A DNA stretch of 44,276 nt, taken from assembly GCA_028708805.1 (NCBI GenBank), contig JAQVYC010000006.1:1-44276 (forward strand), written 5' to 3'. The translations under genes were made by a program, and so were the position numbers. This document shows, piece after piece, positions 1-44,276 of the stretch (the stretch's first letter is position 1; every line of letters begins with the position of its first letter). A model generated the notes under the pieces. That model ran no database searches. It was not told the origin of the DNA and saw only the letters and a list, made by a program, of their open reading frames with translations. This DNA comes from Clostridia bacterium (GTDB lineage: Bacteria; Bacillota; Clostridia; Christensenellales; UBA1242).

Positions 1-1381
1 TTGTAATTGAGTTTACTAGATTATTTTTAATTTGTGTTAATTTTTCAGAAAGTACAACTTTAACAGTTTCCGCCGTTTCTAATTTTAAAACATCTTTTGG
101 CAATGTTTGCAATTCATCTTGTAAATAATTTCTTGTTTGTTCTATTGTCGGTATACCGTAAATTATTTTACCATTTTCAATCATCTTTCTTCTAATGTTT
201 TTAACAACATAGCTTTCACCATTCGAAATTAATTTAGATGATAAGTCTTCATCATAAGCACACAACAAATCACAATAAATCTTATTGTTTTTATCATACA
301 ATCTGAAAAAATTTTTAAAGTGTGGATTTATTACTTTCCCAACATTATCAGAAATTTTGATTTTTGGTATAACTTGATTCTTTTCTTCGACCGCAACCAA
401 TTTGTAAACCCCACCTAAAACAGGGCTAGATTTAGCCGTAATTAGATTTTCACCCACGCCAAAACTGTCAATAGGTGAATTCTGCTCTAAAAGCAAAGAT
501 ATTTTATATTCATCTAACGAATTAGATACAATTATTTTAGTATCCTGCAAACCATGGTCATCCAACATTTTTCTTGCTGATTTAGATAATCTTACCAAAT
601 CACCACTATCAATTCTAATGCCTGCTAAATTTTTTCCCAACGGCTTTAATATTTCGTTTTGAATTTTTATTGCATTTGGCAACCCACTTTTTAAAGTATT
701 ATAAGTATCAACAAGCAAAACACATGCATTCGGATAGGTTTCTGCATATGCTTTAAAAGCGGAATATTCACTGTCAAAGCTTTGAACAAAACTATGTGCC
801 ATAGTTCCCAAAACTGGAATATTATATTTTTTGCCTGACAATGTGCAGGCTGTTCCAACTGCTCCTGCTATATAAGCATCTAAGGCACCTTCAACCGCCG
901 CTTCTTTACCTTGTGCACGCCGTGTGCCAAACTCCATTACACTTCTACCAAGAGCACTTCTTACAATTCGATTAGTTTTTGTTGTGATTAAGCTTGAATG
1001 ATTAAATATTAGAAGTAAAGCGGTTTCAATTAATTGCGCTTCAATTAAGGGCGCTTTTATTGTAATAAGCGGCTCGTTTGGAAATATAACAGTTCCATCT
1101 TCCACGGCCCACATATCTCCGCTGAATTTTATATTTTTCAAATAATCTAAGTACTCTAAACTAAAATTCCCATTTTGTTTTAAATAATCAATATCACTTG
1201 TCGACAAACTAAATTGATTTAAATATTTCAAACATCTTCCAATCCCGTTCGCTATAACAAAACCACCCTTGTCTGGAATTTGTCTAAAAAACAAGTCAAA
1301 ATATGCAACCTTTTCTTTCATTCTTTTATTAAAATAACTTTGCCCCATAGTGAGTTCATAAAAATCCATTAATAAATTCAT
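1..1381 (-). CDS. pncB: Nicotinate phosphoribosyltransferase, C-terminus cut by window edge
   Basis: Absent from the ORF track because it runs off the left edge; I translated it from the complement. It opens MNLLMDFYELTMGQ, the typical start of the family, and stays open for about 460 codons without a stop (relatives are about 480 aa, so only the extreme C-terminus is missing). Family motifs read in order: FGTRRAQG, GTMAHSFVQSF, LLVDTYNTLKSG, IRIDSGDL (the phosphoribosyl-binding signature). The enzyme makes nicotinate mononucleotide from nicotinate and PRPP, the committed step of the Preiss-Handler NAD salvage route, in the cytosol. An AAGGA ribosome binding site precedes the start. It follows the 118-aa gene by 64 bases and pncA on the same strand, so it is probably the last gene of a pncA-orf118-pncB operon controlled by the NrtR-like repressor encoded divergently. 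Confidence 0.95.
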   Translation of the reverse strand, partial: MNLLMDFYELTMGQSYFNKRMKEKVAYFDLFFRQIPDKGGFVIANGIGRCLKYLNQFSLSTSDIDYLKQNGNFSLEYLDYLKNIKFSGDMWAVEDGTVIFPNEPLITIKAPLIEAQLIETALLLIFNHSSLITTKTNRIVRSALGRSVMEFGTRRAQGKEAAVEGALDAYIAGAVGTACTLSGKKYNIPVLGTMAHSFVQSFDSEYSAFKAYAETYPNACVLLVDTYNTLKSGLPNAIKIQNEILKPLGKNLAGIRIDSGDLVRLSKSARKMLDDHGLQDTKIIVSNSLDEYKISLLLEQNSPIDSFGVGENLITAKSSPVLGGVYKLVAVEEKNQVIPKIKISDNVGKVINPHFKNFFRLYDKNNKIYCDLLCAYDEDLSSKLISNGESYVVKNIRRKMIENGKIIYGIPTIEQTRNYLQDELQTLPKDVLKLETAETVKVVLSEKLTQIKNNLVNSIT

Positions 1382-1445
1382 TTTTTTCCTTTTAATTCTA
1401 TCTAATGTAATTGATTATTTTCAATTAATTCAAATCAACTTTATT

Positions 1446-1802
1446 TTACAGACCTAATGTTAATTGTTCTGTATTTTGTTTGCTATTTGTTTTTGATTTG
1501 CCAAATTCATTTTGAACGAATTTCATTACTATAAATTTTTTTTCTAATTTGAAATGTTCTTCTTTTTCAGCCTTTTGAGTAAAATCAAATTGTTTGTAAA
1601 TCTCATTTACGGTTTCTTTCCAAGTTCTTTCTTCATCTGTTAATTCATAAATATAATTTTTATATTCCTCATAGTTAGATATCAATCCAATATTTATAAT
1701 ATTCTTTAATAAATGTGATTTGTTTTTACACACTTCTATTTGAAGATATAATAAATATTTTTTATAATAATTTTCAGACATTAATTTGTTAAATTCTTTC
1801 AT
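1446..1802 (-). CDS. Hypothetical 118-aa helical protein inside the NAD salvage operon
   Basis: I do not recognise a family. The product is Lys/Glu/Asn-rich, has no signal peptide or membrane segment, and looks entirely helical. It starts after a good AGGAA site and lies 23 bases after pncA and 64 before pncB on the same strand, so it is very likely co-transcribed with them and under the same repressor. Its N-terminus (ENYYKKYLLYL) has a Tyr-x-x-[YF]-[LI]-x-[YF]-[LI] pattern that resembles the N-termini of the small unknown proteins at 33.8-35.2 kb. That is a by-eye resemblance only. Function is unknown; the placement suggests, but does not show, a link to NAD metabolism. Confidence 0.75.
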   Translation of the reverse strand: MKEFNKLMSENYYKKYLLYLQIEVCKNKSHLLKNIINIGLISNYEEYKNYIYELTDEERTWKETVNEIYKQFDFTQKAEKEEHFKLEKKFIVMKFVQNEFGKSKTNSKQNTEQLTLGL

Positions 1803-1825
1803 TTCATTTCCTTAATTTTTTATTT

Positions 1826-2425
1826 TTATCTTGTTTTTTCATTATGCATTTGAAAATTTGTTTTCTCTTTTAGAGAAACAACACTAATTCCCAAATCTTG
1901 CATTCGTTGTAATGCATTTTGATGATTTTTTTCTGCATTATGTTCTGAATTATCAAAAGTATAAACACCATTCTCTGCTACAAAAATTTTCGTTGGTCTG
2001 TTATGGTTTTTGTTAAACTCGTTAAAATTTGTAGCAAATTGTAAAACACAAATATCAGTACAGCACCCCACAACTAAAACATTATCCCAGATGTTTCCTT
2101 TAACCAGATTTTTAAATGCCTTTGTGTTAAAACCATTTGTTGTATTCTTTTCTATTACTATAAGATTGTTTTCGTATGATTTTACTTCTGGAATAAGCTC
2201 ACTTTGACTTGTTCCCCCAATACAATGAGGCGGAAAATCTTTGAATTCTGCATCATCAGGCATATGACAATCTTTAAAAGCAATAATTGTATATTTTTTT
2301 TGAATTGCTTTTTTAATTTCATTTACTACAGTTCCAGTTATTTTGTTAATATTTTTATCTGCCAACGGTCCTTCATTTATAAAACCATTAACCATATCTA
2401 CCACTACTAAAAGATTATTTTTCAT
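1826..2425 (-). CDS. pncA: Nicotinamidase (isochorismatase-like hydrolase)
   Basis: A 199-aa cysteine hydrolase that deamidates nicotinamide to nicotinate, feeding pncB downstream. Catalytic residues are visible: Asp10 in VVDMVNGF, Lys93 in VIEKNTTNGF, and Cys126 in GCCTDICV with the preceding cis-peptide region. Metal ligands are expected at Asp52 and His54 (KDCHMP) and His67. The length is normal. An AGGAG ribosome binding site sits just upstream, and the promoter (TTGACA-N17-TATTAT on this strand) is overlapped by an inverted repeat that I read as an NrtR operator. Other isochorismatase-family amidases are possible from sequence alone, but the neighbouring pncB and NUDIX regulator make nicotinamidase by far the best call. 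Confidence 0.93.
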   Translation of the reverse strand: MKNNLLVVVDMVNGFINEGPLADKNINKITGTVVNEIKKAIQKKYTIIAFKDCHMPDDAEFKDFPPHCIGGTSQSELIPEVKSYENNLIVIEKNTTNGFNTKAFKNLVKGNIWDNVLVVGCCTDICVLQFATNFNEFNKNHNRPTKIFVAENGVYTFDNSEHNAEKNHQNALQRMQDLGISVVSLKEKTNFQMHNEKTR

Positions 2426-2452
2426 ATTAAACTCCTAATTTATTATATGACC

Positions 2453-2477
2453 TGATATTAGCATTATGATAATATCA
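2453..2477. promoter_or_regulatory. NrtR-type operator 1 (pncA side)
   Basis: A perfect 8-bp inverted repeat TGATATTA-N9-TAATATCA, centred at 2465. It covers the -10 box of the leftward pncA promoter. The inner half-site ATAATAT at +4 to +10 from the centre is shared exactly, at the same offset, with operator 2. The role as the target of the divergent NUDIX regulator is inferred from position. Confidence 0.7.
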
Positions 2478-2497
2478 AATTAATTGCATCTTGTCAA
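2469..2497 (-). promoter_or_regulatory. Promoter of the pncA-orf118-pncB operon
   Basis: On the minus strand TTGACA (2497-2492), a 17-base spacer, then TATTAT (2474-2469): a near-consensus sigma-A promoter. Predicted transcription start is near 2462, giving a leader of about 37 bases with the AGGAG site of pncA. Confidence 0.75.
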
Positions 2498-2513
2498 TGC
2501 TTTTTCAAAAGAT

Positions 2514-2542
2514 TTGACATAATATTATTAAAATGATAATAT
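2514..2542 (+). promoter_or_regulatory. Promoter of nrtR
   Basis: TTGACA (2514-2519), a 17-base spacer and TAATAT (2537-2542). It faces away from the pncA promoter; the two -35 boxes are 16 bases apart. Operator 2 fills the spacer and the -10, which implies autoregulation. Confidence 0.75.
2522..2542. promoter_or_regulatory. NrtR-type operator 2 (nrtR side)
   Basis: Inverted repeat ATATTAT-N7-ATAATAT centred at 2532, 67 bases from operator 1 and with the same half-site at the same spacing from the dyad. It lies between the -35 and -10 boxes of the nrtR promoter and covers the -10. Confidence 0.7.
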
Positions 2543-2590
2543 GACTAAAACAATTAGTAGAAAAAAGTCAAAATTAAGTAGGAGATAAAA

Positions 2591-3463
2591 ATGGAGATAT
2601 CAAACCAAGATGCAGATTTTTTAAAATTTTATTCTGACAAAGAGTATGAAAAGCCTTCGGTTACAATTGATGCCGTGATTTTTAGAATTGTTAATAAAGA
2701 AGCGGACAATTACAGAAGGTTACCTGAAAAACAATTACAAGTGCTTTTAATAAAAAGGCAGAATCTTCCTTTTCTCAATTTATATGCTCTGCCTGGGACA
2801 TTTTTAAACTTACAAAACGAACTCAGCCAAACCTTAAAACTTTGCGTTAATGATAAAGTTGGCTTGAAAGATTATTATTTTGAACAACTTTTTACTTTCG
2901 GAGAAAAATCTCGTGACCCTCGCACACGAGTTCTAAGCGTGAGTTATATGTTGCTTACGAATGGCAATGATAATATAAATGGCGAATGGTTTGATATTGA
3001 TATTAAAGATAAAATTACATTATCTCAGGAAAAAAAGTATGGTTTTCTAAGAAAAAAACAAGTAAATTTAATTTTAACAAACCAAAATCAAAATATTAAA
3101 CTGCAAAATCTTATTAATGTAAGTTTTGAAAAGGTAAATCTAGAAGAGAAGAAAGTTACTGAAATACAAAAAACAGATTTGGCTTTTGACCATATAAAAA
3201 TGATTTATTATGCAACCGAACGCTTAAAAAACAAATTAGAATACACAGATATTATTTTTAATCTTTTGCCTCAAAATTTTTCATTAACTGAACTTAAACA
3301 ATCTTACGAAGTAATATTAAGGGAAAAACTTCTAGATGCAAATTTTAGAAGAAAAATTGCTAAAATGGTCAGCCCAACAGATAATTTTTTAACAGGTAAA
3401 GGTTTTCGCTCATCTAGGCTTTATGAGCATAATCCATTGTGGACTTTTTCTAATTTGGTTTAA
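2591..3463 (+). CDS. nrtR: NrtR-like NUDIX transcriptional regulator of NAD metabolism
   Basis: A 290-aa protein with an N-terminal NUDIX-like domain (about residues 20-160) and a C-terminal winged-helix domain (about 200-285) bearing the family signature: DHIKMIYYATERLKNKLEYT, then FSLTELKQSYEVIL, NFRRKI and SSRLYE. In NrtR regulators the NUDIX fold senses ADP-ribose or related NAD metabolites and the winged helix binds palindromic operators. The NUDIX box after YALPGTF is degenerate (no REUXEE), consistent with a sensor and not an active hydrolase. It is divergent from pncA with an AGGAG site and an overlapping operator, so it probably represses both itself and the NAD salvage operon. The middle (about 140-190) is longer and more charged than I would expect for the family. 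Confidence 0.93.
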   Translation: MEISNQDADFLKFYSDKEYEKPSVTIDAVIFRIVNKEADNYRRLPEKQLQVLLIKRQNLPFLNLYALPGTFLNLQNELSQTLKLCVNDKVGLKDYYFEQLFTFGEKSRDPRTRVLSVSYMLLTNGNDNINGEWFDIDIKDKITLSQEKKYGFLRKKQVNLILTNQNQNIKLQNLINVSFEKVNLEEKKVTEIQKTDLAFDHIKMIYYATERLKNKLEYTDIIFNLLPQNFSLTELKQSYEVILREKLLDANFRRKIAKMVSPTDNFLTGKGFRSSRLYEHNPLWTFSNLV

Positions 3464-3496
3464 TTTTTTCCGTGAGAACTTATTTGTTTTAATGTT

Positions 3497-4075
3497 CTAA
3501 ATGTTATTATTCTCTTTTATTGTTTCAAACAAATCTTGAACTATTGAATCTACATCTTCTGTTTTAATGTTAGAATAAATTTTATCATAAGAATATTTAT
3601 TAAAATCTATTGAACTGCCTTGTCGTTTTTTTAAGTAATTCACTGTTACTTTATCTCTTTTTATTAATCGTTCAAATCGAATTCTTTGTGGGCATTTTAT
3701 TAAAACTTTTAAATCGCAAATCTTCCAATAATAAGTTATCGGCAATAACAAGTAATCTAAAATAACTAATTTGTTTTTTGCAAGTTCTGCATTTATTATT
3801 TCTGACATTTTCTTCCAAGTTAAATCTGTTAGAATCTGCATATTTTTTTTGCCAGAAAAAACCAAATCTCCTAATTTCTTACGAGAAAACTTCTTGCTTT
3901 CGTCTAAAATTTTATCACCGAAAGCTTTTCTTAATTCACATTGCACTTCTGGCTGTTCAACAACCCTATGCCCAATTTCATCAATTAATATTATTTTGCC
4001 GTTTAGGATTGATGCCAATTTTTTTGCAATCTCAGATTTTCCACACCCTGATTCCCCTGTTATTCCAATAACCAT
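3497..4075 (-). CDS. coaE: Dephospho-CoA kinase
   Basis: A 192-aa P-loop kinase catalysing the last step of CoA synthesis (ATP-dependent 3'-phosphorylation of dephospho-CoA). The P-loop GESGCGKS is at residues 7-14, followed by LIDEIGHRVVE in the place of the usual DADxxxH motif, and RLIKRDKVTVNYLKKRQ in the lid region where the family has an Arg-rich segment. The length is normal to slightly short. GGAG precedes the ATG. It lies 94 bases downstream of coaD on the same strand, so the last two CoA enzymes are probably co-transcribed. The rather divergent Asp/His motif leaves a small chance of a related nucleoside-type kinase. Confidence 0.85.
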   Translation of the reverse strand: MVIGITGESGCGKSEIAKKLASILNGKIILIDEIGHRVVEQPEVQCELRKAFGDKILDESKKFSRKKLGDLVFSGKKNMQILTDLTWKKMSEIINAELAKNKLVILDYLLLPITYYWKICDLKVLIKCPQRIRFERLIKRDKVTVNYLKKRQGSSIDFNKYSYDKIYSNIKTEDVDSIVQDLFETIKENNNI

Positions 4076-4169
4076 AAGAACTCCAATTAATTATAATTCT
4101 TCTTTATTATACACAATATTTTTATTTATGGATTGATTTTTAATATTAAAATTTTTTATTGTTTTGAGC

Positions 4170-4643
4170 TTATACTCTCTTACGCATTAATTCAATTACT
4201 TCTTTCGGGACAAAACCATCAGTGTTTTTGGTCCTATCTATTTCTCTTACCTTGCTAGAACTTATTTCTTTAAACTCGTTTTCAGCACGAAAATAAATAG
4301 TTTGCATATGTGCCATTCTGTAATTATAATCCGCAATCTCTTCTTCATATTTATAATCAATTTCATTTCGAACGCCTCTAACAAGCCATTTACATCCAAG
4401 CCTTTTCGCGGCATCAACCGTAAGTTCGTTATAAGTTATAACAACCACATTTTCAAATTGTTGTGATTTAAGCATTTTTTCAATCGCTGTTTTCATCTCC
4501 ATATCATCATAAACTCGTTTTTTATTGCTGTTAACACCAATCCCTATGAAAATAGTATCAAAAATTTCTCGGGCTTTTCTTACAATCTGAAAATGACCTA
4601 TTGTAAATGGGTCAAAACTGCCAGCAAAAAAAGCTTTTTTCAT
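4170..4643 (-). CDS. coaD: Phosphopantetheine adenylyltransferase
   Basis: A 157-aa nucleotidyltransferase joining ATP and 4'-phosphopantetheine to give dephospho-CoA. Motifs: GSFDPFTIGH (residues 8-17, the HxGH-type ATP site), WLVRGVRNEIDYKYE (substrate-binding RGLR region) and ISSSKVREI (SSSxVRE near residue 130). Length and motif spacing match the bacterial enzyme. AGGAGG lies upstream, and coaE follows on the same strand. The gene diverges from a LysR regulator, but nothing shows that the regulator controls it. Confidence 0.96.
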   Translation of the reverse strand: MKKAFFAGSFDPFTIGHFQIVRKAREIFDTIFIGIGVNSNKKRVYDDMEMKTAIEKMLKSQQFENVVVITYNELTVDAAKRLGCKWLVRGVRNEIDYKYEEEIADYNYRMAHMQTIYFRAENEFKEISSSKVREIDRTKNTDGFVPKEVIELMRKRV

Positions 4644-4701
4644 AAACTTTCCTCCTTTTGCTTGACTTCAACCTTATATTAACCTAAAATTTGTAATAAG
4701 A

Positions 4702-4717
4702 AAAATATTAATATTTT
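4702..4717. promoter_or_regulatory. 16-bp perfect palindrome between coaD and the LysR gene
   Basis: AAAATATTAATATTTT in the 122-bp divergent spacer. LysR-type proteins often autoregulate from AT-rich dyads in such a position. AT-rich palindromes are also expected by chance here, so the role is tentative. Confidence 0.3.
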
Positions 4718-4765
4718 ATCTAATGCATAAGTAAATGTTATAGCTATTTTAAAAGGGATATTACA

Positions 4766-5680
4766 ATGCCTAAACATCTGAGTATTGAAAACATTGAAAC
4801 ATTTGTCTTAGTTGCTGAGCTGGGCAATATCTCTAAAGTTGCCGAAAAGCTATTTATTTCACAGCCAGCAGTTTCGCAAATTATAAACAAAATTGAAGGT
4901 GCGTTGAAAAGTCAGTTGTTAATTCGACAGTCCCGTGGTGTTATTTTAACAACTGAGGGATATGTTGTTTTGCAGGATTTTAAAGCTTTGTTAAACAATT
5001 TTAATAATACAATTTTAAAAATTAAAAAGTATAACAAACTTGAAGCTGGTGAGCTAAAAATAGGCTCAGGAGCAAATATATCAAAATGGATTCTAAGTCC
5101 AACTTTAAAGAGAATGTTTAAAGATTACCCAAATATAAAACTTAAAATAAAGGAAAACGCAACCGCAAATTTAATTGAAGATGTTCTGAACGGGTTTTTA
5201 GATTGTGCTTTAATTCCATATCAAGACACATTAGATGCAAATTTAAATCAAATTATAATTGCTGAAAGTAGATATGTAATAATTGCAAATTCTGATAATC
5301 CTGAAATTTCAAAAATTCCGAATGATGGCATTTTCTTTAAGGACTTAAAAAATTACCCTTTTATTTTACAAAGTAAAAATTCTACTACTGGTACTATTTT
5401 TCACAAATTATGCAAAAAAAACAATATAAACATAAACAATAAAGTTGAAGTTGAACGGTTCAGTTATGTTTTGGATTTGGCTTCGCAAAATATTGGGCTG
5501 GGCTTTTTACCTGAATATATTGTTAATGCAGTTTCGAGTTCTGTTCCTATAAAAATTATTGATTTAAAAGATTCCTTGCCTGCTCTTAAATATGTTGTAC
5601 TTTTTAATAAAAATAATAAAAGAAATATGCTAAATATATTTATTCAAATTTTACAGGAGAATAGTATTTTAAAGTCGTAA
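4766..5680 (+). CDS. LysR-family transcriptional regulator
   Basis: A 304-aa protein with an N-terminal winged helix-turn-helix (about residues 5-64: FVLVAELGNISKVAEKLFISQPAVSQIINKIE, the standard LysR signature) and a C-terminal periplasmic-binding-like effector domain (about 90-295). Size and layout are typical. The ligand cannot be told from sequence. A purine-rich AAAAGGGA site precedes the ATG. It is divergent from coaD and is followed after about 150 bases by the PHP phosphoesterase gene; neither neighbour identifies its regulon. Confidence 0.93.
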   Translation: MPKHLSIENIETFVLVAELGNISKVAEKLFISQPAVSQIINKIEGALKSQLLIRQSRGVILTTEGYVVLQDFKALLNNFNNTILKIKKYNKLEAGELKIGSGANISKWILSPTLKRMFKDYPNIKLKIKENATANLIEDVLNGFLDCALIPYQDTLDANLNQIIIAESRYVIIANSDNPEISKIPNDGIFFKDLKNYPFILQSKNSTTGTIFHKLCKKNNININNKVEVERFSYVLDLASQNIGLGFLPEYIVNAVSSSVPIKIIDLKDSLPALKYVVLFNKNNKRNMLNIFIQILQENSILKS

Positions 5681-5834
5681 AAGTTGAAAATGACTAATTT
5701 TTTATTAGAAGAGCATAATAAGGTTCGAAAAAAAATTATTTTAAGTTATTTTTAATGTAAAACTAAATTTATTGTGTTAAAATTAAAAATGTGAAAATTT
5801 GGTACACTTTGAAACTTTATTTTTAGGAGTTAAA

Positions 5835-6701
5835 ATGATTGACCTTCATATACATACAAAGTTTTCTGATGGAACAGATACTGTTGAAAACTTACTTGAA
5901 AAAATTATAAAAAATAAGATTAAAATATTTTCAATTACAGACCACGATACAATTGATGGTTGTAGTTATTTGCTAGAAAATTTAAAAAGTGAACTTACAA
6001 AAAATAATATTAATTTCATAACAGGAATTGAAATTTCAACTAATTTAAATAATAATCCTATTCACATTTTAGCTTATAATTTTGATATTAATAATGAAAC
6101 AATTCATAACTTAATTAAAGGTAATAAAAAGTTAAGAAAATTTAGAATTAATAAAATCATTGATGCTTTATACAATGAGTTTGGTATAAAGCTTCCAAAA
6201 AAAGATATGGATTTTATTTCAAGCCTTGAAAACCCTAGTCGTTCGCATATTGCTGCTTCTCTGGTTAGAATGGGATATTCCGATTTTCAAAGTTGTATGA
6301 CAAAATATTTATATAATACATTTGGGCAATATTTTTTACCAACCGAGTTGGTTGTAAAGCAGTTAAAGGAAGCCAACATCCTTTCAGTGATTGCCCACCC
6401 CTTAAAAGGAACCAAAACAAGATTTTTGCCTAATGATAAATTTATAGAAAATATCAATTTTTTAACTGACTCAGGAATCGACGGCTTGGAATGTTTTTAC
6501 TCTGAATATGATAAATCAAAAAGAGATTTAATTTTAAAAGAAGCAAAGAAACATAACCTATTGATTTCTGGTGGAAGTGATTACCACGGTTTTAACAAAA
6601 ATATTGAATTAGGTTGTTTAGGCTTGGATATTGAAACCGTTGATTTGAAACATATAACCATATTAAGTAAATTTAATCTCAATAAAATAAATGAAAGCTA
6701 A
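5835..6701 (+). CDS. PHP-domain phosphoesterase (RNase AM/YciV-like)
   Basis: The ORF track starts at 5799, but an AGGAG site at 5825-5829 points to the ATG at 5835, and the conserved PHP N-terminus MIDLHIHTKFSDGT begins exactly there (288 aa). Metal-binding motifs in order: HIHTKFSDGT, ITDHDTIDG, GIEIST, SRSHIA, IAHP and SDYHG. This set is that of the YciV/TrpH group, which hydrolyses 3',5'-nucleoside bisphosphates or trims short RNA 5' ends with a trinuclear metal site. I infer a cytosolic nucleotidase/exonuclease. There is no adjacent partner; it is probably monocistronic or loosely coupled to the LysR gene. Confidence 0.88.
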   Translation: MIDLHIHTKFSDGTDTVENLLEKIIKNKIKIFSITDHDTIDGCSYLLENLKSELTKNNINFITGIEISTNLNNNPIHILAYNFDINNETIHNLIKGNKKLRKFRINKIIDALYNEFGIKLPKKDMDFISSLENPSRSHIAASLVRMGYSDFQSCMTKYLYNTFGQYFLPTELVVKQLKEANILSVIAHPLKGTKTRFLPNDKFIENINFLTDSGIDGLECFYSEYDKSKRDLILKEAKKHNLLISGGSDYHGFNKNIELGCLGLDIETVDLKHITILSKFNLNKINES

Positions 6702-6792
6702 ACTATTATTAATATAAGTGGAAGACTTGAAAATTTTTCTAGCTTAATTATACTTTTTAAATAATGCAATTAACTTGGCAACAATTATTAAA

Positions 6793-6813
6793 AAACTAAA
6801 TTATTTTTAGTTT
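6793..6813. terminator. AT-rich hairpin after the PHP gene
   Basis: AAACTAAA-N5-TTTAGTTT. It has a short T-run on the minus strand side only, so it may be a second, backup terminator for leftward transcription from tuf. Weak on its own. Confidence 0.3.
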
Positions 6814-6831
6814 CTACTTTCATTCTATTAT

Positions 6832-6863
6832 AAAAAAAAAGACAAACAGAAATTTAGTTTGTC
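6832..6863 (-). terminator. Intrinsic terminator of the str operon (tuf)
   Basis: GACAAAC/GTTTGTC stem (6841-6847 and 6857-6863) with a 9-base loop, followed on the minus strand by nine T residues, 23 bases beyond the tuf stop codon. Confidence 0.88.
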
Positions 6864-6885
6864 CTTTATAATATTTGAAAATAAA

Positions 6886-8088
6886 TTATTCGATAATTTT
6901 TGAAACAACACCAGAACCTACTGTTCTTCCGCCTTCACGAATAGCAAATCTTAAACCCTGCTCAATTGCAATAGGTGTAATGATTGTAATTGTCATTTCA
7001 ATATTGTCACCAGGCATAACCATTTCAACTCCCTGAGGAAGTTCAACTGTTCCTGTGACATCTGTTGTTCTGAAATAGAACTGTGGACGATATCCGTTAA
7101 AGAATGGAGTATGGCGTCCGCCTTCTTCTTTCTTTAAAACATATACTGTTGCTTCGAATTTTGTATGTGGATTAATTGAACCTGGTTTACAGATAACTTG
7201 ACCTCTTTCAATTTCAGTTCTTTGAATTCCACGAAGTAACAAACCAACATTATCACCCGCTCTTGCTTCATCCAAAAGCTTTCTAAACATTTCAATTCCT
7301 GTTACAACTGTTTGTTTCTTTGTTCCTAGTCCAACAATTTCGATTGTGTCATTAAGTTTAATTGTTCCTCTTTCAACTCTACCTGTTGCAACTGTTCCAC
7401 GACCTGAAATTGTAAAAACATCTTCAACTGGAAGTAAGAAAGGCTTATCCACTTCACGAGTTGGTGTTGGAATATAGCTATCAACCGCATCTAAAAGATC
7501 TTGTATTGGTTTTAAGCTGGCATCATCTGCCTTTCCTGCTTGACAAGCTTCTAGTGCTTTTAATGCTGAACCTCTTATAATTGGAGTATCATCTCCTGGG
7601 AAGTTGTATTCATTAAGCAAATCACGAATTTCCATTTCAACAAGTTCAAGTAATTCTGGGTCATCAACTTGGTCGCATTTATTCATAAATACTACAATAT
7701 AAGGAACTCCAACCTGACGAGCAAGTACGATATGCTCACGAGTTTGAGGCATTGGGCCGTCTGCTGCGGACACAACAAGAATTGCTCCGTCCATCTGAGC
7801 TGCACCTGTAATCATATTTTTAACATAGTCAGCATGACCTGGGCAATCAACATGTGCATAATGACGCGTTTCTGATTGATACTCAACATGCGATGTGTTA
7901 ATTGTAATTCCTTTTGCTTTTTCTTCTGGGGTTGCATCAATTTGGTCATATCTCTTTGCTTCTGCTAAGCCTTTTAATGCACTATAAGATGTAATAGCTG
8001 CGGTTAATGTTGTTTTACCATGGTCAACATGGCCAATGGTTCCAACATTAATATGATCTTTTGATCTGTTAAATTTTTCCTTTGCCAT
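6886..8088 (-). CDS. tuf: Elongation factor Tu
   Basis: A 400-aa translational GTPase delivering aminoacyl-tRNA to the ribosome. G1 GHVDHGKT (about residues 19-26), G2 [12 protein letters not shown]3 DCPGHADY, G4 NKCD and the C-terminal domain 3 ending [11 protein letters not shown] are all intact, and the length is normal. AAAGGAG precedes the ATG. It is the last gene of rpsL-rpsG-fusA-tuf, 204 bases after fusA, with its own strong extended -10 promoter in that gap and a strong terminator behind it. This allows tuf to be made in excess of the rest of the operon. Confidence 0.99.
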
Positions 8089-8140
8089 TTTTAATTATTC
8101 TCCTTTAAACTTTTAATTATTTTTAATTTTTAATAACCCG

Positions 8141-8170
8141 ATTATAACACGGGGCTTATTATAAAATCAA
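8141..8170 (-). promoter_or_regulatory. Internal tuf promoter
   Basis: On the minus strand TTGATT (8170-8165), an 18-base spacer ending in TGT, then TATAAT (8146-8141): a near-consensus extended -10 promoter in the fusA-tuf gap, with a leader of about 45 bases. Confidence 0.75.
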
Positions 8171-8292
8171 GTGTTTTTCACATTTAACTTTATATAATAT
8201 AACATTATTTGGTGTAATTTGCCACAAATTTTTGAATTTTCAAAACCTTATTCTTAAATTACAAAAGGTTTATCAACGCACTTTGTAGGCAT

Positions 8293-10368
8293 TTACTTTT
8301 TAGCACGCTCTCCAATAATTTTTTCTGAAATGCTTTTTGGAACTTCGGAATATTTTTTGAATTCCATTGTAAAGGTTCCTCGACCCTGCGTTTGTGAACG
8401 CAAATCTGTTGCATAACCAAACATTTCTGAAAGTGGAACTTCTGCTTTTATAACCTGTGCTCCTGGAAGACTTTCTGTTCCTAGCAACAAGCCTCTTCTG
8501 GAAGTAATATTTCCCATAACCGTTCCTAGATATTCATCAGGCAATTCAACCTGTACATCCATAATTGGTTCTAGTAAAACAGCATCTCCCTTAGACATTC
8601 CGTCTTTAAATGCTTGTGAACCAGCAATTTTAAATGCAAGTTCGGAAGAGTCTACATCATGGAATGAACCATCATAAACAATAACCTTGAAGTCTACTGT
8701 TTCATATCCTGCTAAGATACCGCTTAATCTAGCTTCCTGAATTCCATTGTTTACTGGCTGAATAAATTCTTTTGGAATTGAACCACCTACGGTTTTATCT
8801 TCAAACTCATATCCCTTGCCTGGCTCTAATGGAATCATTTCTATCATACAATGTCCGTATTGCCCTCTTCCACCGCTTTGACGGATATATTTACCCTCTG
8901 CCTTAACCGGCGACCTTAATGTTTCTTTGTAAGCAACTTGCGGAGTTCCAACATTAACTTCCACACCAAATTCACGGCGAAGTCTTTCTACAAAAACTTC
9001 CAAATGAAGTTCGCCCATACCAGCAATTAGTGTTTGCCCTGTTTCGGGGTCGGTTGAAGTTTTAAATGTTGGGTCTTCTCCTGCAAGTTTTACCAAAGCT
9101 AAAATCATTTTTTCTTGCATTTGTTTTGTTTTTGGCTCTATGGCAATTTTTATAACAGGCTCTGGGAAGTTCATAGTTTCTAGTAAAATTTGAGCATTTT
9201 CATCGCATAGCGTGTCGCCTGTTACTGTATTTTTTAAGCCGACAATGGCCGCAATATCTCCTGCACCAACCTCCTGAACTTCTTCTCGGTTATTTGCGTG
9301 CATTCTTATTAATCTACCAACTCTTTCTTTTTCGCCTTTTGTTGAATTGTAAACATAAGACCCAGCACGAAGTTTACCACTATAAACACGGAAGAAGACT
9401 AATCTACCTACAAACTGATCCGTCATAATTTTAAACGCTAACCCAGCCAAAGGCGCATCTTCTTTTGCCTCACGAATTTCTTCTTTTTCTGTTTTAGGAT
9501 TTACACCCTTAACCGCATCTATGTCTAGCGGTGAAGGAAGATAATCAATAATTGCATCTAGCAAATTTTGAACACCTTTGTTTTTATATGATGAGCCACA
9601 TAAAACAGGGGTAACTTGCTTTTTTAAAGTTGCATTACGAATTGCTTTTTTAATAGTTTCCTCATCGAATTCTTCGCCATTTAAATATTTATCTGTTAAA
9701 GAATCATCGGTTTCAGCTATTTTTTCAATAAGCTGAGCTCGCATTTCTTCCGCTTGTTCTTTTAGTTCCGCAGGTATCTCCTTAACAATAGGCGGTATTG
9801 ATGGATTTATATTATACTCAAATTCTTTCATTGAAATCAAATCAATAATTCCTATAAAATCTGCTTCTTGTCCTATCGGAATTTGAATTGGAAGTGGATT
9901 TGCATGTAAACGCTCATCAATAGATTTTATGCAACCTAAAAAATCAGCGGCATCTCTATCCATTTTATTTACATACACAATAGCGGGAACTTTATATTTA
10001 TGTGCTTGTCGCCAAACGGTTTCAGTTTGTGGTTGAACTTTATCTCTCGCACTTAAAATTAAAACAGCTCCGTCTAGGACTTTCAAGCTTCTTTCAACTT
10101 CAACAGTAAAATCAACATGGCCTGGCGTGTCTATGATATTAATTTTATTGCCTTTCCAGCTACAAGTTGTACAAGCAGATGTGATTGTAATCCCTCGTTC
10201 TTGTTCTTGTTCCATCCAGTCCATCGCAGCTTCCCCATCATGAACCTCGCCCAACTTATGACTTCTTCCCGTATAATATAAAATTCTTTCTGTGGTTGTG
10301 GTTTTGCCAGCATCAATATGCGCAACAATTCCTACATTTCTGGTTTTTGTTAATGGTTCCTTTGCCAT
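8293..10368 (-). CDS. fusA: Elongation factor G
   Basis: A 691-aa five-domain translocase GTPase. G1 [10 protein letters not shown] (about residues 17-26), the switch I region [14 protein letters not shown]3 DTPGHVDF, G4 NKMDR, and the domain IV/V signature SGGRGQYGH are present, and the length is standard. It starts ATGGCAAAGG after AAAGGAG. It is the third gene of the str operon, 119 bases after rpsG. A compact hairpin sits directly in front of its ribosome binding site. Confidence 0.99.
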
Positions 10369-10383
10369 CTAGTATCTCCTTTT

Positions 10384-10398
10384 TCGGAAACTTTCCGA
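10384..10398 (-). promoter_or_regulatory. Hairpin abutting the fusA ribosome binding site
   Basis: TCGGAAA-G-TTTCCGA on the transcript (effectively a 5-6 bp stem with a short loop), followed at once by AAAAAGGAG. It could limit ribosome access or stabilise the 5' end of a processed transcript; the function is inferred from position only. Confidence 0.35.
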
Positions 10399-10487
10399 GA
10401 ATTTTAACTTGTTCTATTTCTGTTTATTTATTCGCTTTTAAATTAGTATAAACCATTGTATTTAACGCATAAAATAAACTTTGCATT

Positions 10488-10961
10488 TTACCAACGGAAA
10501 TGTGCAAATGCTTTGTTTGCTTCCGCTGTTCTGTGCAATTCTTCTTTTCTTTTGATTGATGCACCTGTGTTATTATAAGCGTCTAACAACTCTCCCGCCA
10601 ACTTTTCTTTCATTGTTCTTTCGCCGTTTCTTTTTCTAGCAAAATTTACAATCCAACGAACTCCAAGTGTTTGTCTGCGTTCTGGTCTTATTTCCATGGG
10701 AACTTGATAAGTTGAACCGCCAACTCGGCGACCTTTCGTTTCTAAAACTGGTTTAACATTTTCAATTGCCTGATTAAAAACTTGAAGCGGGTCGTTTCCT
10801 GTTTTTTCTTTTATAACATCAAATGCCCCATACACGATATTTTGAGCAGTTCCCTTTTTTCCATCTAACATAACTTGATTAATAAGCTTTGTTAAAAGCT
10901 TACTGTTATAAATTGGGTCTGGAAGAACATCTCTTTTTATCGCACTATTTCTTCTTGACAT
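10488..10961 (-). CDS. rpsG: Ribosomal protein S7
   Basis: 157 aa, the standard length for S7, which nucleates assembly of the 30S head on the 3' domain of 16S rRNA. Recognisable stretches are [16 protein letters not shown] at the N-terminus, the [13 protein letters not shown] loop, and the C-terminal [11 protein letters not shown]. An AGGAGG site lies just upstream. Second gene of the str operon, between rpsL and fusA. Confidence 0.99.
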
Positions 10962-11054
10962 AAAAGCCCTCCTATTTGTATTTTCATTTTTTTAATGAAG
11001 TTAATTTTTGAATTTAATAAATAATTATGGTATGTTTAAATTTACCGTTATGAA

Positions 11055-11426
11055 TTATTTAGGTTTTTTAGTTCCGTATTTAGACCTGCTCTGATTTCTC
11101 TTAGCAACACCAGAAGCATCTAAAGCACCACGAATGATATGATATCTTACACCGGGTAAATCTTTAACCTTTCCACCACGAACAAGCACAACACTATGTT
11201 CTTGAAGGTTATGACCTATACCAGGGATATAGCAAGTTGCTTCCTCTCCGTTAGATAAACGAACACGGGCAATTTTACGCAAAGCTGAGTTCGGTTTTTT
11301 AGGTGAAGTTGTTTTAACGGATAAACAAACCCCTCTTTTTTGTGGACTATTTTCCAAAAGAGGTGCTTTGCTTTTTTTCTTAAATGACTTTCTTCCTTTT
11401 CTAACTAATTGATTAATTGTTGGCAT
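11055..11426 (-). CDS. rpsL: Ribosomal protein S12
   Basis: The ORF track adds nine residues; the true start is the ATG at 11426, preceded by AGGAGG and beginning [13 protein letters not shown] as in other S12 proteins (123 aa). The decoding-centre loop [13 protein letters not shown] (site of streptomycin-resistance changes; the lysine is wild type) and the [17 protein letters not shown] loop are intact. First gene of the str operon. It has an unusually long leader (about 280 bases) with several inverted repeats, described separately. Confidence 0.99.
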
Positions 11427-11558
11427 ATTATTCCTCCTTTTAATAATTTTCAAAGTTTAAAAGTAATACATTGTAAGTTTTTTTTACTTAAAAAGTACTA
11501 ATAAAGAGCATTTTTAAAAAATTCATCAAACCGAATATTTCTAAAAGGCCCCTTAGAA

Positions 11559-11590
11559 CAAAAAAATGAATTGAGTTTTATACAATTCAT
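11559..11590 (-). terminator. Candidate attenuator in the rpsL leader
   Basis: On the minus strand ATGAATTG-N9-CAATTCAT followed by seven T residues. The stem is AT-rich, so it would be a partial terminator. It lies about 130 bases ahead of the rpsL start, inside the leader. Confidence 0.45.
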
Positions 11591-11716
11591 CAAAAAGCTA
11601 CTTTAATATTTAATAAAAACTTCACGCACATTTTCAGTGAAATAATTCACTTGCCGTTAAAGTTTTCAAAAAGTTAAACCCACTTTTTGGCAAAAGAAAT
11701 AATCTAATGCTTAAAC

Positions 11717-11745
11717 AGAGTAACAAATTTATTTCTATTTGTCAA
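11717..11745 (-). promoter_or_regulatory. Probable str operon promoter
   Basis: On the minus strand TTGACA (11745-11740), a 17-base spacer ending TGT, then TACTCT (11722-11717). The perfect -35 and the extended -10 compensate for a weak hexamer. Confidence 0.55.
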
Positions 11746-11787
11746 TGGTTTTATAAAAATTTTTCAATATTAATTTAACAAAAATAA

Positions 11788-12480
11788 TTAAATTTCATAT
11801 GTTTCTTCAATTGTTTTTGGCTTTTTCCTTTCTGTATACTTGTCCCAAAGTTTGCCAATATAAAATGCAAGTAAACATAATATAATGCAAAAGCCTTTAC
11901 CAATATAGGAACCTATTAATGCTTGCAAGAAAACTTCACTTGTGCTTCCTATAAACAAAAATGAAAGCCCATAATAAATCATTGAGTTGACTAGGCTTGC
12001 CAAAGCCAACCCGATTGCAATGTTTAAATAAATGTTTATTTTTAAATTTAACTTTTTATATACCCAAATCATTAATTCTATGGCAACAACCGTTCCTATT
12101 AGCGAAAAGAAATAAGAGCCAAAGTTCAATATCATTGCATTTGTGATACCCGCTTGAAAATAATAACCGCCGAATGCTAGTAATCCCGTTAGCAAAATTG
12201 AGCCAGCGGCACTATACAAAGCATCTCGCATTGATTGCATTCCATATTCCATATACATAGACAAAATGCTAAAAACAAATAAAGTATAAATTATCGAATC
12301 TATTCCAAAAACCAAGTTGCCTATTGCAATGGGAAAGTCGTTTGCATTATATAAATTAGCGCCAATTACACTACCTATCCCAATAACAAACAAGGCGTTT
12401 TTCCCGAACATTTTTCTTGCAATTACAAAAATTATAAACATTAGAACGGTAAACAAAATCAAGACCATTATATTACTCAT
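11788..12480 (-). CDS. Polytopic membrane protein, possibly VUT/YhhQ-type transporter
   Basis: A 230-aa protein with about six or seven hydrophobic segments and a charged C-terminal tail (YTERKKPKTIEETYEI), so an inner-membrane protein. The stretch GSVIGANLYNANDFPIAIGN and the later SMYMEYGMQSMRDALYSAAGS resemble the YhhQ/VUT (PF02592) family of queuosine-precursor or vitamin transporters, but the match is from memory and is only moderate. Its AAAGGA site and 48-base distance behind hflX suggest it is the second gene of an hflX operon. Confidence 0.5.
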   Translation of the reverse strand: MSNIMVLILFTVLMFIIFVIARKMFGKNALFVIGIGSVIGANLYNANDFPIAIGNLVFGIDSIIYTLFVFSILSMYMEYGMQSMRDALYSAAGSILLTGLLAFGGYYFQAGITNAMILNFGSYFFSLIGTVVAIELMIWVYKKLNLKINIYLNIAIGLALASLVNSMIYYGLSFLFIGSTSEVFLQALIGSYIGKGFCIILCLLAFYIGKLWDKYTERKKPKTIEETYEI

Positions 12481-12528
12481 TTAAAAATTATCCTTTAATT
12501 AAAATCAAACCGTATTCTGCTCGTTCAA

Positions 12529-13800
12529 CTATTTCGCAAAAATTTCACAAATTTTGTTTTTCAACTTATCAATATTTATATTTTTTTTTGCGGATATAAA
12601 AATTTCATTTTCTAAGATTTTATGTTTATTAAAATCATCACTTAAAACTTTATCTTTGAGAATTCCACCATCTTCAAGAGTTTCACCAACTTCATAATTC
12701 CCCTTGCTTTCCAGAACACCCTTTCCCTTTAATATGCCCCTTCTTTCTCGGAAGTCGCCTATATTAATAATTCCGTTATTATTTATTTTCTTTTCCATAA
12801 ACTTTTCTAACACATCACTTTTGTTATACACAATAATTTGTGGAATATTCTCAGCCCCAATTTCTTTTAGTGTGTTGTTTACAACTTCAATTTGCTTTTC
12901 ATAATTTTTATTTGTAGCATCTACTAAATGCAATATTAAGTCTGCTTCCAAAACTTCTTCCAGAGTTGAAGCAAAAGCGTCTATAAGTGTGTGTGGAAGT
13001 TTGCTAATAAAGCCAACAGTATCCGTTAAAATTATTTGCAATTCGGAGCTAAGCCAAATACTTCTGCTCGTTGTGTCTAGTGTTGCAAAAAGCTTGTCAT
13101 CTGCGTAAACTCCTGCTTTTGAAATAACATTCAAAAGTGTACTTTTGCCAGCATTAGTATAACCAACTATTGCAATATTTTTCTTATTTCCTACTCGCCT
13201 TTGTTTGCGTTTTAGAATCCTTTGCTCTTTAACTTTTGCAAGCTCTTTTTTTAATTTGATAATTTTATTTTCAATAACCCTGCGATCTAATTCTATTTTT
13301 GTTTCTCCCGGACCTCTCATTCCAACACCGCCCGCACCAAACCTGCCACTTGTGCCTATAAGGCTTGAAAGCCTAGGCAATGAATATTTAAGTTGTGCAA
13401 GTTCAACTTGGAGCTTGCTTTCCAAAGATGTTGCCCTTAATGCAAATATATCTAAAATTAATCCGACCCTATCCAAAACCTTAACTTCTAAGATGTCTGT
13501 TAAATTTTTAATCTGAGAACCAGAAAGCTCACAGTCAAAAACAACTACATCGGCACCGCTTTCATCAATTTGCTCTTTTAACTCTAAGACCTTTCCTGAG
13601 CCGATTAAGGTTGCAGGAGTTATTGCCCTAACCAATTGATAATCTTTACCTACAACAACCAATCCAGCAGATTCTGCCAATCTTGAAAGCTCATTCAAAG
13701 AATAAATTACATCATCTTTATTATCAAAAATCACGCCCATTAAAAAAGATTTTTCAACCTCTTGCTTTGTTTGATGTGTCTTCTCTTTATCAAATTTCAT
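12529..13800 (-). CDS. hflX: HflX ribosome-associated GTPase with an odd insertion
   Basis: A 423-aa GTPase that in other bacteria splits stalled or hibernating 70S ribosomes. The N-terminal HflX domain (about residues 20-110, DVVVFDCELSGSQIKNL) and the linker with SGRFGAGGVGMRGPGETKIE precede the G domain: G1 GYTNAGKST (about 212-220), G3 DTVGFISKLP, G4 NKSD, G5 SAKK. Between G4 and G5 there is a poorly conserved insertion of about 60 residues with repeated Gly-Ile/Val-Leu-Lys/Glu units (RRGILKGK, KGVLESKG, GGILKDK). No Shine-Dalgarno is present; a perfect consensus promoter lies so close that the mRNA should begin at the start codon (see findings). The VUT-like gene follows. Confidence 0.95.
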   Translation of the reverse strand: MKFDKEKTHQTKQEVEKSFLMGVIFDNKDDVIYSLNELSRLAESAGLVVVGKDYQLVRAITPATLIGSGKVLELKEQIDESGADVVVFDCELSGSQIKNLTDILEVKVLDRVGLILDIFALRATSLESKLQVELAQLKYSLPRLSSLIGTSGRFGAGGVGMRGPGETKIELDRRVIENKIIKLKKELAKVKEQRILKRKQRRVGNKKNIAIVGYTNAGKSTLLNVISKAGVYADDKLFATLDTTSRSIWLSSELQIILTDTVGFISKLPHTLIDAFASTLEEVLEADLILHLVDATNKNYEKQIEVVNNTLKEIGAENIPQIIVYNKSDVLEKFMEKKINNNGIINIGDFRERRGILKGKGVLESKGNYEVGETLEDGGILKDKVLSDDFNKHKILENEIFISAKKNINIDKLKNKICEIFAK

Positions 13801-13807
13801 AGCTTAT

Positions 13808-13836
13808 ATTATAATACAAGCTAGAACATTTGTCAA
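13808..13836 (-). promoter_or_regulatory. Consensus promoter positioned for a leaderless hflX mRNA
   Basis: On the minus strand TTGACA (13836-13831), N17, TATAAT (13813-13808), then 7 bases and the ATG (13800). The canonical +1 falls at 13801, one base before the ATG. No SD-like purine run occurs between promoter and ATG. Confidence 0.8.
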
Positions 13837-13929
13837 AATGTTTCTAACTTATTTAAATTGACTAAATCTGTAATATGATTTGGAAAACAAAATCAAAACT
13901 CTACAAACCTTAATAAAAGCCTCTAATTA

Positions 13930-13970
13930 AATAAAAACACTTCACTTTTAAAAAGTGAAGTGTTTTTATT
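13930..13970. terminator. Strong terminator between the lipoprotein gene and hflX
   Basis: Nearly perfect dyad AAAAACACTTCACTTTT / AAAAGTGAAGTGTTTTT flanked by T-runs on both strands. It ends leftward transcription from the lipoprotein gene 20 bases after its stop and insulates hflX. Confidence 0.9.
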
Positions 13971-13990
13971 ATATGTAAGTCAACAGTTTT

Positions 13991-14674
13991 TTAGCCTGCA
14001 TTATTAGTCAAGATTTCGCCTGAATTCACATCTATAACTAAGTTTAATTTATTATTGTCTGTTCCGATAATTCCAAAATACCAAAAATAGCTATCAAACT
14101 CTGAGTTCTCGTCATATATGATTTTTAAATAGCATTCTGCTTTAAATTTCTTGTTTTTTATAAATTGTTTAGCCTGTTCCATAAAATGTTCCGATGCAAT
14201 ATTTAAAGCATCTTCATATTGCACTGACCAACTTTTACTTACACAAATCATTAAAAGCTCACTTTCAACGCCGTCTATTGTTAAGTATACATTAGAATTA
14301 TCTTCTACGATTTTTTCAATATCCGCCATAAAATTATGCCCAAACGGATTTTTTTCTACATTACCATAGTGCCCAACTCCATCCACAATTAAAGTAAAAG
14401 CAATTTCATTTATTTCTGGCATATCTGCAAAATCAACTGTTATAACACCAAACTCACATTTAGGATTAGAAACACCATTATAACCATAAGGCTCTTCTCT
14501 AAGCCCACACATTAATGTAACTTTTAAGTCATCTGTTTTAGCTTCAAATAAGTTGTAACGCACATCGGAAAGATTTTTAATCATTTCGTTTTTTATATCA
14601 CTTCCACAGCCTGTTAAAAAAAATATGCAACAACACACCAAAAGCATAACCATAGTTTTTTTAATTGTTTTCAT
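13991..14674 (-). CDS. Predicted lipoprotein with a PepSY-like C-terminus
   Basis: A 227-aa protein with a clear lipoprotein signal: MKTIKKTMVMLLVCC, then the lipobox LTGC at about residues 20-23, so it should be anchored outside the membrane. I do not recognise the main domain. The last 40 residues (FWYFGIIGTDNNKLNLVIDVNSGEIL) resemble the end of PepSY-type domains (beta strands ending in a D-x-x-T/S-G-E-I motif). No SD is visible before the ATG; the upstream TGGCATATA extended -10 leaves the ATG at about +2, so it may be a fifth leaderless gene, though it has no -35. It stands alone, with a strong terminator behind it. Confidence 0.75.
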   Translation of the reverse strand: MKTIKKTMVMLLVCCCIFFLTGCGSDIKNEMIKNLSDVRYNLFEAKTDDLKVTLMCGLREEPYGYNGVSNPKCEFGVITVDFADMPEINEIAFTLIVDGVGHYGNVEKNPFGHNFMADIEKIVEDNSNVYLTIDGVESELLMICVSKSWSVQYEDALNIASEHFMEQAKQFIKNKKFKAECYLKIIYDENSEFDSYFWYFGIIGTDNNKLNLVIDVNSGEILTNNAG

Positions 14675-15068
14675 ACTAAAATATATGCCACAGTATGTCC
14701 TGTTATGATTTTATTAATTAAAATTTTTGTTGCTTATAAATAATTCTTTTATTGCCTAATAGGATAAAATTTACTATCAAATATTTGTCATTTTGTTTTT
14801 CTAATCAAGTTCAACCCTTTTGACTTTTTTGTTTTGCAAGATTATTCTGTTTTAGGTTTCTAGCTCTCCGTTTTAAAAGGCAATTAGAAAAGTGGAATTT
14901 CTTAAAAAAAACTTATTATCCCTTTTTATACATTTAAGCATTTAATTTTACTAAAAAGTTTATCGTATTTATCTAAGTCATTTACAAAACTAAATGAAAT
15001 AGCTTTAAAAGTTTTTGCATTTGCAAAAACGCAAACAAATATGCTCTCTAAAAAGTTAAAGTTAAAAA
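14675..15068. other. Gene-free spacer between lipoprotein and virB4-like genes
   Basis: 394 bp, AT-rich, with no SD-preceded ORF. The only structure I see is the hairpin at 15011-15030, a candidate terminator of the virB4-like gene, and the extended -10 element just ahead of the lipoprotein start. Confidence 0.5.
15011..15030 (-). terminator. Possible terminator after the virB4-like gene
   Basis: GTTTTTGCA-TT-TGCAAAAAC dyad (effective 8-bp stem, 4-base loop), 39 bases past the stop codon, followed on the minus strand by only a short T-run (CTTTT), so termination would be modest. Confidence 0.4.
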
Positions 15069-17741
15069 TTAGTCGCCAAACAGCTTTCGAACCATATCAT
15101 AAGACACAATTTGTACCATTGTTCTGCTCATTGGCCCTGTTATTAAAAATGATTGACCAACACCAGCGGTAACAATAGAGTTTTGTTCTTCTTCGTTTAT
15201 TTCTCCTGACTTACGGTATAGCTCAACTAAGTCATTCATATCATTCGGAGCTAGCGAAAATATAAATGAATACTGGCTGGCATTGATAACCGCCGTTGAC
15301 TGTCTTTGAATTTCCACCGAACCAACAAAGTCTTTTATGTTCTGTGTAATAATTATTTGCATCCCAGTATACTTACGAATTCTTTTAGCCATTTGCGCCA
15401 TAAAGTCTAGGGCTATTGGATAGTTAGGGTTAATAAAAACATGGGCCTCATCAACCGCTACAATAATTTTTCGTTTTGTGTTAAATTTTAAATTGAAATC
15501 ACGGTTTTTAATAATTTCGTTATCTAAATATTTAAACACCATAAGCATTTGAGCATTAGCTATAATTTCGTTTCTATTAGCTAATAATGAACGAAAATTA
15601 AAGCACACAAAATTTTCCTTTGTGCTTATTGAGGTTGGTCCATTCCAAAGATTTGAGTTTCTTCCACCCTTAACAAACTTTTTAATATAAGTTTGAACAG
15701 TTATTAAATTTCGTCTGTGATATTCGTCTTTTTCCTTATCTAATTTTTCTGAAACAAGCATATCTAAATCGTCAAAAACTGGATAATCTTTCGGCTTTAA
15801 TTTGAAAAACAATGAATTGCTGTTTATGCCTTTTTTATGATATAATTCAACAATTAAACTATTAAGTGTTTCAAACGCATCGGGATTAATTCCTACTAAA
15901 ATCGTCTTGAAAAATTGCTCTAAAAATTGAAGATGCACAGAAAAAGTGTCGGAGGTTTCCGTTTCTTTGTTAAGTTCGCTTTCAACATCTTCAACTTCTT
16001 CTATTTCTAGAATATCATCTTTTAATGATGTGATTATGTGAAAAGGATTAAATATACCCATTTCGGAAGAACCAACATCAATAAACTTACCGTTAAGATT
16101 TTTACATAAAGTTGTATATTCATTTTCAGGGTCAAGAATGAAAATTTTAGCATTATCGGCAGCAAAATTTGCAAGTAATGTTTTTGCGGCAAAAGACTTT
16201 CCTGAACCAGATTTTCCTATAATCATCATATTACTGTTAACTCTTTCTCTATTACGAACGAAAAAGTCTACAAAAACGGGATATTCATTATACCCTATGT
16301 AAATACCGTTGTCATCTTGCAAGGCTCCTGAGATAAACGGAAAAACAGCCGCTAGTGTTGAAGTTGGAATGCCTCTTAATGTGTCTTTAACATTATCTCT
16401 CATTGAAATATTTGAACTTACAAAAGCATCAACCTGTCGCCCAAACATTTCTGAATATCTAAAACCTTCCTGTTTTAAAATTGCCCTAACTTCCTTCCTT
16501 GCAGGCTCTTCACAAGTTACAAAAGTATTGACATTATATAACTGCTGATTGTTGTTTTTTAAACCGACTAACAAATCTTTTAATGTGTCTAAGTGAGTTT
16601 TGTTTTCAATTTGCCTTGAACTTCTAGTAACCTTATAAAGCTTACTTTCCATTTCAATAATTGACTTGTCTAACAGCTTTTCGGCCTCAAATTTAGGAAT
16701 TGGCTTTATTTTTGTTACGACCTTTGTTCTGTCTAGCAAATAAAAAGGTGCACCCCACGCATTAGGTACTTGCAAAGGGTAATCTGACACAACAAAACTT
16801 CTGTATGGTTTTCCGTCTATTTGAAATCGGCTTGCTTGAAATCTTATTTTTTGAGGGATTGCCCAGTTTAAATGCTTTGACATTGGTATAACTTCAAGCT
16901 CTCTTTCATCAAACTCTTTCCCATAATTTGCCCTTAAAAACACATAAAGGTCTTTACCGTATAATTTTTCTGTATGAAGTGGTGTTGGCGAATTAGTTAA
17001 AGTTGTCATCATACCGTTTGTTGTTGTTTCTAGCATTTCACGGTCTTTATCATATACTACAATATAAAAATGGTCTTTAAATATTTTATCTTCTCTGTTA
17101 TATGCCTCCATTCTGGAAACTCTTTCTTCAAAAATTCCCGTACGCCTTTCTATTTCTTTCTGTGTTATTTGGTCTTCATACTGTAATTCCAAAAGATTAT
17201 CATATTTTTTATCTTCGTTATAAATATATTCATCTAAAATCATTGCTTTGCTAATTTTAACAATTGAAGCCATTTGGTCATTCGAAAGTCGCCTTATGGC
17301 ATTAGCAAATGTTTCAACAAGCATATTTTGTTTATATTCGTTTAACAGCCCGAATTCAATCGGAAACACTTCAATAACTTGTGCATAATATTCACCAAAG
17401 TCTATAAAACGGTCTTGATTCAAACCAACAAAGGGAATGATTTCAGTCATTGATGAATATCCCTTAATGTTTTCTTTTGAATATTTCTTTCGCTGAGCAA
17501 AAAACCTTAAAATATAACCCAAGGTATAATAAAGCCGTGTGTCATCAGCAACATGAAAATACATTGAAACAATTATAGTAACCCATGCAAATCCAATCCA
17601 GACCCCTAAATTGTTGGCAAAATTACTTGTAAATAATGAAATGGCAACCGCCGTTCCAATTAATGCCAAAATTATATCACCAAGGGTAATACCCTTGACA
17701 AACTCCATTTTTACTTTGGTTTTTCTAGGAATAACTCTCAT
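15069..17741 (-). CDS. VirB4/TraC-like type IV secretion ATPase with PrgI-like N-terminus
   Basis: An 890-aa protein. Residues about 14-65 form two hydrophobic segments resembling PrgI-type membrane modules that are fused to VirB4 in Gram-positive systems; a central VirB4 N-domain follows; then the ATPase core with Walker A GKSGSGKSF (about 508-516), ILDPENEY, Walker B IIVAVDEAHVF (about 757-767) and IIITQNIKDF (sensor region). In conjugation systems this ATPase powers secretion-channel assembly. Here no relaxase, coupling protein, VirB6/VirB8 or peptidase gene is nearby, so it is an orphan between a lipoprotein gene and divergent spoVG. An Asp/Glu/Ser-rich insert (about 585-605) interrupts the core. 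No SD; a promoter abuts the ATG (leaderless candidate). Confidence 0.88.
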   Translation of the reverse strand: MRVIPRKTKVKMEFVKGITLGDIILALIGTAVAISLFTSNFANNLGVWIGFAWVTIIVSMYFHVADDTRLYYTLGYILRFFAQRKKYSKENIKGYSSMTEIIPFVGLNQDRFIDFGEYYAQVIEVFPIEFGLLNEYKQNMLVETFANAIRRLSNDQMASIVKISKAMILDEYIYNEDKKYDNLLELQYEDQITQKEIERRTGIFEERVSRMEAYNREDKIFKDHFYIVVYDKDREMLETTTNGMMTTLTNSPTPLHTEKLYGKDLYVFLRANYGKEFDERELEVIPMSKHLNWAIPQKIRFQASRFQIDGKPYRSFVVSDYPLQVPNAWGAPFYLLDRTKVVTKIKPIPKFEAEKLLDKSIIEMESKLYKVTRSSRQIENKTHLDTLKDLLVGLKNNNQQLYNVNTFVTCEEPARKEVRAILKQEGFRYSEMFGRQVDAFVSSNISMRDNVKDTLRGIPTSTLAAVFPFISGALQDDNGIYIGYNEYPVFVDFFVRNRERVNSNMMIIGKSGSGKSFAAKTLLANFAADNAKIFILDPENEYTTLCKNLNGKFIDVGSSEMGIFNPFHIITSLKDDILEIEEVEDVESELNKETETSDTFSVHLQFLEQFFKTILVGINPDAFETLNSLIVELYHKKGINSNSLFFKLKPKDYPVFDDLDMLVSEKLDKEKDEYHRRNLITVQTYIKKFVKGGRNSNLWNGPTSISTKENFVCFNFRSLLANRNEIIANAQMLMVFKYLDNEIIKNRDFNLKFNTKRKIIVAVDEAHVFINPNYPIALDFMAQMAKRIRKYTGMQIIITQNIKDFVGSVEIQRQSTAVINASQYSFIFSLAPNDMNDLVELYRKSGEINEEEQNSIVTAGVGQSFLITGPMSRTMVQIVSYDMVRKLFGD

Positions 17742-17748
17742 AATAATT

Positions 17749-17777
17749 ATTATAGCTTAAATAATAAAAAAAATCAA
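17749..17777 (-). promoter_or_regulatory. Promoter positioned for a leaderless virB4-like mRNA
   Basis: On the minus strand TTGATT (17777-17772), N17, TATAAT (17754-17749), then 7 bases to the ATG at 17741; canonical +1 is 17742. No SD precedes this ATG or the next in-frame one (17708). Confidence 0.75.
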
Positions 17778-17870
17778 AGTAATTAGTAAAATTCATTAAG
17801 CACATTTCTTGAAAATATCTTACTTTAATTATAAAATGATAATTTTATTTGAGATATTTATAAAAATCAT

Positions 17871-17899
17871 TTGATTTTTATTCAGAAATGTATTATATT
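17871..17899 (+). promoter_or_regulatory. Promoter of spoVG
   Basis: TTGATT (17871-17876), N17, TATATT (17894-17899). The ORF track starts its reading frame inside this -35 box, which confirms that its first 26 codons are not translated. Expected +1 is near 17906. Confidence 0.7.
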
Positions 17900-17948
17900 G
17901 AAGATAAGTCATAAGATTGACAAGTTTAAAAAAGGAAGGTACGAAGAC

Positions 17949-18218
17949 TTGAATATTACAGATACTAGAATCAGACTTATAAAAAAAGAAGATTCAAAGC
18001 TTAAGGCAGTTGCGTCAATCACAATTGACAATTGTTTGGTTGTACATGATATTAAAGTTGTTCAAGGACCAGAAAAGCTGTTTATTTCAATGCCAAGCAG
18101 AAAAACTTCAGAAGGCGAATTTAAAGACATTGTACATGCAATAAACAATGAAACCCGTGAACAAATATGTTCAGCTATTTTTGCCGCTTATGAACGAGCT
18201 GATAAAGAAAATAATTAA
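17949..18218 (+). CDS. spoVG: SpoVG RNA-binding regulator
   Basis: The ORF-track start (17871) lies in the promoter; the real start is the TTG at 17949 preceded by AAAGGAAGG, giving 89 aa starting (f)MNITDTRIRLIKKEDSKLKAVASIT, the SpoVG N-terminus. VVHDIKVVQG, FISMPSRKT, GEFKDIVHAINNETRE are the family's conserved core. SpoVG is a small nucleic-acid-binding protein influencing sporulation, septation and cell-envelope genes in Firmicutes. It is divergent from the virB4-like gene and followed by a strong terminator, so it is a single-gene unit. Confidence 0.95.
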   Translation: MNITDTRIRLIKKEDSKLKAVASITIDNCLVVHDIKVVQGPEKLFISMPSRKTSEGEFKDIVHAINNETREQICSAIFAAYERADKENN

Positions 18219-18553
18219 ATAATTTTTTATTATTAAAAATGCCAAAAAAGATGTTTTTTTAAATTATAGAATTTAAATGTTTAGCATCTTTTTTGTTTTA
18301 TATTCTGTATTTTAAACTTGAACTAATCTCTCCAATCTTTAACAGCAAATCCTTTGCTATCACAAACAAAAAAGCGAAGTTAAGCAAAGCAATTTGGCTG
18401 AACAGGCTCTCACTTAAAAATTTGCAACTTTCAATATTTACTTTTAATATGAAATACAAACCTGATTAATTTAATTCTTTATTAACATCAAATAAATTTT
18501 TCACTAAAAATCATATATTTAATAATTTTTATAAAATTAAAGAAAATATAAAT
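18219..18553. other. Gene-free spacer after spoVG
   Basis: 335 bp. Apart from the spoVG terminator (18244-18298) I see only AT-rich sequence and a small AGCAAA/TTTGCT repeat near 18345; no SD-preceded ORF. Confidence 0.5.
18244..18298 (+). terminator. spoVG terminator (nested hairpin)
   Basis: Outer arms AAAAAAGATG (18244-18253) and CATCTTTTTT (18285-18294) enclose a perfect inner dyad TTTAAATT-ATAG-AATTTAAA; the T-run continues past the stem. It lies 25 bases after the stop. Confidence 0.75.
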
Positions 18554-19156
18554 ATGAAATATTTTTTGCCTTGTTTTTTAATATGTTTGCTCTTTTTAAC
18601 AAGTAGCTTATCCGCAATTTTTTCGTATCCTATTTTTTCAAGTTCAGGCACTTTAACAGAAAGCCAACATTCATACATAAATGACGCTAACGAAAATGAG
18701 CATAATGTTACGACCTCTACTCCGACATTGACAGTTGTTTCTTTAAACTGGTTTGATGCCGTAGACTCAATTTTTGAAAGAAATGTTGTAACTAGAATTA
18801 TTGATGTGCAAACAAGCACAATTTTTTATGTGAAACGAACTGGCGGACATAATCACGCAGACATAGAGCCTATTGATAAAGAAAATATGCTAAAATTTCA
18901 CGGCATTTATAATAATATATGGAGTTGGGACCGCCGTCCTGTTTGGGTTGAAATAAAGGGAATCTGGATTGCTGCATCAATAAACGGAATGCCTCATGGC
19001 TATTCCTTAGTTCAAAACAACGGGCAAAACGGTCATACTTGCTTGCATTTTCTAAAAAGCAAAACGCACGGAACTAATAGGGTTGATGAAAGTCACCAAA
19101 ACGCAGTTTCATATGCCTTAGCTAACGGAAAAACAATAAACGACTTGAAATTTTAA
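18554..19156 (+). CDS. Secreted His-rich conserved domain protein
   Basis: A 200-aa protein with an N-terminal signal sequence (MKYFLPCFLICLLFLTSS, cleavage or anchoring near residue 25) and a single C-terminal domain (about 62-200). The domain has the pattern LNWFDAVDSIF, VIDVQT, VKRTGGHNHADIEP, SWDRRPVWVEI, AASINGMPHG, HTCLHFLKSKTHGTNRVD, HQNAV. From memory this block occurs in many clostridial exported proteins, often attached to peptidoglycan-binding repeats, but has no assigned function. The conserved His and Asp residues suggest a metal site. Here it is a minimal stand-alone form. The ribosome binding site is poor (AAAG). It is 63 bases ahead of murC on the same strand, fitting a cell-wall role. 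Confidence 0.75.
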   Translation: MKYFLPCFLICLLFLTSSLSAIFSYPIFSSSGTLTESQHSYINDANENEHNVTTSTPTLTVVSLNWFDAVDSIFERNVVTRIIDVQTSTIFYVKRTGGHNHADIEPIDKENMLKFHGIYNNIWSWDRRPVWVEIKGIWIAASINGMPHGYSLVQNNGQNGHTCLHFLKSKTHGTNRVDESHQNAVSYALANGKTINDLKF

Positions 19157-19219
19157 TTTTAAATTTATAATTTAATGTAAGTTTTTATCAAAATTTCCGT
19201 ACATTTCATAAATACTGAT

Positions 19220-20734
19220 ATGCTAAAAAAAGAAAAGCTTTTAAATAAAAAATCTAATATATCAAAGCTATCCGACAAAAATGAAACAAATATTAATAAA
19301 AAATCAAACAGCTCGAATAAAAAGAAAACAATATTTAAGTATCACTTTATTGGAATTGGCGGAATTAGTATGAGTGCCTTGGCAAGATATCTTGTGAACG
19401 AAAAACATATTGTATCTGGCTCGGATATAAATCCTGAAATTAAACTTGATGGTATAAAGGTGTTTGCTGGGCATAGCGCTAATAATGTAGGTAATTGTGA
19501 TTTTGTGGTTTATAATACTGCCATAACCGATACTAATCCTGAAATTATTAGAGCAAAAGAAAAAAACATAACCTTATTAACCCGTGCCGAGTTGCTTGCT
19601 GAAATTGCAAGCAAACATAAGAACATCATTTCAATTAGTGGCGTGCATGGCAAAACAACTACAACCGAAATGATAGCCGAAGTTTTTATTCAAGCAGGTC
19701 TTAAACCAACCGTGCATTTGGGAGGTATTTCAAACTGTTTTAATTCAAATGTTTTAATAGGTGATAGTAATTACTTTATTACCGAAGCATGCGAATATAA
19801 AAATAGTTTTTTAACTTTAAAAAGCACTTTGGGTGTTATTTTAAATATTGAGCCTGAACACTTAGATTTTTTTAAAACTTTTTGTGATATGCAATCTTCT
19901 TTCAGAGCCTTTGCTTATGCGTCTAAAAGTACAGTATCTACAACCGAAATTTGCCCTAATAAAACAATTCTTTTTAAAAATAAAAACGGCTATGATGCCC
20001 GCAATATTTCAACTTTAAGCAACGGAAAACTATGCTTTGATTGTTATTATAAAAACAAATTTTTAGATACAGTTATCCTAAATGCTTTAGGAATTCATAA
20101 TATAGATAACGCCCTTGCTTGCATTGCTACTTGCCGACATTTTAAAATTAAGTTAAAACATATTAAAAAAGCTTTAAAAAATTTTAAAGGTGTTAAGAGG
20201 CGAATGGAAATAATTCAGGCGAACCCGCTTGTTATACACGATTATGCACATCATCCTACTGAACTCATTTCTTCCATAACGGCTATAAAAAACCACTTTA
20301 AAGAAGCTGAGAATTTCTGGCAAAATTCAAATATAAAAAAAAGAAAATTAAAAAAAGAAAAACATTTAGCAGAAAAATATAAAACGGTTACATGCAGTCG
20401 CCCAAACCAAAACACAAATTCTAAAACATTAATTGTCGTGTTTCAACCGCACACATATTCACGGACGGCAACTTTTAAAGATGATTTTATAAATGCATTA
20501 AATATTGCAGATAAAGTTTATATTTTTAAAACCTATGCCGCAAGAGAAGATGTTATAAAAGGGGCAAGCGCCTTTTGCTTATATCAAAAATTACATAAAA
20601 TAAAAAAAGAAACTTATTATTACAAAGATTTCTTGAATTTATCAAATGATTTAAAAAGCATTTTAAATGAAAACACAATACTTTTAATTTTGGGTGCTGG
20701 AGATATTTATAAACTTGGCTTATATTTTTCTTAA
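19220..20734 (+). CDS. murC: UDP-N-acetylmuramate--L-alanine ligase with extension and insertion
   Basis: A 504-aa ligase adding L-Ala to UDP-MurNAc in peptidoglycan synthesis. Motifs: FIGIGGISMSALARYL (UDP-binding Rossmann start, residue about 43), GVHGKTTTTE (ATP P-loop, about 140), EACEYKNSFL, HDYAHHPTE and FQPHTYSRT. Two oddities: a 40-residue Lys/Asn/Ser-rich N-terminal extension (the usual enzyme begins near residue 40), and a basic insert of about 35 residues between HHPTE and FQPHTYSR (KKRKLKKEKHLAEKYK). No SD is seen before this ATG and no other in-frame ATG precedes the conserved start. The CATAAA upstream would place the ATG at +2, but the -35 is poor, so leaderless expression is only possible. 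Confidence 0.95.
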   Translation: MLKKEKLLNKKSNISKLSDKNETNINKKSNSSNKKKTIFKYHFIGIGGISMSALARYLVNEKHIVSGSDINPEIKLDGIKVFAGHSANNVGNCDFVVYNTAITDTNPEIIRAKEKNITLLTRAELLAEIASKHKNIISISGVHGKTTTTEMIAEVFIQAGLKPTVHLGGISNCFNSNVLIGDSNYFITEACEYKNSFLTLKSTLGVILNIEPEHLDFFKTFCDMQSSFRAFAYASKSTVSTTEICPNKTILFKNKNGYDARNISTLSNGKLCFDCYYKNKFLDTVILNALGIHNIDNALACIATCRHFKIKLKHIKKALKNFKGVKRRMEIIQANPLVIHDYAHHPTELISSITAIKNHFKEAENFWQNSNIKKRKLKKEKHLAEKYKTVTCSRPNQNTNSKTLIVVFQPHTYSRTATFKDDFINALNIADKVYIFKTYAAREDVIKGASAFCLYQKLHKIKKETYYYKDFLNLSNDLKSILNENTILLILGAGDIYKLGLYFS

Positions 20735-20744
20735 ATTTGGTGCT

Positions 20745-22115
20745 TTACTCAACATTTATAATAATTTGAGTTTCAACACACTCTAAATTAAAATGACTTA
20801 TATTTATAGTTATTGTTCCTTTTATGCTTTCAATAGATAAAAACAATATATTATTGTTAATAAGTCGATATTGTTTAAGCATTTGTTCATTGTTGTTTCC
20901 AATTACAAACATTGGGTCAATTTCAGTTCCGCTCGTACTCTTTAAGACAACATGAAAATGCATTGATATACTCTTGCCTTCAAACTTAGTTAAATCTAGG
21001 TTTAAAGTTTGAGTCTGTGAATTGTAATTAAAGTCTTCATTTTCACCTTGCAAGGTTATTTCATAAACATAACCTTGTTCTTGGTCGGGCTTCTTGAAAT
21101 TTTCGTTTATTACTTTTATGTTAATTATATGTAATTCTGAATTTATAAAAAAAACCAACTCACCTTCGCCCACTGTTTTGGCCGTAATAATATTTTCATA
21201 TAAACTGACAATTTCTTTTGCATCATCATTTAATAAATAATTTATATCTGTTGCGTATGACGGTTCAATTGAATGACTTAAAGTAAAACAAGAATTTATT
21301 GCCATATTAATTTCAATACTGTTTGGCAAATTGTGCATTTTATTAACTGGAACATTTAAAATTTTAAAATCTATTTTTTTTACAATTTGAATATCTTCAT
21401 AATTGTAGCTAAATGTTATGCTTGCACTACCTACTTTTTTGGTTTTTATTGTTTGCGTTTCTAAATTTAAATCTAACACACTTATATCGCTTGTTGTTGC
21501 CGTAATATGATTGTTAAAAGCATTAAGCTCACTATTATTGTTTATAAGGTTATTGTCAACCATGGCATTATAATTTAAAAAGCAAGGATATTCATCTTTT
21601 ATTGCTTCTCCATAATAACTCTCATCATTAACAAGATAAAGCAATGAAGAATTGTTCTCGTTAATTAAATTATATTGCTGATTTTTCCTATTAATTAAAT
21701 TTGTAAAAGATATTTCAAGGCTGTTTGAAAATGGGGTTGCATTGAATACTGCTCTGCTTTTTTCAAAATTCTCTGTTGTTAGTTCAAAACTAATTTTTGC
21801 ACCTTCTTTAACATTAAAATAATAAAACATTTTTGTTTTTTGTTCTGAATATCTTAAAACTTTGACATTAGAACTGCATGCAACTTTTGCATTTATAAAA
21901 GGTTGATTGTTTTTGGATTTTATTTCTAGTATATATTCTTCAAACCTATTATTGAAATTTTTTTCGCTATAAATCGGCTCATCTTCCAGAATCGAAAAAA
22001 CAATGTTTTCTTTCGGTAAAAGAGCATTTGCCTTTGGAGAACCATCTGCAAATATATAAATCAAAATACCCAGCAGTATTACTCCTAAAACTGAGCATCC
22101 TATCCACATCTTCAT
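20745..22115 (-). CDS. Membrane-anchored extracellular protein with Ig-like (Big_2) domain
   Basis: I start it at the ATG at 22115 (codon 7 of the track ORF), because a TATAAT box lies inside the preceding six codons and predicts +1 exactly at this ATG; 456 aa. Residues 3-24 (WIGCSVLGVILLGILIYIF) are a membrane anchor; the rest should be outside. Residues about 280-345 look like a bacterial Ig-like group 2 domain: NSIEINMAINSCFTL, EPSYATDINYLLND, then ENIITAKTVGEGELVFFI. The remaining beta-rich parts are unrecognised. It converges with murC (11-bp gap) and lies among cell-wall genes, so a surface role is likely. Confidence 0.7.
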   Translation of the reverse strand: MKMWIGCSVLGVILLGILIYIFADGSPKANALLPKENIVFSILEDEPIYSEKNFNNRFEEYILEIKSKNNQPFINAKVACSSNVKVLRYSEQKTKMFYYFNVKEGAKISFELTTENFEKSRAVFNATPFSNSLEISFTNLINRKNQQYNLINENNSSLLYLVNDESYYGEAIKDEYPCFLNYNAMVDNNLINNNSELNAFNNHITATTSDISVLDLNLETQTIKTKKVGSASITFSYNYEDIQIVKKIDFKILNVPVNKMHNLPNSIEINMAINSCFTLSHSIEPSYATDINYLLNDDAKEIVSLYENIITAKTVGEGELVFFINSELHIINIKVINENFKKPDQEQGYVYEITLQGENEDFNYNSQTQTLNLDLTKFEGKSISMHFHVVLKSTSGTEIDPMFVIGNNNEQMLKQYRLINNNILFLSIESIKGTITINISHFNLECVETQIIINVE

Positions 22116-22121
22116 AAAAAT

Positions 22122-22150
22122 ATTATAAAACATAACTAAAAAGCGAACAA
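22122..22150 (-). promoter_or_regulatory. Promoter positioned for a leaderless mRNA of the Ig-like protein
   Basis: On the minus strand TTGTTC (22150-22145), N17, TATAAT (22127-22122), six bases, ATG (22115). The canonical +1 is the A of that ATG. Confidence 0.65.
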
Positions 22151-22312
22151 ATTAAAATGTCGAAAGTTGTGCAATATTGACATAAAATATAGTATAAACT
22201 AATAAAAATCTGCGTTTTGCCGAAGATTTTTGTTCAAATGTTTGAGTTTTTGAAGTTTTATGAATAATTTAAAACAAGTACTTCTTAAAACCAAATGTTA
22301 AGAATATTAAAG

Positions 22313-22984
22313 TTATTTAAATATACCTGTAAGCCATGAGCAAAAGCGGTCAAACCAATTTGTTTGTGGCTGAATTTGTGTAGGCTCAGCTAGCGGTGGC
22401 GGAGTTATTTCTAGCACGGTTGTAATAAGTGTTTCGTCGCCATTTTTATAACAATCTAGTTGGTCAATTTTTATTAAATATTGAATGCTGTCAATCTCAT
22501 ATGTAATTTGAGTAATTTGGTGGGCAGTGTTTGATAATTGAACGGTGTTAATCGTTGCCCAACAAATGCAAATTATTAACAAAATTGAATAGACTGTGAT
22601 TGCTAGCTTTGCCCTAAATTTTCTTTTTTTTCTTCTTTTATCTTGTTCACCCATTATTTCAGCTTTGCCATTTGTTTCAATAAAATCATAGTTGGGAGTT
22701 TGCATTACGGTTGGTTGGGGCTTTGTGAATTGTTCATTTGTTGTTTGAGCTTTTACCATTTCTAAATGTGAATTTTGCACAACTTGTTTTTCAGAAAGAT
22801 TATTTGGAAGCAAATTCGCTTTTGGAGTATCGCCAATGTAGTCTTTTAGGGAATTCATTTGTTTAATAAAATCAGAACTGAAATTATGCTTTTCATTTAA
22901 AGACTTATTTGTCGAGTTAAATAATATCTCATGAGCGTTTGTTTCTTTATCAATTAAGGTTGTGTTTTCTTTTTCGCTGTTCAT
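22313..22984 (-). CDS. Bitopic membrane protein, unknown function
   Basis: The start is the ATG at 22984 after GGAGG, ten codons inside the track ORF; 223 aa. About 115 polar, Asn/Lys-rich cytoplasmic residues are followed by a basic stop-transfer patch (DKRRKKRKFRAK), one transmembrane helix (LAITVYSILLIICICWATI) and a short external part ending in a Pro-rich linker (ITPPPLAEP) and NWFDRFCSWLTGIFK, which looks like an amphipathic helix. This layout resembles division or wall-assembly accessory proteins, and it is divergent from the penicillin-binding protein gene with a gap of about 175 bp. No family recognised. Confidence 0.7.
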   Translation of the reverse strand: MNSEKENTTLIDKETNAHEILFNSTNKSLNEKHNFSSDFIKQMNSLKDYIGDTPKANLLPNNLSEKQVVQNSHLEMVKAQTTNEQFTKPQPTVMQTPNYDFIETNGKAEIMGEQDKRRKKRKFRAKLAITVYSILLIICICWATINTVQLSNTAHQITQITYEIDSIQYLIKIDQLDCYKNGDETLITTVLEITPPPLAEPTQIQPQTNWFDRFCSWLTGIFK

Positions 22985-23159
22985 ATTATCCTCCATTTTT
23001 ACATATTTTAACAATTTAATCTATTTTTGTAAAGTAAAATTAAATTAAGGGCATTAACCTATTAAGTTTAATTTCTTTTGTTAATTTGTAGTAAACTTGA
23101 ATTTTGGCTAATAAAATTATAATAGTTGGCTTTTAACTAGATTGAGGAGATTTATAAAT

Positions 23160-25070
23160 TTGAACAGTAAATCACATAATTTATTTTCATTGCAAAATAG
23201 AATTTTAGCTTTGCTATTAATTATCCTTTTTGTTTTTTGTGTTGTTTTTTTAAGGCTAGGAATTATTCAAATTATTAACGGTAACTGGTTGCAAAATAAA
23301 GCACTTGACCAATGGACAAGGGATTTGCCAATTATTGCTGAGCGAGGTTATATTCTAGATACAAATGGCTCAGAATTAGCAATTTCTCATTCTTCTTATA
23401 GTATTTATGCCAGAGCAAAAGAAATTAAAAACGCAACTAGCGTGGCTCAGTTTCTTGCTAATAACTTAAAATTAAAATTTTCAAATGTATTTGAAAAAAT
23501 TACTAACAGGGGCATTTCGGAATCTTTGGTTTCTTTGCAAGTAGATACCGATATTGCCTTGAAGATTTTTGAAAAGAATTATGACGGCATTTATATAGTT
23601 GAAAACTCAAAACGCTATTATTCTTACGGGGACTTGCTTACACAAGTGCTAGGCTTTGTTACAATAGACAACATAGGTCAAGCAGGAATTGAAAATTATT
23701 TTGATGAATATCTAAAAGGAAAAGCGGGATGCAGTCTTGTGCAAAGTGACTTAACGGGAGTAAGTTTAAAAAATATGATGGATTATTATATATCGGCAAC
23801 TTCTGGCTATAATGTTAATTTAACTATTGATGTAAATATACAGTTAATTGTAGAACAAGCTTTAAATAAGGCTTTGTATGAGCAAGTCGGCAAAAGCGCT
23901 TCTTGTATTGTAATGAAAGCAAACAGCGGCGAAATTGTTGCAATGTCTACAAAGCCTAGTTTTAATTTAAATAATATTCCTCGAGATAATGTAAATGAAT
24001 TAATGTCTATGGTGAAAAATAATATGGTTGTAGACATTTATGAGCCCGGCTCTACCTTTAAAATAATTACAATTGCCACTGCCTTGGCAACAGGTGCAGC
24101 CTCTTTAAATGACCATTTTTATTGCCCCGGCCACTGCATTGTAGATGGTGAAAGAATAAAATGTTGGAAATCAATTGGTCACGGTTCGCAAACACTTGCA
24201 AAAGGCTTTGCTAATTCTTGCAATTGCGTTTTTACTACCTTGGCACAAAAAATCGGGCTAGCAAGCTTTTATGAATATGTAAAAAACTTCGGATATGGGA
24301 CACCCTCTGGAATTGAAATAAGCGGAGAGAGCAGTGGTATTTTAATGAAACAATCTTCGGTCAAAACAGTAGATTTAGCAAGAATGGGCTTTGGTCAAGC
24401 TATTGCCGTAACTCAACTTCAACATATAACTGCTGCGTGTGCTGCGGTGAATGGCGGTACGCTATATCAACCTTATCTAATAAAAAGTATAACTGATAAA
24501 AGCGGTAATGTGATTAAAGAATATTCTCCTATTGCCAAAAAAAGAGTTATAAGCTCCGAAATTTCGAATATTGTTAATGAGTTAATGGAATTAGCTGTTA
24601 ATAAGACAGGTAAATACATTTTTATTCCAGGATATAATGTAGGAGGAAAAACAGGTACAACTCAGAAATATGAAAACGGAGGAATTGCACAAGGGAAATA
24701 TATTAGCAGTTTCGTAGGCACATATCCAGCAGACAATCCCGAATATGTTGTTTTGTTTGCAGTGGATGAACCTGGTGCTGGGGCTTACTATGGAAGCATT
24801 GTTGCAGTTCCATATGCAAAAGAAATTTTAAACGGGCTTTTTGAATATTACGATATAAAGCCTGATGACCCTGAACTTGCGGAAATAAAACCGAAAGAAT
24901 TTATAATGCCAGACTTTACAAATTTAAGTTTAACAAGTGCAGTAGGCGAGTTGTCAAAATTAGGCTTAGAATATGAAATTGACGGTTATGGGTCAAGCAT
25001 AATTTCTCAATTGCCTGTCGCAGGAGCAACTGCTTATTCTAATGATACTATTGTTTTAATTACAAACTAA
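23160..25070 (+). CDS. Penicillin-binding protein 2 / SpoVD-type transpeptidase with PASTA domain
   Basis: The track start is a TTG that overlaps the ribosome binding site; GAGGAG at 23145-23150 points to the TTG at 23160, giving 636 aa. A short cytoplasmic tail and one membrane helix (ILALLLIILFVFCVVFLRLG) are followed by the dimerisation domain (RDLPIIAERGYILDTNG) and the transpeptidase domain with the catalytic SxxK STFK at Ser298, SCN at 353 and KTGT at 497-500. One PASTA domain ends the protein (MPDFTNLSLTSAVGELSKLGLEYEI). This layout fits SpoVD (spore cortex) or FtsI/PBP2B (division); one PASTA domain and the sporulating background favour SpoVD, but I cannot separate them. Confidence 0.93.
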   Translation: MNSKSHNLFSLQNRILALLLIILFVFCVVFLRLGIIQIINGNWLQNKALDQWTRDLPIIAERGYILDTNGSELAISHSSYSIYARAKEIKNATSVAQFLANNLKLKFSNVFEKITNRGISESLVSLQVDTDIALKIFEKNYDGIYIVENSKRYYSYGDLLTQVLGFVTIDNIGQAGIENYFDEYLKGKAGCSLVQSDLTGVSLKNMMDYYISATSGYNVNLTIDVNIQLIVEQALNKALYEQVGKSASCIVMKANSGEIVAMSTKPSFNLNNIPRDNVNELMSMVKNNMVVDIYEPGSTFKIITIATALATGAASLNDHFYCPGHCIVDGERIKCWKSIGHGSQTLAKGFANSCNCVFTTLAQKIGLASFYEYVKNFGYGTPSGIEISGESSGILMKQSSVKTVDLARMGFGQAIAVTQLQHITAACAAVNGGTLYQPYLIKSITDKSGNVIKEYSPIAKKRVISSEISNIVNELMELAVNKTGKYIFIPGYNVGGKTGTTQKYENGGIAQGKYISSFVGTYPADNPEYVVLFAVDEPGAGAYYGSIVAVPYAKEILNGLFEYYDIKPDDPELAEIKPKEFIMPDFTNLSLTSAVGELSKLGLEYEIDGYGSSIISQLPVAGATAYSNDTIVLITN

Positions 25071-25123
25071 TAAATTTTAAGAACAAAGGCTTTAAATTTA
25101 GTTACAATTTTATGTTTTTGAAT

Positions 25124-25148
25124 AAAAAAAACAGTATTTATTAAATAC
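25124..25148 (-). terminator. Probable terminator of the PIN toxin operon
   Basis: On the minus strand GTATTTA-A-TAAATAC (loop made by the innermost bases) followed by TG and a run of eight T residues, 46 bases past the toxin stop codon. Confidence 0.5.
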
Positions 25149-25193
25149 CATTTTATGAGGGAATTCTGATATGCGACTGAATTTAGTAAGTGT

Positions 25194-25877
25194 TTAGCCG
25201 AATGCCAGAACTTCTTGATAAGTTTTTTCTATTAATTGCTCTTCATCTTCACTTTGAATTGAATTTTCAATATATCCCATTTTTGCTAAATATTCACGAC
25301 AACTATATGGTCTTACTTCTGTGGAAGTAAATAGTCTGTTCACATCTAAAATTCTATAAGGTCTGCCCTTGCCCAGAAAATCGCTATCATGTGTTATTAT
25401 ATCATGACCTAAAAGAGTTGCTTGAGCCATTATTATGGCGTCATGACTCGGCTCGTTTCTCTTATTGCTGAAAATTTGCTTTATTTTAACTACATTTCCA
25501 TTTTTATTGATTAGTGCATTACTACTGCAATAAATTTTTGCCAACTCATCTACTTTAACATATGAAAGTAAATTTTTTAACTTTTTGATTTTTTTATTGC
25601 TAATGCTCATAGGAGTAATGCTTTCTTTATGCTTTGCAATAAATTGCATTGTTTTAAAATTGCATCTTTTGGACACTGCTTCTGCCTCGACTAATACCAA
25701 AGGTAAAACATATATTTTTATTTTATTATTTTCAATTAGAGACAACAATGTTTTTAATGACTTGTAATGCGTATAATTCCTGTCTTTCATCTTTTTTATT
25801 GATGACCTGTTGTTGTAATAAATGAGAGATAAACTTATTAATATATTTGTGTCAAGGCATACCGCAGTAGGACTCAT
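25194..25877 (-). CDS. PIN-domain protein, probable toxin
   Basis: A 227-aa protein with the PIN nuclease acidic set: LDTNILISL (Asp9), LVEAEAV, EPSHDAIIMAQA, and ITHDSDFL. PIN toxins of VapC type cut tRNA or rRNA using Mg2+ held by these residues. It is longer than a typical VapC (about 130 aa), with extra central and C-terminal helices. AAGGAGG precedes the ATG. The start lies one base beyond the stop of the 66-aa upstream gene, the tight coupling usual for toxin-antitoxin pairs. A non-toxin RNase role remains possible. Confidence 0.8.
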   Translation of the reverse strand: MSPTAVCLDTNILISLSLIYYNNRSSIKKMKDRNYTHYKSLKTLLSLIENNKIKIYVLPLVLVEAEAVSKRCNFKTMQFIAKHKESITPMSISNKKIKKLKNLLSYVKVDELAKIYCSSNALINKNGNVVKIKQIFSNKRNEPSHDAIIMAQATLLGHDIITHDSDFLGKGRPYRILDVNRLFTSTEVRPYSCREYLAKMGYIENSIQSEDEEQLIEKTYQEVLAFG

Positions 25878-25878
25878 G

Positions 25879-26079
25879 TTATTTGTCCTCCTTTATGCTT
25901 TTTATTTCAAGACCGTATTGATTGGCAATCATTTTTGCACGGTCATCCAGTCTGGCATAAAAATTAATGCGTTGAATTTTTGAAAGTGATTCAATTTTAT
26001 TATCGAAAGCCTCTTTAAAGTTTCTTATGGTTTTTAGGCATTCATTGTCATTTCTACTTTGACTTTTTAAATTATCCAT
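25879..26079 (-). CDS. Small protein, candidate antitoxin of the PIN module
   Basis: A 66-aa charged, helical protein (MDNLKSQSRNDNECLKTIRNF...) with no recognisable DNA-binding fold of the AbrB, RHH or Phd type. It is preceded by AGGGA and a near-consensus promoter, and its stop is one base before the PIN gene start. The antitoxin role is inferred only from size, order and coupling. Confidence 0.6.
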   Translation of the reverse strand: MDNLKSQSRNDNECLKTIRNFKEAFDNKIESLSKIQRINFYARLDDRAKMIANQYGLEIKSIKEDK

Positions 26080-26102
26080 AATTATCCCTTAATGATATAG
26101 TT

Positions 26103-26137
26103 GAATTCTTATTGCAATTCTTAATATTAAATAATTG
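26103..26137. promoter_or_regulatory. Dyad region downstream of the toxin-antitoxin promoter
   Basis: Nested repeats: GAATT/AATTC (26103-26120), CAATT/AATTG (26115-26137) and the palindrome TTAATATTAA (26121-26130). They sit at and just after the predicted +1, a usual place for an autoregulatory operator. AT-richness makes chance occurrence plausible. Confidence 0.3.
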
Positions 26138-26142
26138 TAAAT

Positions 26143-26171
26143 ATAATAACAACTTTGAGTTGATTTGTCAA
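26143..26171 (-). promoter_or_regulatory. Promoter of the PIN toxin-antitoxin operon
   Basis: On the minus strand TTGACA (26171-26166), N17, TATTAT (26148-26143): the same hexamers as the pncA promoter. Expected +1 near 26136, with a leader of about 57 bases. Confidence 0.7.
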
Positions 26172-26289
26172 GTGCAGTTGTCGTTTTATGTCGATTTTAA
26201 AAATTTCTTTTTTTTGTTATATAATATTAACTATTTTTTTAAAATATTAACAACTGATAGGGGCTTTTAAAATCAAAAATGAAAACTTG

Positions 26290-26318
26290 TTGATATTTTT
26301 TGTTTAATCTGATAATAT
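26290..26318 (+). promoter_or_regulatory. Promoter positioned for a leaderless cca mRNA
   Basis: TTGATA (26290-26295), N17, TAATAT (26313-26318), six bases, ATG (26325). The canonical +1 is exactly the A of the start codon. No purine-rich SD is present. Confidence 0.75.
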
Positions 26319-26324
26319 TTAATT

Positions 26325-27584
26325 ATGAAAATCTTTATTCCTGAGAAATTAATAGAATTAGCAGATATGCTAAAAAAACAAGGTACTTTATATATTGTTG
26401 GTGGTTATGTAAGAAATGCCATATTGGGCTTTGCTGATACTGACATAGATTTAACTGCGGGAATTACTCCTGAAAAGATAGTAGAATTGTTAAAAGATAG
26501 CGAATTTGAAGTTATTGAAAAGTCTTATAAACTTGGAACTGTTACAATTAAATGTGATGACCAAATTTGGGAGTATACCACTTTTAGAAAAGACAACTAT
26601 GCTTCGGGTGGATATCACCGACCTAAAAGCGTTGATTTTATAGAAGATTTACGACAAGACGCTCAACGGCGAGATTTCACAATGAATGCAATTTATTATG
26701 ATATTTTAAAAAATGAAATAATTGATATTTATTCTGGGGTATTAGATATAAAGAATAGAATCGTTCGCTGTGTCGAAACACCATCTTATGTTTTTGCACA
26801 TGACGGATTGAGAATTTTGAGAATGATTCGGTTTGCTTGTGAACTAAATTTTAAAATTGACCACTCTACATTTATAGCCGCTAAAAAAATGGCTCATCAA
26901 ATAAACTTCATTTCAGGTTTTAGAAAATATTTAGAGCTTACCTCTATTTTAAATTCGTCCAAAAGATATTCTATTTCTAAAAAAGACGCCTATTTAACAG
27001 GGCTTAATTATTATAATGAACTTCGAATTTGGAATTCTCATTTTGTTCCAAGTAGTAAAGTGAGATTAAATATGAGCAAAAAGGTTGGCTGTGAAAATGC
27101 TTTCTACGGTTTGCTGATTGATATTATAGACACAGTAAACCCGCCTTGTGTTGAATATTTTATAAATGATTTGTTAGACCAAAAAGGCTTTCAACTTGTC
27201 CCCGACACAGTTAAATATTATAATATGGTTATATGTGGCTATTATGACGCTTTAAATAAACTTAACAATAAAAAGTATTTTTATAAATATTTCAATTATT
27301 TCAATAAAATTGGTGAAATCCTTCCGCTTAAAAGCAAAATATTATATGCGAAATATAAGTTTTTTTACGATTATATTATAAAACATAAACTGCCTATTAG
27401 TTTAAAAGAATTAAATATAAGCAAGGCCGATTTGAAGAAAAACTTGCCTGACCTTTCGCCAAAAAAATATGAAACAGTGCTTTATAATGCTTTAATAAAA
27501 GTGTTTGACGGTTTTATTAAAAATGAAAAAAATGCCATCTTAGAGGAAATTAAAAATGATGTTAGAAATGATAATAATAATTAG
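26325..27584 (+). CDS. cca: CCA tRNA nucleotidyltransferase (class II)
   Basis: A 419-aa enzyme adding or repairing the CCA end of tRNA. N-terminal catalytic domain: YIVGGYVRNAILG (about residues 22-34), DTDIDLT (metal-binding DxD), then FRKDNYASGGYHRP, RRDFTMNAIYYD (ribose/NTP selection) and the neck LRILRMIRFACEL. The C-terminal half is divergent, helical, and lacks an HD phosphohydrolase motif. A poly(A) polymerase of the same class cannot be fully excluded. The conserved N-terminus means the ATG at 26325 must be the start, yet it has no SD and its promoter ends six bases upstream. rmuC overlaps its 3' end by 29 bases. Confidence 0.93.
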   Translation: MKIFIPEKLIELADMLKKQGTLYIVGGYVRNAILGFADTDIDLTAGITPEKIVELLKDSEFEVIEKSYKLGTVTIKCDDQIWEYTTFRKDNYASGGYHRPKSVDFIEDLRQDAQRRDFTMNAIYYDILKNEIIDIYSGVLDIKNRIVRCVETPSYVFAHDGLRILRMIRFACELNFKIDHSTFIAAKKMAHQINFISGFRKYLELTSILNSSKRYSISKKDAYLTGLNYYNELRIWNSHFVPSSKVRLNMSKKVGCENAFYGLLIDIIDTVNPPCVEYFINDLLDQKGFQLVPDTVKYYNMVICGYYDALNKLNNKKYFYKYFNYFNKIGEILPLKSKILYAKYKFFYDYIIKHKLPISLKELNISKADLKKNLPDLSPKKYETVLYNALIKVFDGFIKNEKNAILEEIKNDVRNDNNN

Positions 27585-28854
27585 TTTACTTGCAGTCGCT
27601 TTAATAATAAATGTTGTCATTTTTATTCTTATCCTAAAAAACAAACGAAGCAAAGGCGGAGATAATTCCTTAGCTATAAAAAATAGTTTCGAAAATCAAG
27701 CCGAACTCTTTAAGCAAATAAACCAATTAATTTTAAATTCCATAAAAAATTATAATGAAAGCATTCTTAATATGATAACTAATAATGCGTTTTTGCAAAA
27801 ACAGGAATTTACAACAATTCAGAATAGATTAGAAAATATTTTGAAAAGCAATGAAGACCGCTTAAATAGAGCGGCCGATATTTTAGATAAAGGCTTAATA
27901 AAACTGCAAGCAGACAACGAAAAAAAGCTTGACCAAATGAGACAAACTGTGGATGAAAAGCTTGATGTAAGCTTAGAACGGCGACTTGGTGAATCTTTTA
28001 ACACAATTAATCAGCGACTTCAATCTGTTTATGAAGGGCTTGGTGAAATGAAAAATCTTGCTAGCGGTGTTGGGGATTTGAAAAAAGTGCTTACAAATGT
28101 TAAAACAAGAGGCACCTGGGGCGAAGTTCAACTTGGAAACCTTTTGGCACAAGTTCTAGTTAAAGAGCAATATGAAGAACAATTAGACATAAAAGATAAC
28201 GGCGAACGAGTTGATTTTGCAATTGTATTGCCTGGCAAACATAACGAGAATATATATTTACCGATTGATGCGAAGTTTCCGATTGAAGATTACCAAAGGT
28301 TAATAGATGCAAGCGAAGAGGGCAATCAGGGAGCTATTGAAGTCGCATTGAAAAGTATTGAAAAACGAATTAAGGATGAAGCAAAGAAAATTAAAGAAAA
28401 ATACATATCTTTGCCAAAAACAACTGATTTTGCTATTTTATATTTAGCAATTGAGGGACTTTATGCCGAAGTTTTACGAATAAGCGGACTGGCTGAAACC
28501 TTGCAAAGAGAGCATAAAATTGTGGTTTGTGGACCTACTACCTTAACAGCCCTTTTAAATAGTTTGCAACTTGGTTTTAAAACAATTTCAATAGAAAAAC
28601 GCTCTTCTGAAATATGGCATCTTTTAGGAGTCTTCAAGCAAGAATTCGGAAGATTTGCAGATTTGCTGGCTAAGACACAAAAGAAATTAACAGAAGCTTC
28701 AAACACAATAGACTTTGCAACTAAAAAATCTAAAACCATACAAAGAAAACTTAAAAATGTTTCTTCAATTACTGATGATGTAAATGAAGTAATTGATAAA
28801 ACCAGCGAAGAATATGAAGCGAACGAATTGAAAAGTGAAGATATTAATGACTAG
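27556..28854 (+). CDS. rmuC: RmuC-family DNA recombination protein
   Basis: A 432-aa protein: N-terminal membrane helix (MIIIISLLAVALIINVVIFILIL), a long coiled coil (about residues 50-150), then the RmuC nuclease-like core with KTRGTWGEVQLGNLLAQVL, LPIDAKFPIEDYQRL and FAILYLAIEGLYAEVL. The family is implicated in limiting inversions and in defence or recombination. It begins inside the 3' end of cca in another frame with a GAGG site, so translation is probably coupled to cca. Three ATGs near the start leave the exact first codon open by four residues. A bidirectional terminator follows. Confidence 0.93.
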   Translation: MMLEMIIIISLLAVALIINVVIFILILKNKRSKGGDNSLAIKNSFENQAELFKQINQLILNSIKNYNESILNMITNNAFLQKQEFTTIQNRLENILKSNEDRLNRAADILDKGLIKLQADNEKKLDQMRQTVDEKLDVSLERRLGESFNTINQRLQSVYEGLGEMKNLASGVGDLKKVLTNVKTRGTWGEVQLGNLLAQVLVKEQYEEQLDIKDNGERVDFAIVLPGKHNENIYLPIDAKFPIEDYQRLIDASEEGNQGAIEVALKSIEKRIKDEAKKIKEKYISLPKTTDFAILYLAIEGLYAEVLRISGLAETLQREHKIVVCGPTTLTALLNSLQLGFKTISIEKRSSEIWHLLGVFKQEFGRFADLLAKTQKKLTEASNTIDFATKKSKTIQRKLKNVSSITDDVNEVIDKTSEEYEANELKSEDIND

Positions 28855-28925
28855 ATTGTTTAAACAGAAATTAATTTGATTGAACGAAGTTATCTTTGAA
28901 AAATACTATAATATTATAACTATAT

Positions 28926-28957
28926 AAAAAAAGTAGAAAATTAATTTCTACTTTTTT
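28926..28957. terminator. Bidirectional terminator between rmuC and secA
   Basis: AAAAAAGTAGAAA-N5-TTTCTACTTTTTT, with T-runs on both strands, between convergent genes. Confidence 0.9.
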
Positions 28958-29026
28958 AGTTTCGACCTTATTTTAATTTTATAAAGGATTCTTCACAATT
29001 TATTTTATTAACTTATTTATGGTCAA

Positions 29027-31699
29027 TTATTTACCACAGCAATTTTTAAATTTCTTTCCGCTACCACAAGAGCAAGGACTATTTCTGCCTACAACTTTTG
29101 TAGATTTTACAGGTTCTTTCTCTCCGCCTTCTACAACATTTATAGGTGTATATTGCTGCGTGTAAGAAGGAGTTCTAGGTTCTATTTTTATTTGAAAATT
29201 CAGAACAAAAGAACAAGTGTTTTCGCAAATTAGCTCTACCATTTTATCAAACAAGTCAAAGCCTTCATTTTTATAAGCTACAATTGGGTCTTGGTTTCCG
29301 TATTGTCTTAAACCTATTTCATTTTTTAAAACATTCATTTGGTCAATATGTGTCATCCACAAATCATCTACCATAGTTAGCAAAATATGCTTTTCCATGT
29401 CTTTAATATTTAAATTGTATCTTTCTGCCTCGACTTCTCTTTCTTCATATTTTGTGTAAATTACATTTAAAATCTTATCAATTACATCTTTTACATCACA
29501 ATCATCTACAAATTCTTGTGTGATTAAGTTAGTGCCTTTGGGGAACAACTTATCTTCTAACGCCAAATTTAACGGTTCTAAATTCCATTCAAAATATGAT
29601 TTATTTGTATCTAAATAAGTTTTAACAAGCCTTGATACATAATCGGGAAACATTTCCAATATTTGCTGATGAACATCAATACCATCAAGAACTTTGTTTC
29701 TTTCTTTATATATTATTTCTCTTTGCTTACTCATAACATCATCAAACTGGATAGTGCTTCGGCGATATGCATAATTTTGATTTTCAATACGCTTTTGTGC
29801 CTTTTCTATTTGCTTGCTAAGCATTCGCATCTGCAAAGGAGTGTCTTCGGCTACTCTTAAAAAAGAAGCAACTTTTTGAAGCCAATCGCCTGCAAAGCGT
29901 TTCATTAAATCATCTTCAAGCGAAACAAAAAATATAGAAGAGCCAGGGTCGCCTTGACGAGCACAACGACCACGAAGCTGATTGTCAATTCTTCTAGATT
30001 CATGTCGTTCTGTTCCTATTATGTGAAGTCCTCCAAAAGAAATCACTTCCTCTTTTTCTTTATCCGTTATTTCTTTGAAATTTTTGAAATACTTAGCATA
30101 TGTTTCTCTTGCAAGTTGAAATTCCTCATTTTCCAAATCAACAAAAGAAGTAGCATAAGATATTTGTTCATCTGTAAAATTCTCATCCCGCATTTTCTTT
30201 TTTGCCAAAAATTCAGGATTACCCCCTAAAAGAATATCTGTTCCACGACCTGCCATGTTTGTTGCTATTGTAACAGCACCTTTACGACCTGCCTGAGCCA
30301 CAATTTCACTTTCCTGTTCGTGATTCTTTGCGTTTAACACAACATGCCTTATTTTCTTTCTTCTAAGAGCTTCCGATAATGCTTCACTTTTTTCAATTGT
30401 AATTGTACCAATAAGAATAGGACGACCAGTTTTATGCTGTTCTTCCACTTCTTCTGCAATTGCCTTATTTTTGCCCGCTACTGTTGTATAAACAATATCA
30501 GGTTCATCAATTCTTCTGTTCAGTTTATTTGGCGGAATTTGAACAACATCAAGTTTATAAATGCCGTTGAATTCAGATTCTTCGGTTTTTGCAGTACCCG
30601 TCATACCACTTAACTTCTTATAAAGACGGAAATAGTTTTGAAATGTAATTGTAGCCAAAGTTTTATTTTCATTTTTAATTTTAACGCCTTCTTTGGCTTC
30701 AACTGCTTGATGCAAACCTTCGGGATATCTACGGTTAAGCATTAAACGCCCAGTAAATTCATCAACAATAACAATATCATCATCTTTAACAACATAGTTT
30801 TCATCTCTTCGCATAATAAAATTAGCTCTTAATGCGTTCATAATATGGTGATTGATTTCTATGCAGTTTATATCTGAAAGGTTATCAACCTTAAAAAATC
30901 TTTCAGCCTTAGAAATACCTTCTTCGGTTAAATGAATGGTTTTTTCTCTTATTTGAATTTTATAGTCTTCATCCTGTTTTAATGTTTTAACAAATTTTTG
31001 AGCAGTGTAATATGTGTCGCTAGATTTAATGCCTTGACCACTAATAATAAGCGGGTTTCTAGCTTCGTCAATTAAAATACTGTCAACTTCATCAACAATT
31101 GCAAATTCATAGCCTCTTTGAAATCTGTCAGATGCTCGAATAACCATATTATCACGCAGATAATCAAAACCAAGAGCGTTGTTAGTTGCATAAGTTATGT
31201 CCGCATTATATGCTTTATGCTTTGCTTCTGATTCCATATCTGTGGACACGAAACCCACACTAAGGTTTAAAAATCTGTAAATTTTGCCCATCCATTCACT
31301 ATCACGATAAGCTAGATATTCGTTAACCGTAACAACATGCACTCCCTTTCCTGTTAATGCATTAAGATAAGCCGGCAAGGTGGCAACTAGTGTTTTACCT
31401 TCACCAGTACCCATTTCGGATATTCTTCCTTGATGCAAAGCAATACCGCCCAGAATTTGCACATAAAAGTGTCGCATATTTAAAACACGACTAGCAACTT
31501 CCCGCACAACTGCATAGGCATCAGGCAAGATATTGTCTAAGGTTTCTCCATTTTTCAATCTTTCTTTCAGTTTGGGAGTCATCTCTTTCAACTCTTCTTC
31601 TGACATCTCTTTATAAATATTTTCTTTTTCAATAACTTTATCTGCTATTTTTTTTAATTTTTTCAAACTAATTGTATTTGCCGATGCAAAAATCCCCAT
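29027..31699 (-). CDS. secA: Preprotein translocase ATPase SecA
   Basis: An 890-aa motor that drives proteins through SecYEG. MGTGEGKTLVATL (Walker A, about residues 96-108), VDEVDSILIDEARNPLIISG (DEAD box II), the preprotein cross-linking region, TNMAGRGTDI and the RGRCARQGDPG helicase motifs are intact. The C-terminus carries a Zn-binding SEC-C tail (SPCSCGSGKKFKNCCGK). Length is normal. AGGAG precedes the ATG. Single-gene unit, convergent with rmuC. Confidence 0.99.
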   Translation of the reverse strand: MGIFASANTISLKKLKKIADKVIEKENIYKEMSEEELKEMTPKLKERLKNGETLDNILPDAYAVVREVASRVLNMRHFYVQILGGIALHQGRISEMGTGEGKTLVATLPAYLNALTGKGVHVVTVNEYLAYRDSEWMGKIYRFLNLSVGFVSTDMESEAKHKAYNADITYATNNALGFDYLRDNMVIRASDRFQRGYEFAIVDEVDSILIDEARNPLIISGQGIKSSDTYYTAQKFVKTLKQDEDYKIQIREKTIHLTEEGISKAERFFKVDNLSDINCIEINHHIMNALRANFIMRRDENYVVKDDDIVIVDEFTGRLMLNRRYPEGLHQAVEAKEGVKIKNENKTLATITFQNYFRLYKKLSGMTGTAKTEESEFNGIYKLDVVQIPPNKLNRRIDEPDIVYTTVAGKNKAIAEEVEEQHKTGRPILIGTITIEKSEALSEALRRKKIRHVVLNAKNHEQESEIVAQAGRKGAVTIATNMAGRGTDILLGGNPEFLAKKKMRDENFTDEQISYATSFVDLENEEFQLARETYAKYFKNFKEITDKEKEEVISFGGLHIIGTERHESRRIDNQLRGRCARQGDPGSSIFFVSLEDDLMKRFAGDWLQKVASFLRVAEDTPLQMRMLSKQIEKAQKRIENQNYAYRRSTIQFDDVMSKQREIIYKERNKVLDGIDVHQQILEMFPDYVSRLVKTYLDTNKSYFEWNLEPLNLALEDKLFPKGTNLITQEFVDDCDVKDVIDKILNVIYTKYEEREVEAERYNLNIKDMEKHILLTMVDDLWMTHIDQMNVLKNEIGLRQYGNQDPIVAYKNEGFDLFDKMVELICENTCSFVLNFQIKIEPRTPSYTQQYTPINVVEGGEKEPVKSTKVVGRNSPCSCGSGKKFKNCCGK

Positions 31700-31898
31700 T
31701 TGAACTCCTAATATAATTTTTAATATATTAAACTTTTAATATAAATTAATTTTTATTTGTTTTGTAACCTTTATAATAAATGAAATTAATTAAAAAAGCA
31801 ACTAAAACATATTAAATCAAGCTATTCTCTTATAAAGTAATAAATATTTAATAAACATTCTGTTAAATTCTATTTCAATTAAATCTCTTTTTTTGAAA

Positions 31899-32858
31899 TT
31901 AAATTAAACCAAACAAGTAAACTAAATATCCAACAAACAAAGAAATTACGAATAAAATTAATAATATATAAATATTTTCTTTTATGTTTTTGTTTTTAGA
32001 AAATAAGACAATCAAGCCTAGCCCTGTTCCTGCACAAAGCCCTGCAACCAAAGCCGCAAAAGATATGAATCCCGACATAAAAAAGGTAACTAAAATAACA
32101 CTAATGGCACATGTAGGAATTAATCCGATTAATGTGGCGAACAAGATGGAAAGCAATTCATTGCCTTGAAATAATAAACTTATTCTATCTGCACCGAACC
32201 ACTCGACTATTAAATTTAAAAGTAAGCCAACAACAAAAAGCAAAGCAGCAATTTTTAATGTGTGCATTAATGCTTCACTAAAAATAGCAGCTGTTCCACT
32301 ACCGCTCCCGTGATGACACTTATAGTACTCTTGGTTTTCATTCTTGTCTTTTTTAATTTCGCCACTTGATAATGCTTTTACATTATTCTCACATCCACAA
32401 TGCACATGTCCGCTTGTTGAATTGCACACACAGGATGTTAGGTTTTCATTTGATAATAAATTTTTTACATTATTTTTTTTCCTAAATAAAAAATCTATCA
32501 AATAACCAAACAGAATCGCCACTGCAAGTTTTATTGCCAGTAGCAAAAACAATTCTTTATAAAAGGCTGGATATGCAATTAAAATTATAAATGCTTCATC
32601 CGAAGTTGCAATAAAAACAGCAAAAAGCGTTCCTATTGTTATAATTCTTTTAGAATAAAGGTCCGCCATAACCGCCGCAAAACCACATTGCGGAACACAG
32701 CCTAGCCCGCCCGCAACTAATGGACCATATCTATTTAGAGCCTTGTTTAACTTGTGCTTTTTCTTGCCTGAAAAATAAGCCACCAATAAATATGCAACGA
32801 ATAAAATCGGCACGGCTTTTAAAGTGTCTAACATAGTTTCTAAAATAACTTCCCACAT
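31899..32858 (-). CDS. Predicted heavy-metal/arsenic exporter (ArsP_2-type permease)
   Basis: A 319-aa membrane protein with two halves of about four or five helices: MWEVILETMLDTLKAVPILFVAYLLV and LGCVPQCGFAA in the first, GLIPTCAISVILVTFFMSG in the second, the paired G-x-x-P-x-C-x-[FI] pattern of the putative 10-TM exporter family (also annotated as putative manganese transporter). Between the halves lies a hydrophilic loop rich in Cys and His (SCVCNSTSGHVHCGCENN, then KCHHGSGSG), likely a metal-binding segment. AAGGAA site upstream. It stands alone, about 9 kb from the ArsR gene. Confidence 0.75.
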   Translation of the reverse strand: MWEVILETMLDTLKAVPILFVAYLLVAYFSGKKKHKLNKALNRYGPLVAGGLGCVPQCGFAAVMADLYSKRIITIGTLFAVFIATSDEAFIILIAYPAFYKELFLLLAIKLAVAILFGYLIDFLFRKKNNVKNLLSNENLTSCVCNSTSGHVHCGCENNVKALSSGEIKKDKNENQEYYKCHHGSGSGTAAIFSEALMHTLKIAALLFVVGLLLNLIVEWFGADRISLLFQGNELLSILFATLIGLIPTCAISVILVTFFMSGFISFAALVAGLCAGTGLGLIVLFSKNKNIKENIYILLILFVISLFVGYLVYLFGLI

Positions 32859-32882
32859 AAATTAAAATTCCTTAAAGATATT

Positions 32883-32912
32883 AAAAAACTAATAAATTAA
32901 TTATTAGTTTTG
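32883..32912. terminator. Terminator-like 11-bp hairpin upstream of the exporter
   Basis: AAAACTAATAA-N5-TTATTAGTTTT with a T-run on the minus strand (and TGTTTTTT on the plus). It most likely ends the 183-aa gene transcript; since it is only 25 bases from the exporter start, it could also attenuate that gene. Confidence 0.6.
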
Positions 32913-33054
32913 TTTTTTATTATAACATATAAATTATAAAACAATGTGTTTTATTTTTAAAAATTTTAGTAATGGTTTTTGCAATAAAATCATATTCAAA
33001 CTTTCATAACATTATTTAAAAAGTTTAAACAATAATCTTGATTTGCAATTATGG

Positions 33055-33606
33055 CTATCTGCCCATAGTTGGTTCAACTGTTTTTCTTTGAGCTTTTTTC
33101 TTTTCTTCAACTCTGCTTAGAAGGAATTTAATTATATCAAAGCTTCTTTTTAATTTTTTATCTTCTTTTAAAGGAACATCTTGAACATTGATTATCTTTC
33201 CTATTGCTGTTGATTTAGCAACTGCGGGTTCAGCTTCCTTACTTTTTACTATGTAATCTTGTAATATATTTACATATGCTGTTTGAAGACCGTTGTTTTT
33301 TACATCATTTACCAATGTTTGAAACCCAAGTTCAGATGCAACGAAATTATATTTAACTGCATTTTCATAAATATCTTTCAAAGGGAAATAATTTTCACGA
33401 GCATATTTAATAAAATCTGCATAGCCTTGTGTTACACCCTCTTTATTTGTTTTAAGTAAATCGCCAGCCACATCTAATGTTATTCTGCTGTCTTCAACTG
33501 TTAAGCCTTCAATTCTTTTTTTAATATTTAAGGCTTCAGGGTCTTTTGAAAAATGCCCCTCTAAAATTGTATTATCTATCATATCATTAATCTCCGTAAT
33601 TTTCAT
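33055..33606 (-). CDS. Hypothetical 183-aa helical protein
   Basis: No recognised family, signal or membrane segment. Mostly helical, with a basic C-terminus (VEEKKKAQRKTVEPTMGR). AAGGAGG precedes the ATG, and a TTGCAA-N17-TATAAT promoter lies 50 bases upstream, so it is a real, separately transcribed gene. It is the last of four consecutive small unknown genes on this strand. It contains YADFIKYARENYF, loosely similar to the Tyr-rich pattern in the other three. Confidence 0.65.
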   Translation of the reverse strand: MKITEINDMIDNTILEGHFSKDPEALNIKKRIEGLTVEDSRITLDVAGDLLKTNKEGVTQGYADFIKYARENYFPLKDIYENAVKYNFVASELGFQTLVNDVKNNGLQTAYVNILQDYIVKSKEAEPAVAKSTAIGKIINVQDVPLKEDKKLKRSFDIIKFLLSRVEEKKKAQRKTVEPTMGR

Positions 33607-33655
33607 TTTTTAATTACCTCCTTAAAAATAATATTTCTTAATTATTATTAATATA

Positions 33656-33684
33656 ATTATATAACATTAATAAACTAATTGCAA
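33656..33684 (-). promoter_or_regulatory. Promoter of the 183-aa gene
   Basis: On the minus strand TTGCAA (33684-33679), N17, TATAAT (33661-33656). Expected +1 near 33649, leader about 43 bases including AAGGAGG. Confidence 0.65.
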
Positions 33685-33785
33685 TACCTAATTTTTTTTA
33701 ATTTTATGCCTTTATTATTAAGCATTAAATTTTAATTATGTAGTTTAAAGATTATTTTTTTAGTAAGCATAACCTCTTTATTAAT

Positions 33786-34193
33786 TTATCTTGACTTAGA
33801 ATATGTGCTTTTTTTAACTTTTGACAAACGGCTATCCTGCTCAAACTGAACAAACTGAACAACACTTAACCTATTCGTAAGTTCTCTTCTTTGCTCCATA
33901 GCAAATTGCCCCTGAGAATCTGTTTTGCTTATTTCAAGATTAACCTTATCTATTATTTGTTGCAAAGATATTTTTTTAACTTCTTCTAAAACTTGTAACT
34001 CTTTTAATATTTCTTCAAAATCTTTTGGTGAAAGTATTTTTGCACGCCGTCTTGAATTGTTTTGCACCTTAGCCGCAATTCCATTCATCCTTGCAAGACC
34101 TTTTCCGACCTTGTTTTGTTTGGCAAGAAAATTAATAAAATTCAGGTATGAATTTTTATTGTTCATCAATTTGTCATAAATTGTTTTTTCCAT
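33786..34193 (-). CDS. Hypothetical 135-aa basic protein
   Basis: No recognised family. Basic (Lys/Arg-rich, SRRRAKILSP; KVKKSTYSKSR tail), helical, without signal or membrane segment, so cytosolic and possibly nucleic-acid- or ribosome-binding by charge. The N-terminus KLMNNKNSYLNFINFLAKQNK parallels KLMSENYYKKYLLYLQ of the 118-aa gene in the NAD operon. AAGGGA site present. Third of four small genes running leftward. Confidence 0.6.
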   Translation of the reverse strand: MEKTIYDKLMNNKNSYLNFINFLAKQNKVGKGLARMNGIAAKVQNNSRRRAKILSPKDFEEILKELQVLEEVKKISLQQIIDKVNLEISKTDSQGQFAMEQRRELTNRLSVVQFVQFEQDSRLSKVKKSTYSKSR

Positions 34194-34258
34194 TTTTATT
34201 CCCTTCTTTTAATTTTTGCCAGTGAATAAACAATAACATAAAGATAGTTTACATAATA

Positions 34259-34663
34259 TTATAACTCTTGTACTAACTGCGGACTTTTAGTGGGAGTTTT
34301 TGTATGCAGAGCATATTTAATATATTTTAGAGCGTAATATTGTTTTATTAAATTAATTTGCTCGTTAGATAATGTTTCTTCTTGTAAATTAAATGCCAGC
34401 ACTTTTTGTTTGTTGTTTAATGTTTTTCTGTTTTTGTTTAAACATATAAGGATAAAATTCAATAATTCAGCTAAATCTTTGTCATAAATTTTATCTATGT
34501 ATTTCTGAAAACCCGTTTCATTGTAAATTAAATGCTCTTGCCTTTCCGCTATAAAGCCATTTAGTAAATGCTGATTTGTTTTTAAGCGTGTTTTTATAAA
34601 CTTTATGTAATCTTTATATGAATTCTTTAATATATTCTTATCACTTGCACTGTTTGTTTTCAT
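34259..34663 (-). CDS. Hypothetical 134-aa helical protein
   Basis: The start is the ATG at 34663 after AGGAGG (the track ORF begins 11 codons upstream). No recognised family, no signal. N-terminus includes KNSYKDYIKFIKTRLKTNQ, the same aromatic spacing as its neighbours. It is Lys/Leu/Asn-rich and helical. 84 bases after the 139-aa gene and 65 before the 135-aa gene. Confidence 0.6.
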   Translation of the reverse strand: MKTNSASDKNILKNSYKDYIKFIKTRLKTNQHLLNGFIAERQEHLIYNETGFQKYIDKIYDKDLAELLNFILICLNKNRKTLNNKQKVLAFNLQEETLSNEQINLIKQYYALKYIKYALHTKTPTKSPQLVQEL

Positions 34664-34747
34664 CTTGCCTCCTACTTTAAAATAATAATACAGCATTAAA
34701 ATGCTTTATATTACTATATTTAAAATTAGAGAAATTTGTTTTAATAA

Positions 34748-35167
34748 TTATCTTTCGTGTCCCTTTTCAGCAAGTCTATCCTCTTTATATTCTTTGGCTT
34801 TTTCATAATAAAAGCCTATTACTGCAATCTGCTTGTCAACTGATTCTTTTTTGCCTGCACTAATTTCAAGTTCTTCTTTTACATTTTCTACTAGTTTAGG
34901 TTTTCCCCGAGTCCGTTCCGAAGCTAGTACATAATGTATTCCATACTTGTTTAAATACAGAGCATCTGCCCTAAAAAAATCACTTCGTATGATTAAATAT
35001 TTTTTATACTCGTTTATGTTTTTAATACCCGATAATGTTTTAATTAAATTAATGTACTCCATTTGACCTACTTCAAGGTCTTTAAATTCAGAATTTTTTA
35101 AATAATTCAAAAATTCATCATAATTCTTTTTATAAAACAACATACTTAGACTGAATTTTTCTTTCAT
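34748..35167 (-). CDS. Hypothetical 139-aa helical protein
   Basis: No recognised family. N-terminus KEKFSLSMLFYKKNYDEFLNYLKNSEF shares the [YF]-x-x-[YF]-[LI]-x-[YF]-[LI] pattern. AGGGG before the ATG. First gene of a leftward run of four small genes, behind a TTGACA-N17-TAATTT promoter with an extended -10. Divergent from spoIIE across 272 bp. Confidence 0.6.
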   Translation of the reverse strand: MKEKFSLSMLFYKKNYDEFLNYLKNSEFKDLEVGQMEYINLIKTLSGIKNINEYKKYLIIRSDFFRADALYLNKYGIHYVLASERTRGKPKLVENVKEELEISAGKKESVDKQIAVIGFYYEKAKEYKEDRLAEKGHER

Positions 35168-35261
35168 AACATTTACCCCTTATACAAAATATTACGAAGC
35201 TAATAAATTTGCCTTAATTACGATTAAATAATCTATTTAACCCTTGCATTTGCTTCACACT

Positions 35262-35290
35262 AAATTAGCATAATTTATCAATTTTGTCAA
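35262..35290 (-). promoter_or_regulatory. Promoter of the small-gene run
   Basis: On the minus strand TTGACA (35290-35285), N17 ending TGC, TAATTT (35267-35262). Expected +1 near 35255. The plus-strand reading TTGTCAA here is one base off a Spo0A-box core, which is notable next to spoIIE but weak. Confidence 0.6.
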
Positions 35291-35439
35291 TATTGAAAAT
35301 TCTTCAACTAATAAAAACAAACAAATAATTAATTAAATTTGATAAAAAATATAAAAAATGGTTAAAAATATTAATTTTCGCCGTTCTTTTCAACTATCTC
35401 TTTAATGATTATATATTAATATTTAATTAGAGGTGTTTT

Positions 35440-37740
35440 ATGATAAAAAAATCATCCGCTTTTAATAAGCATTTATTAGAATTTTTAAAATATTTTTGTT
35501 TTTTCTTATGTTTCTTCATATTAAGTAACGCAGGCATTTATGAAATGTTTTACCCCTTTGCAGTTGGTTTCTTGTTTGCTTTAATTTGGTGCAACCAAAA
35601 ACTGCAATATCTTGCCCCTTTATATATTCTGGCTTGTTTTATAAATAATTTCACAGTTTTTAATATAGTCAGTGTGATTTTTACTGTTACCCTAATATTA
35701 ATCATTTGCCTAACACACACCAAATTGAAAAAGCAAATTAAACTTATTTTGTTTTGCGTTTATTTTATATTTTCACAAAGTGCATATATCTTTATACAAA
35801 TTTATTTTTATTCGAGTGTTTTAGTTCCTATTTTAACTATTTTTCTTGGAGTTTTGTTCATGCTTTCTTGTATACAAATTTTTCAAGTTGTTTTGGTTCG
35901 CGGGCTTGTTTATAGGCTTAATGCATTAGAAATTATTAGTGCATTGGTTGTATTATGCTCTATATCTTGCGGGCTTTATACTTTTAATATTTATGGTTTT
36001 GAAGTTGTTAAGTTGTTTGCTGTTCTGGCAATTTTACTTTCATCTTACATATTTAATATAACTGGTTGCCTTTTAGTAGGAAGTGTCATTGGGCTGAGCG
36101 GGCTTATATCCTCAGGTAGTAGTGAATTGATTGCCCCCCTTGTTATTTGGGCTTTGGTTATCAGTATTTTTAAAACTAATAACCGCCTTTTACCTGTTAT
36201 AACACTTCTTAGCACTGAAATAGTTTTAGGCTATTTTGTTAACATTTATTATTCATATAATTATCTTTCTTTTTTATCTGTAACATTAGGCTGTTTAATA
36301 TTTCTTTGCGTGAATAGTTCGTATTTAAATAAAGTAGCAGACTTTTTTAATGTTAATCAGGGAAATATGGCTATGCGAAATGTTGTCAACCGAAGCCGTG
36401 AAAACCTTTGTAAGCGACTTTATGATTTAAGCGAGGTGTTTGGTGAAATGGATTATGTTTTTCGGTCTATGATAAAAGGAGGTATGTCAAAAGAGCAGGT
36501 TAAAAACCTTTTAATAACAGATGTTAGAGATAAAGTTTGTATTGATTGCTCTGAGAAAAATATGTGCCACCGAATGTGTTCTAGCGAAACAAGTGGCGTT
36601 TTTGAGTCTCTTATAGCTTCTGCATTAGAACGAGGCAAAACAACACTTTTAGATATTCCGCCATATCTTACAACCAGATGTTCAAGGGTAAATAATTTAG
36701 TAGGCGTGATAAATCAGCTTTGTTCACAATACAGGCAATATGCAGGTGTTATGAATAATATGGATGCTAGTCGTGTTCTTATTGCGGAACAACTTTTTGG
36801 AGTGTCGCAAATAATGAAGAATTTAGCAGGTGAAGTTCGCAGAAATGTTTCACTTGATTATAACAGGGAAAATGCTATCATAAACGAACTTTCTTACAAC
36901 AATATAATTTGCTCGGATGCCGTTTTATATGAACAGAATGTAGATGTTGTAAGTGCTAGTTTGGTTGTTAGAAAAGAAGATAGCACTAAACTTAAAATTC
37001 CGTTCGTGGTAAGCAAAATTTGCAAAAACAAAATGATTGTTACAAGTCAAGAACCTTCAATTAAAGCGGGTTGGAATGTTCTTAGCTTACAAACAGCACC
37101 CAAATATGATGTTATTTTTGGTACGGCAAGTTGCCCGAAAGACGGCTCTAAAATTAGTGGGGATTGTTACTCTGTTATTAGAATTGATAATGATAAATAT
37201 TTGTTAGCCCTTTGCGATGGAATGGGGAGCGGGGAAAAAGCAGAAAAGGCAAGTAGTTTAGCAATAGGGCTTGTAGAAAATTTTTATAAAGCTGGGTTTG
37301 ATAACGACATTATTTTATCTAGCATTAATAAGCTATTAAGCTTAAATAAAGAAGATGTTTTTTCAGCTTTGGATGTTTGCGTTGTTAACATAAGGCAAGG
37401 AACTTCCGATTTCATAAAAATGGGGGCACCTAATAGCTATATAAAACATTTAAATACCACCGATGTTGTAATGGGTGGGGCTTTGCCTTTGGGGATTGTT
37501 CAAGATATGCAACCTATAATTATAAAACAAGTATTATCTGCTGGTGATCTTCTTTTCTTATTTACCGATGGAATTTCAGAGAGTTTCGCAAAAGAAGAGG
37601 ACCTTTGCGATTATATAAATAATTTAACAGGACTAAATCCACAAATTTTAGCTGAACAGTTTATAAACAAAGCTATTGAATTAAATAACGGGGCTCGTGA
37701 TGATATGACTGTTATAGTTGCAAAAATATTTGATATTTAA
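35440..37740 (+). CDS. spoIIE: Stage II sporulation protein E (serine phosphatase)
   Basis: A 766-aa protein with the full SpoIIE layout: about ten N-terminal membrane helices (residues about 15-290), a central regulatory region with the Cys cluster VCIDCSEKNMCHRMC, and a C-terminal PP2C-type phosphatase (about 560-766) containing SGDCYSV, LALCDGMGSGEKAEKAS, FIKMGAPNSY, LFTDGISE and GARDDMTVIVA (metal-binding Asp residues). It dephosphorylates SpoIIAA to release sigma-F in the forespore and acts at the polar septum. AGAGG site upstream. This is the strongest sign of endospore formation in the window. Confidence 0.97.
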   Translation: MIKKSSAFNKHLLEFLKYFCFFLCFFILSNAGIYEMFYPFAVGFLFALIWCNQKLQYLAPLYILACFINNFTVFNIVSVIFTVTLILIICLTHTKLKKQIKLILFCVYFIFSQSAYIFIQIYFYSSVLVPILTIFLGVLFMLSCIQIFQVVLVRGLVYRLNALEIISALVVLCSISCGLYTFNIYGFEVVKLFAVLAILLSSYIFNITGCLLVGSVIGLSGLISSGSSELIAPLVIWALVISIFKTNNRLLPVITLLSTEIVLGYFVNIYYSYNYLSFLSVTLGCLIFLCVNSSYLNKVADFFNVNQGNMAMRNVVNRSRENLCKRLYDLSEVFGEMDYVFRSMIKGGMSKEQVKNLLITDVRDKVCIDCSEKNMCHRMCSSETSGVFESLIASALERGKTTLLDIPPYLTTRCSRVNNLVGVINQLCSQYRQYAGVMNNMDASRVLIAEQLFGVSQIMKNLAGEVRRNVSLDYNRENAIINELSYNNIICSDAVLYEQNVDVVSASLVVRKEDSTKLKIPFVVSKICKNKMIVTSQEPSIKAGWNVLSLQTAPKYDVIFGTASCPKDGSKISGDCYSVIRIDNDKYLLALCDGMGSGEKAEKASSLAIGLVENFYKAGFDNDIILSSINKLLSLNKEDVFSALDVCVVNIRQGTSDFIKMGAPNSYIKHLNTTDVVMGGALPLGIVQDMQPIIIKQVLSAGDLLFLFTDGISESFAKEEDLCDYINNLTGLNPQILAEQFINKAIELNNGARDDMTVIVAKIFDI

Positions 37741-37915
37741 TAGGTTTAAAATTTTCAGCTTATTGTTTTTATCTTTACAAAGAATTCATCTAAAAAATAA
37801 ATACATAACAAAAACAAAAGTTTATAAAATTAAAATATTTGCATATCTTAACCTTTCTTATAAGCTATTTAGCTCGGTCTTTTTTTAAATAAAAAAACAG
37901 AAATAGGGAAAAATG

Positions 37916-37944
37916 GTTTACAATTTTAAATTTTAATTGTAAAC
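37916..37944. promoter_or_regulatory. 10-bp inverted repeat in front of rpiB
   Basis: GTTTACAATT-N9-AATTGTAAAC ends about ten bases before the AAAAGGAG of rpiB. There is no T-run after it, so an operator or a 5' UTR hairpin is likelier than a terminator. Confidence 0.5.
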
Positions 37945-37964
37945 TATTCGAAAAGGAGTTTTGT

Positions 37965-38384
37965 ATGATAATACTTGCTTGCGACCATGCTGGATTTCCA
38001 CTGAAAGAACAAATTAAAGCATTTTTTAATAGTGAAAATATAACAACAATAGATGTGGGAACATATTCCTCTGAACCTGTTGATTATCCCGACTATGCGA
38101 AGGCAGGTTGTGAAAGAGTTTTAGAAAACAAACAAAACATTGGTATTTTTATTTGTGGCACTGGTATTGGTATGAGTATCGCAAGTAATCGTAACCCAAA
38201 CATTCGAGCGGCTCTTTGTAGTAGTACCGAAGTTGCAAGCTTTGCCAGAAAACACAATGATGCAAATGTTTTAATTCTTGCGGGAAGGTATATGAACAAA
38301 AATAAAGCAATTAAAGCAATTAAGGCTTTTTTAACAACAGACTTTGAAAAAGGCAGGCACGCAATAAGGATAAAAAAATTGTAG
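37965..38384 (+). CDS. rpiB: Ribose-5-phosphate isomerase B
   Basis: A 139-aa enzyme interconverting ribose-5-phosphate and ribulose-5-phosphate in the pentose phosphate pathway. ACDHAGFPLKEQIK (residues 5-18), VDYPDYA, CGTGIGMSIASNR with catalytic Cys64, and the ARKHNDANVL histidine are all conserved. AAAAGGAG before the ATG. It is followed after 7 bases by the glycosyltransferase-like gene and then the M29 peptidase, a tight three-gene unit. Confidence 0.96.
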   Translation: MIILACDHAGFPLKEQIKAFFNSENITTIDVGTYSSEPVDYPDYAKAGCERVLENKQNIGIFICGTGIGMSIASNRNPNIRAALCSSTEVASFARKHNDANVLILAGRYMNKNKAIKAIKAFLTTDFEKGRHAIRIKKL

Positions 38385-38391
38385 GTGCATC

Positions 38392-39285
38392 ATGATAACA
38401 TTAATTTTACCTTTAACAACTAAGCAAGTTTGTTTAACAGAAATTGTTAAGCAAATAAAAAACATTTCAGATTTTAACATCAGTTTATTGATTTTATGTG
38501 AAAAAAAGCATTCTATAACAGTTGAATTTGAAAAATATAATAAGTCTAAATCTAAAAATTTAAACATTGGTTTAAATATTTTTCCTAACGGCACAAGTGA
38601 AGACTCAATGATAAACATATGTTTAAAAGAATTACCGAATAGCAATTTTATTTTAGTTCGAAATGATGTGAAAGATTTTAATACTGCACTTATAAAAGAA
38701 ATTTTACTAAAAAGTAACGCAAGTAAAAGTGGAAAAAGCACTGGGAAAGATAATAACGACCGTATAACTGGTGAAAGAAGCCGTGGTGGCGATGTCGTAA
38801 TGGCGAAACCGCTGAAAAAACCCAATCCCATTAAAAACTTTTTTTCAAGAATAGCTAAAAAAATGTGTGGGCTTTTATTTCATTTCAGTTTTTATGACGG
38901 CGACATTGGTGTGCAATATTTTAGTGATTTTACTCATTCTATTATGAAAACAACAAATCCTTTAATATTAACAAAACTAAACAAGTGGCTAGCAATAAAT
39001 ATTGAGTATGTAGAATTTGATGTTGAAAATACTCGTATAAAAAACAAAGATTACAGCAATAATAAACTATTAATGTTTTTGTATGCTGTTTCTTTGTTTT
39101 TAGTTATTGGAGTCGCAATTTTTTTAGTACCTATTATTAGCTCTTCTTTTTTAATTTGGCTTGTAGTTGCCTTTCTATGCCTGATTTTGACAACTCTAAT
39201 TTTAGCAACCACTTTTCGAATTTATTTAATTTACAAACTAGGAAATATTCATTCAAAAAATGCTTATATTATAAATAGGAGATGA
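38392..39285 (+). CDS. Degenerate GT2-like membrane protein
   Basis: A 297-aa protein whose layout recalls dolichyl-phosphate/GtrB-type family 2 glycosyltransferases: an N-terminal alpha/beta half (MITLILPLTT, NISLLILCEKK, NSNFILVRNDVKDFNTALI), a mid-region GGDVVMAKPLKKPNPIKNFFSRIAKKM, YDGDIGVQYFSD, and two C-terminal membrane helices with the tail RIYLIYKLG. The usual catalytic DxD appears replaced by RND, and the nucleotide site is not recognisable. It may be a non-catalytic relative. A weak AGGTG site, 7 bases after rpiB; the M29 gene starts 3 bases later, so all three are probably co-translated. Confidence 0.5.
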   Translation: MITLILPLTTKQVCLTEIVKQIKNISDFNISLLILCEKKHSITVEFEKYNKSKSKNLNIGLNIFPNGTSEDSMINICLKELPNSNFILVRNDVKDFNTALIKEILLKSNASKSGKSTGKDNNDRITGERSRGGDVVMAKPLKKPNPIKNFFSRIAKKMCGLLFHFSFYDGDIGVQYFSDFTHSIMKTTNPLILTKLNKWLAINIEYVEFDVENTRIKNKDYSNNKLLMFLYAVSLFLVIGVAIFLVPIISSSFLIWLVVAFLCLILTTLILATTFRIYLIYKLGNIHSKNAYIINRR

Positions 39286-39288
39286 TTT

Positions 39289-40404
39289 ATGATAAGCAAC
39301 TACGAAAAGTTGGCAAAAACTTTGGTGAATTATTCCTGCAAAGTCCAAAAGGGCGAAAAGGTTTTAATTGAACAAAAAGAAATTGACCCAGAATTTATTA
39401 TTGCACTTATAAAAGAAATTCGTGCGGTGGGCGGTTACCCATTCATTGTAAGTGAAAATGAAATGATTTCCAGAGAGTTATTATTTGGAACTGATGAAAT
39501 ATATGCAAAGTTGAAAACAAAATATATGCTTCCCGTTATGAAAGATATGGACGCTTACATTGGATTAAGGGGAAGCGACAATATATTTGAAAATAGTGAT
39601 GTGCCGTCAGAACAAAAAGCATTAAACAATAAATTTTATGTTGATCCCGTTCACTTTAAAGAGAGAGTCAACAACACAAAATGGGTTTTGTTAAGGTGGC
39701 CAAACGCTTCCATGGCACAAAATGCAAGACTTAGCACAAAAGCATTTGAGAAAATATTTTTTAATGTCTGCACACTAGATTATAGTAAAATGGATAAGGC
39801 AATGGATAGCCTCGTAACCTTTATGCAAAAAACAGATAAAGTTAAAATTGTTTCTCCTAACACAAATTTAACTTTTTCTATTAAGGGGCAACCTGCAATA
39901 AAATGTTCCGGAAGTAGCAACATTCCAGACGGCGAAGTGTTTACGGGACCTATAAAACACAGTATAAACGGAGTTATAACTTACAATATTCCAACCTTAT
40001 ATGATGGCATTAGGTTTGATAATGTTTCTCTTACAATTAAAGACGGTAAAATTATAAAGGCTGTGAGTAGTGTAAATTCGCTAAAACTAAATAGTATTTT
40101 AGACACAGATGAAGGTTCTAGATATTTCGGGGAATTTGCAATAGGTGTTAATCCTTATATAAACGAACCTATTTTGGATATCTTATTTGACGAAAAAATG
40201 TGCGGGTCGTTTCATCTTACCCCAGGCAACTGTTATGACGAAGCTTACAATGGAAACAAATCTGCTATTCATTGGGATATGGTGCATTGCCAGTTGCCTG
40301 AATACGGTGGCGGTGAAATGTATTTCGATGATGTGCTTATCCGCAAAGACGGAAAGTTTGTTGTTAAAGAACTTGAAGTTTTAAATCCCGAGTTCTTGAT
40401 ATAA
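39289..40404 (+). CDS. M29-family aminopeptidase
   Basis: A 371-aa metallopeptidase of the AmpS/AmpT type, which removes N-terminal residues in the cytosol using two metal ions. The ligands and catalytic residues fall in the expected places: IPDGEVFTGP, FGEFAIGVN, GSFHLTPGNCYDEAY, SAIHWDMVHC, and the closing GEMYFDDVLIRKDGKFV. The length is a little below the usual 400-410. AGGAG site. Third gene of the rpiB unit. Confidence 0.93.
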   Translation: MISNYEKLAKTLVNYSCKVQKGEKVLIEQKEIDPEFIIALIKEIRAVGGYPFIVSENEMISRELLFGTDEIYAKLKTKYMLPVMKDMDAYIGLRGSDNIFENSDVPSEQKALNNKFYVDPVHFKERVNNTKWVLLRWPNASMAQNARLSTKAFEKIFFNVCTLDYSKMDKAMDSLVTFMQKTDKVKIVSPNTNLTFSIKGQPAIKCSGSSNIPDGEVFTGPIKHSINGVITYNIPTLYDGIRFDNVSLTIKDGKIIKAVSSVNSLKLNSILDTDEGSRYFGEFAIGVNPYINEPILDILFDEKMCGSFHLTPGNCYDEAYNGNKSAIHWDMVHCQLPEYGGGEMYFDDVLIRKDGKFVVKELEVLNPEFLI

Positions 40405-40623
40405 AATATTCTGTGCTAAAAATATTCTTGTGCTAATTCAAATAGAAACAGCAGAAGCTCGGCAATCAAATCCGTAACTAATTTGGTTGGATAAATTTTC
40501 ACTCATATTAAATACAAAAAGAAGAAAAACAATAATTCTAGCTATTTTCCAAAATATCATTTTTAAATTTTAAGAAAATATGCTAAACTTAAAAAAACAT
40601 AAAACAAAGAAGAAGGGGGAAAA

Positions 40624-41637
40624 ATGGGAAAAATTAAAGTTGGCATTAATGGCTTTGGCAGAATTGGACGAAATCTTTTAAGGGTGATTAGCCAGAATAA
40701 GAACATGGAGGTAGTGGCTGTAAATGACCCATTTATTGACTTAAAGTATGCAAAATATTTATTTATGTATGATACAGTTCACGGAAGATTTAAAGGAAGT
40801 GTAGAGCTTGGGGAAAACTCTCTTTTGATAGACGGTCAGGAAGTTAAGTTTTTTGCTGAAAAAGAACCAAAGGATATTCCTTGGAACGAAGTTGGAGCTG
40901 ATTACATTTTTGAAGCAACAGGTAAGTTCAAAACATTAGAAGAAGCAAATGCTCATATTCAAGCAGGGGCAAAAAAGGTTATTATTACTGCACCAGGCAA
41001 AAAAATTCCTATGTTTGTTATGGGCGTTAATCATACCGAATATAAAAAGGAAATGAATGTAATTTCAAATGCAAGTTGCACTACAACTTGTCTTGCACCG
41101 CTTGCAAAAATAATTGATGATAATTTTGGCATTATCGAAGGCTTGATGACAACTGTACATTCGGCAACCGCTACTCAATTAGTAGTTGACGGAGCTAGCA
41201 AAAAAGAATATCGTGAAGGCCGTGCGGCGTCTTACAACATAATTCCTTCTTCAACTGGAGCGGCAAAGGCAGTTGGGGAGGTCTTACCAAACCTAAAAGG
41301 TAAACTAACAGGAATGAGCTTTCGTGTTCCAACTATAAATGTTTCAGTTGTGGATTTAACTGTACGACTTGCCTCAGGCACGACCTACGAAGAAATTGTA
41401 CAAGTAATGCAAAATGCTGAACAAAATAAATATAAAGATATTGTTGGAGTAACAAACGATGCCGTTGTTTCTTCAGATTTTATAGGCGATTCTAGAGCCT
41501 GCATTTTTGATGCCAATGCGGGTATAATGCTTTCTCCTAATTTTGTTAAATTAGTTGCATGGTATGATAATGAATATGGCTATTCCTCAATGATTGTAAA
41601 ATTCCTTGAATATATGAATAAAATAGATAATCAATAA
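40624..41637 (+). CDS. gap: Glyceraldehyde-3-phosphate dehydrogenase
   Basis: A 337-aa glycolytic enzyme. [11 protein letters not shown] (NAD-binding), [12 protein letters not shown] with catalytic Cys152, TVHSATATQ, and [10 protein letters not shown] at the C-terminus are intact; length is standard. GAAGGGGG site precedes the ATG. It stands alone, 219 bases after the M29 gene, with its own upstream region. Confidence 0.98.
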
Positions 41638-41896
41638 AATTATTAAATTGTTTTTAAGCCATACAGCAAGGGTTGCTATTGCAACTGTTACCACTTAATG
41701 AAGTGAACGGGCTACAAGTAATGTATGCAGGAATTGCACAAGACTATTTTAGAAATTACTTTCTAATGAAATGAAATGGATAAGAAAACTTTTATTAAGT
41801 TCAATTGAGTTAAAGAAAATTAAAAAATAAACAAAAAAAGATTTACTAAATATGTCTTCTATGCTTAAAGATTAATTAAAAAGCTTTTAACTATTA

Positions 41897-42232
41897 TTAG
41901 AAATTATTAACTGCGGATAACATCATATCATTTACAGATTTGTTTTCTAGTGAATATATTACAATTTTACCCTCTCGCCTATGAGATACTATTTTTTCAC
42001 TTCTTAAAATTTGAAGTTGGTGGCTTACTGTTGTTTGATTTAAGTTTAACAACTTGGCAATATCATTTACACACAGCTCAGACATACAAAGGCAAGTTAG
42101 TATTCTTAATCTAGTATAGTCGGAAAAATTCTGAAAAAAACAAGCCATTTTCAAAATAGTGTTTTTTGTAGGCATATAATCAATAATTTCTTTTTTGTTG
42201 CGTTCGCTTAACCGCAAAAATTTATCTTTCAT
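41897..42232 (-). CDS. ArsR/SmtB-family metalloregulator
   Basis: A 111-aa winged-helix repressor. FSDYTRLRILTCL, SELCVNDIAKLLNLNQTTVSHQLQILR (recognition helix; ELCVND corresponds to the alpha-3 metal-binding ELCVCD motif with only one of the two Cys), and HRREGKIVIYSL (wing). Metal or redox binding is plausible via the CLCMSELC cysteines. AAAGGAG site. It is divergent from a tiny Cys-rich membrane protein across a region with a matching dyad, and a predicted metal exporter sits 9 kb away. Confidence 0.92.
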   Translation of the reverse strand: MKDKFLRLSERNKKEIIDYMPTKNTILKMACFFQNFSDYTRLRILTCLCMSELCVNDIAKLLNLNQTTVSHQLQILRSEKIVSHRREGKIVIYSLENKSVNDMMLSAVNNF

Positions 42233-42253
42233 TAAACTCTCCTTTCCTGTAAC

Positions 42254-42275
42254 GCAATAAGCTTATTATTATTGC
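42254..42275. promoter_or_regulatory. Candidate ArsR operator
   Basis: GCAATAA-N8-TTATTGC with an inner perfect palindrome AATAAGCTTATT. It overlaps the rightward extended -10 and lies 22-43 bases upstream of the arsR start, a good autoregulatory position. Confidence 0.5.
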
Positions 42276-42298
42276 TATAATATAATTTGTAATAATGT

Positions 42299-42327
42299 AA
42301 ATGCAATCTTGCAGATTGCATTTTTTA
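42299..42327 (+). terminator. Hairpin terminator in the leader of the Cys-rich gene
   Basis: AAATGCAATCT-TGC-AGATTGCATTT then TTT: 11-bp stem and a T-run, starting about 11 bases after the predicted rightward +1 (about 42288). Looks like a premature terminator (attenuator), since no plus-strand gene ends here. Confidence 0.65.
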
Positions 42328-42539
42328 TAAGTCTTATCTGTAAACTTTATTGTTATTTGGACTTTTTAACAAAAATGCGTTCTCTTGCATATACAAAAAA
42401 TGTATACATAAAAAAACACTTTGTCAATGTCGACCGTTTAAAAAAAATAAGAAAAAACTTGATATATTGGCAAATTTTTGCCATTTTAAGTGTAAAATAC
42501 TTGTTTTTAAAAGTAAAATTTGAAATAAGGGAGGGATTT

Positions 42540-42737
42540 ATGAATTTTTCGCAAGACATTTTACTTGTTTTATTACTTTCTGTTATAGCACAAAGCACAG
42601 GCACAGAGCTTGCCACTAACACAAACTTTTTATTATTACTTTTGCTAGCCTTATCAGGACGAAATCAATGTGCCCCTGAATGTGGCTGTCCTAATCCGTG
42701 TTGCAACCCATGTCAATGTGCTCCACGATTTTTCTAG
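42540..42737 (+). CDS. Tiny membrane protein with Cys/Pro-rich tail
   Basis: The real start is the ATG at 42540 preceded by GGGAGGG; the 77 extra codons in the track have no ribosome binding site. 65 aa: two Leu-rich segments (DILLVLLLSVIAQ; NFLLLLLLALSG) separated by a polar stretch, then a tail with seven Cys (CAPECGCPNPCCNPCQCAP). I do not recognise a named family; clostridial spore formers have similar tiny Leu-rich/Cys-rich proteins. The tail could bind metal or be disulfide cross-linked, as in spore coat or envelope proteins. Divergent from an ArsR regulator. Confidence 0.65.
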   Translation: MNFSQDILLVLLLSVIAQSTGTELATNTNFLLLLLLALSGRNQCAPECGCPNPCCNPCQCAPRFF

Positions 42738-42844
42738 TTTTAAAATAAGCTGTTGTTAAAAGTGCATCTTTTTTAGATGTCTCTCTTTGTTAACCTTTAA
42801 TTGTGACTTGCTATTGTTTTTAGGAAGAATATTAAAAATAATTT

Positions 42845-42890
42845 AATATGTGCGTCTTAAATATTATGGCTTTTTAACGCACATATTTTT
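42845..42890 (+). terminator. Terminator after the Cys-rich gene
   Basis: AATATGTGCGT (42845-42855) pairs with ACGCACATATT (42877-42887), 11 bp with a 21-base loop, followed by TTT. About 108 bases past the stop codon. Confidence 0.6.
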
Positions 42891-42924
42891 ATAAAAAAAT
42901 ACTTTCTTATTTAAAGAAAGTATT
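42888..42924 (-). terminator. Terminator of the 218-aa/164-aa gene pair
   Basis: On the minus strand AATACTTTCTT-N5-AAGAAAGTATT followed by seven T residues, 46 bases beyond the stop of the 164-aa gene. Confidence 0.85.
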
Positions 42925-42969
42925 CAAGTTAAAAGATTAATATTTGCTTTGATTTGTAATTTTCAAATA

Positions 42970-43464
42970 TTATTTTTCCTTACCAAAGCCCTTAGTATAA
43001 TATTGAGCTATTCTATTCCATTCTCTTTTATAAGCATTGTTGTCATCAAATGAAAATACAGGATTTACTATTGCCTGCAAAACCACCCACTCGAAGTTTA
43101 TTCTGCGTTTTGAATGAATCGGATAATTTAATATTAAAAATGAACCTGCTTTTGAATTGAAATATTTGTTAACATCATTAAGATTTTTAACTATTTTTGC
43201 ATTTTGGGGAGCATTTATATCCAAATTATTCAAAACCTTTAAAATTTCATTTATTATTAAAATTTTTTCATCTTCGGTTTCATCCCTTCCCATAAAGTAA
43301 GTTTTTAATTGCTGAACTGGACTTTCTCCTCTTAATATATAATTCATATAATAATTTAAATATTCACCATCCATTTTTGAATCAAAAACTTCTTGTTCGC
43401 TATGCAAATCAACAATGGGGTCTTTGGTATGATTTGTTATAAAACTATTAGGTAGCAATTTCAT
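42970..43464 (-). CDS. Hypothetical 164-aa protein
   Basis: No recognised family, no signal or membrane segment. Contains GEYLNYYMNYILRG and a helical middle (ETEDEKILIINEILKVLNNL). AGGAGG-like site (AAAGGAGG) before the ATG. It follows the 218-aa gene after 30 bases and ends at a strong terminator, so the two form a small operon of unknown function. Confidence 0.65.
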   Translation of the reverse strand: MKLLPNSFITNHTKDPIVDLHSEQEVFDSKMDGEYLNYYMNYILRGESPVQQLKTYFMGRDETEDEKILIINEILKVLNNLDINAPQNAKIVKNLNDVNKYFNSKAGSFLILNYPIHSKRRINFEWVVLQAIVNPVFSFDDNNAYKREWNRIAQYYTKGFGKEK

Positions 43465-43494
43465 ATCCTCCTTTATTTTTTTTAGGCATATAAA

Positions 43495-44151
43495 TTACCT
43501 TCTTTTTTCCGCATCAATATTTTTTCTGCGTTCGGTTTCCTCAATTAAGCCAACTCGCCTTTTATAATCTTGATAATCCATTTTTCCAGCTTCATAAATT
43601 AGCCTTAACTTTTCCTTTTTTAATGTAGGATAAGCATTAGACCAAGCTACCACATATTTATTCGATGTGTCTACAATATATTTAGGATTGTTTTTTTCTT
43701 GTAATATTTCTTTAATTGCCGTTTCAAAATTTGCCCTTACACCCATTAAGCCCGCTTGCTTTGCCACAAGAATCCCTTTTTCTGATGCCAAGTATTCCAT
43801 TATTGTTTTTAAGTTTAAGGTGGCCTGAGTGTGAACTTTGGGATTAAAATCTTCTAGTTCATTAATTATTTCCCTTATTACTTTTGCTCTTTGAGGGTCT
43901 GTTGTGTTTTTCTTATTTAATAATCTTTTTTTCGTTTCTGCTAAAACTTGTTTTCTTTCCTGAGGGTCAAAATGTTCTTGAATTTTATATATAGTATGAT
44001 TCAATAAATCATCAAAATCTTCTCTAACTTCTGCATTATAATAACTAATTTTTTCTATATATTTCTCACTATTGGTATCAGCTTCAGGAAAAACTATTTT
44101 ATGGAATGTGCCATGCATTATGCTTTGTATGTCTGGTATATATTCGTTCAT
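43495..44151 (-). CDS. Hypothetical 218-aa helical protein
   Basis: Start taken at the ATG at 44151 after AGGAG, 21 codons inside the track ORF. No recognised family. Highly charged and helical (HFDPQERKQVLAETKKRLLNKK, ending EETERRKNIDAEKRR), no signal or membrane segment. First gene of a pair with the 164-aa gene. Its style (Lys/Glu/Asn-rich, helical, operon of unknowns) matches the run at 33-35 kb, but I see no clear shared motif. Confidence 0.6.
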   Translation of the reverse strand: MNEYIPDIQSIMHGTFHKIVFPEADTNSEKYIEKISYYNAEVREDFDDLLNHTIYKIQEHFDPQERKQVLAETKKRLLNKKNTTDPQRAKVIREIINELEDFNPKVHTQATLNLKTIMEYLASEKGILVAKQAGLMGVRANFETAIKEILQEKNNPKYIVDTSNKYVVAWSNAYPTLKKEKLRLIYEAGKMDYQDYKRRVGLIEETERRKNIDAEKRR

Positions 44152-44276
44152 AACATTGTCTCCTATTATTTTTAGATATGATAACATATTTAAAATGGTT
44201 TGTAAATACTTCAATTTAAAATAAATGCTTCAAGCAAGCAAAGAAAAACTCATTTTTAAGCTGAAAAAACATCAAA

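Follow-up and report, generated by a model that had tools for sequence, protein, structure and literature searches.

The hflX locus

The window, that is, the whole stretch of 44,276 nucleotides analysed here, carries hflX on its minus strand (Table 1). The ORF matched TIGR03156, a curated equivalog model, well above its cut-off of 217 bits, and the domains of HflX were present in their order, GTP-bdg_N, GTP-bdg_M and MMR_HSR1. An insertion of about 45 residues (residues ~330-373; 12682-12813, minus strand) lies between G4 (NKSD) and G5 (ISAK) of the protein; five relatives lack it, and the sampled genome holds no other copy of its DNA. The upstream gene is a lipoprotein-like ORF for which profile searches returned no family match. 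Between it and hflX lies a hairpin followed by a T-rich tail, which is probably a terminator that would limit read-through into hflX. A search for structured RNA in the window gave no Rfam match.

Table 1. Features at the hflX start and upstream of it
Feature	Position	Strand	Basis
hflX, 423-aa GTPase	12529..13800	minus	TIGR03156, 418 bits; PF13167, PF16360, PF01926
hflX start codon ATG, without SD upstream	13798..13800	minus	sequence; N-terminus aligns with relatives
7-nt discriminator ATAAGCT	13801..13807	minus	sequence; +1 at 13801 or 13800 as suggested by spacing
-10 hexamer TATAAT, 17-nt spacer from -35	13808..13813	minus	sequence; among the genome's 16 perfect sites
-35 hexamer TTGACA	13831..13836	minus	sequence
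Hairpin then T-rich tail, between upstream gene and hflX	13930..13970	minus	fold -21.1 kcal/mol, z -8.3
Lipoprotein-like ORF upstream of hflX	13991..14674	minus	similar gene before hflX in G005 and G001

A consensus promoter abuts the hflX start codon

Read on the minus strand, the region upstream of hflX consists of TTGACA, 17 nucleotides, TATAAT and ATAAGCT, followed directly by the ATG, and holds no SD. An earlier, sequence-only reading had described a perfect consensus promoter next to an SD-less hflX start, and our analysis bears this out; the span given for it, 13800-13836, correctly runs from the -35 hexamer through the A of the ATG. The pattern TTGACA-N17-TATAAT occurs at 16 sites in the 926-kb genome, compared with none for the reversed pattern, while arithmetic from base composition (29.7% GC) predicts about one perfect site for the genome and about 0.05 for a window. 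The hflX promoter is also the only 12/12 match of the sigma-70 type between 10 and 18 kb. The perfect site is therefore more than a chance occurrence.

An in-frame TAA at 13806-13804, inside the discriminator, lies two codons upstream of the hflX ATG, so that the ATG at 13800 is the 5'-most possible start. From the spacing, +1 can be T13801 (discriminator position 7) or A13800 (position 8). RNA polymerase usually prefers a purine at +1, and the A of the ATG is therefore the favoured position. The sequence-only reading had placed +1 one base before the start codon, which is possible, but the purine preference favours A13800 itself. The hflX mRNA is predicted to be leaderless, or to carry a single leader base, with the A of the ATG as the most likely +1.

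Initiation mode of hflX in relatives

Eight genomes of the genus contain hflX; one of these is G004, whose contig starts within hflX. G005 (77% identity) and G001 (75%), the two nearest relatives, have the -10 box 7 and 9 nucleotides from the ATG and lack an SD; their hflX promoter sequences have diverged, and the short spacing is retained. In three congeners hflX is preceded by an SD (AGGTG in G007, AGGAGG in G002 and AAGGAGG in G003), and G006 has neither an SD nor a promoter. The leaderless layout is thus kept in the two nearest relatives and not kept in four further congeners, in all four of which the upstream translation suggests ndk as the gene before hflX. Across the loci of this genus (f1/g1; L010-L017 and L200), the three species with leaderless hflX (G000, G005 and G001) have a lipoprotein-like gene before it, and the four others compared (G002, G003, G006 and G007) an ndk-like gene. 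Since the neighbour differs between the leaderless and the other species, the change of initiation mode accompanies a change of neighbour.

The congeners also bear on where translation of hflX begins. An internal start, for example at the ATG of codon 21 (13740), would give the mRNA a leader of about 60 nucleotides, and a GAGG does lie upstream of that codon; the GAGG is, however, 16 nucleotides from the ATG, too far for an SD, and an internal start would cut a conserved FLxGV strand. The N-terminal segment moreover aligns with that of relatives, G007 for instance, whose hflX begins at this point after an SD. We regard an internal start as scarcely credible, ruled out by the alignment together with the SD distance.

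We extended the comparison to the 71 hflX loci of the family, which represent 28 genera. The leaderless layout is seen at 21 loci and a clear SD at 36; the remainder are unclear. The 21 comprise 19 scored by script and two read by hand (L134 and L135, genus g36), which the script had scored as weak SD on account of an AAGG that runs into the beginning of the -10 region and which we counted as leaderless. They fall in eight genera: g1 (3/7), g5, g12 (1/4), g13 (5/5), g18 (4/5), g19, g34 (3/4) and g36 (3/4). Predicted leaderless expression of hflX is, on these sequences, a labile and recurring trait that switches with SD-led expression among genera. The sequence-only reading had proposed looking to relatives for conserved spacing, and a short -10-to-ATG distance without an SD is indeed shared by the two nearest relatives and recurs in seven other genera; the SD and longer leader that it had set against its proposal are found in G007, G002 and G003, but not in the nearest relatives.

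In 42 of the 118 family genomes, several of them near-complete, there was no hflX match at E 1e-40; the small genomes of this family (f1) may have lost hflX repeatedly.

A genome- and family-wide class of leaderless-type starts

In a 398-kb sample of the genome, the first ATG of each of 313 ORFs was scored as leaderless if a promoter of at least 9/12 had its -10 box ending 5-9 nucleotides before it. Such abutting promoters precede 19 of 114 non-SD genes, compared with 1 of 199 SD genes. The leaderless-type genes of this genome include uvrC, tsaD, alaS, truA and ruvX, as well as genes for an S1-domain protein, a pyrimidine-nucleoside phosphorylase and a CCA-enzyme-like protein.

A sample of 924 gene starts, drawn from 16 family genomes, gave a sharper picture. 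The -10 box ends exactly 6 nucleotides before the ATG in 37 of 326 non-SD genes, as opposed to 1 of 598 SD genes; among non-SD genes the background is about 2 at most other distances. The corresponding distance in hflX is 7 nucleotides. Promoters lie at 3-9 nucleotides in 2 of the 598 SD genes and are otherwise placed from about 14 nucleotides upward, since a leader with an SD needs room. This contrast between SD and non-SD genes provides an internal control for effects of base composition. In total, 51 of the 924 starts (~5.5%), belonging to genes of varied function, are of the leaderless type, a figure that derives from parts of genomes, a simple consensus count for promoters and first-ATG guesses, some of which are probably not true starts. 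Of the 51, 45 belong to the 653 starts that have no same-strand gene close upstream. A genus-wide pattern search constrained by the ATG was kept out of these statistics because ATG is common by chance in AT-rich DNA. The 16S rRNA retains the full anti-SD (GGATCACCTCCTTT).

It was conceivable that the TAA of TATAAT, acting as a stop that defines the first ATG, had generated the 6-nucleotide peak as a frame artefact. The peak, however, does not lie in frame with this TAA, and it is missing from SD genes, on which the same bias acts.

The explanation that we favour, with a probability of roughly 0.87, is that the main (sigma-A-type) RNA polymerase transcribes hflX from the abutting promoter, starting at the ATG or one base before it, and that the resulting leaderless mRNA would be translated by recognition of the start codon at the 5' end rather than by SD pairing. 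hflX would then be one instance of a second standing initiation mode in this small-genome Clostridia lineage, used mainly by genes that stand alone or come first, with varied housekeeping functions and a -10 box about 6 nucleotides before the ATG, alongside an SD in most other genes and an anti-SD retained in the 16S rRNA. It is also conceivable that hflX is expressed with a longer leader, whether by read-through or from an upstream promoter not seen here, with an SD-less start at 13800 and a minor role for the abutting promoter; many non-SD genes in the sample do lack an abutting promoter, so that SD-less leaders may exist. Nevertheless, we consider this highly unlikely, given that the abutting promoter is a full consensus match, that the hflX strand contains no other promoter-like site of at least 9/12 between the hairpin and the gene, that the hairpin should limit read-through and that the spacing is kept in relatives despite diverged promoters.

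Leaderless expression and HflX function

The sequence-only reading had suggested that leaderless expression could be functionally linked to the action of HflX on 70S ribosomes. In its strongest form, translation of hflX would rise as unsplit 70S ribosomes accumulate and fall as HflX splits them; HflX synthesis would sense the unsplit 70S pool through leaderless initiation, and self-control by this feedback loop would be why hflX turned leaderless in several genera. Both ingredients exist, in that HflX acts on 70S ribosomes (work cited in PMC6310831) and leaderless mRNA can bind 70S ribosomes directly (PMC5397173), and leaderless hflX recurs in eight genera. The same layout, however, is found on many unrelated genes of the genome and the family, at least 51 of them of varied function in our samples, and about half of the family hflX loci (36/71) have an SD instead.

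For a more direct comparison, we chose three genes that are leaderless in the same genome, uvrC, truA and alaS, and traced each through its 30 best family relatives. The leaderless layout was found in 13/30 for uvrC, 14/30 for truA and 5/30 for alaS, compared with 14/32 for hflX; these counts come from related genomes, not independent events, and indicate similarity of behaviour, not a rate. Two of the three matched genes thus come close to hflX in their leaderless frequency, and the leaderless mode proved neither specific to hflX nor clearly commoner in it than in comparable genes. Because the frequencies of uvrC and truA are similar, hflX behaves like two genes without a ribosome-splitting role. 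A search of the literature outside subscription journals found no paper tying leaderless expression to hflX. The proposed link thus finds no support in the comparison with other genes, and feedback control of this kind seems very improbable; we infer that the leaderless mode has no HflX-specific purpose.

Comparison with known leaderless genes

In bacterial leaderless genes of the 'TA-led' type, the Pribnow box precedes the start codon by about 12 bp (Zheng et al., 2011; PMC3160421). According to that survey, they occur in many bacterial genomes including Lactococcus (Bacillota), change mode between orthologues and are linked to operon position. hflX likewise has a -10 box that places +1 at or near the start codon, and no SD. 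The class described here resembles the TA-led genes in its TANNNT box at the same distance, lack of an SD, occurrence in first or single genes and mode switching of orthologues. It differs in its narrow -10-to-ATG spacing, with a mode of 6 nucleotides, and in coexisting with a majority of SD genes; the hflX lineage is apparently outside the survey. We conclude that hflX is a genuine case of a predicted leaderless gene and that it belongs to a genome-wide class whose kind is already known.

Within the Clostridia, mapped 5' ends in Acetobacterium bakii identified 11 leaderless ORFs among about 1,100 (PMC6239172). As in our lineage, leaderless ORFs started by ATG stand beside mostly SD-led ones; our fraction of sampled starts (~5.5%) is higher and is a prediction from sequence, whereas theirs rests on mapped ends. 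Listeria hflXr (lmo0762), like hflX a gene of the Bacillota for a ribosome-splitting GTPase of the HflX family, is preceded by a leader that contains a 14-aa uORF and an attenuator (PMC6310831). In contrast, no leader is expected for hflX here, and attenuation of the hflXr type would therefore not be available to it.

hflX offers a clean example of a predicted leaderless gene. Of wider use is that a family of small-genome Clostridia appears to have a genome-wide leaderless class, with narrow -10-to-ATG spacing, beside its SD genes. Programs for gene calling that look for an SD may put leaderless starts in the wrong place, and this family lends itself naturally to following orthologues as they switch between leaderless and SD modes.

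Other leaderless-type starts in the window

Three further starts in the window came out of the leaderless scan. A 227-aa ORF at 22996 (minus strand) is leaderless by its first ATG, but ATGGAGGATAATATG supplies an SD for its second ATG, and it is probably a false positive. At 26325 (plus strand), a weaker promoter abuts the SD-less ATG of a CCA tRNA nucleotidyltransferase-like gene. A gene for a VirB4-like conjugation ATPase (15069-17741, minus strand; best model NF045975, below its cut-off) has the same layout as hflX at its start (17741-17777, minus strand), TTGATT-N17-TATAAT-AATTATT-ATG.

Follow-up and report, generated by a model that had tools for sequence, protein, structure and literature searches.

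Putative leaderless transcription of cca and of a wider gene class in a small-genome lineage of Clostridia

The cca gene of an uncultured Clostridia bacterium is very probably transcribed as a leaderless mRNA from an extended -10 promoter of the SigA type, with its 5' end at the A of the start codon or at the base just ahead of that A, and with initiation by 70S ribosomes, as part of a class of some 30 to 40 conserved genes. In the proposed mechanism, cca would be driven by a promoter of the sigma-70/SigA type whose -10 box is extended, its expression would depend on TGATAATAT upstream, and the spacing between this box and the ATG would put +1 on the A or on the preceding base. The mRNA would have no leader, and the 70S ribosome and the initiator tRNA would bind directly to its 5'-terminal AUG, a mode of initiation taken from the knowledge of leaderless mRNAs (review PMC9031893). 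With about 5% of the genes of the genome, the candidate class would be conserved in this lineage of Clostridia. It displays a defined promoter anatomy, a positional excess of these promoters, the absence of Shine-Dalgarno sequences (SD) and a conserved spacing in a host with an intact anti-SD, from which we infer the actual 5' end of the cca transcript and its initiation by 70S ribosomes. An earlier note on this DNA had proposed that cca is leaderless; the genome-wide excess and the fixed spacing before cca in diverged relatives support this proposal, leaderlessness itself being read from sequence.

Promoter anatomy, start codon and product of cca

The analysed stretch of DNA, hereafter the window, covers 44,276 nucleotides, and its features are collected in Table 1. 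Direct reading of positions 26290-26327 gives TTGATA, 17 nt, TAATAT, TTAATT and ATG, exactly the arrangement described in the earlier note. The -10 core shares only 4/6 bases with TATAAT and is preceded by a TG at the extended position (TGA-TAATAT), a point that had previously been missed; with -35, -10 and TG scored jointly, the promoter reaches 18.7. No SD core match of at least 3 nt was found within the 25 nt before the ATG, in agreement with the initial description of the gene as SD-less, and an Rfam search for structured RNA before cca gave no match near threshold. The start codon is well fixed, since an in-frame stop (TAA at 26313) just upstream excludes an earlier start of the ORF and the close relatives align from residue 1, which bears out the conserved N-terminus invoked earlier. 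On the other strand, a strong divergent promoter (TTGACA-17-TGTTATTAT, window ~26143-26172, score 20.7) faces the genes at 25879-26079 and 25194-25877.

Table 1. Coordinates of cca and of the other candidate leaderless genes of the window, with their putative promoters
Feature	Position	Strand	Basis
cca -35 element TTGATA	26290..26295	+	sequence; 17 nt from -10
cca extended -10 element TGA-TAATAT	26310..26318	+	sequence; TGn extension
cca ATG and putative transcription start (+1 = A at 26325)	26325..26327	+	six bases past -10; positional excess genome-wide
cca, CCA tRNA nucleotidyltransferase, 419 aa	26325..27584	+	PF01743 PolyA_pol, 108 bits; NF009814, 169 bits
Alternative -10 box TATAAT (TTAAAA at 17 nt), leader of ~90 nt without SD	26220..26225	+	score 17.7
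hflX promoter TTGACA-17-TATAAT, 7 nt before ATG at 13800	13808..13836	-	promoter scan
hflX, second candidate leaderless gene	12529..13800	-	TIGR03156, 418 bits, above cut-off; no SD
virB4-like promoter TTGATT-17-TATAAT, 7 nt before ATG at 17741	17749..17777	-	promoter scan
virB4-like conjugation ATPase, third candidate leaderless gene	15069..17741	-	NF045975 VirB4_plasma, 556 bits, just under cut-off 590; no SD
Ig-like gene promoter TTGTTC-17-TATAAT, 6 nt before internal ATG at 22115	22122..22150	-	promoter scan
Ig-like protein gene, fourth candidate leaderless gene, corrected start	20745..22115	-	promoter position

The class II nucleotidyltransferase head domain is present in the cca product, with a PF01743 score far above the cut-off of 23 bits. 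Its best NCBIfam match, the CCA tRNA nucleotidyltransferase model NF009814, falls under the curated equivalog cut-off of 290 bits; the product may have diverged from the other members or belong to the split CC/A-adding types. The nearest named records belong to a MAG labelled Christensenella sp. UBA5489 (66% identity) and to a Clostridia bacterium MAG (81% over a partial match). Another genome of the comparison, G005, displays two cca-like genes (contigs G005:C3, L080, and G005:C5) with 67% and 66% identity to the cca of the window, possibly reflecting a split of the CC- and A-adding roles or a mixture of strains.

The three other genes thought earlier to share the arrangement of cca, hflX, the virB4-like gene and the Ig-like gene, all fit it, with the reservations that the spacing is 7 rather than 6 for the first two and that the third fits only from an internal ATG. 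Judged from its promoter, the Ig-like protein probably starts at 22115 and not at 22133, where the called ORF (20745-22133) begins; its name is the label of the earlier note, and a Pfam search of the protein at 1e-5 gave no match. The virB4-like ATPase has its nearest match in Mbov_0397, a family from integrative elements of mycoplasmas, with a score just below cut-off, and this match suggests a conjugative element in the window.

Positional excess of promoters before SD-less start codons

The host assembly, in which the window makes up contig 16, comprises 925,770 bases in 43 contigs, with 92.9% completeness and 29.8% GC, and its order, Christensenellales, is placed by NCBI within Clostridia. 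Two of its contigs, G000:C7 and G000:C8, are of equal length (3455) and 98% identical, which may reflect two strains or an assembly duplicate. The ~0.93 Mb genome retains sporulation genes, including SpoIIE (window 35440-37740) and SpoIVA (L025:10326-11810), unusual at such a small size. The 3' end of its 16S rRNA keeps the anti-SD CCTCCTTT, judging from which SD translation is intact; on this ground, a lost anti-SD was rejected as an explanation of the leaderless class.

Genes were called by ourselves on all contigs of this MAG from coding score and start-codon type only, SD and promoter signals being left unused. An SD of at least 4 nt precedes 63% of the 710 usable genes and several other genes of the window have none, so that the statement that nearly all other genes carry strong SDs was too strong. 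The scan of -10 boxes before SD-less ATGs, proposed earlier as a check, revealed a sharp excess at 6-7 nt. Counted over the 203 SD-less ATGs whose upstream space is 30 nt or more, TATAAT with at most one mismatch occurs 26 times at spacing 6 and 6 times at spacing 7, where other positions average 3.3 (Poisson p ~1e-12), and at these two spacings it precedes 0/349 genes of the SD set. The excess is sharper with the promoter score, which combines -35, -10 and TG and whose weights were fixed before the rank of cca, and after the simpler histogram, had been seen. Promoters scoring at least 17 are found 25 times at spacing 6 and 7 times at spacing 7 (0.63 per position elsewhere), that is 32 observed for ~1.3 expected among the 203 genes, and before none of the 349 SD genes. 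In the score class of cca (at least 18.5), 26 promoters stand at spacings 6-7 for ~0.6 expected, or ~2% of false positives.

Transcription usually starts on a purine that follows a pyrimidine. A pyrimidine (T or C) directly precedes the ATG in 74% of the candidate leaderless class versus 46% of the SD genes (Fisher p 8e-5), and this base played no part in any selection of the class; a transcript beginning with the A of the ATG therefore fits. No clear excess of -10 boxes was found before GTG or TTG starts, among 32 such genes only, as expected for 5'-terminal initiation. The count implies a class of about 31 genes, or perhaps 35-40 when miscalled starts of the Ig-like type are allowed for, predicted to represent ~5% of the genes. 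Below a score of ~16 the list consists mostly of background, and its leuS and nifS entries, whose start would lie inside the known N-terminus, are likely false.

Conservation in relatives and weighing of alternatives

The comparison of cca upstream regions included 28 genes from 28 genomes, that of the host among them. A TGn-extended -10 box stands ahead of the ATG in 16 of them, at spacing 6 in eight and at spacing 7 in eight, no other spacing being represented more than twice. The TGn extension is present in all 16 putative leaderless genes, and most of the leaderless relatives also have a TTGnnn at 16-18 nt. Over the last 45 nt upstream, these 16 genes share a mean identity of 41%; with the spacing always at 6 or 7, the spacing is therefore kept while the sequence drifts. 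An SD takes the place of the box in ten of the 28 genes; two genes lack both signals and none combines them (Fisher p 5e-6), and the two modes are therefore mutually exclusive in cca. In a genome of the same genus as the host (G001), cca is already SD-led. This alternation between putatively leaderless and SD-led cca genes among close relatives makes a direct test of the effect of leaderlessness possible. Elsewhere among the relatives, the uvrC gene of G043, and probably also that of G037, begins at a listed leaderless promoter, which is a coincidence of coordinates only.

The spread of the arrangement was gauged with the pattern TTGA-N18-20-TATAAT-N6-7-ATG, a strict search that undercounts, against the same pattern at spacing 10-11, chosen because a reversed pattern does not control for spacing; counts were transcribed by hand for the group totals. 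In the family of the host (36 genomes), 404 matches at spacing 6/7 were obtained versus 128 at 10/11, a 3.2-fold excess, and in the other families of the order (24 genomes) a weaker one, of 1.7-fold (181 versus 106). Neither the other orders of the class (713 versus 704 in 85 genomes) nor the phylum sample (766 versus 857 in 249 genomes) displayed an excess, a result that measures excess and leaves room for individual leaderless genes in these groups. The gene-based test was extended to G051, of another family of the order and with 52.5% GC, using only stretches taken regardless of promoter matches and leaving out those around matches as biased: 7 of 51 genes have the box at a spacing of exactly 6, for a background of 0.35 per position. 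In G232, an AT-rich genome (27.9% GC) from a different order, 5 of 101 genes have it at 6-7 for a background of 1.5 per position, without a clear peak.

These data bear on a chance origin, in which promoter-like sites would merely happen to lie beside ATGs in AT-rich intergenic DNA. The low GC content of the host and the frequency of sites reaching the score of cca (~0.28 per kb) give some room to it, but the sharp peak at 6-7 nt is absent from SD genes and the cca spacing is conserved. Moreover, since the peak recurs in G051, A+T richness is not its cause, and the AT-rich outgroup has no clear peak; we attribute practically no probability to chance.

Points against a leaderless cca nevertheless exist, namely the 4/6 match of its -10 core, the 12 of 28 cca genes without the arrangement and a second fair box at 26220. 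Transcription could proceed mainly from this distal box, giving a leader of ~90 nt translated by SD-independent 30S or scanning initiation, with the ATG-proximal box minor or silent. Its TATAAT has a TTAAAA at 17 nt and the score is appreciable, but this -35 is poor, TGn is missing and the proximal box scores higher. This reading also disregards the fixed spacing of the proximal box in 16 genomes and leaves the genome-wide peak at 6-7 nt unexplained, and we consider it quite improbable. A leader of 1-3 nt, produced by a -10 box in another register (e.g. the GATAAT detected at 26311-26316, at a spacing of 8) or by a +1 at -1, would be in line with the equal frequency of spacings 6 and 7 among the compared cca genes. 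The base at -1 is however mostly a pyrimidine, while initiation prefers a purine, and we hold such a leader to be very improbable; mRNAs with leaders of this length are in any case usually classed as leaderless.

Relation to known leaderless genes and composition of the class

The view that leaderless mRNAs are uncommon in Firmicutes holds in part. They were reported as rare in Clostridia, C. phytofermentans generally retaining an RBS ahead of such genes (PMC5171806), and make up 2-3% of transcripts in solventogenic clostridia (PMC9045289), whereas in streptococci they were mapped and reach ~9% of mRNAs (PMC6431027), and leaderless genes were predicted in 56 of 209 Firmicutes genomes, mainly Lactobacillales and Mycoplasma (PMC3160421). 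Like the host, Streptococcus pyogenes, S. agalactiae and S. pneumoniae are low-GC Firmicutes; their leaderless transcripts start at or next to the AUG, as predicted for the host, and are conserved between species (PMC6431027); unlike here, where the class is known from its sequence features, their 5' ends were mapped, and they belong to the class Bacilli. The leaderless genes of streptococci and those predicted in Christensenellales may be independent, because the phylum and class samples between them show no excess. The genes computed by Zheng et al. in 2011 also have a TAtAAT preceded by TG at a fixed distance from the start, but they were concentrated in two Firmicutes clades, neither of them clostridial, and the uncultured lineage was, as far as the text shows, uncovered by that survey (PMC3160421). 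C. phytofermentans and the solventogenic clostridia belong to the same NCBI class and have a few percent of their transcription start sites at the start codon (PMC5171806, PMC9045289), yet the leaderless genes of C. phytofermentans generally keep an RBS and another start site upstream (PMC5171806), whereas the class described here is without SDs. For Christensenellales, a literature search with many journals outside its reach turned up no report of leaderless genes. Leaderless genes as such being already known, the new part is a putative dedicated SD-less leaderless class in Clostridia, extended here to an uncultured lineage with small genomes whose mapped relatives have few. When these genomes are annotated, start codons should be chosen with a promoter model in addition to an SD model, as illustrated by the Ig-like gene.

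Among the well-scoring candidate leaderless genes looked up, 9 of 29 are involved in DNA repair or tRNA maturation versus 2 of 30 random SD genes (Fisher p 0.02), in a post hoc comparison within one genome and with categories of our own, to be taken as a lead only. They include UvrC, UvrD/PcrA, an HhH-GPD (Nth-like) endonuclease and the uracil-DNA (UDG) and methylpurine (MPG) glycosylases for repair, and CCA, TruA, MnmE and TsaD for tRNA maturation. Leaderlessness could mark in this order a set of repair and tRNA maturation genes jointly favoured under a change in the initiation factors or in the state of the ribosomes; the set would form a translational regulon that has no regulator protein, a reading which we regard as rather unlikely. 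Two other members of the list have unusual affinities. The 464-aa protein encoded at L035:7240-8631 (G000:C34) has a thymidylate synthase core of the methanogen type (TIGR03283, at cut-off), with weak matches to dihydropteroate synthase-like and MtrA-like parts. The PurA/PurZ-like protein encoded at L017:12799-14085 (G000:C15) has its best match with PurZ (179.7 bits, below the cut-off of 300).
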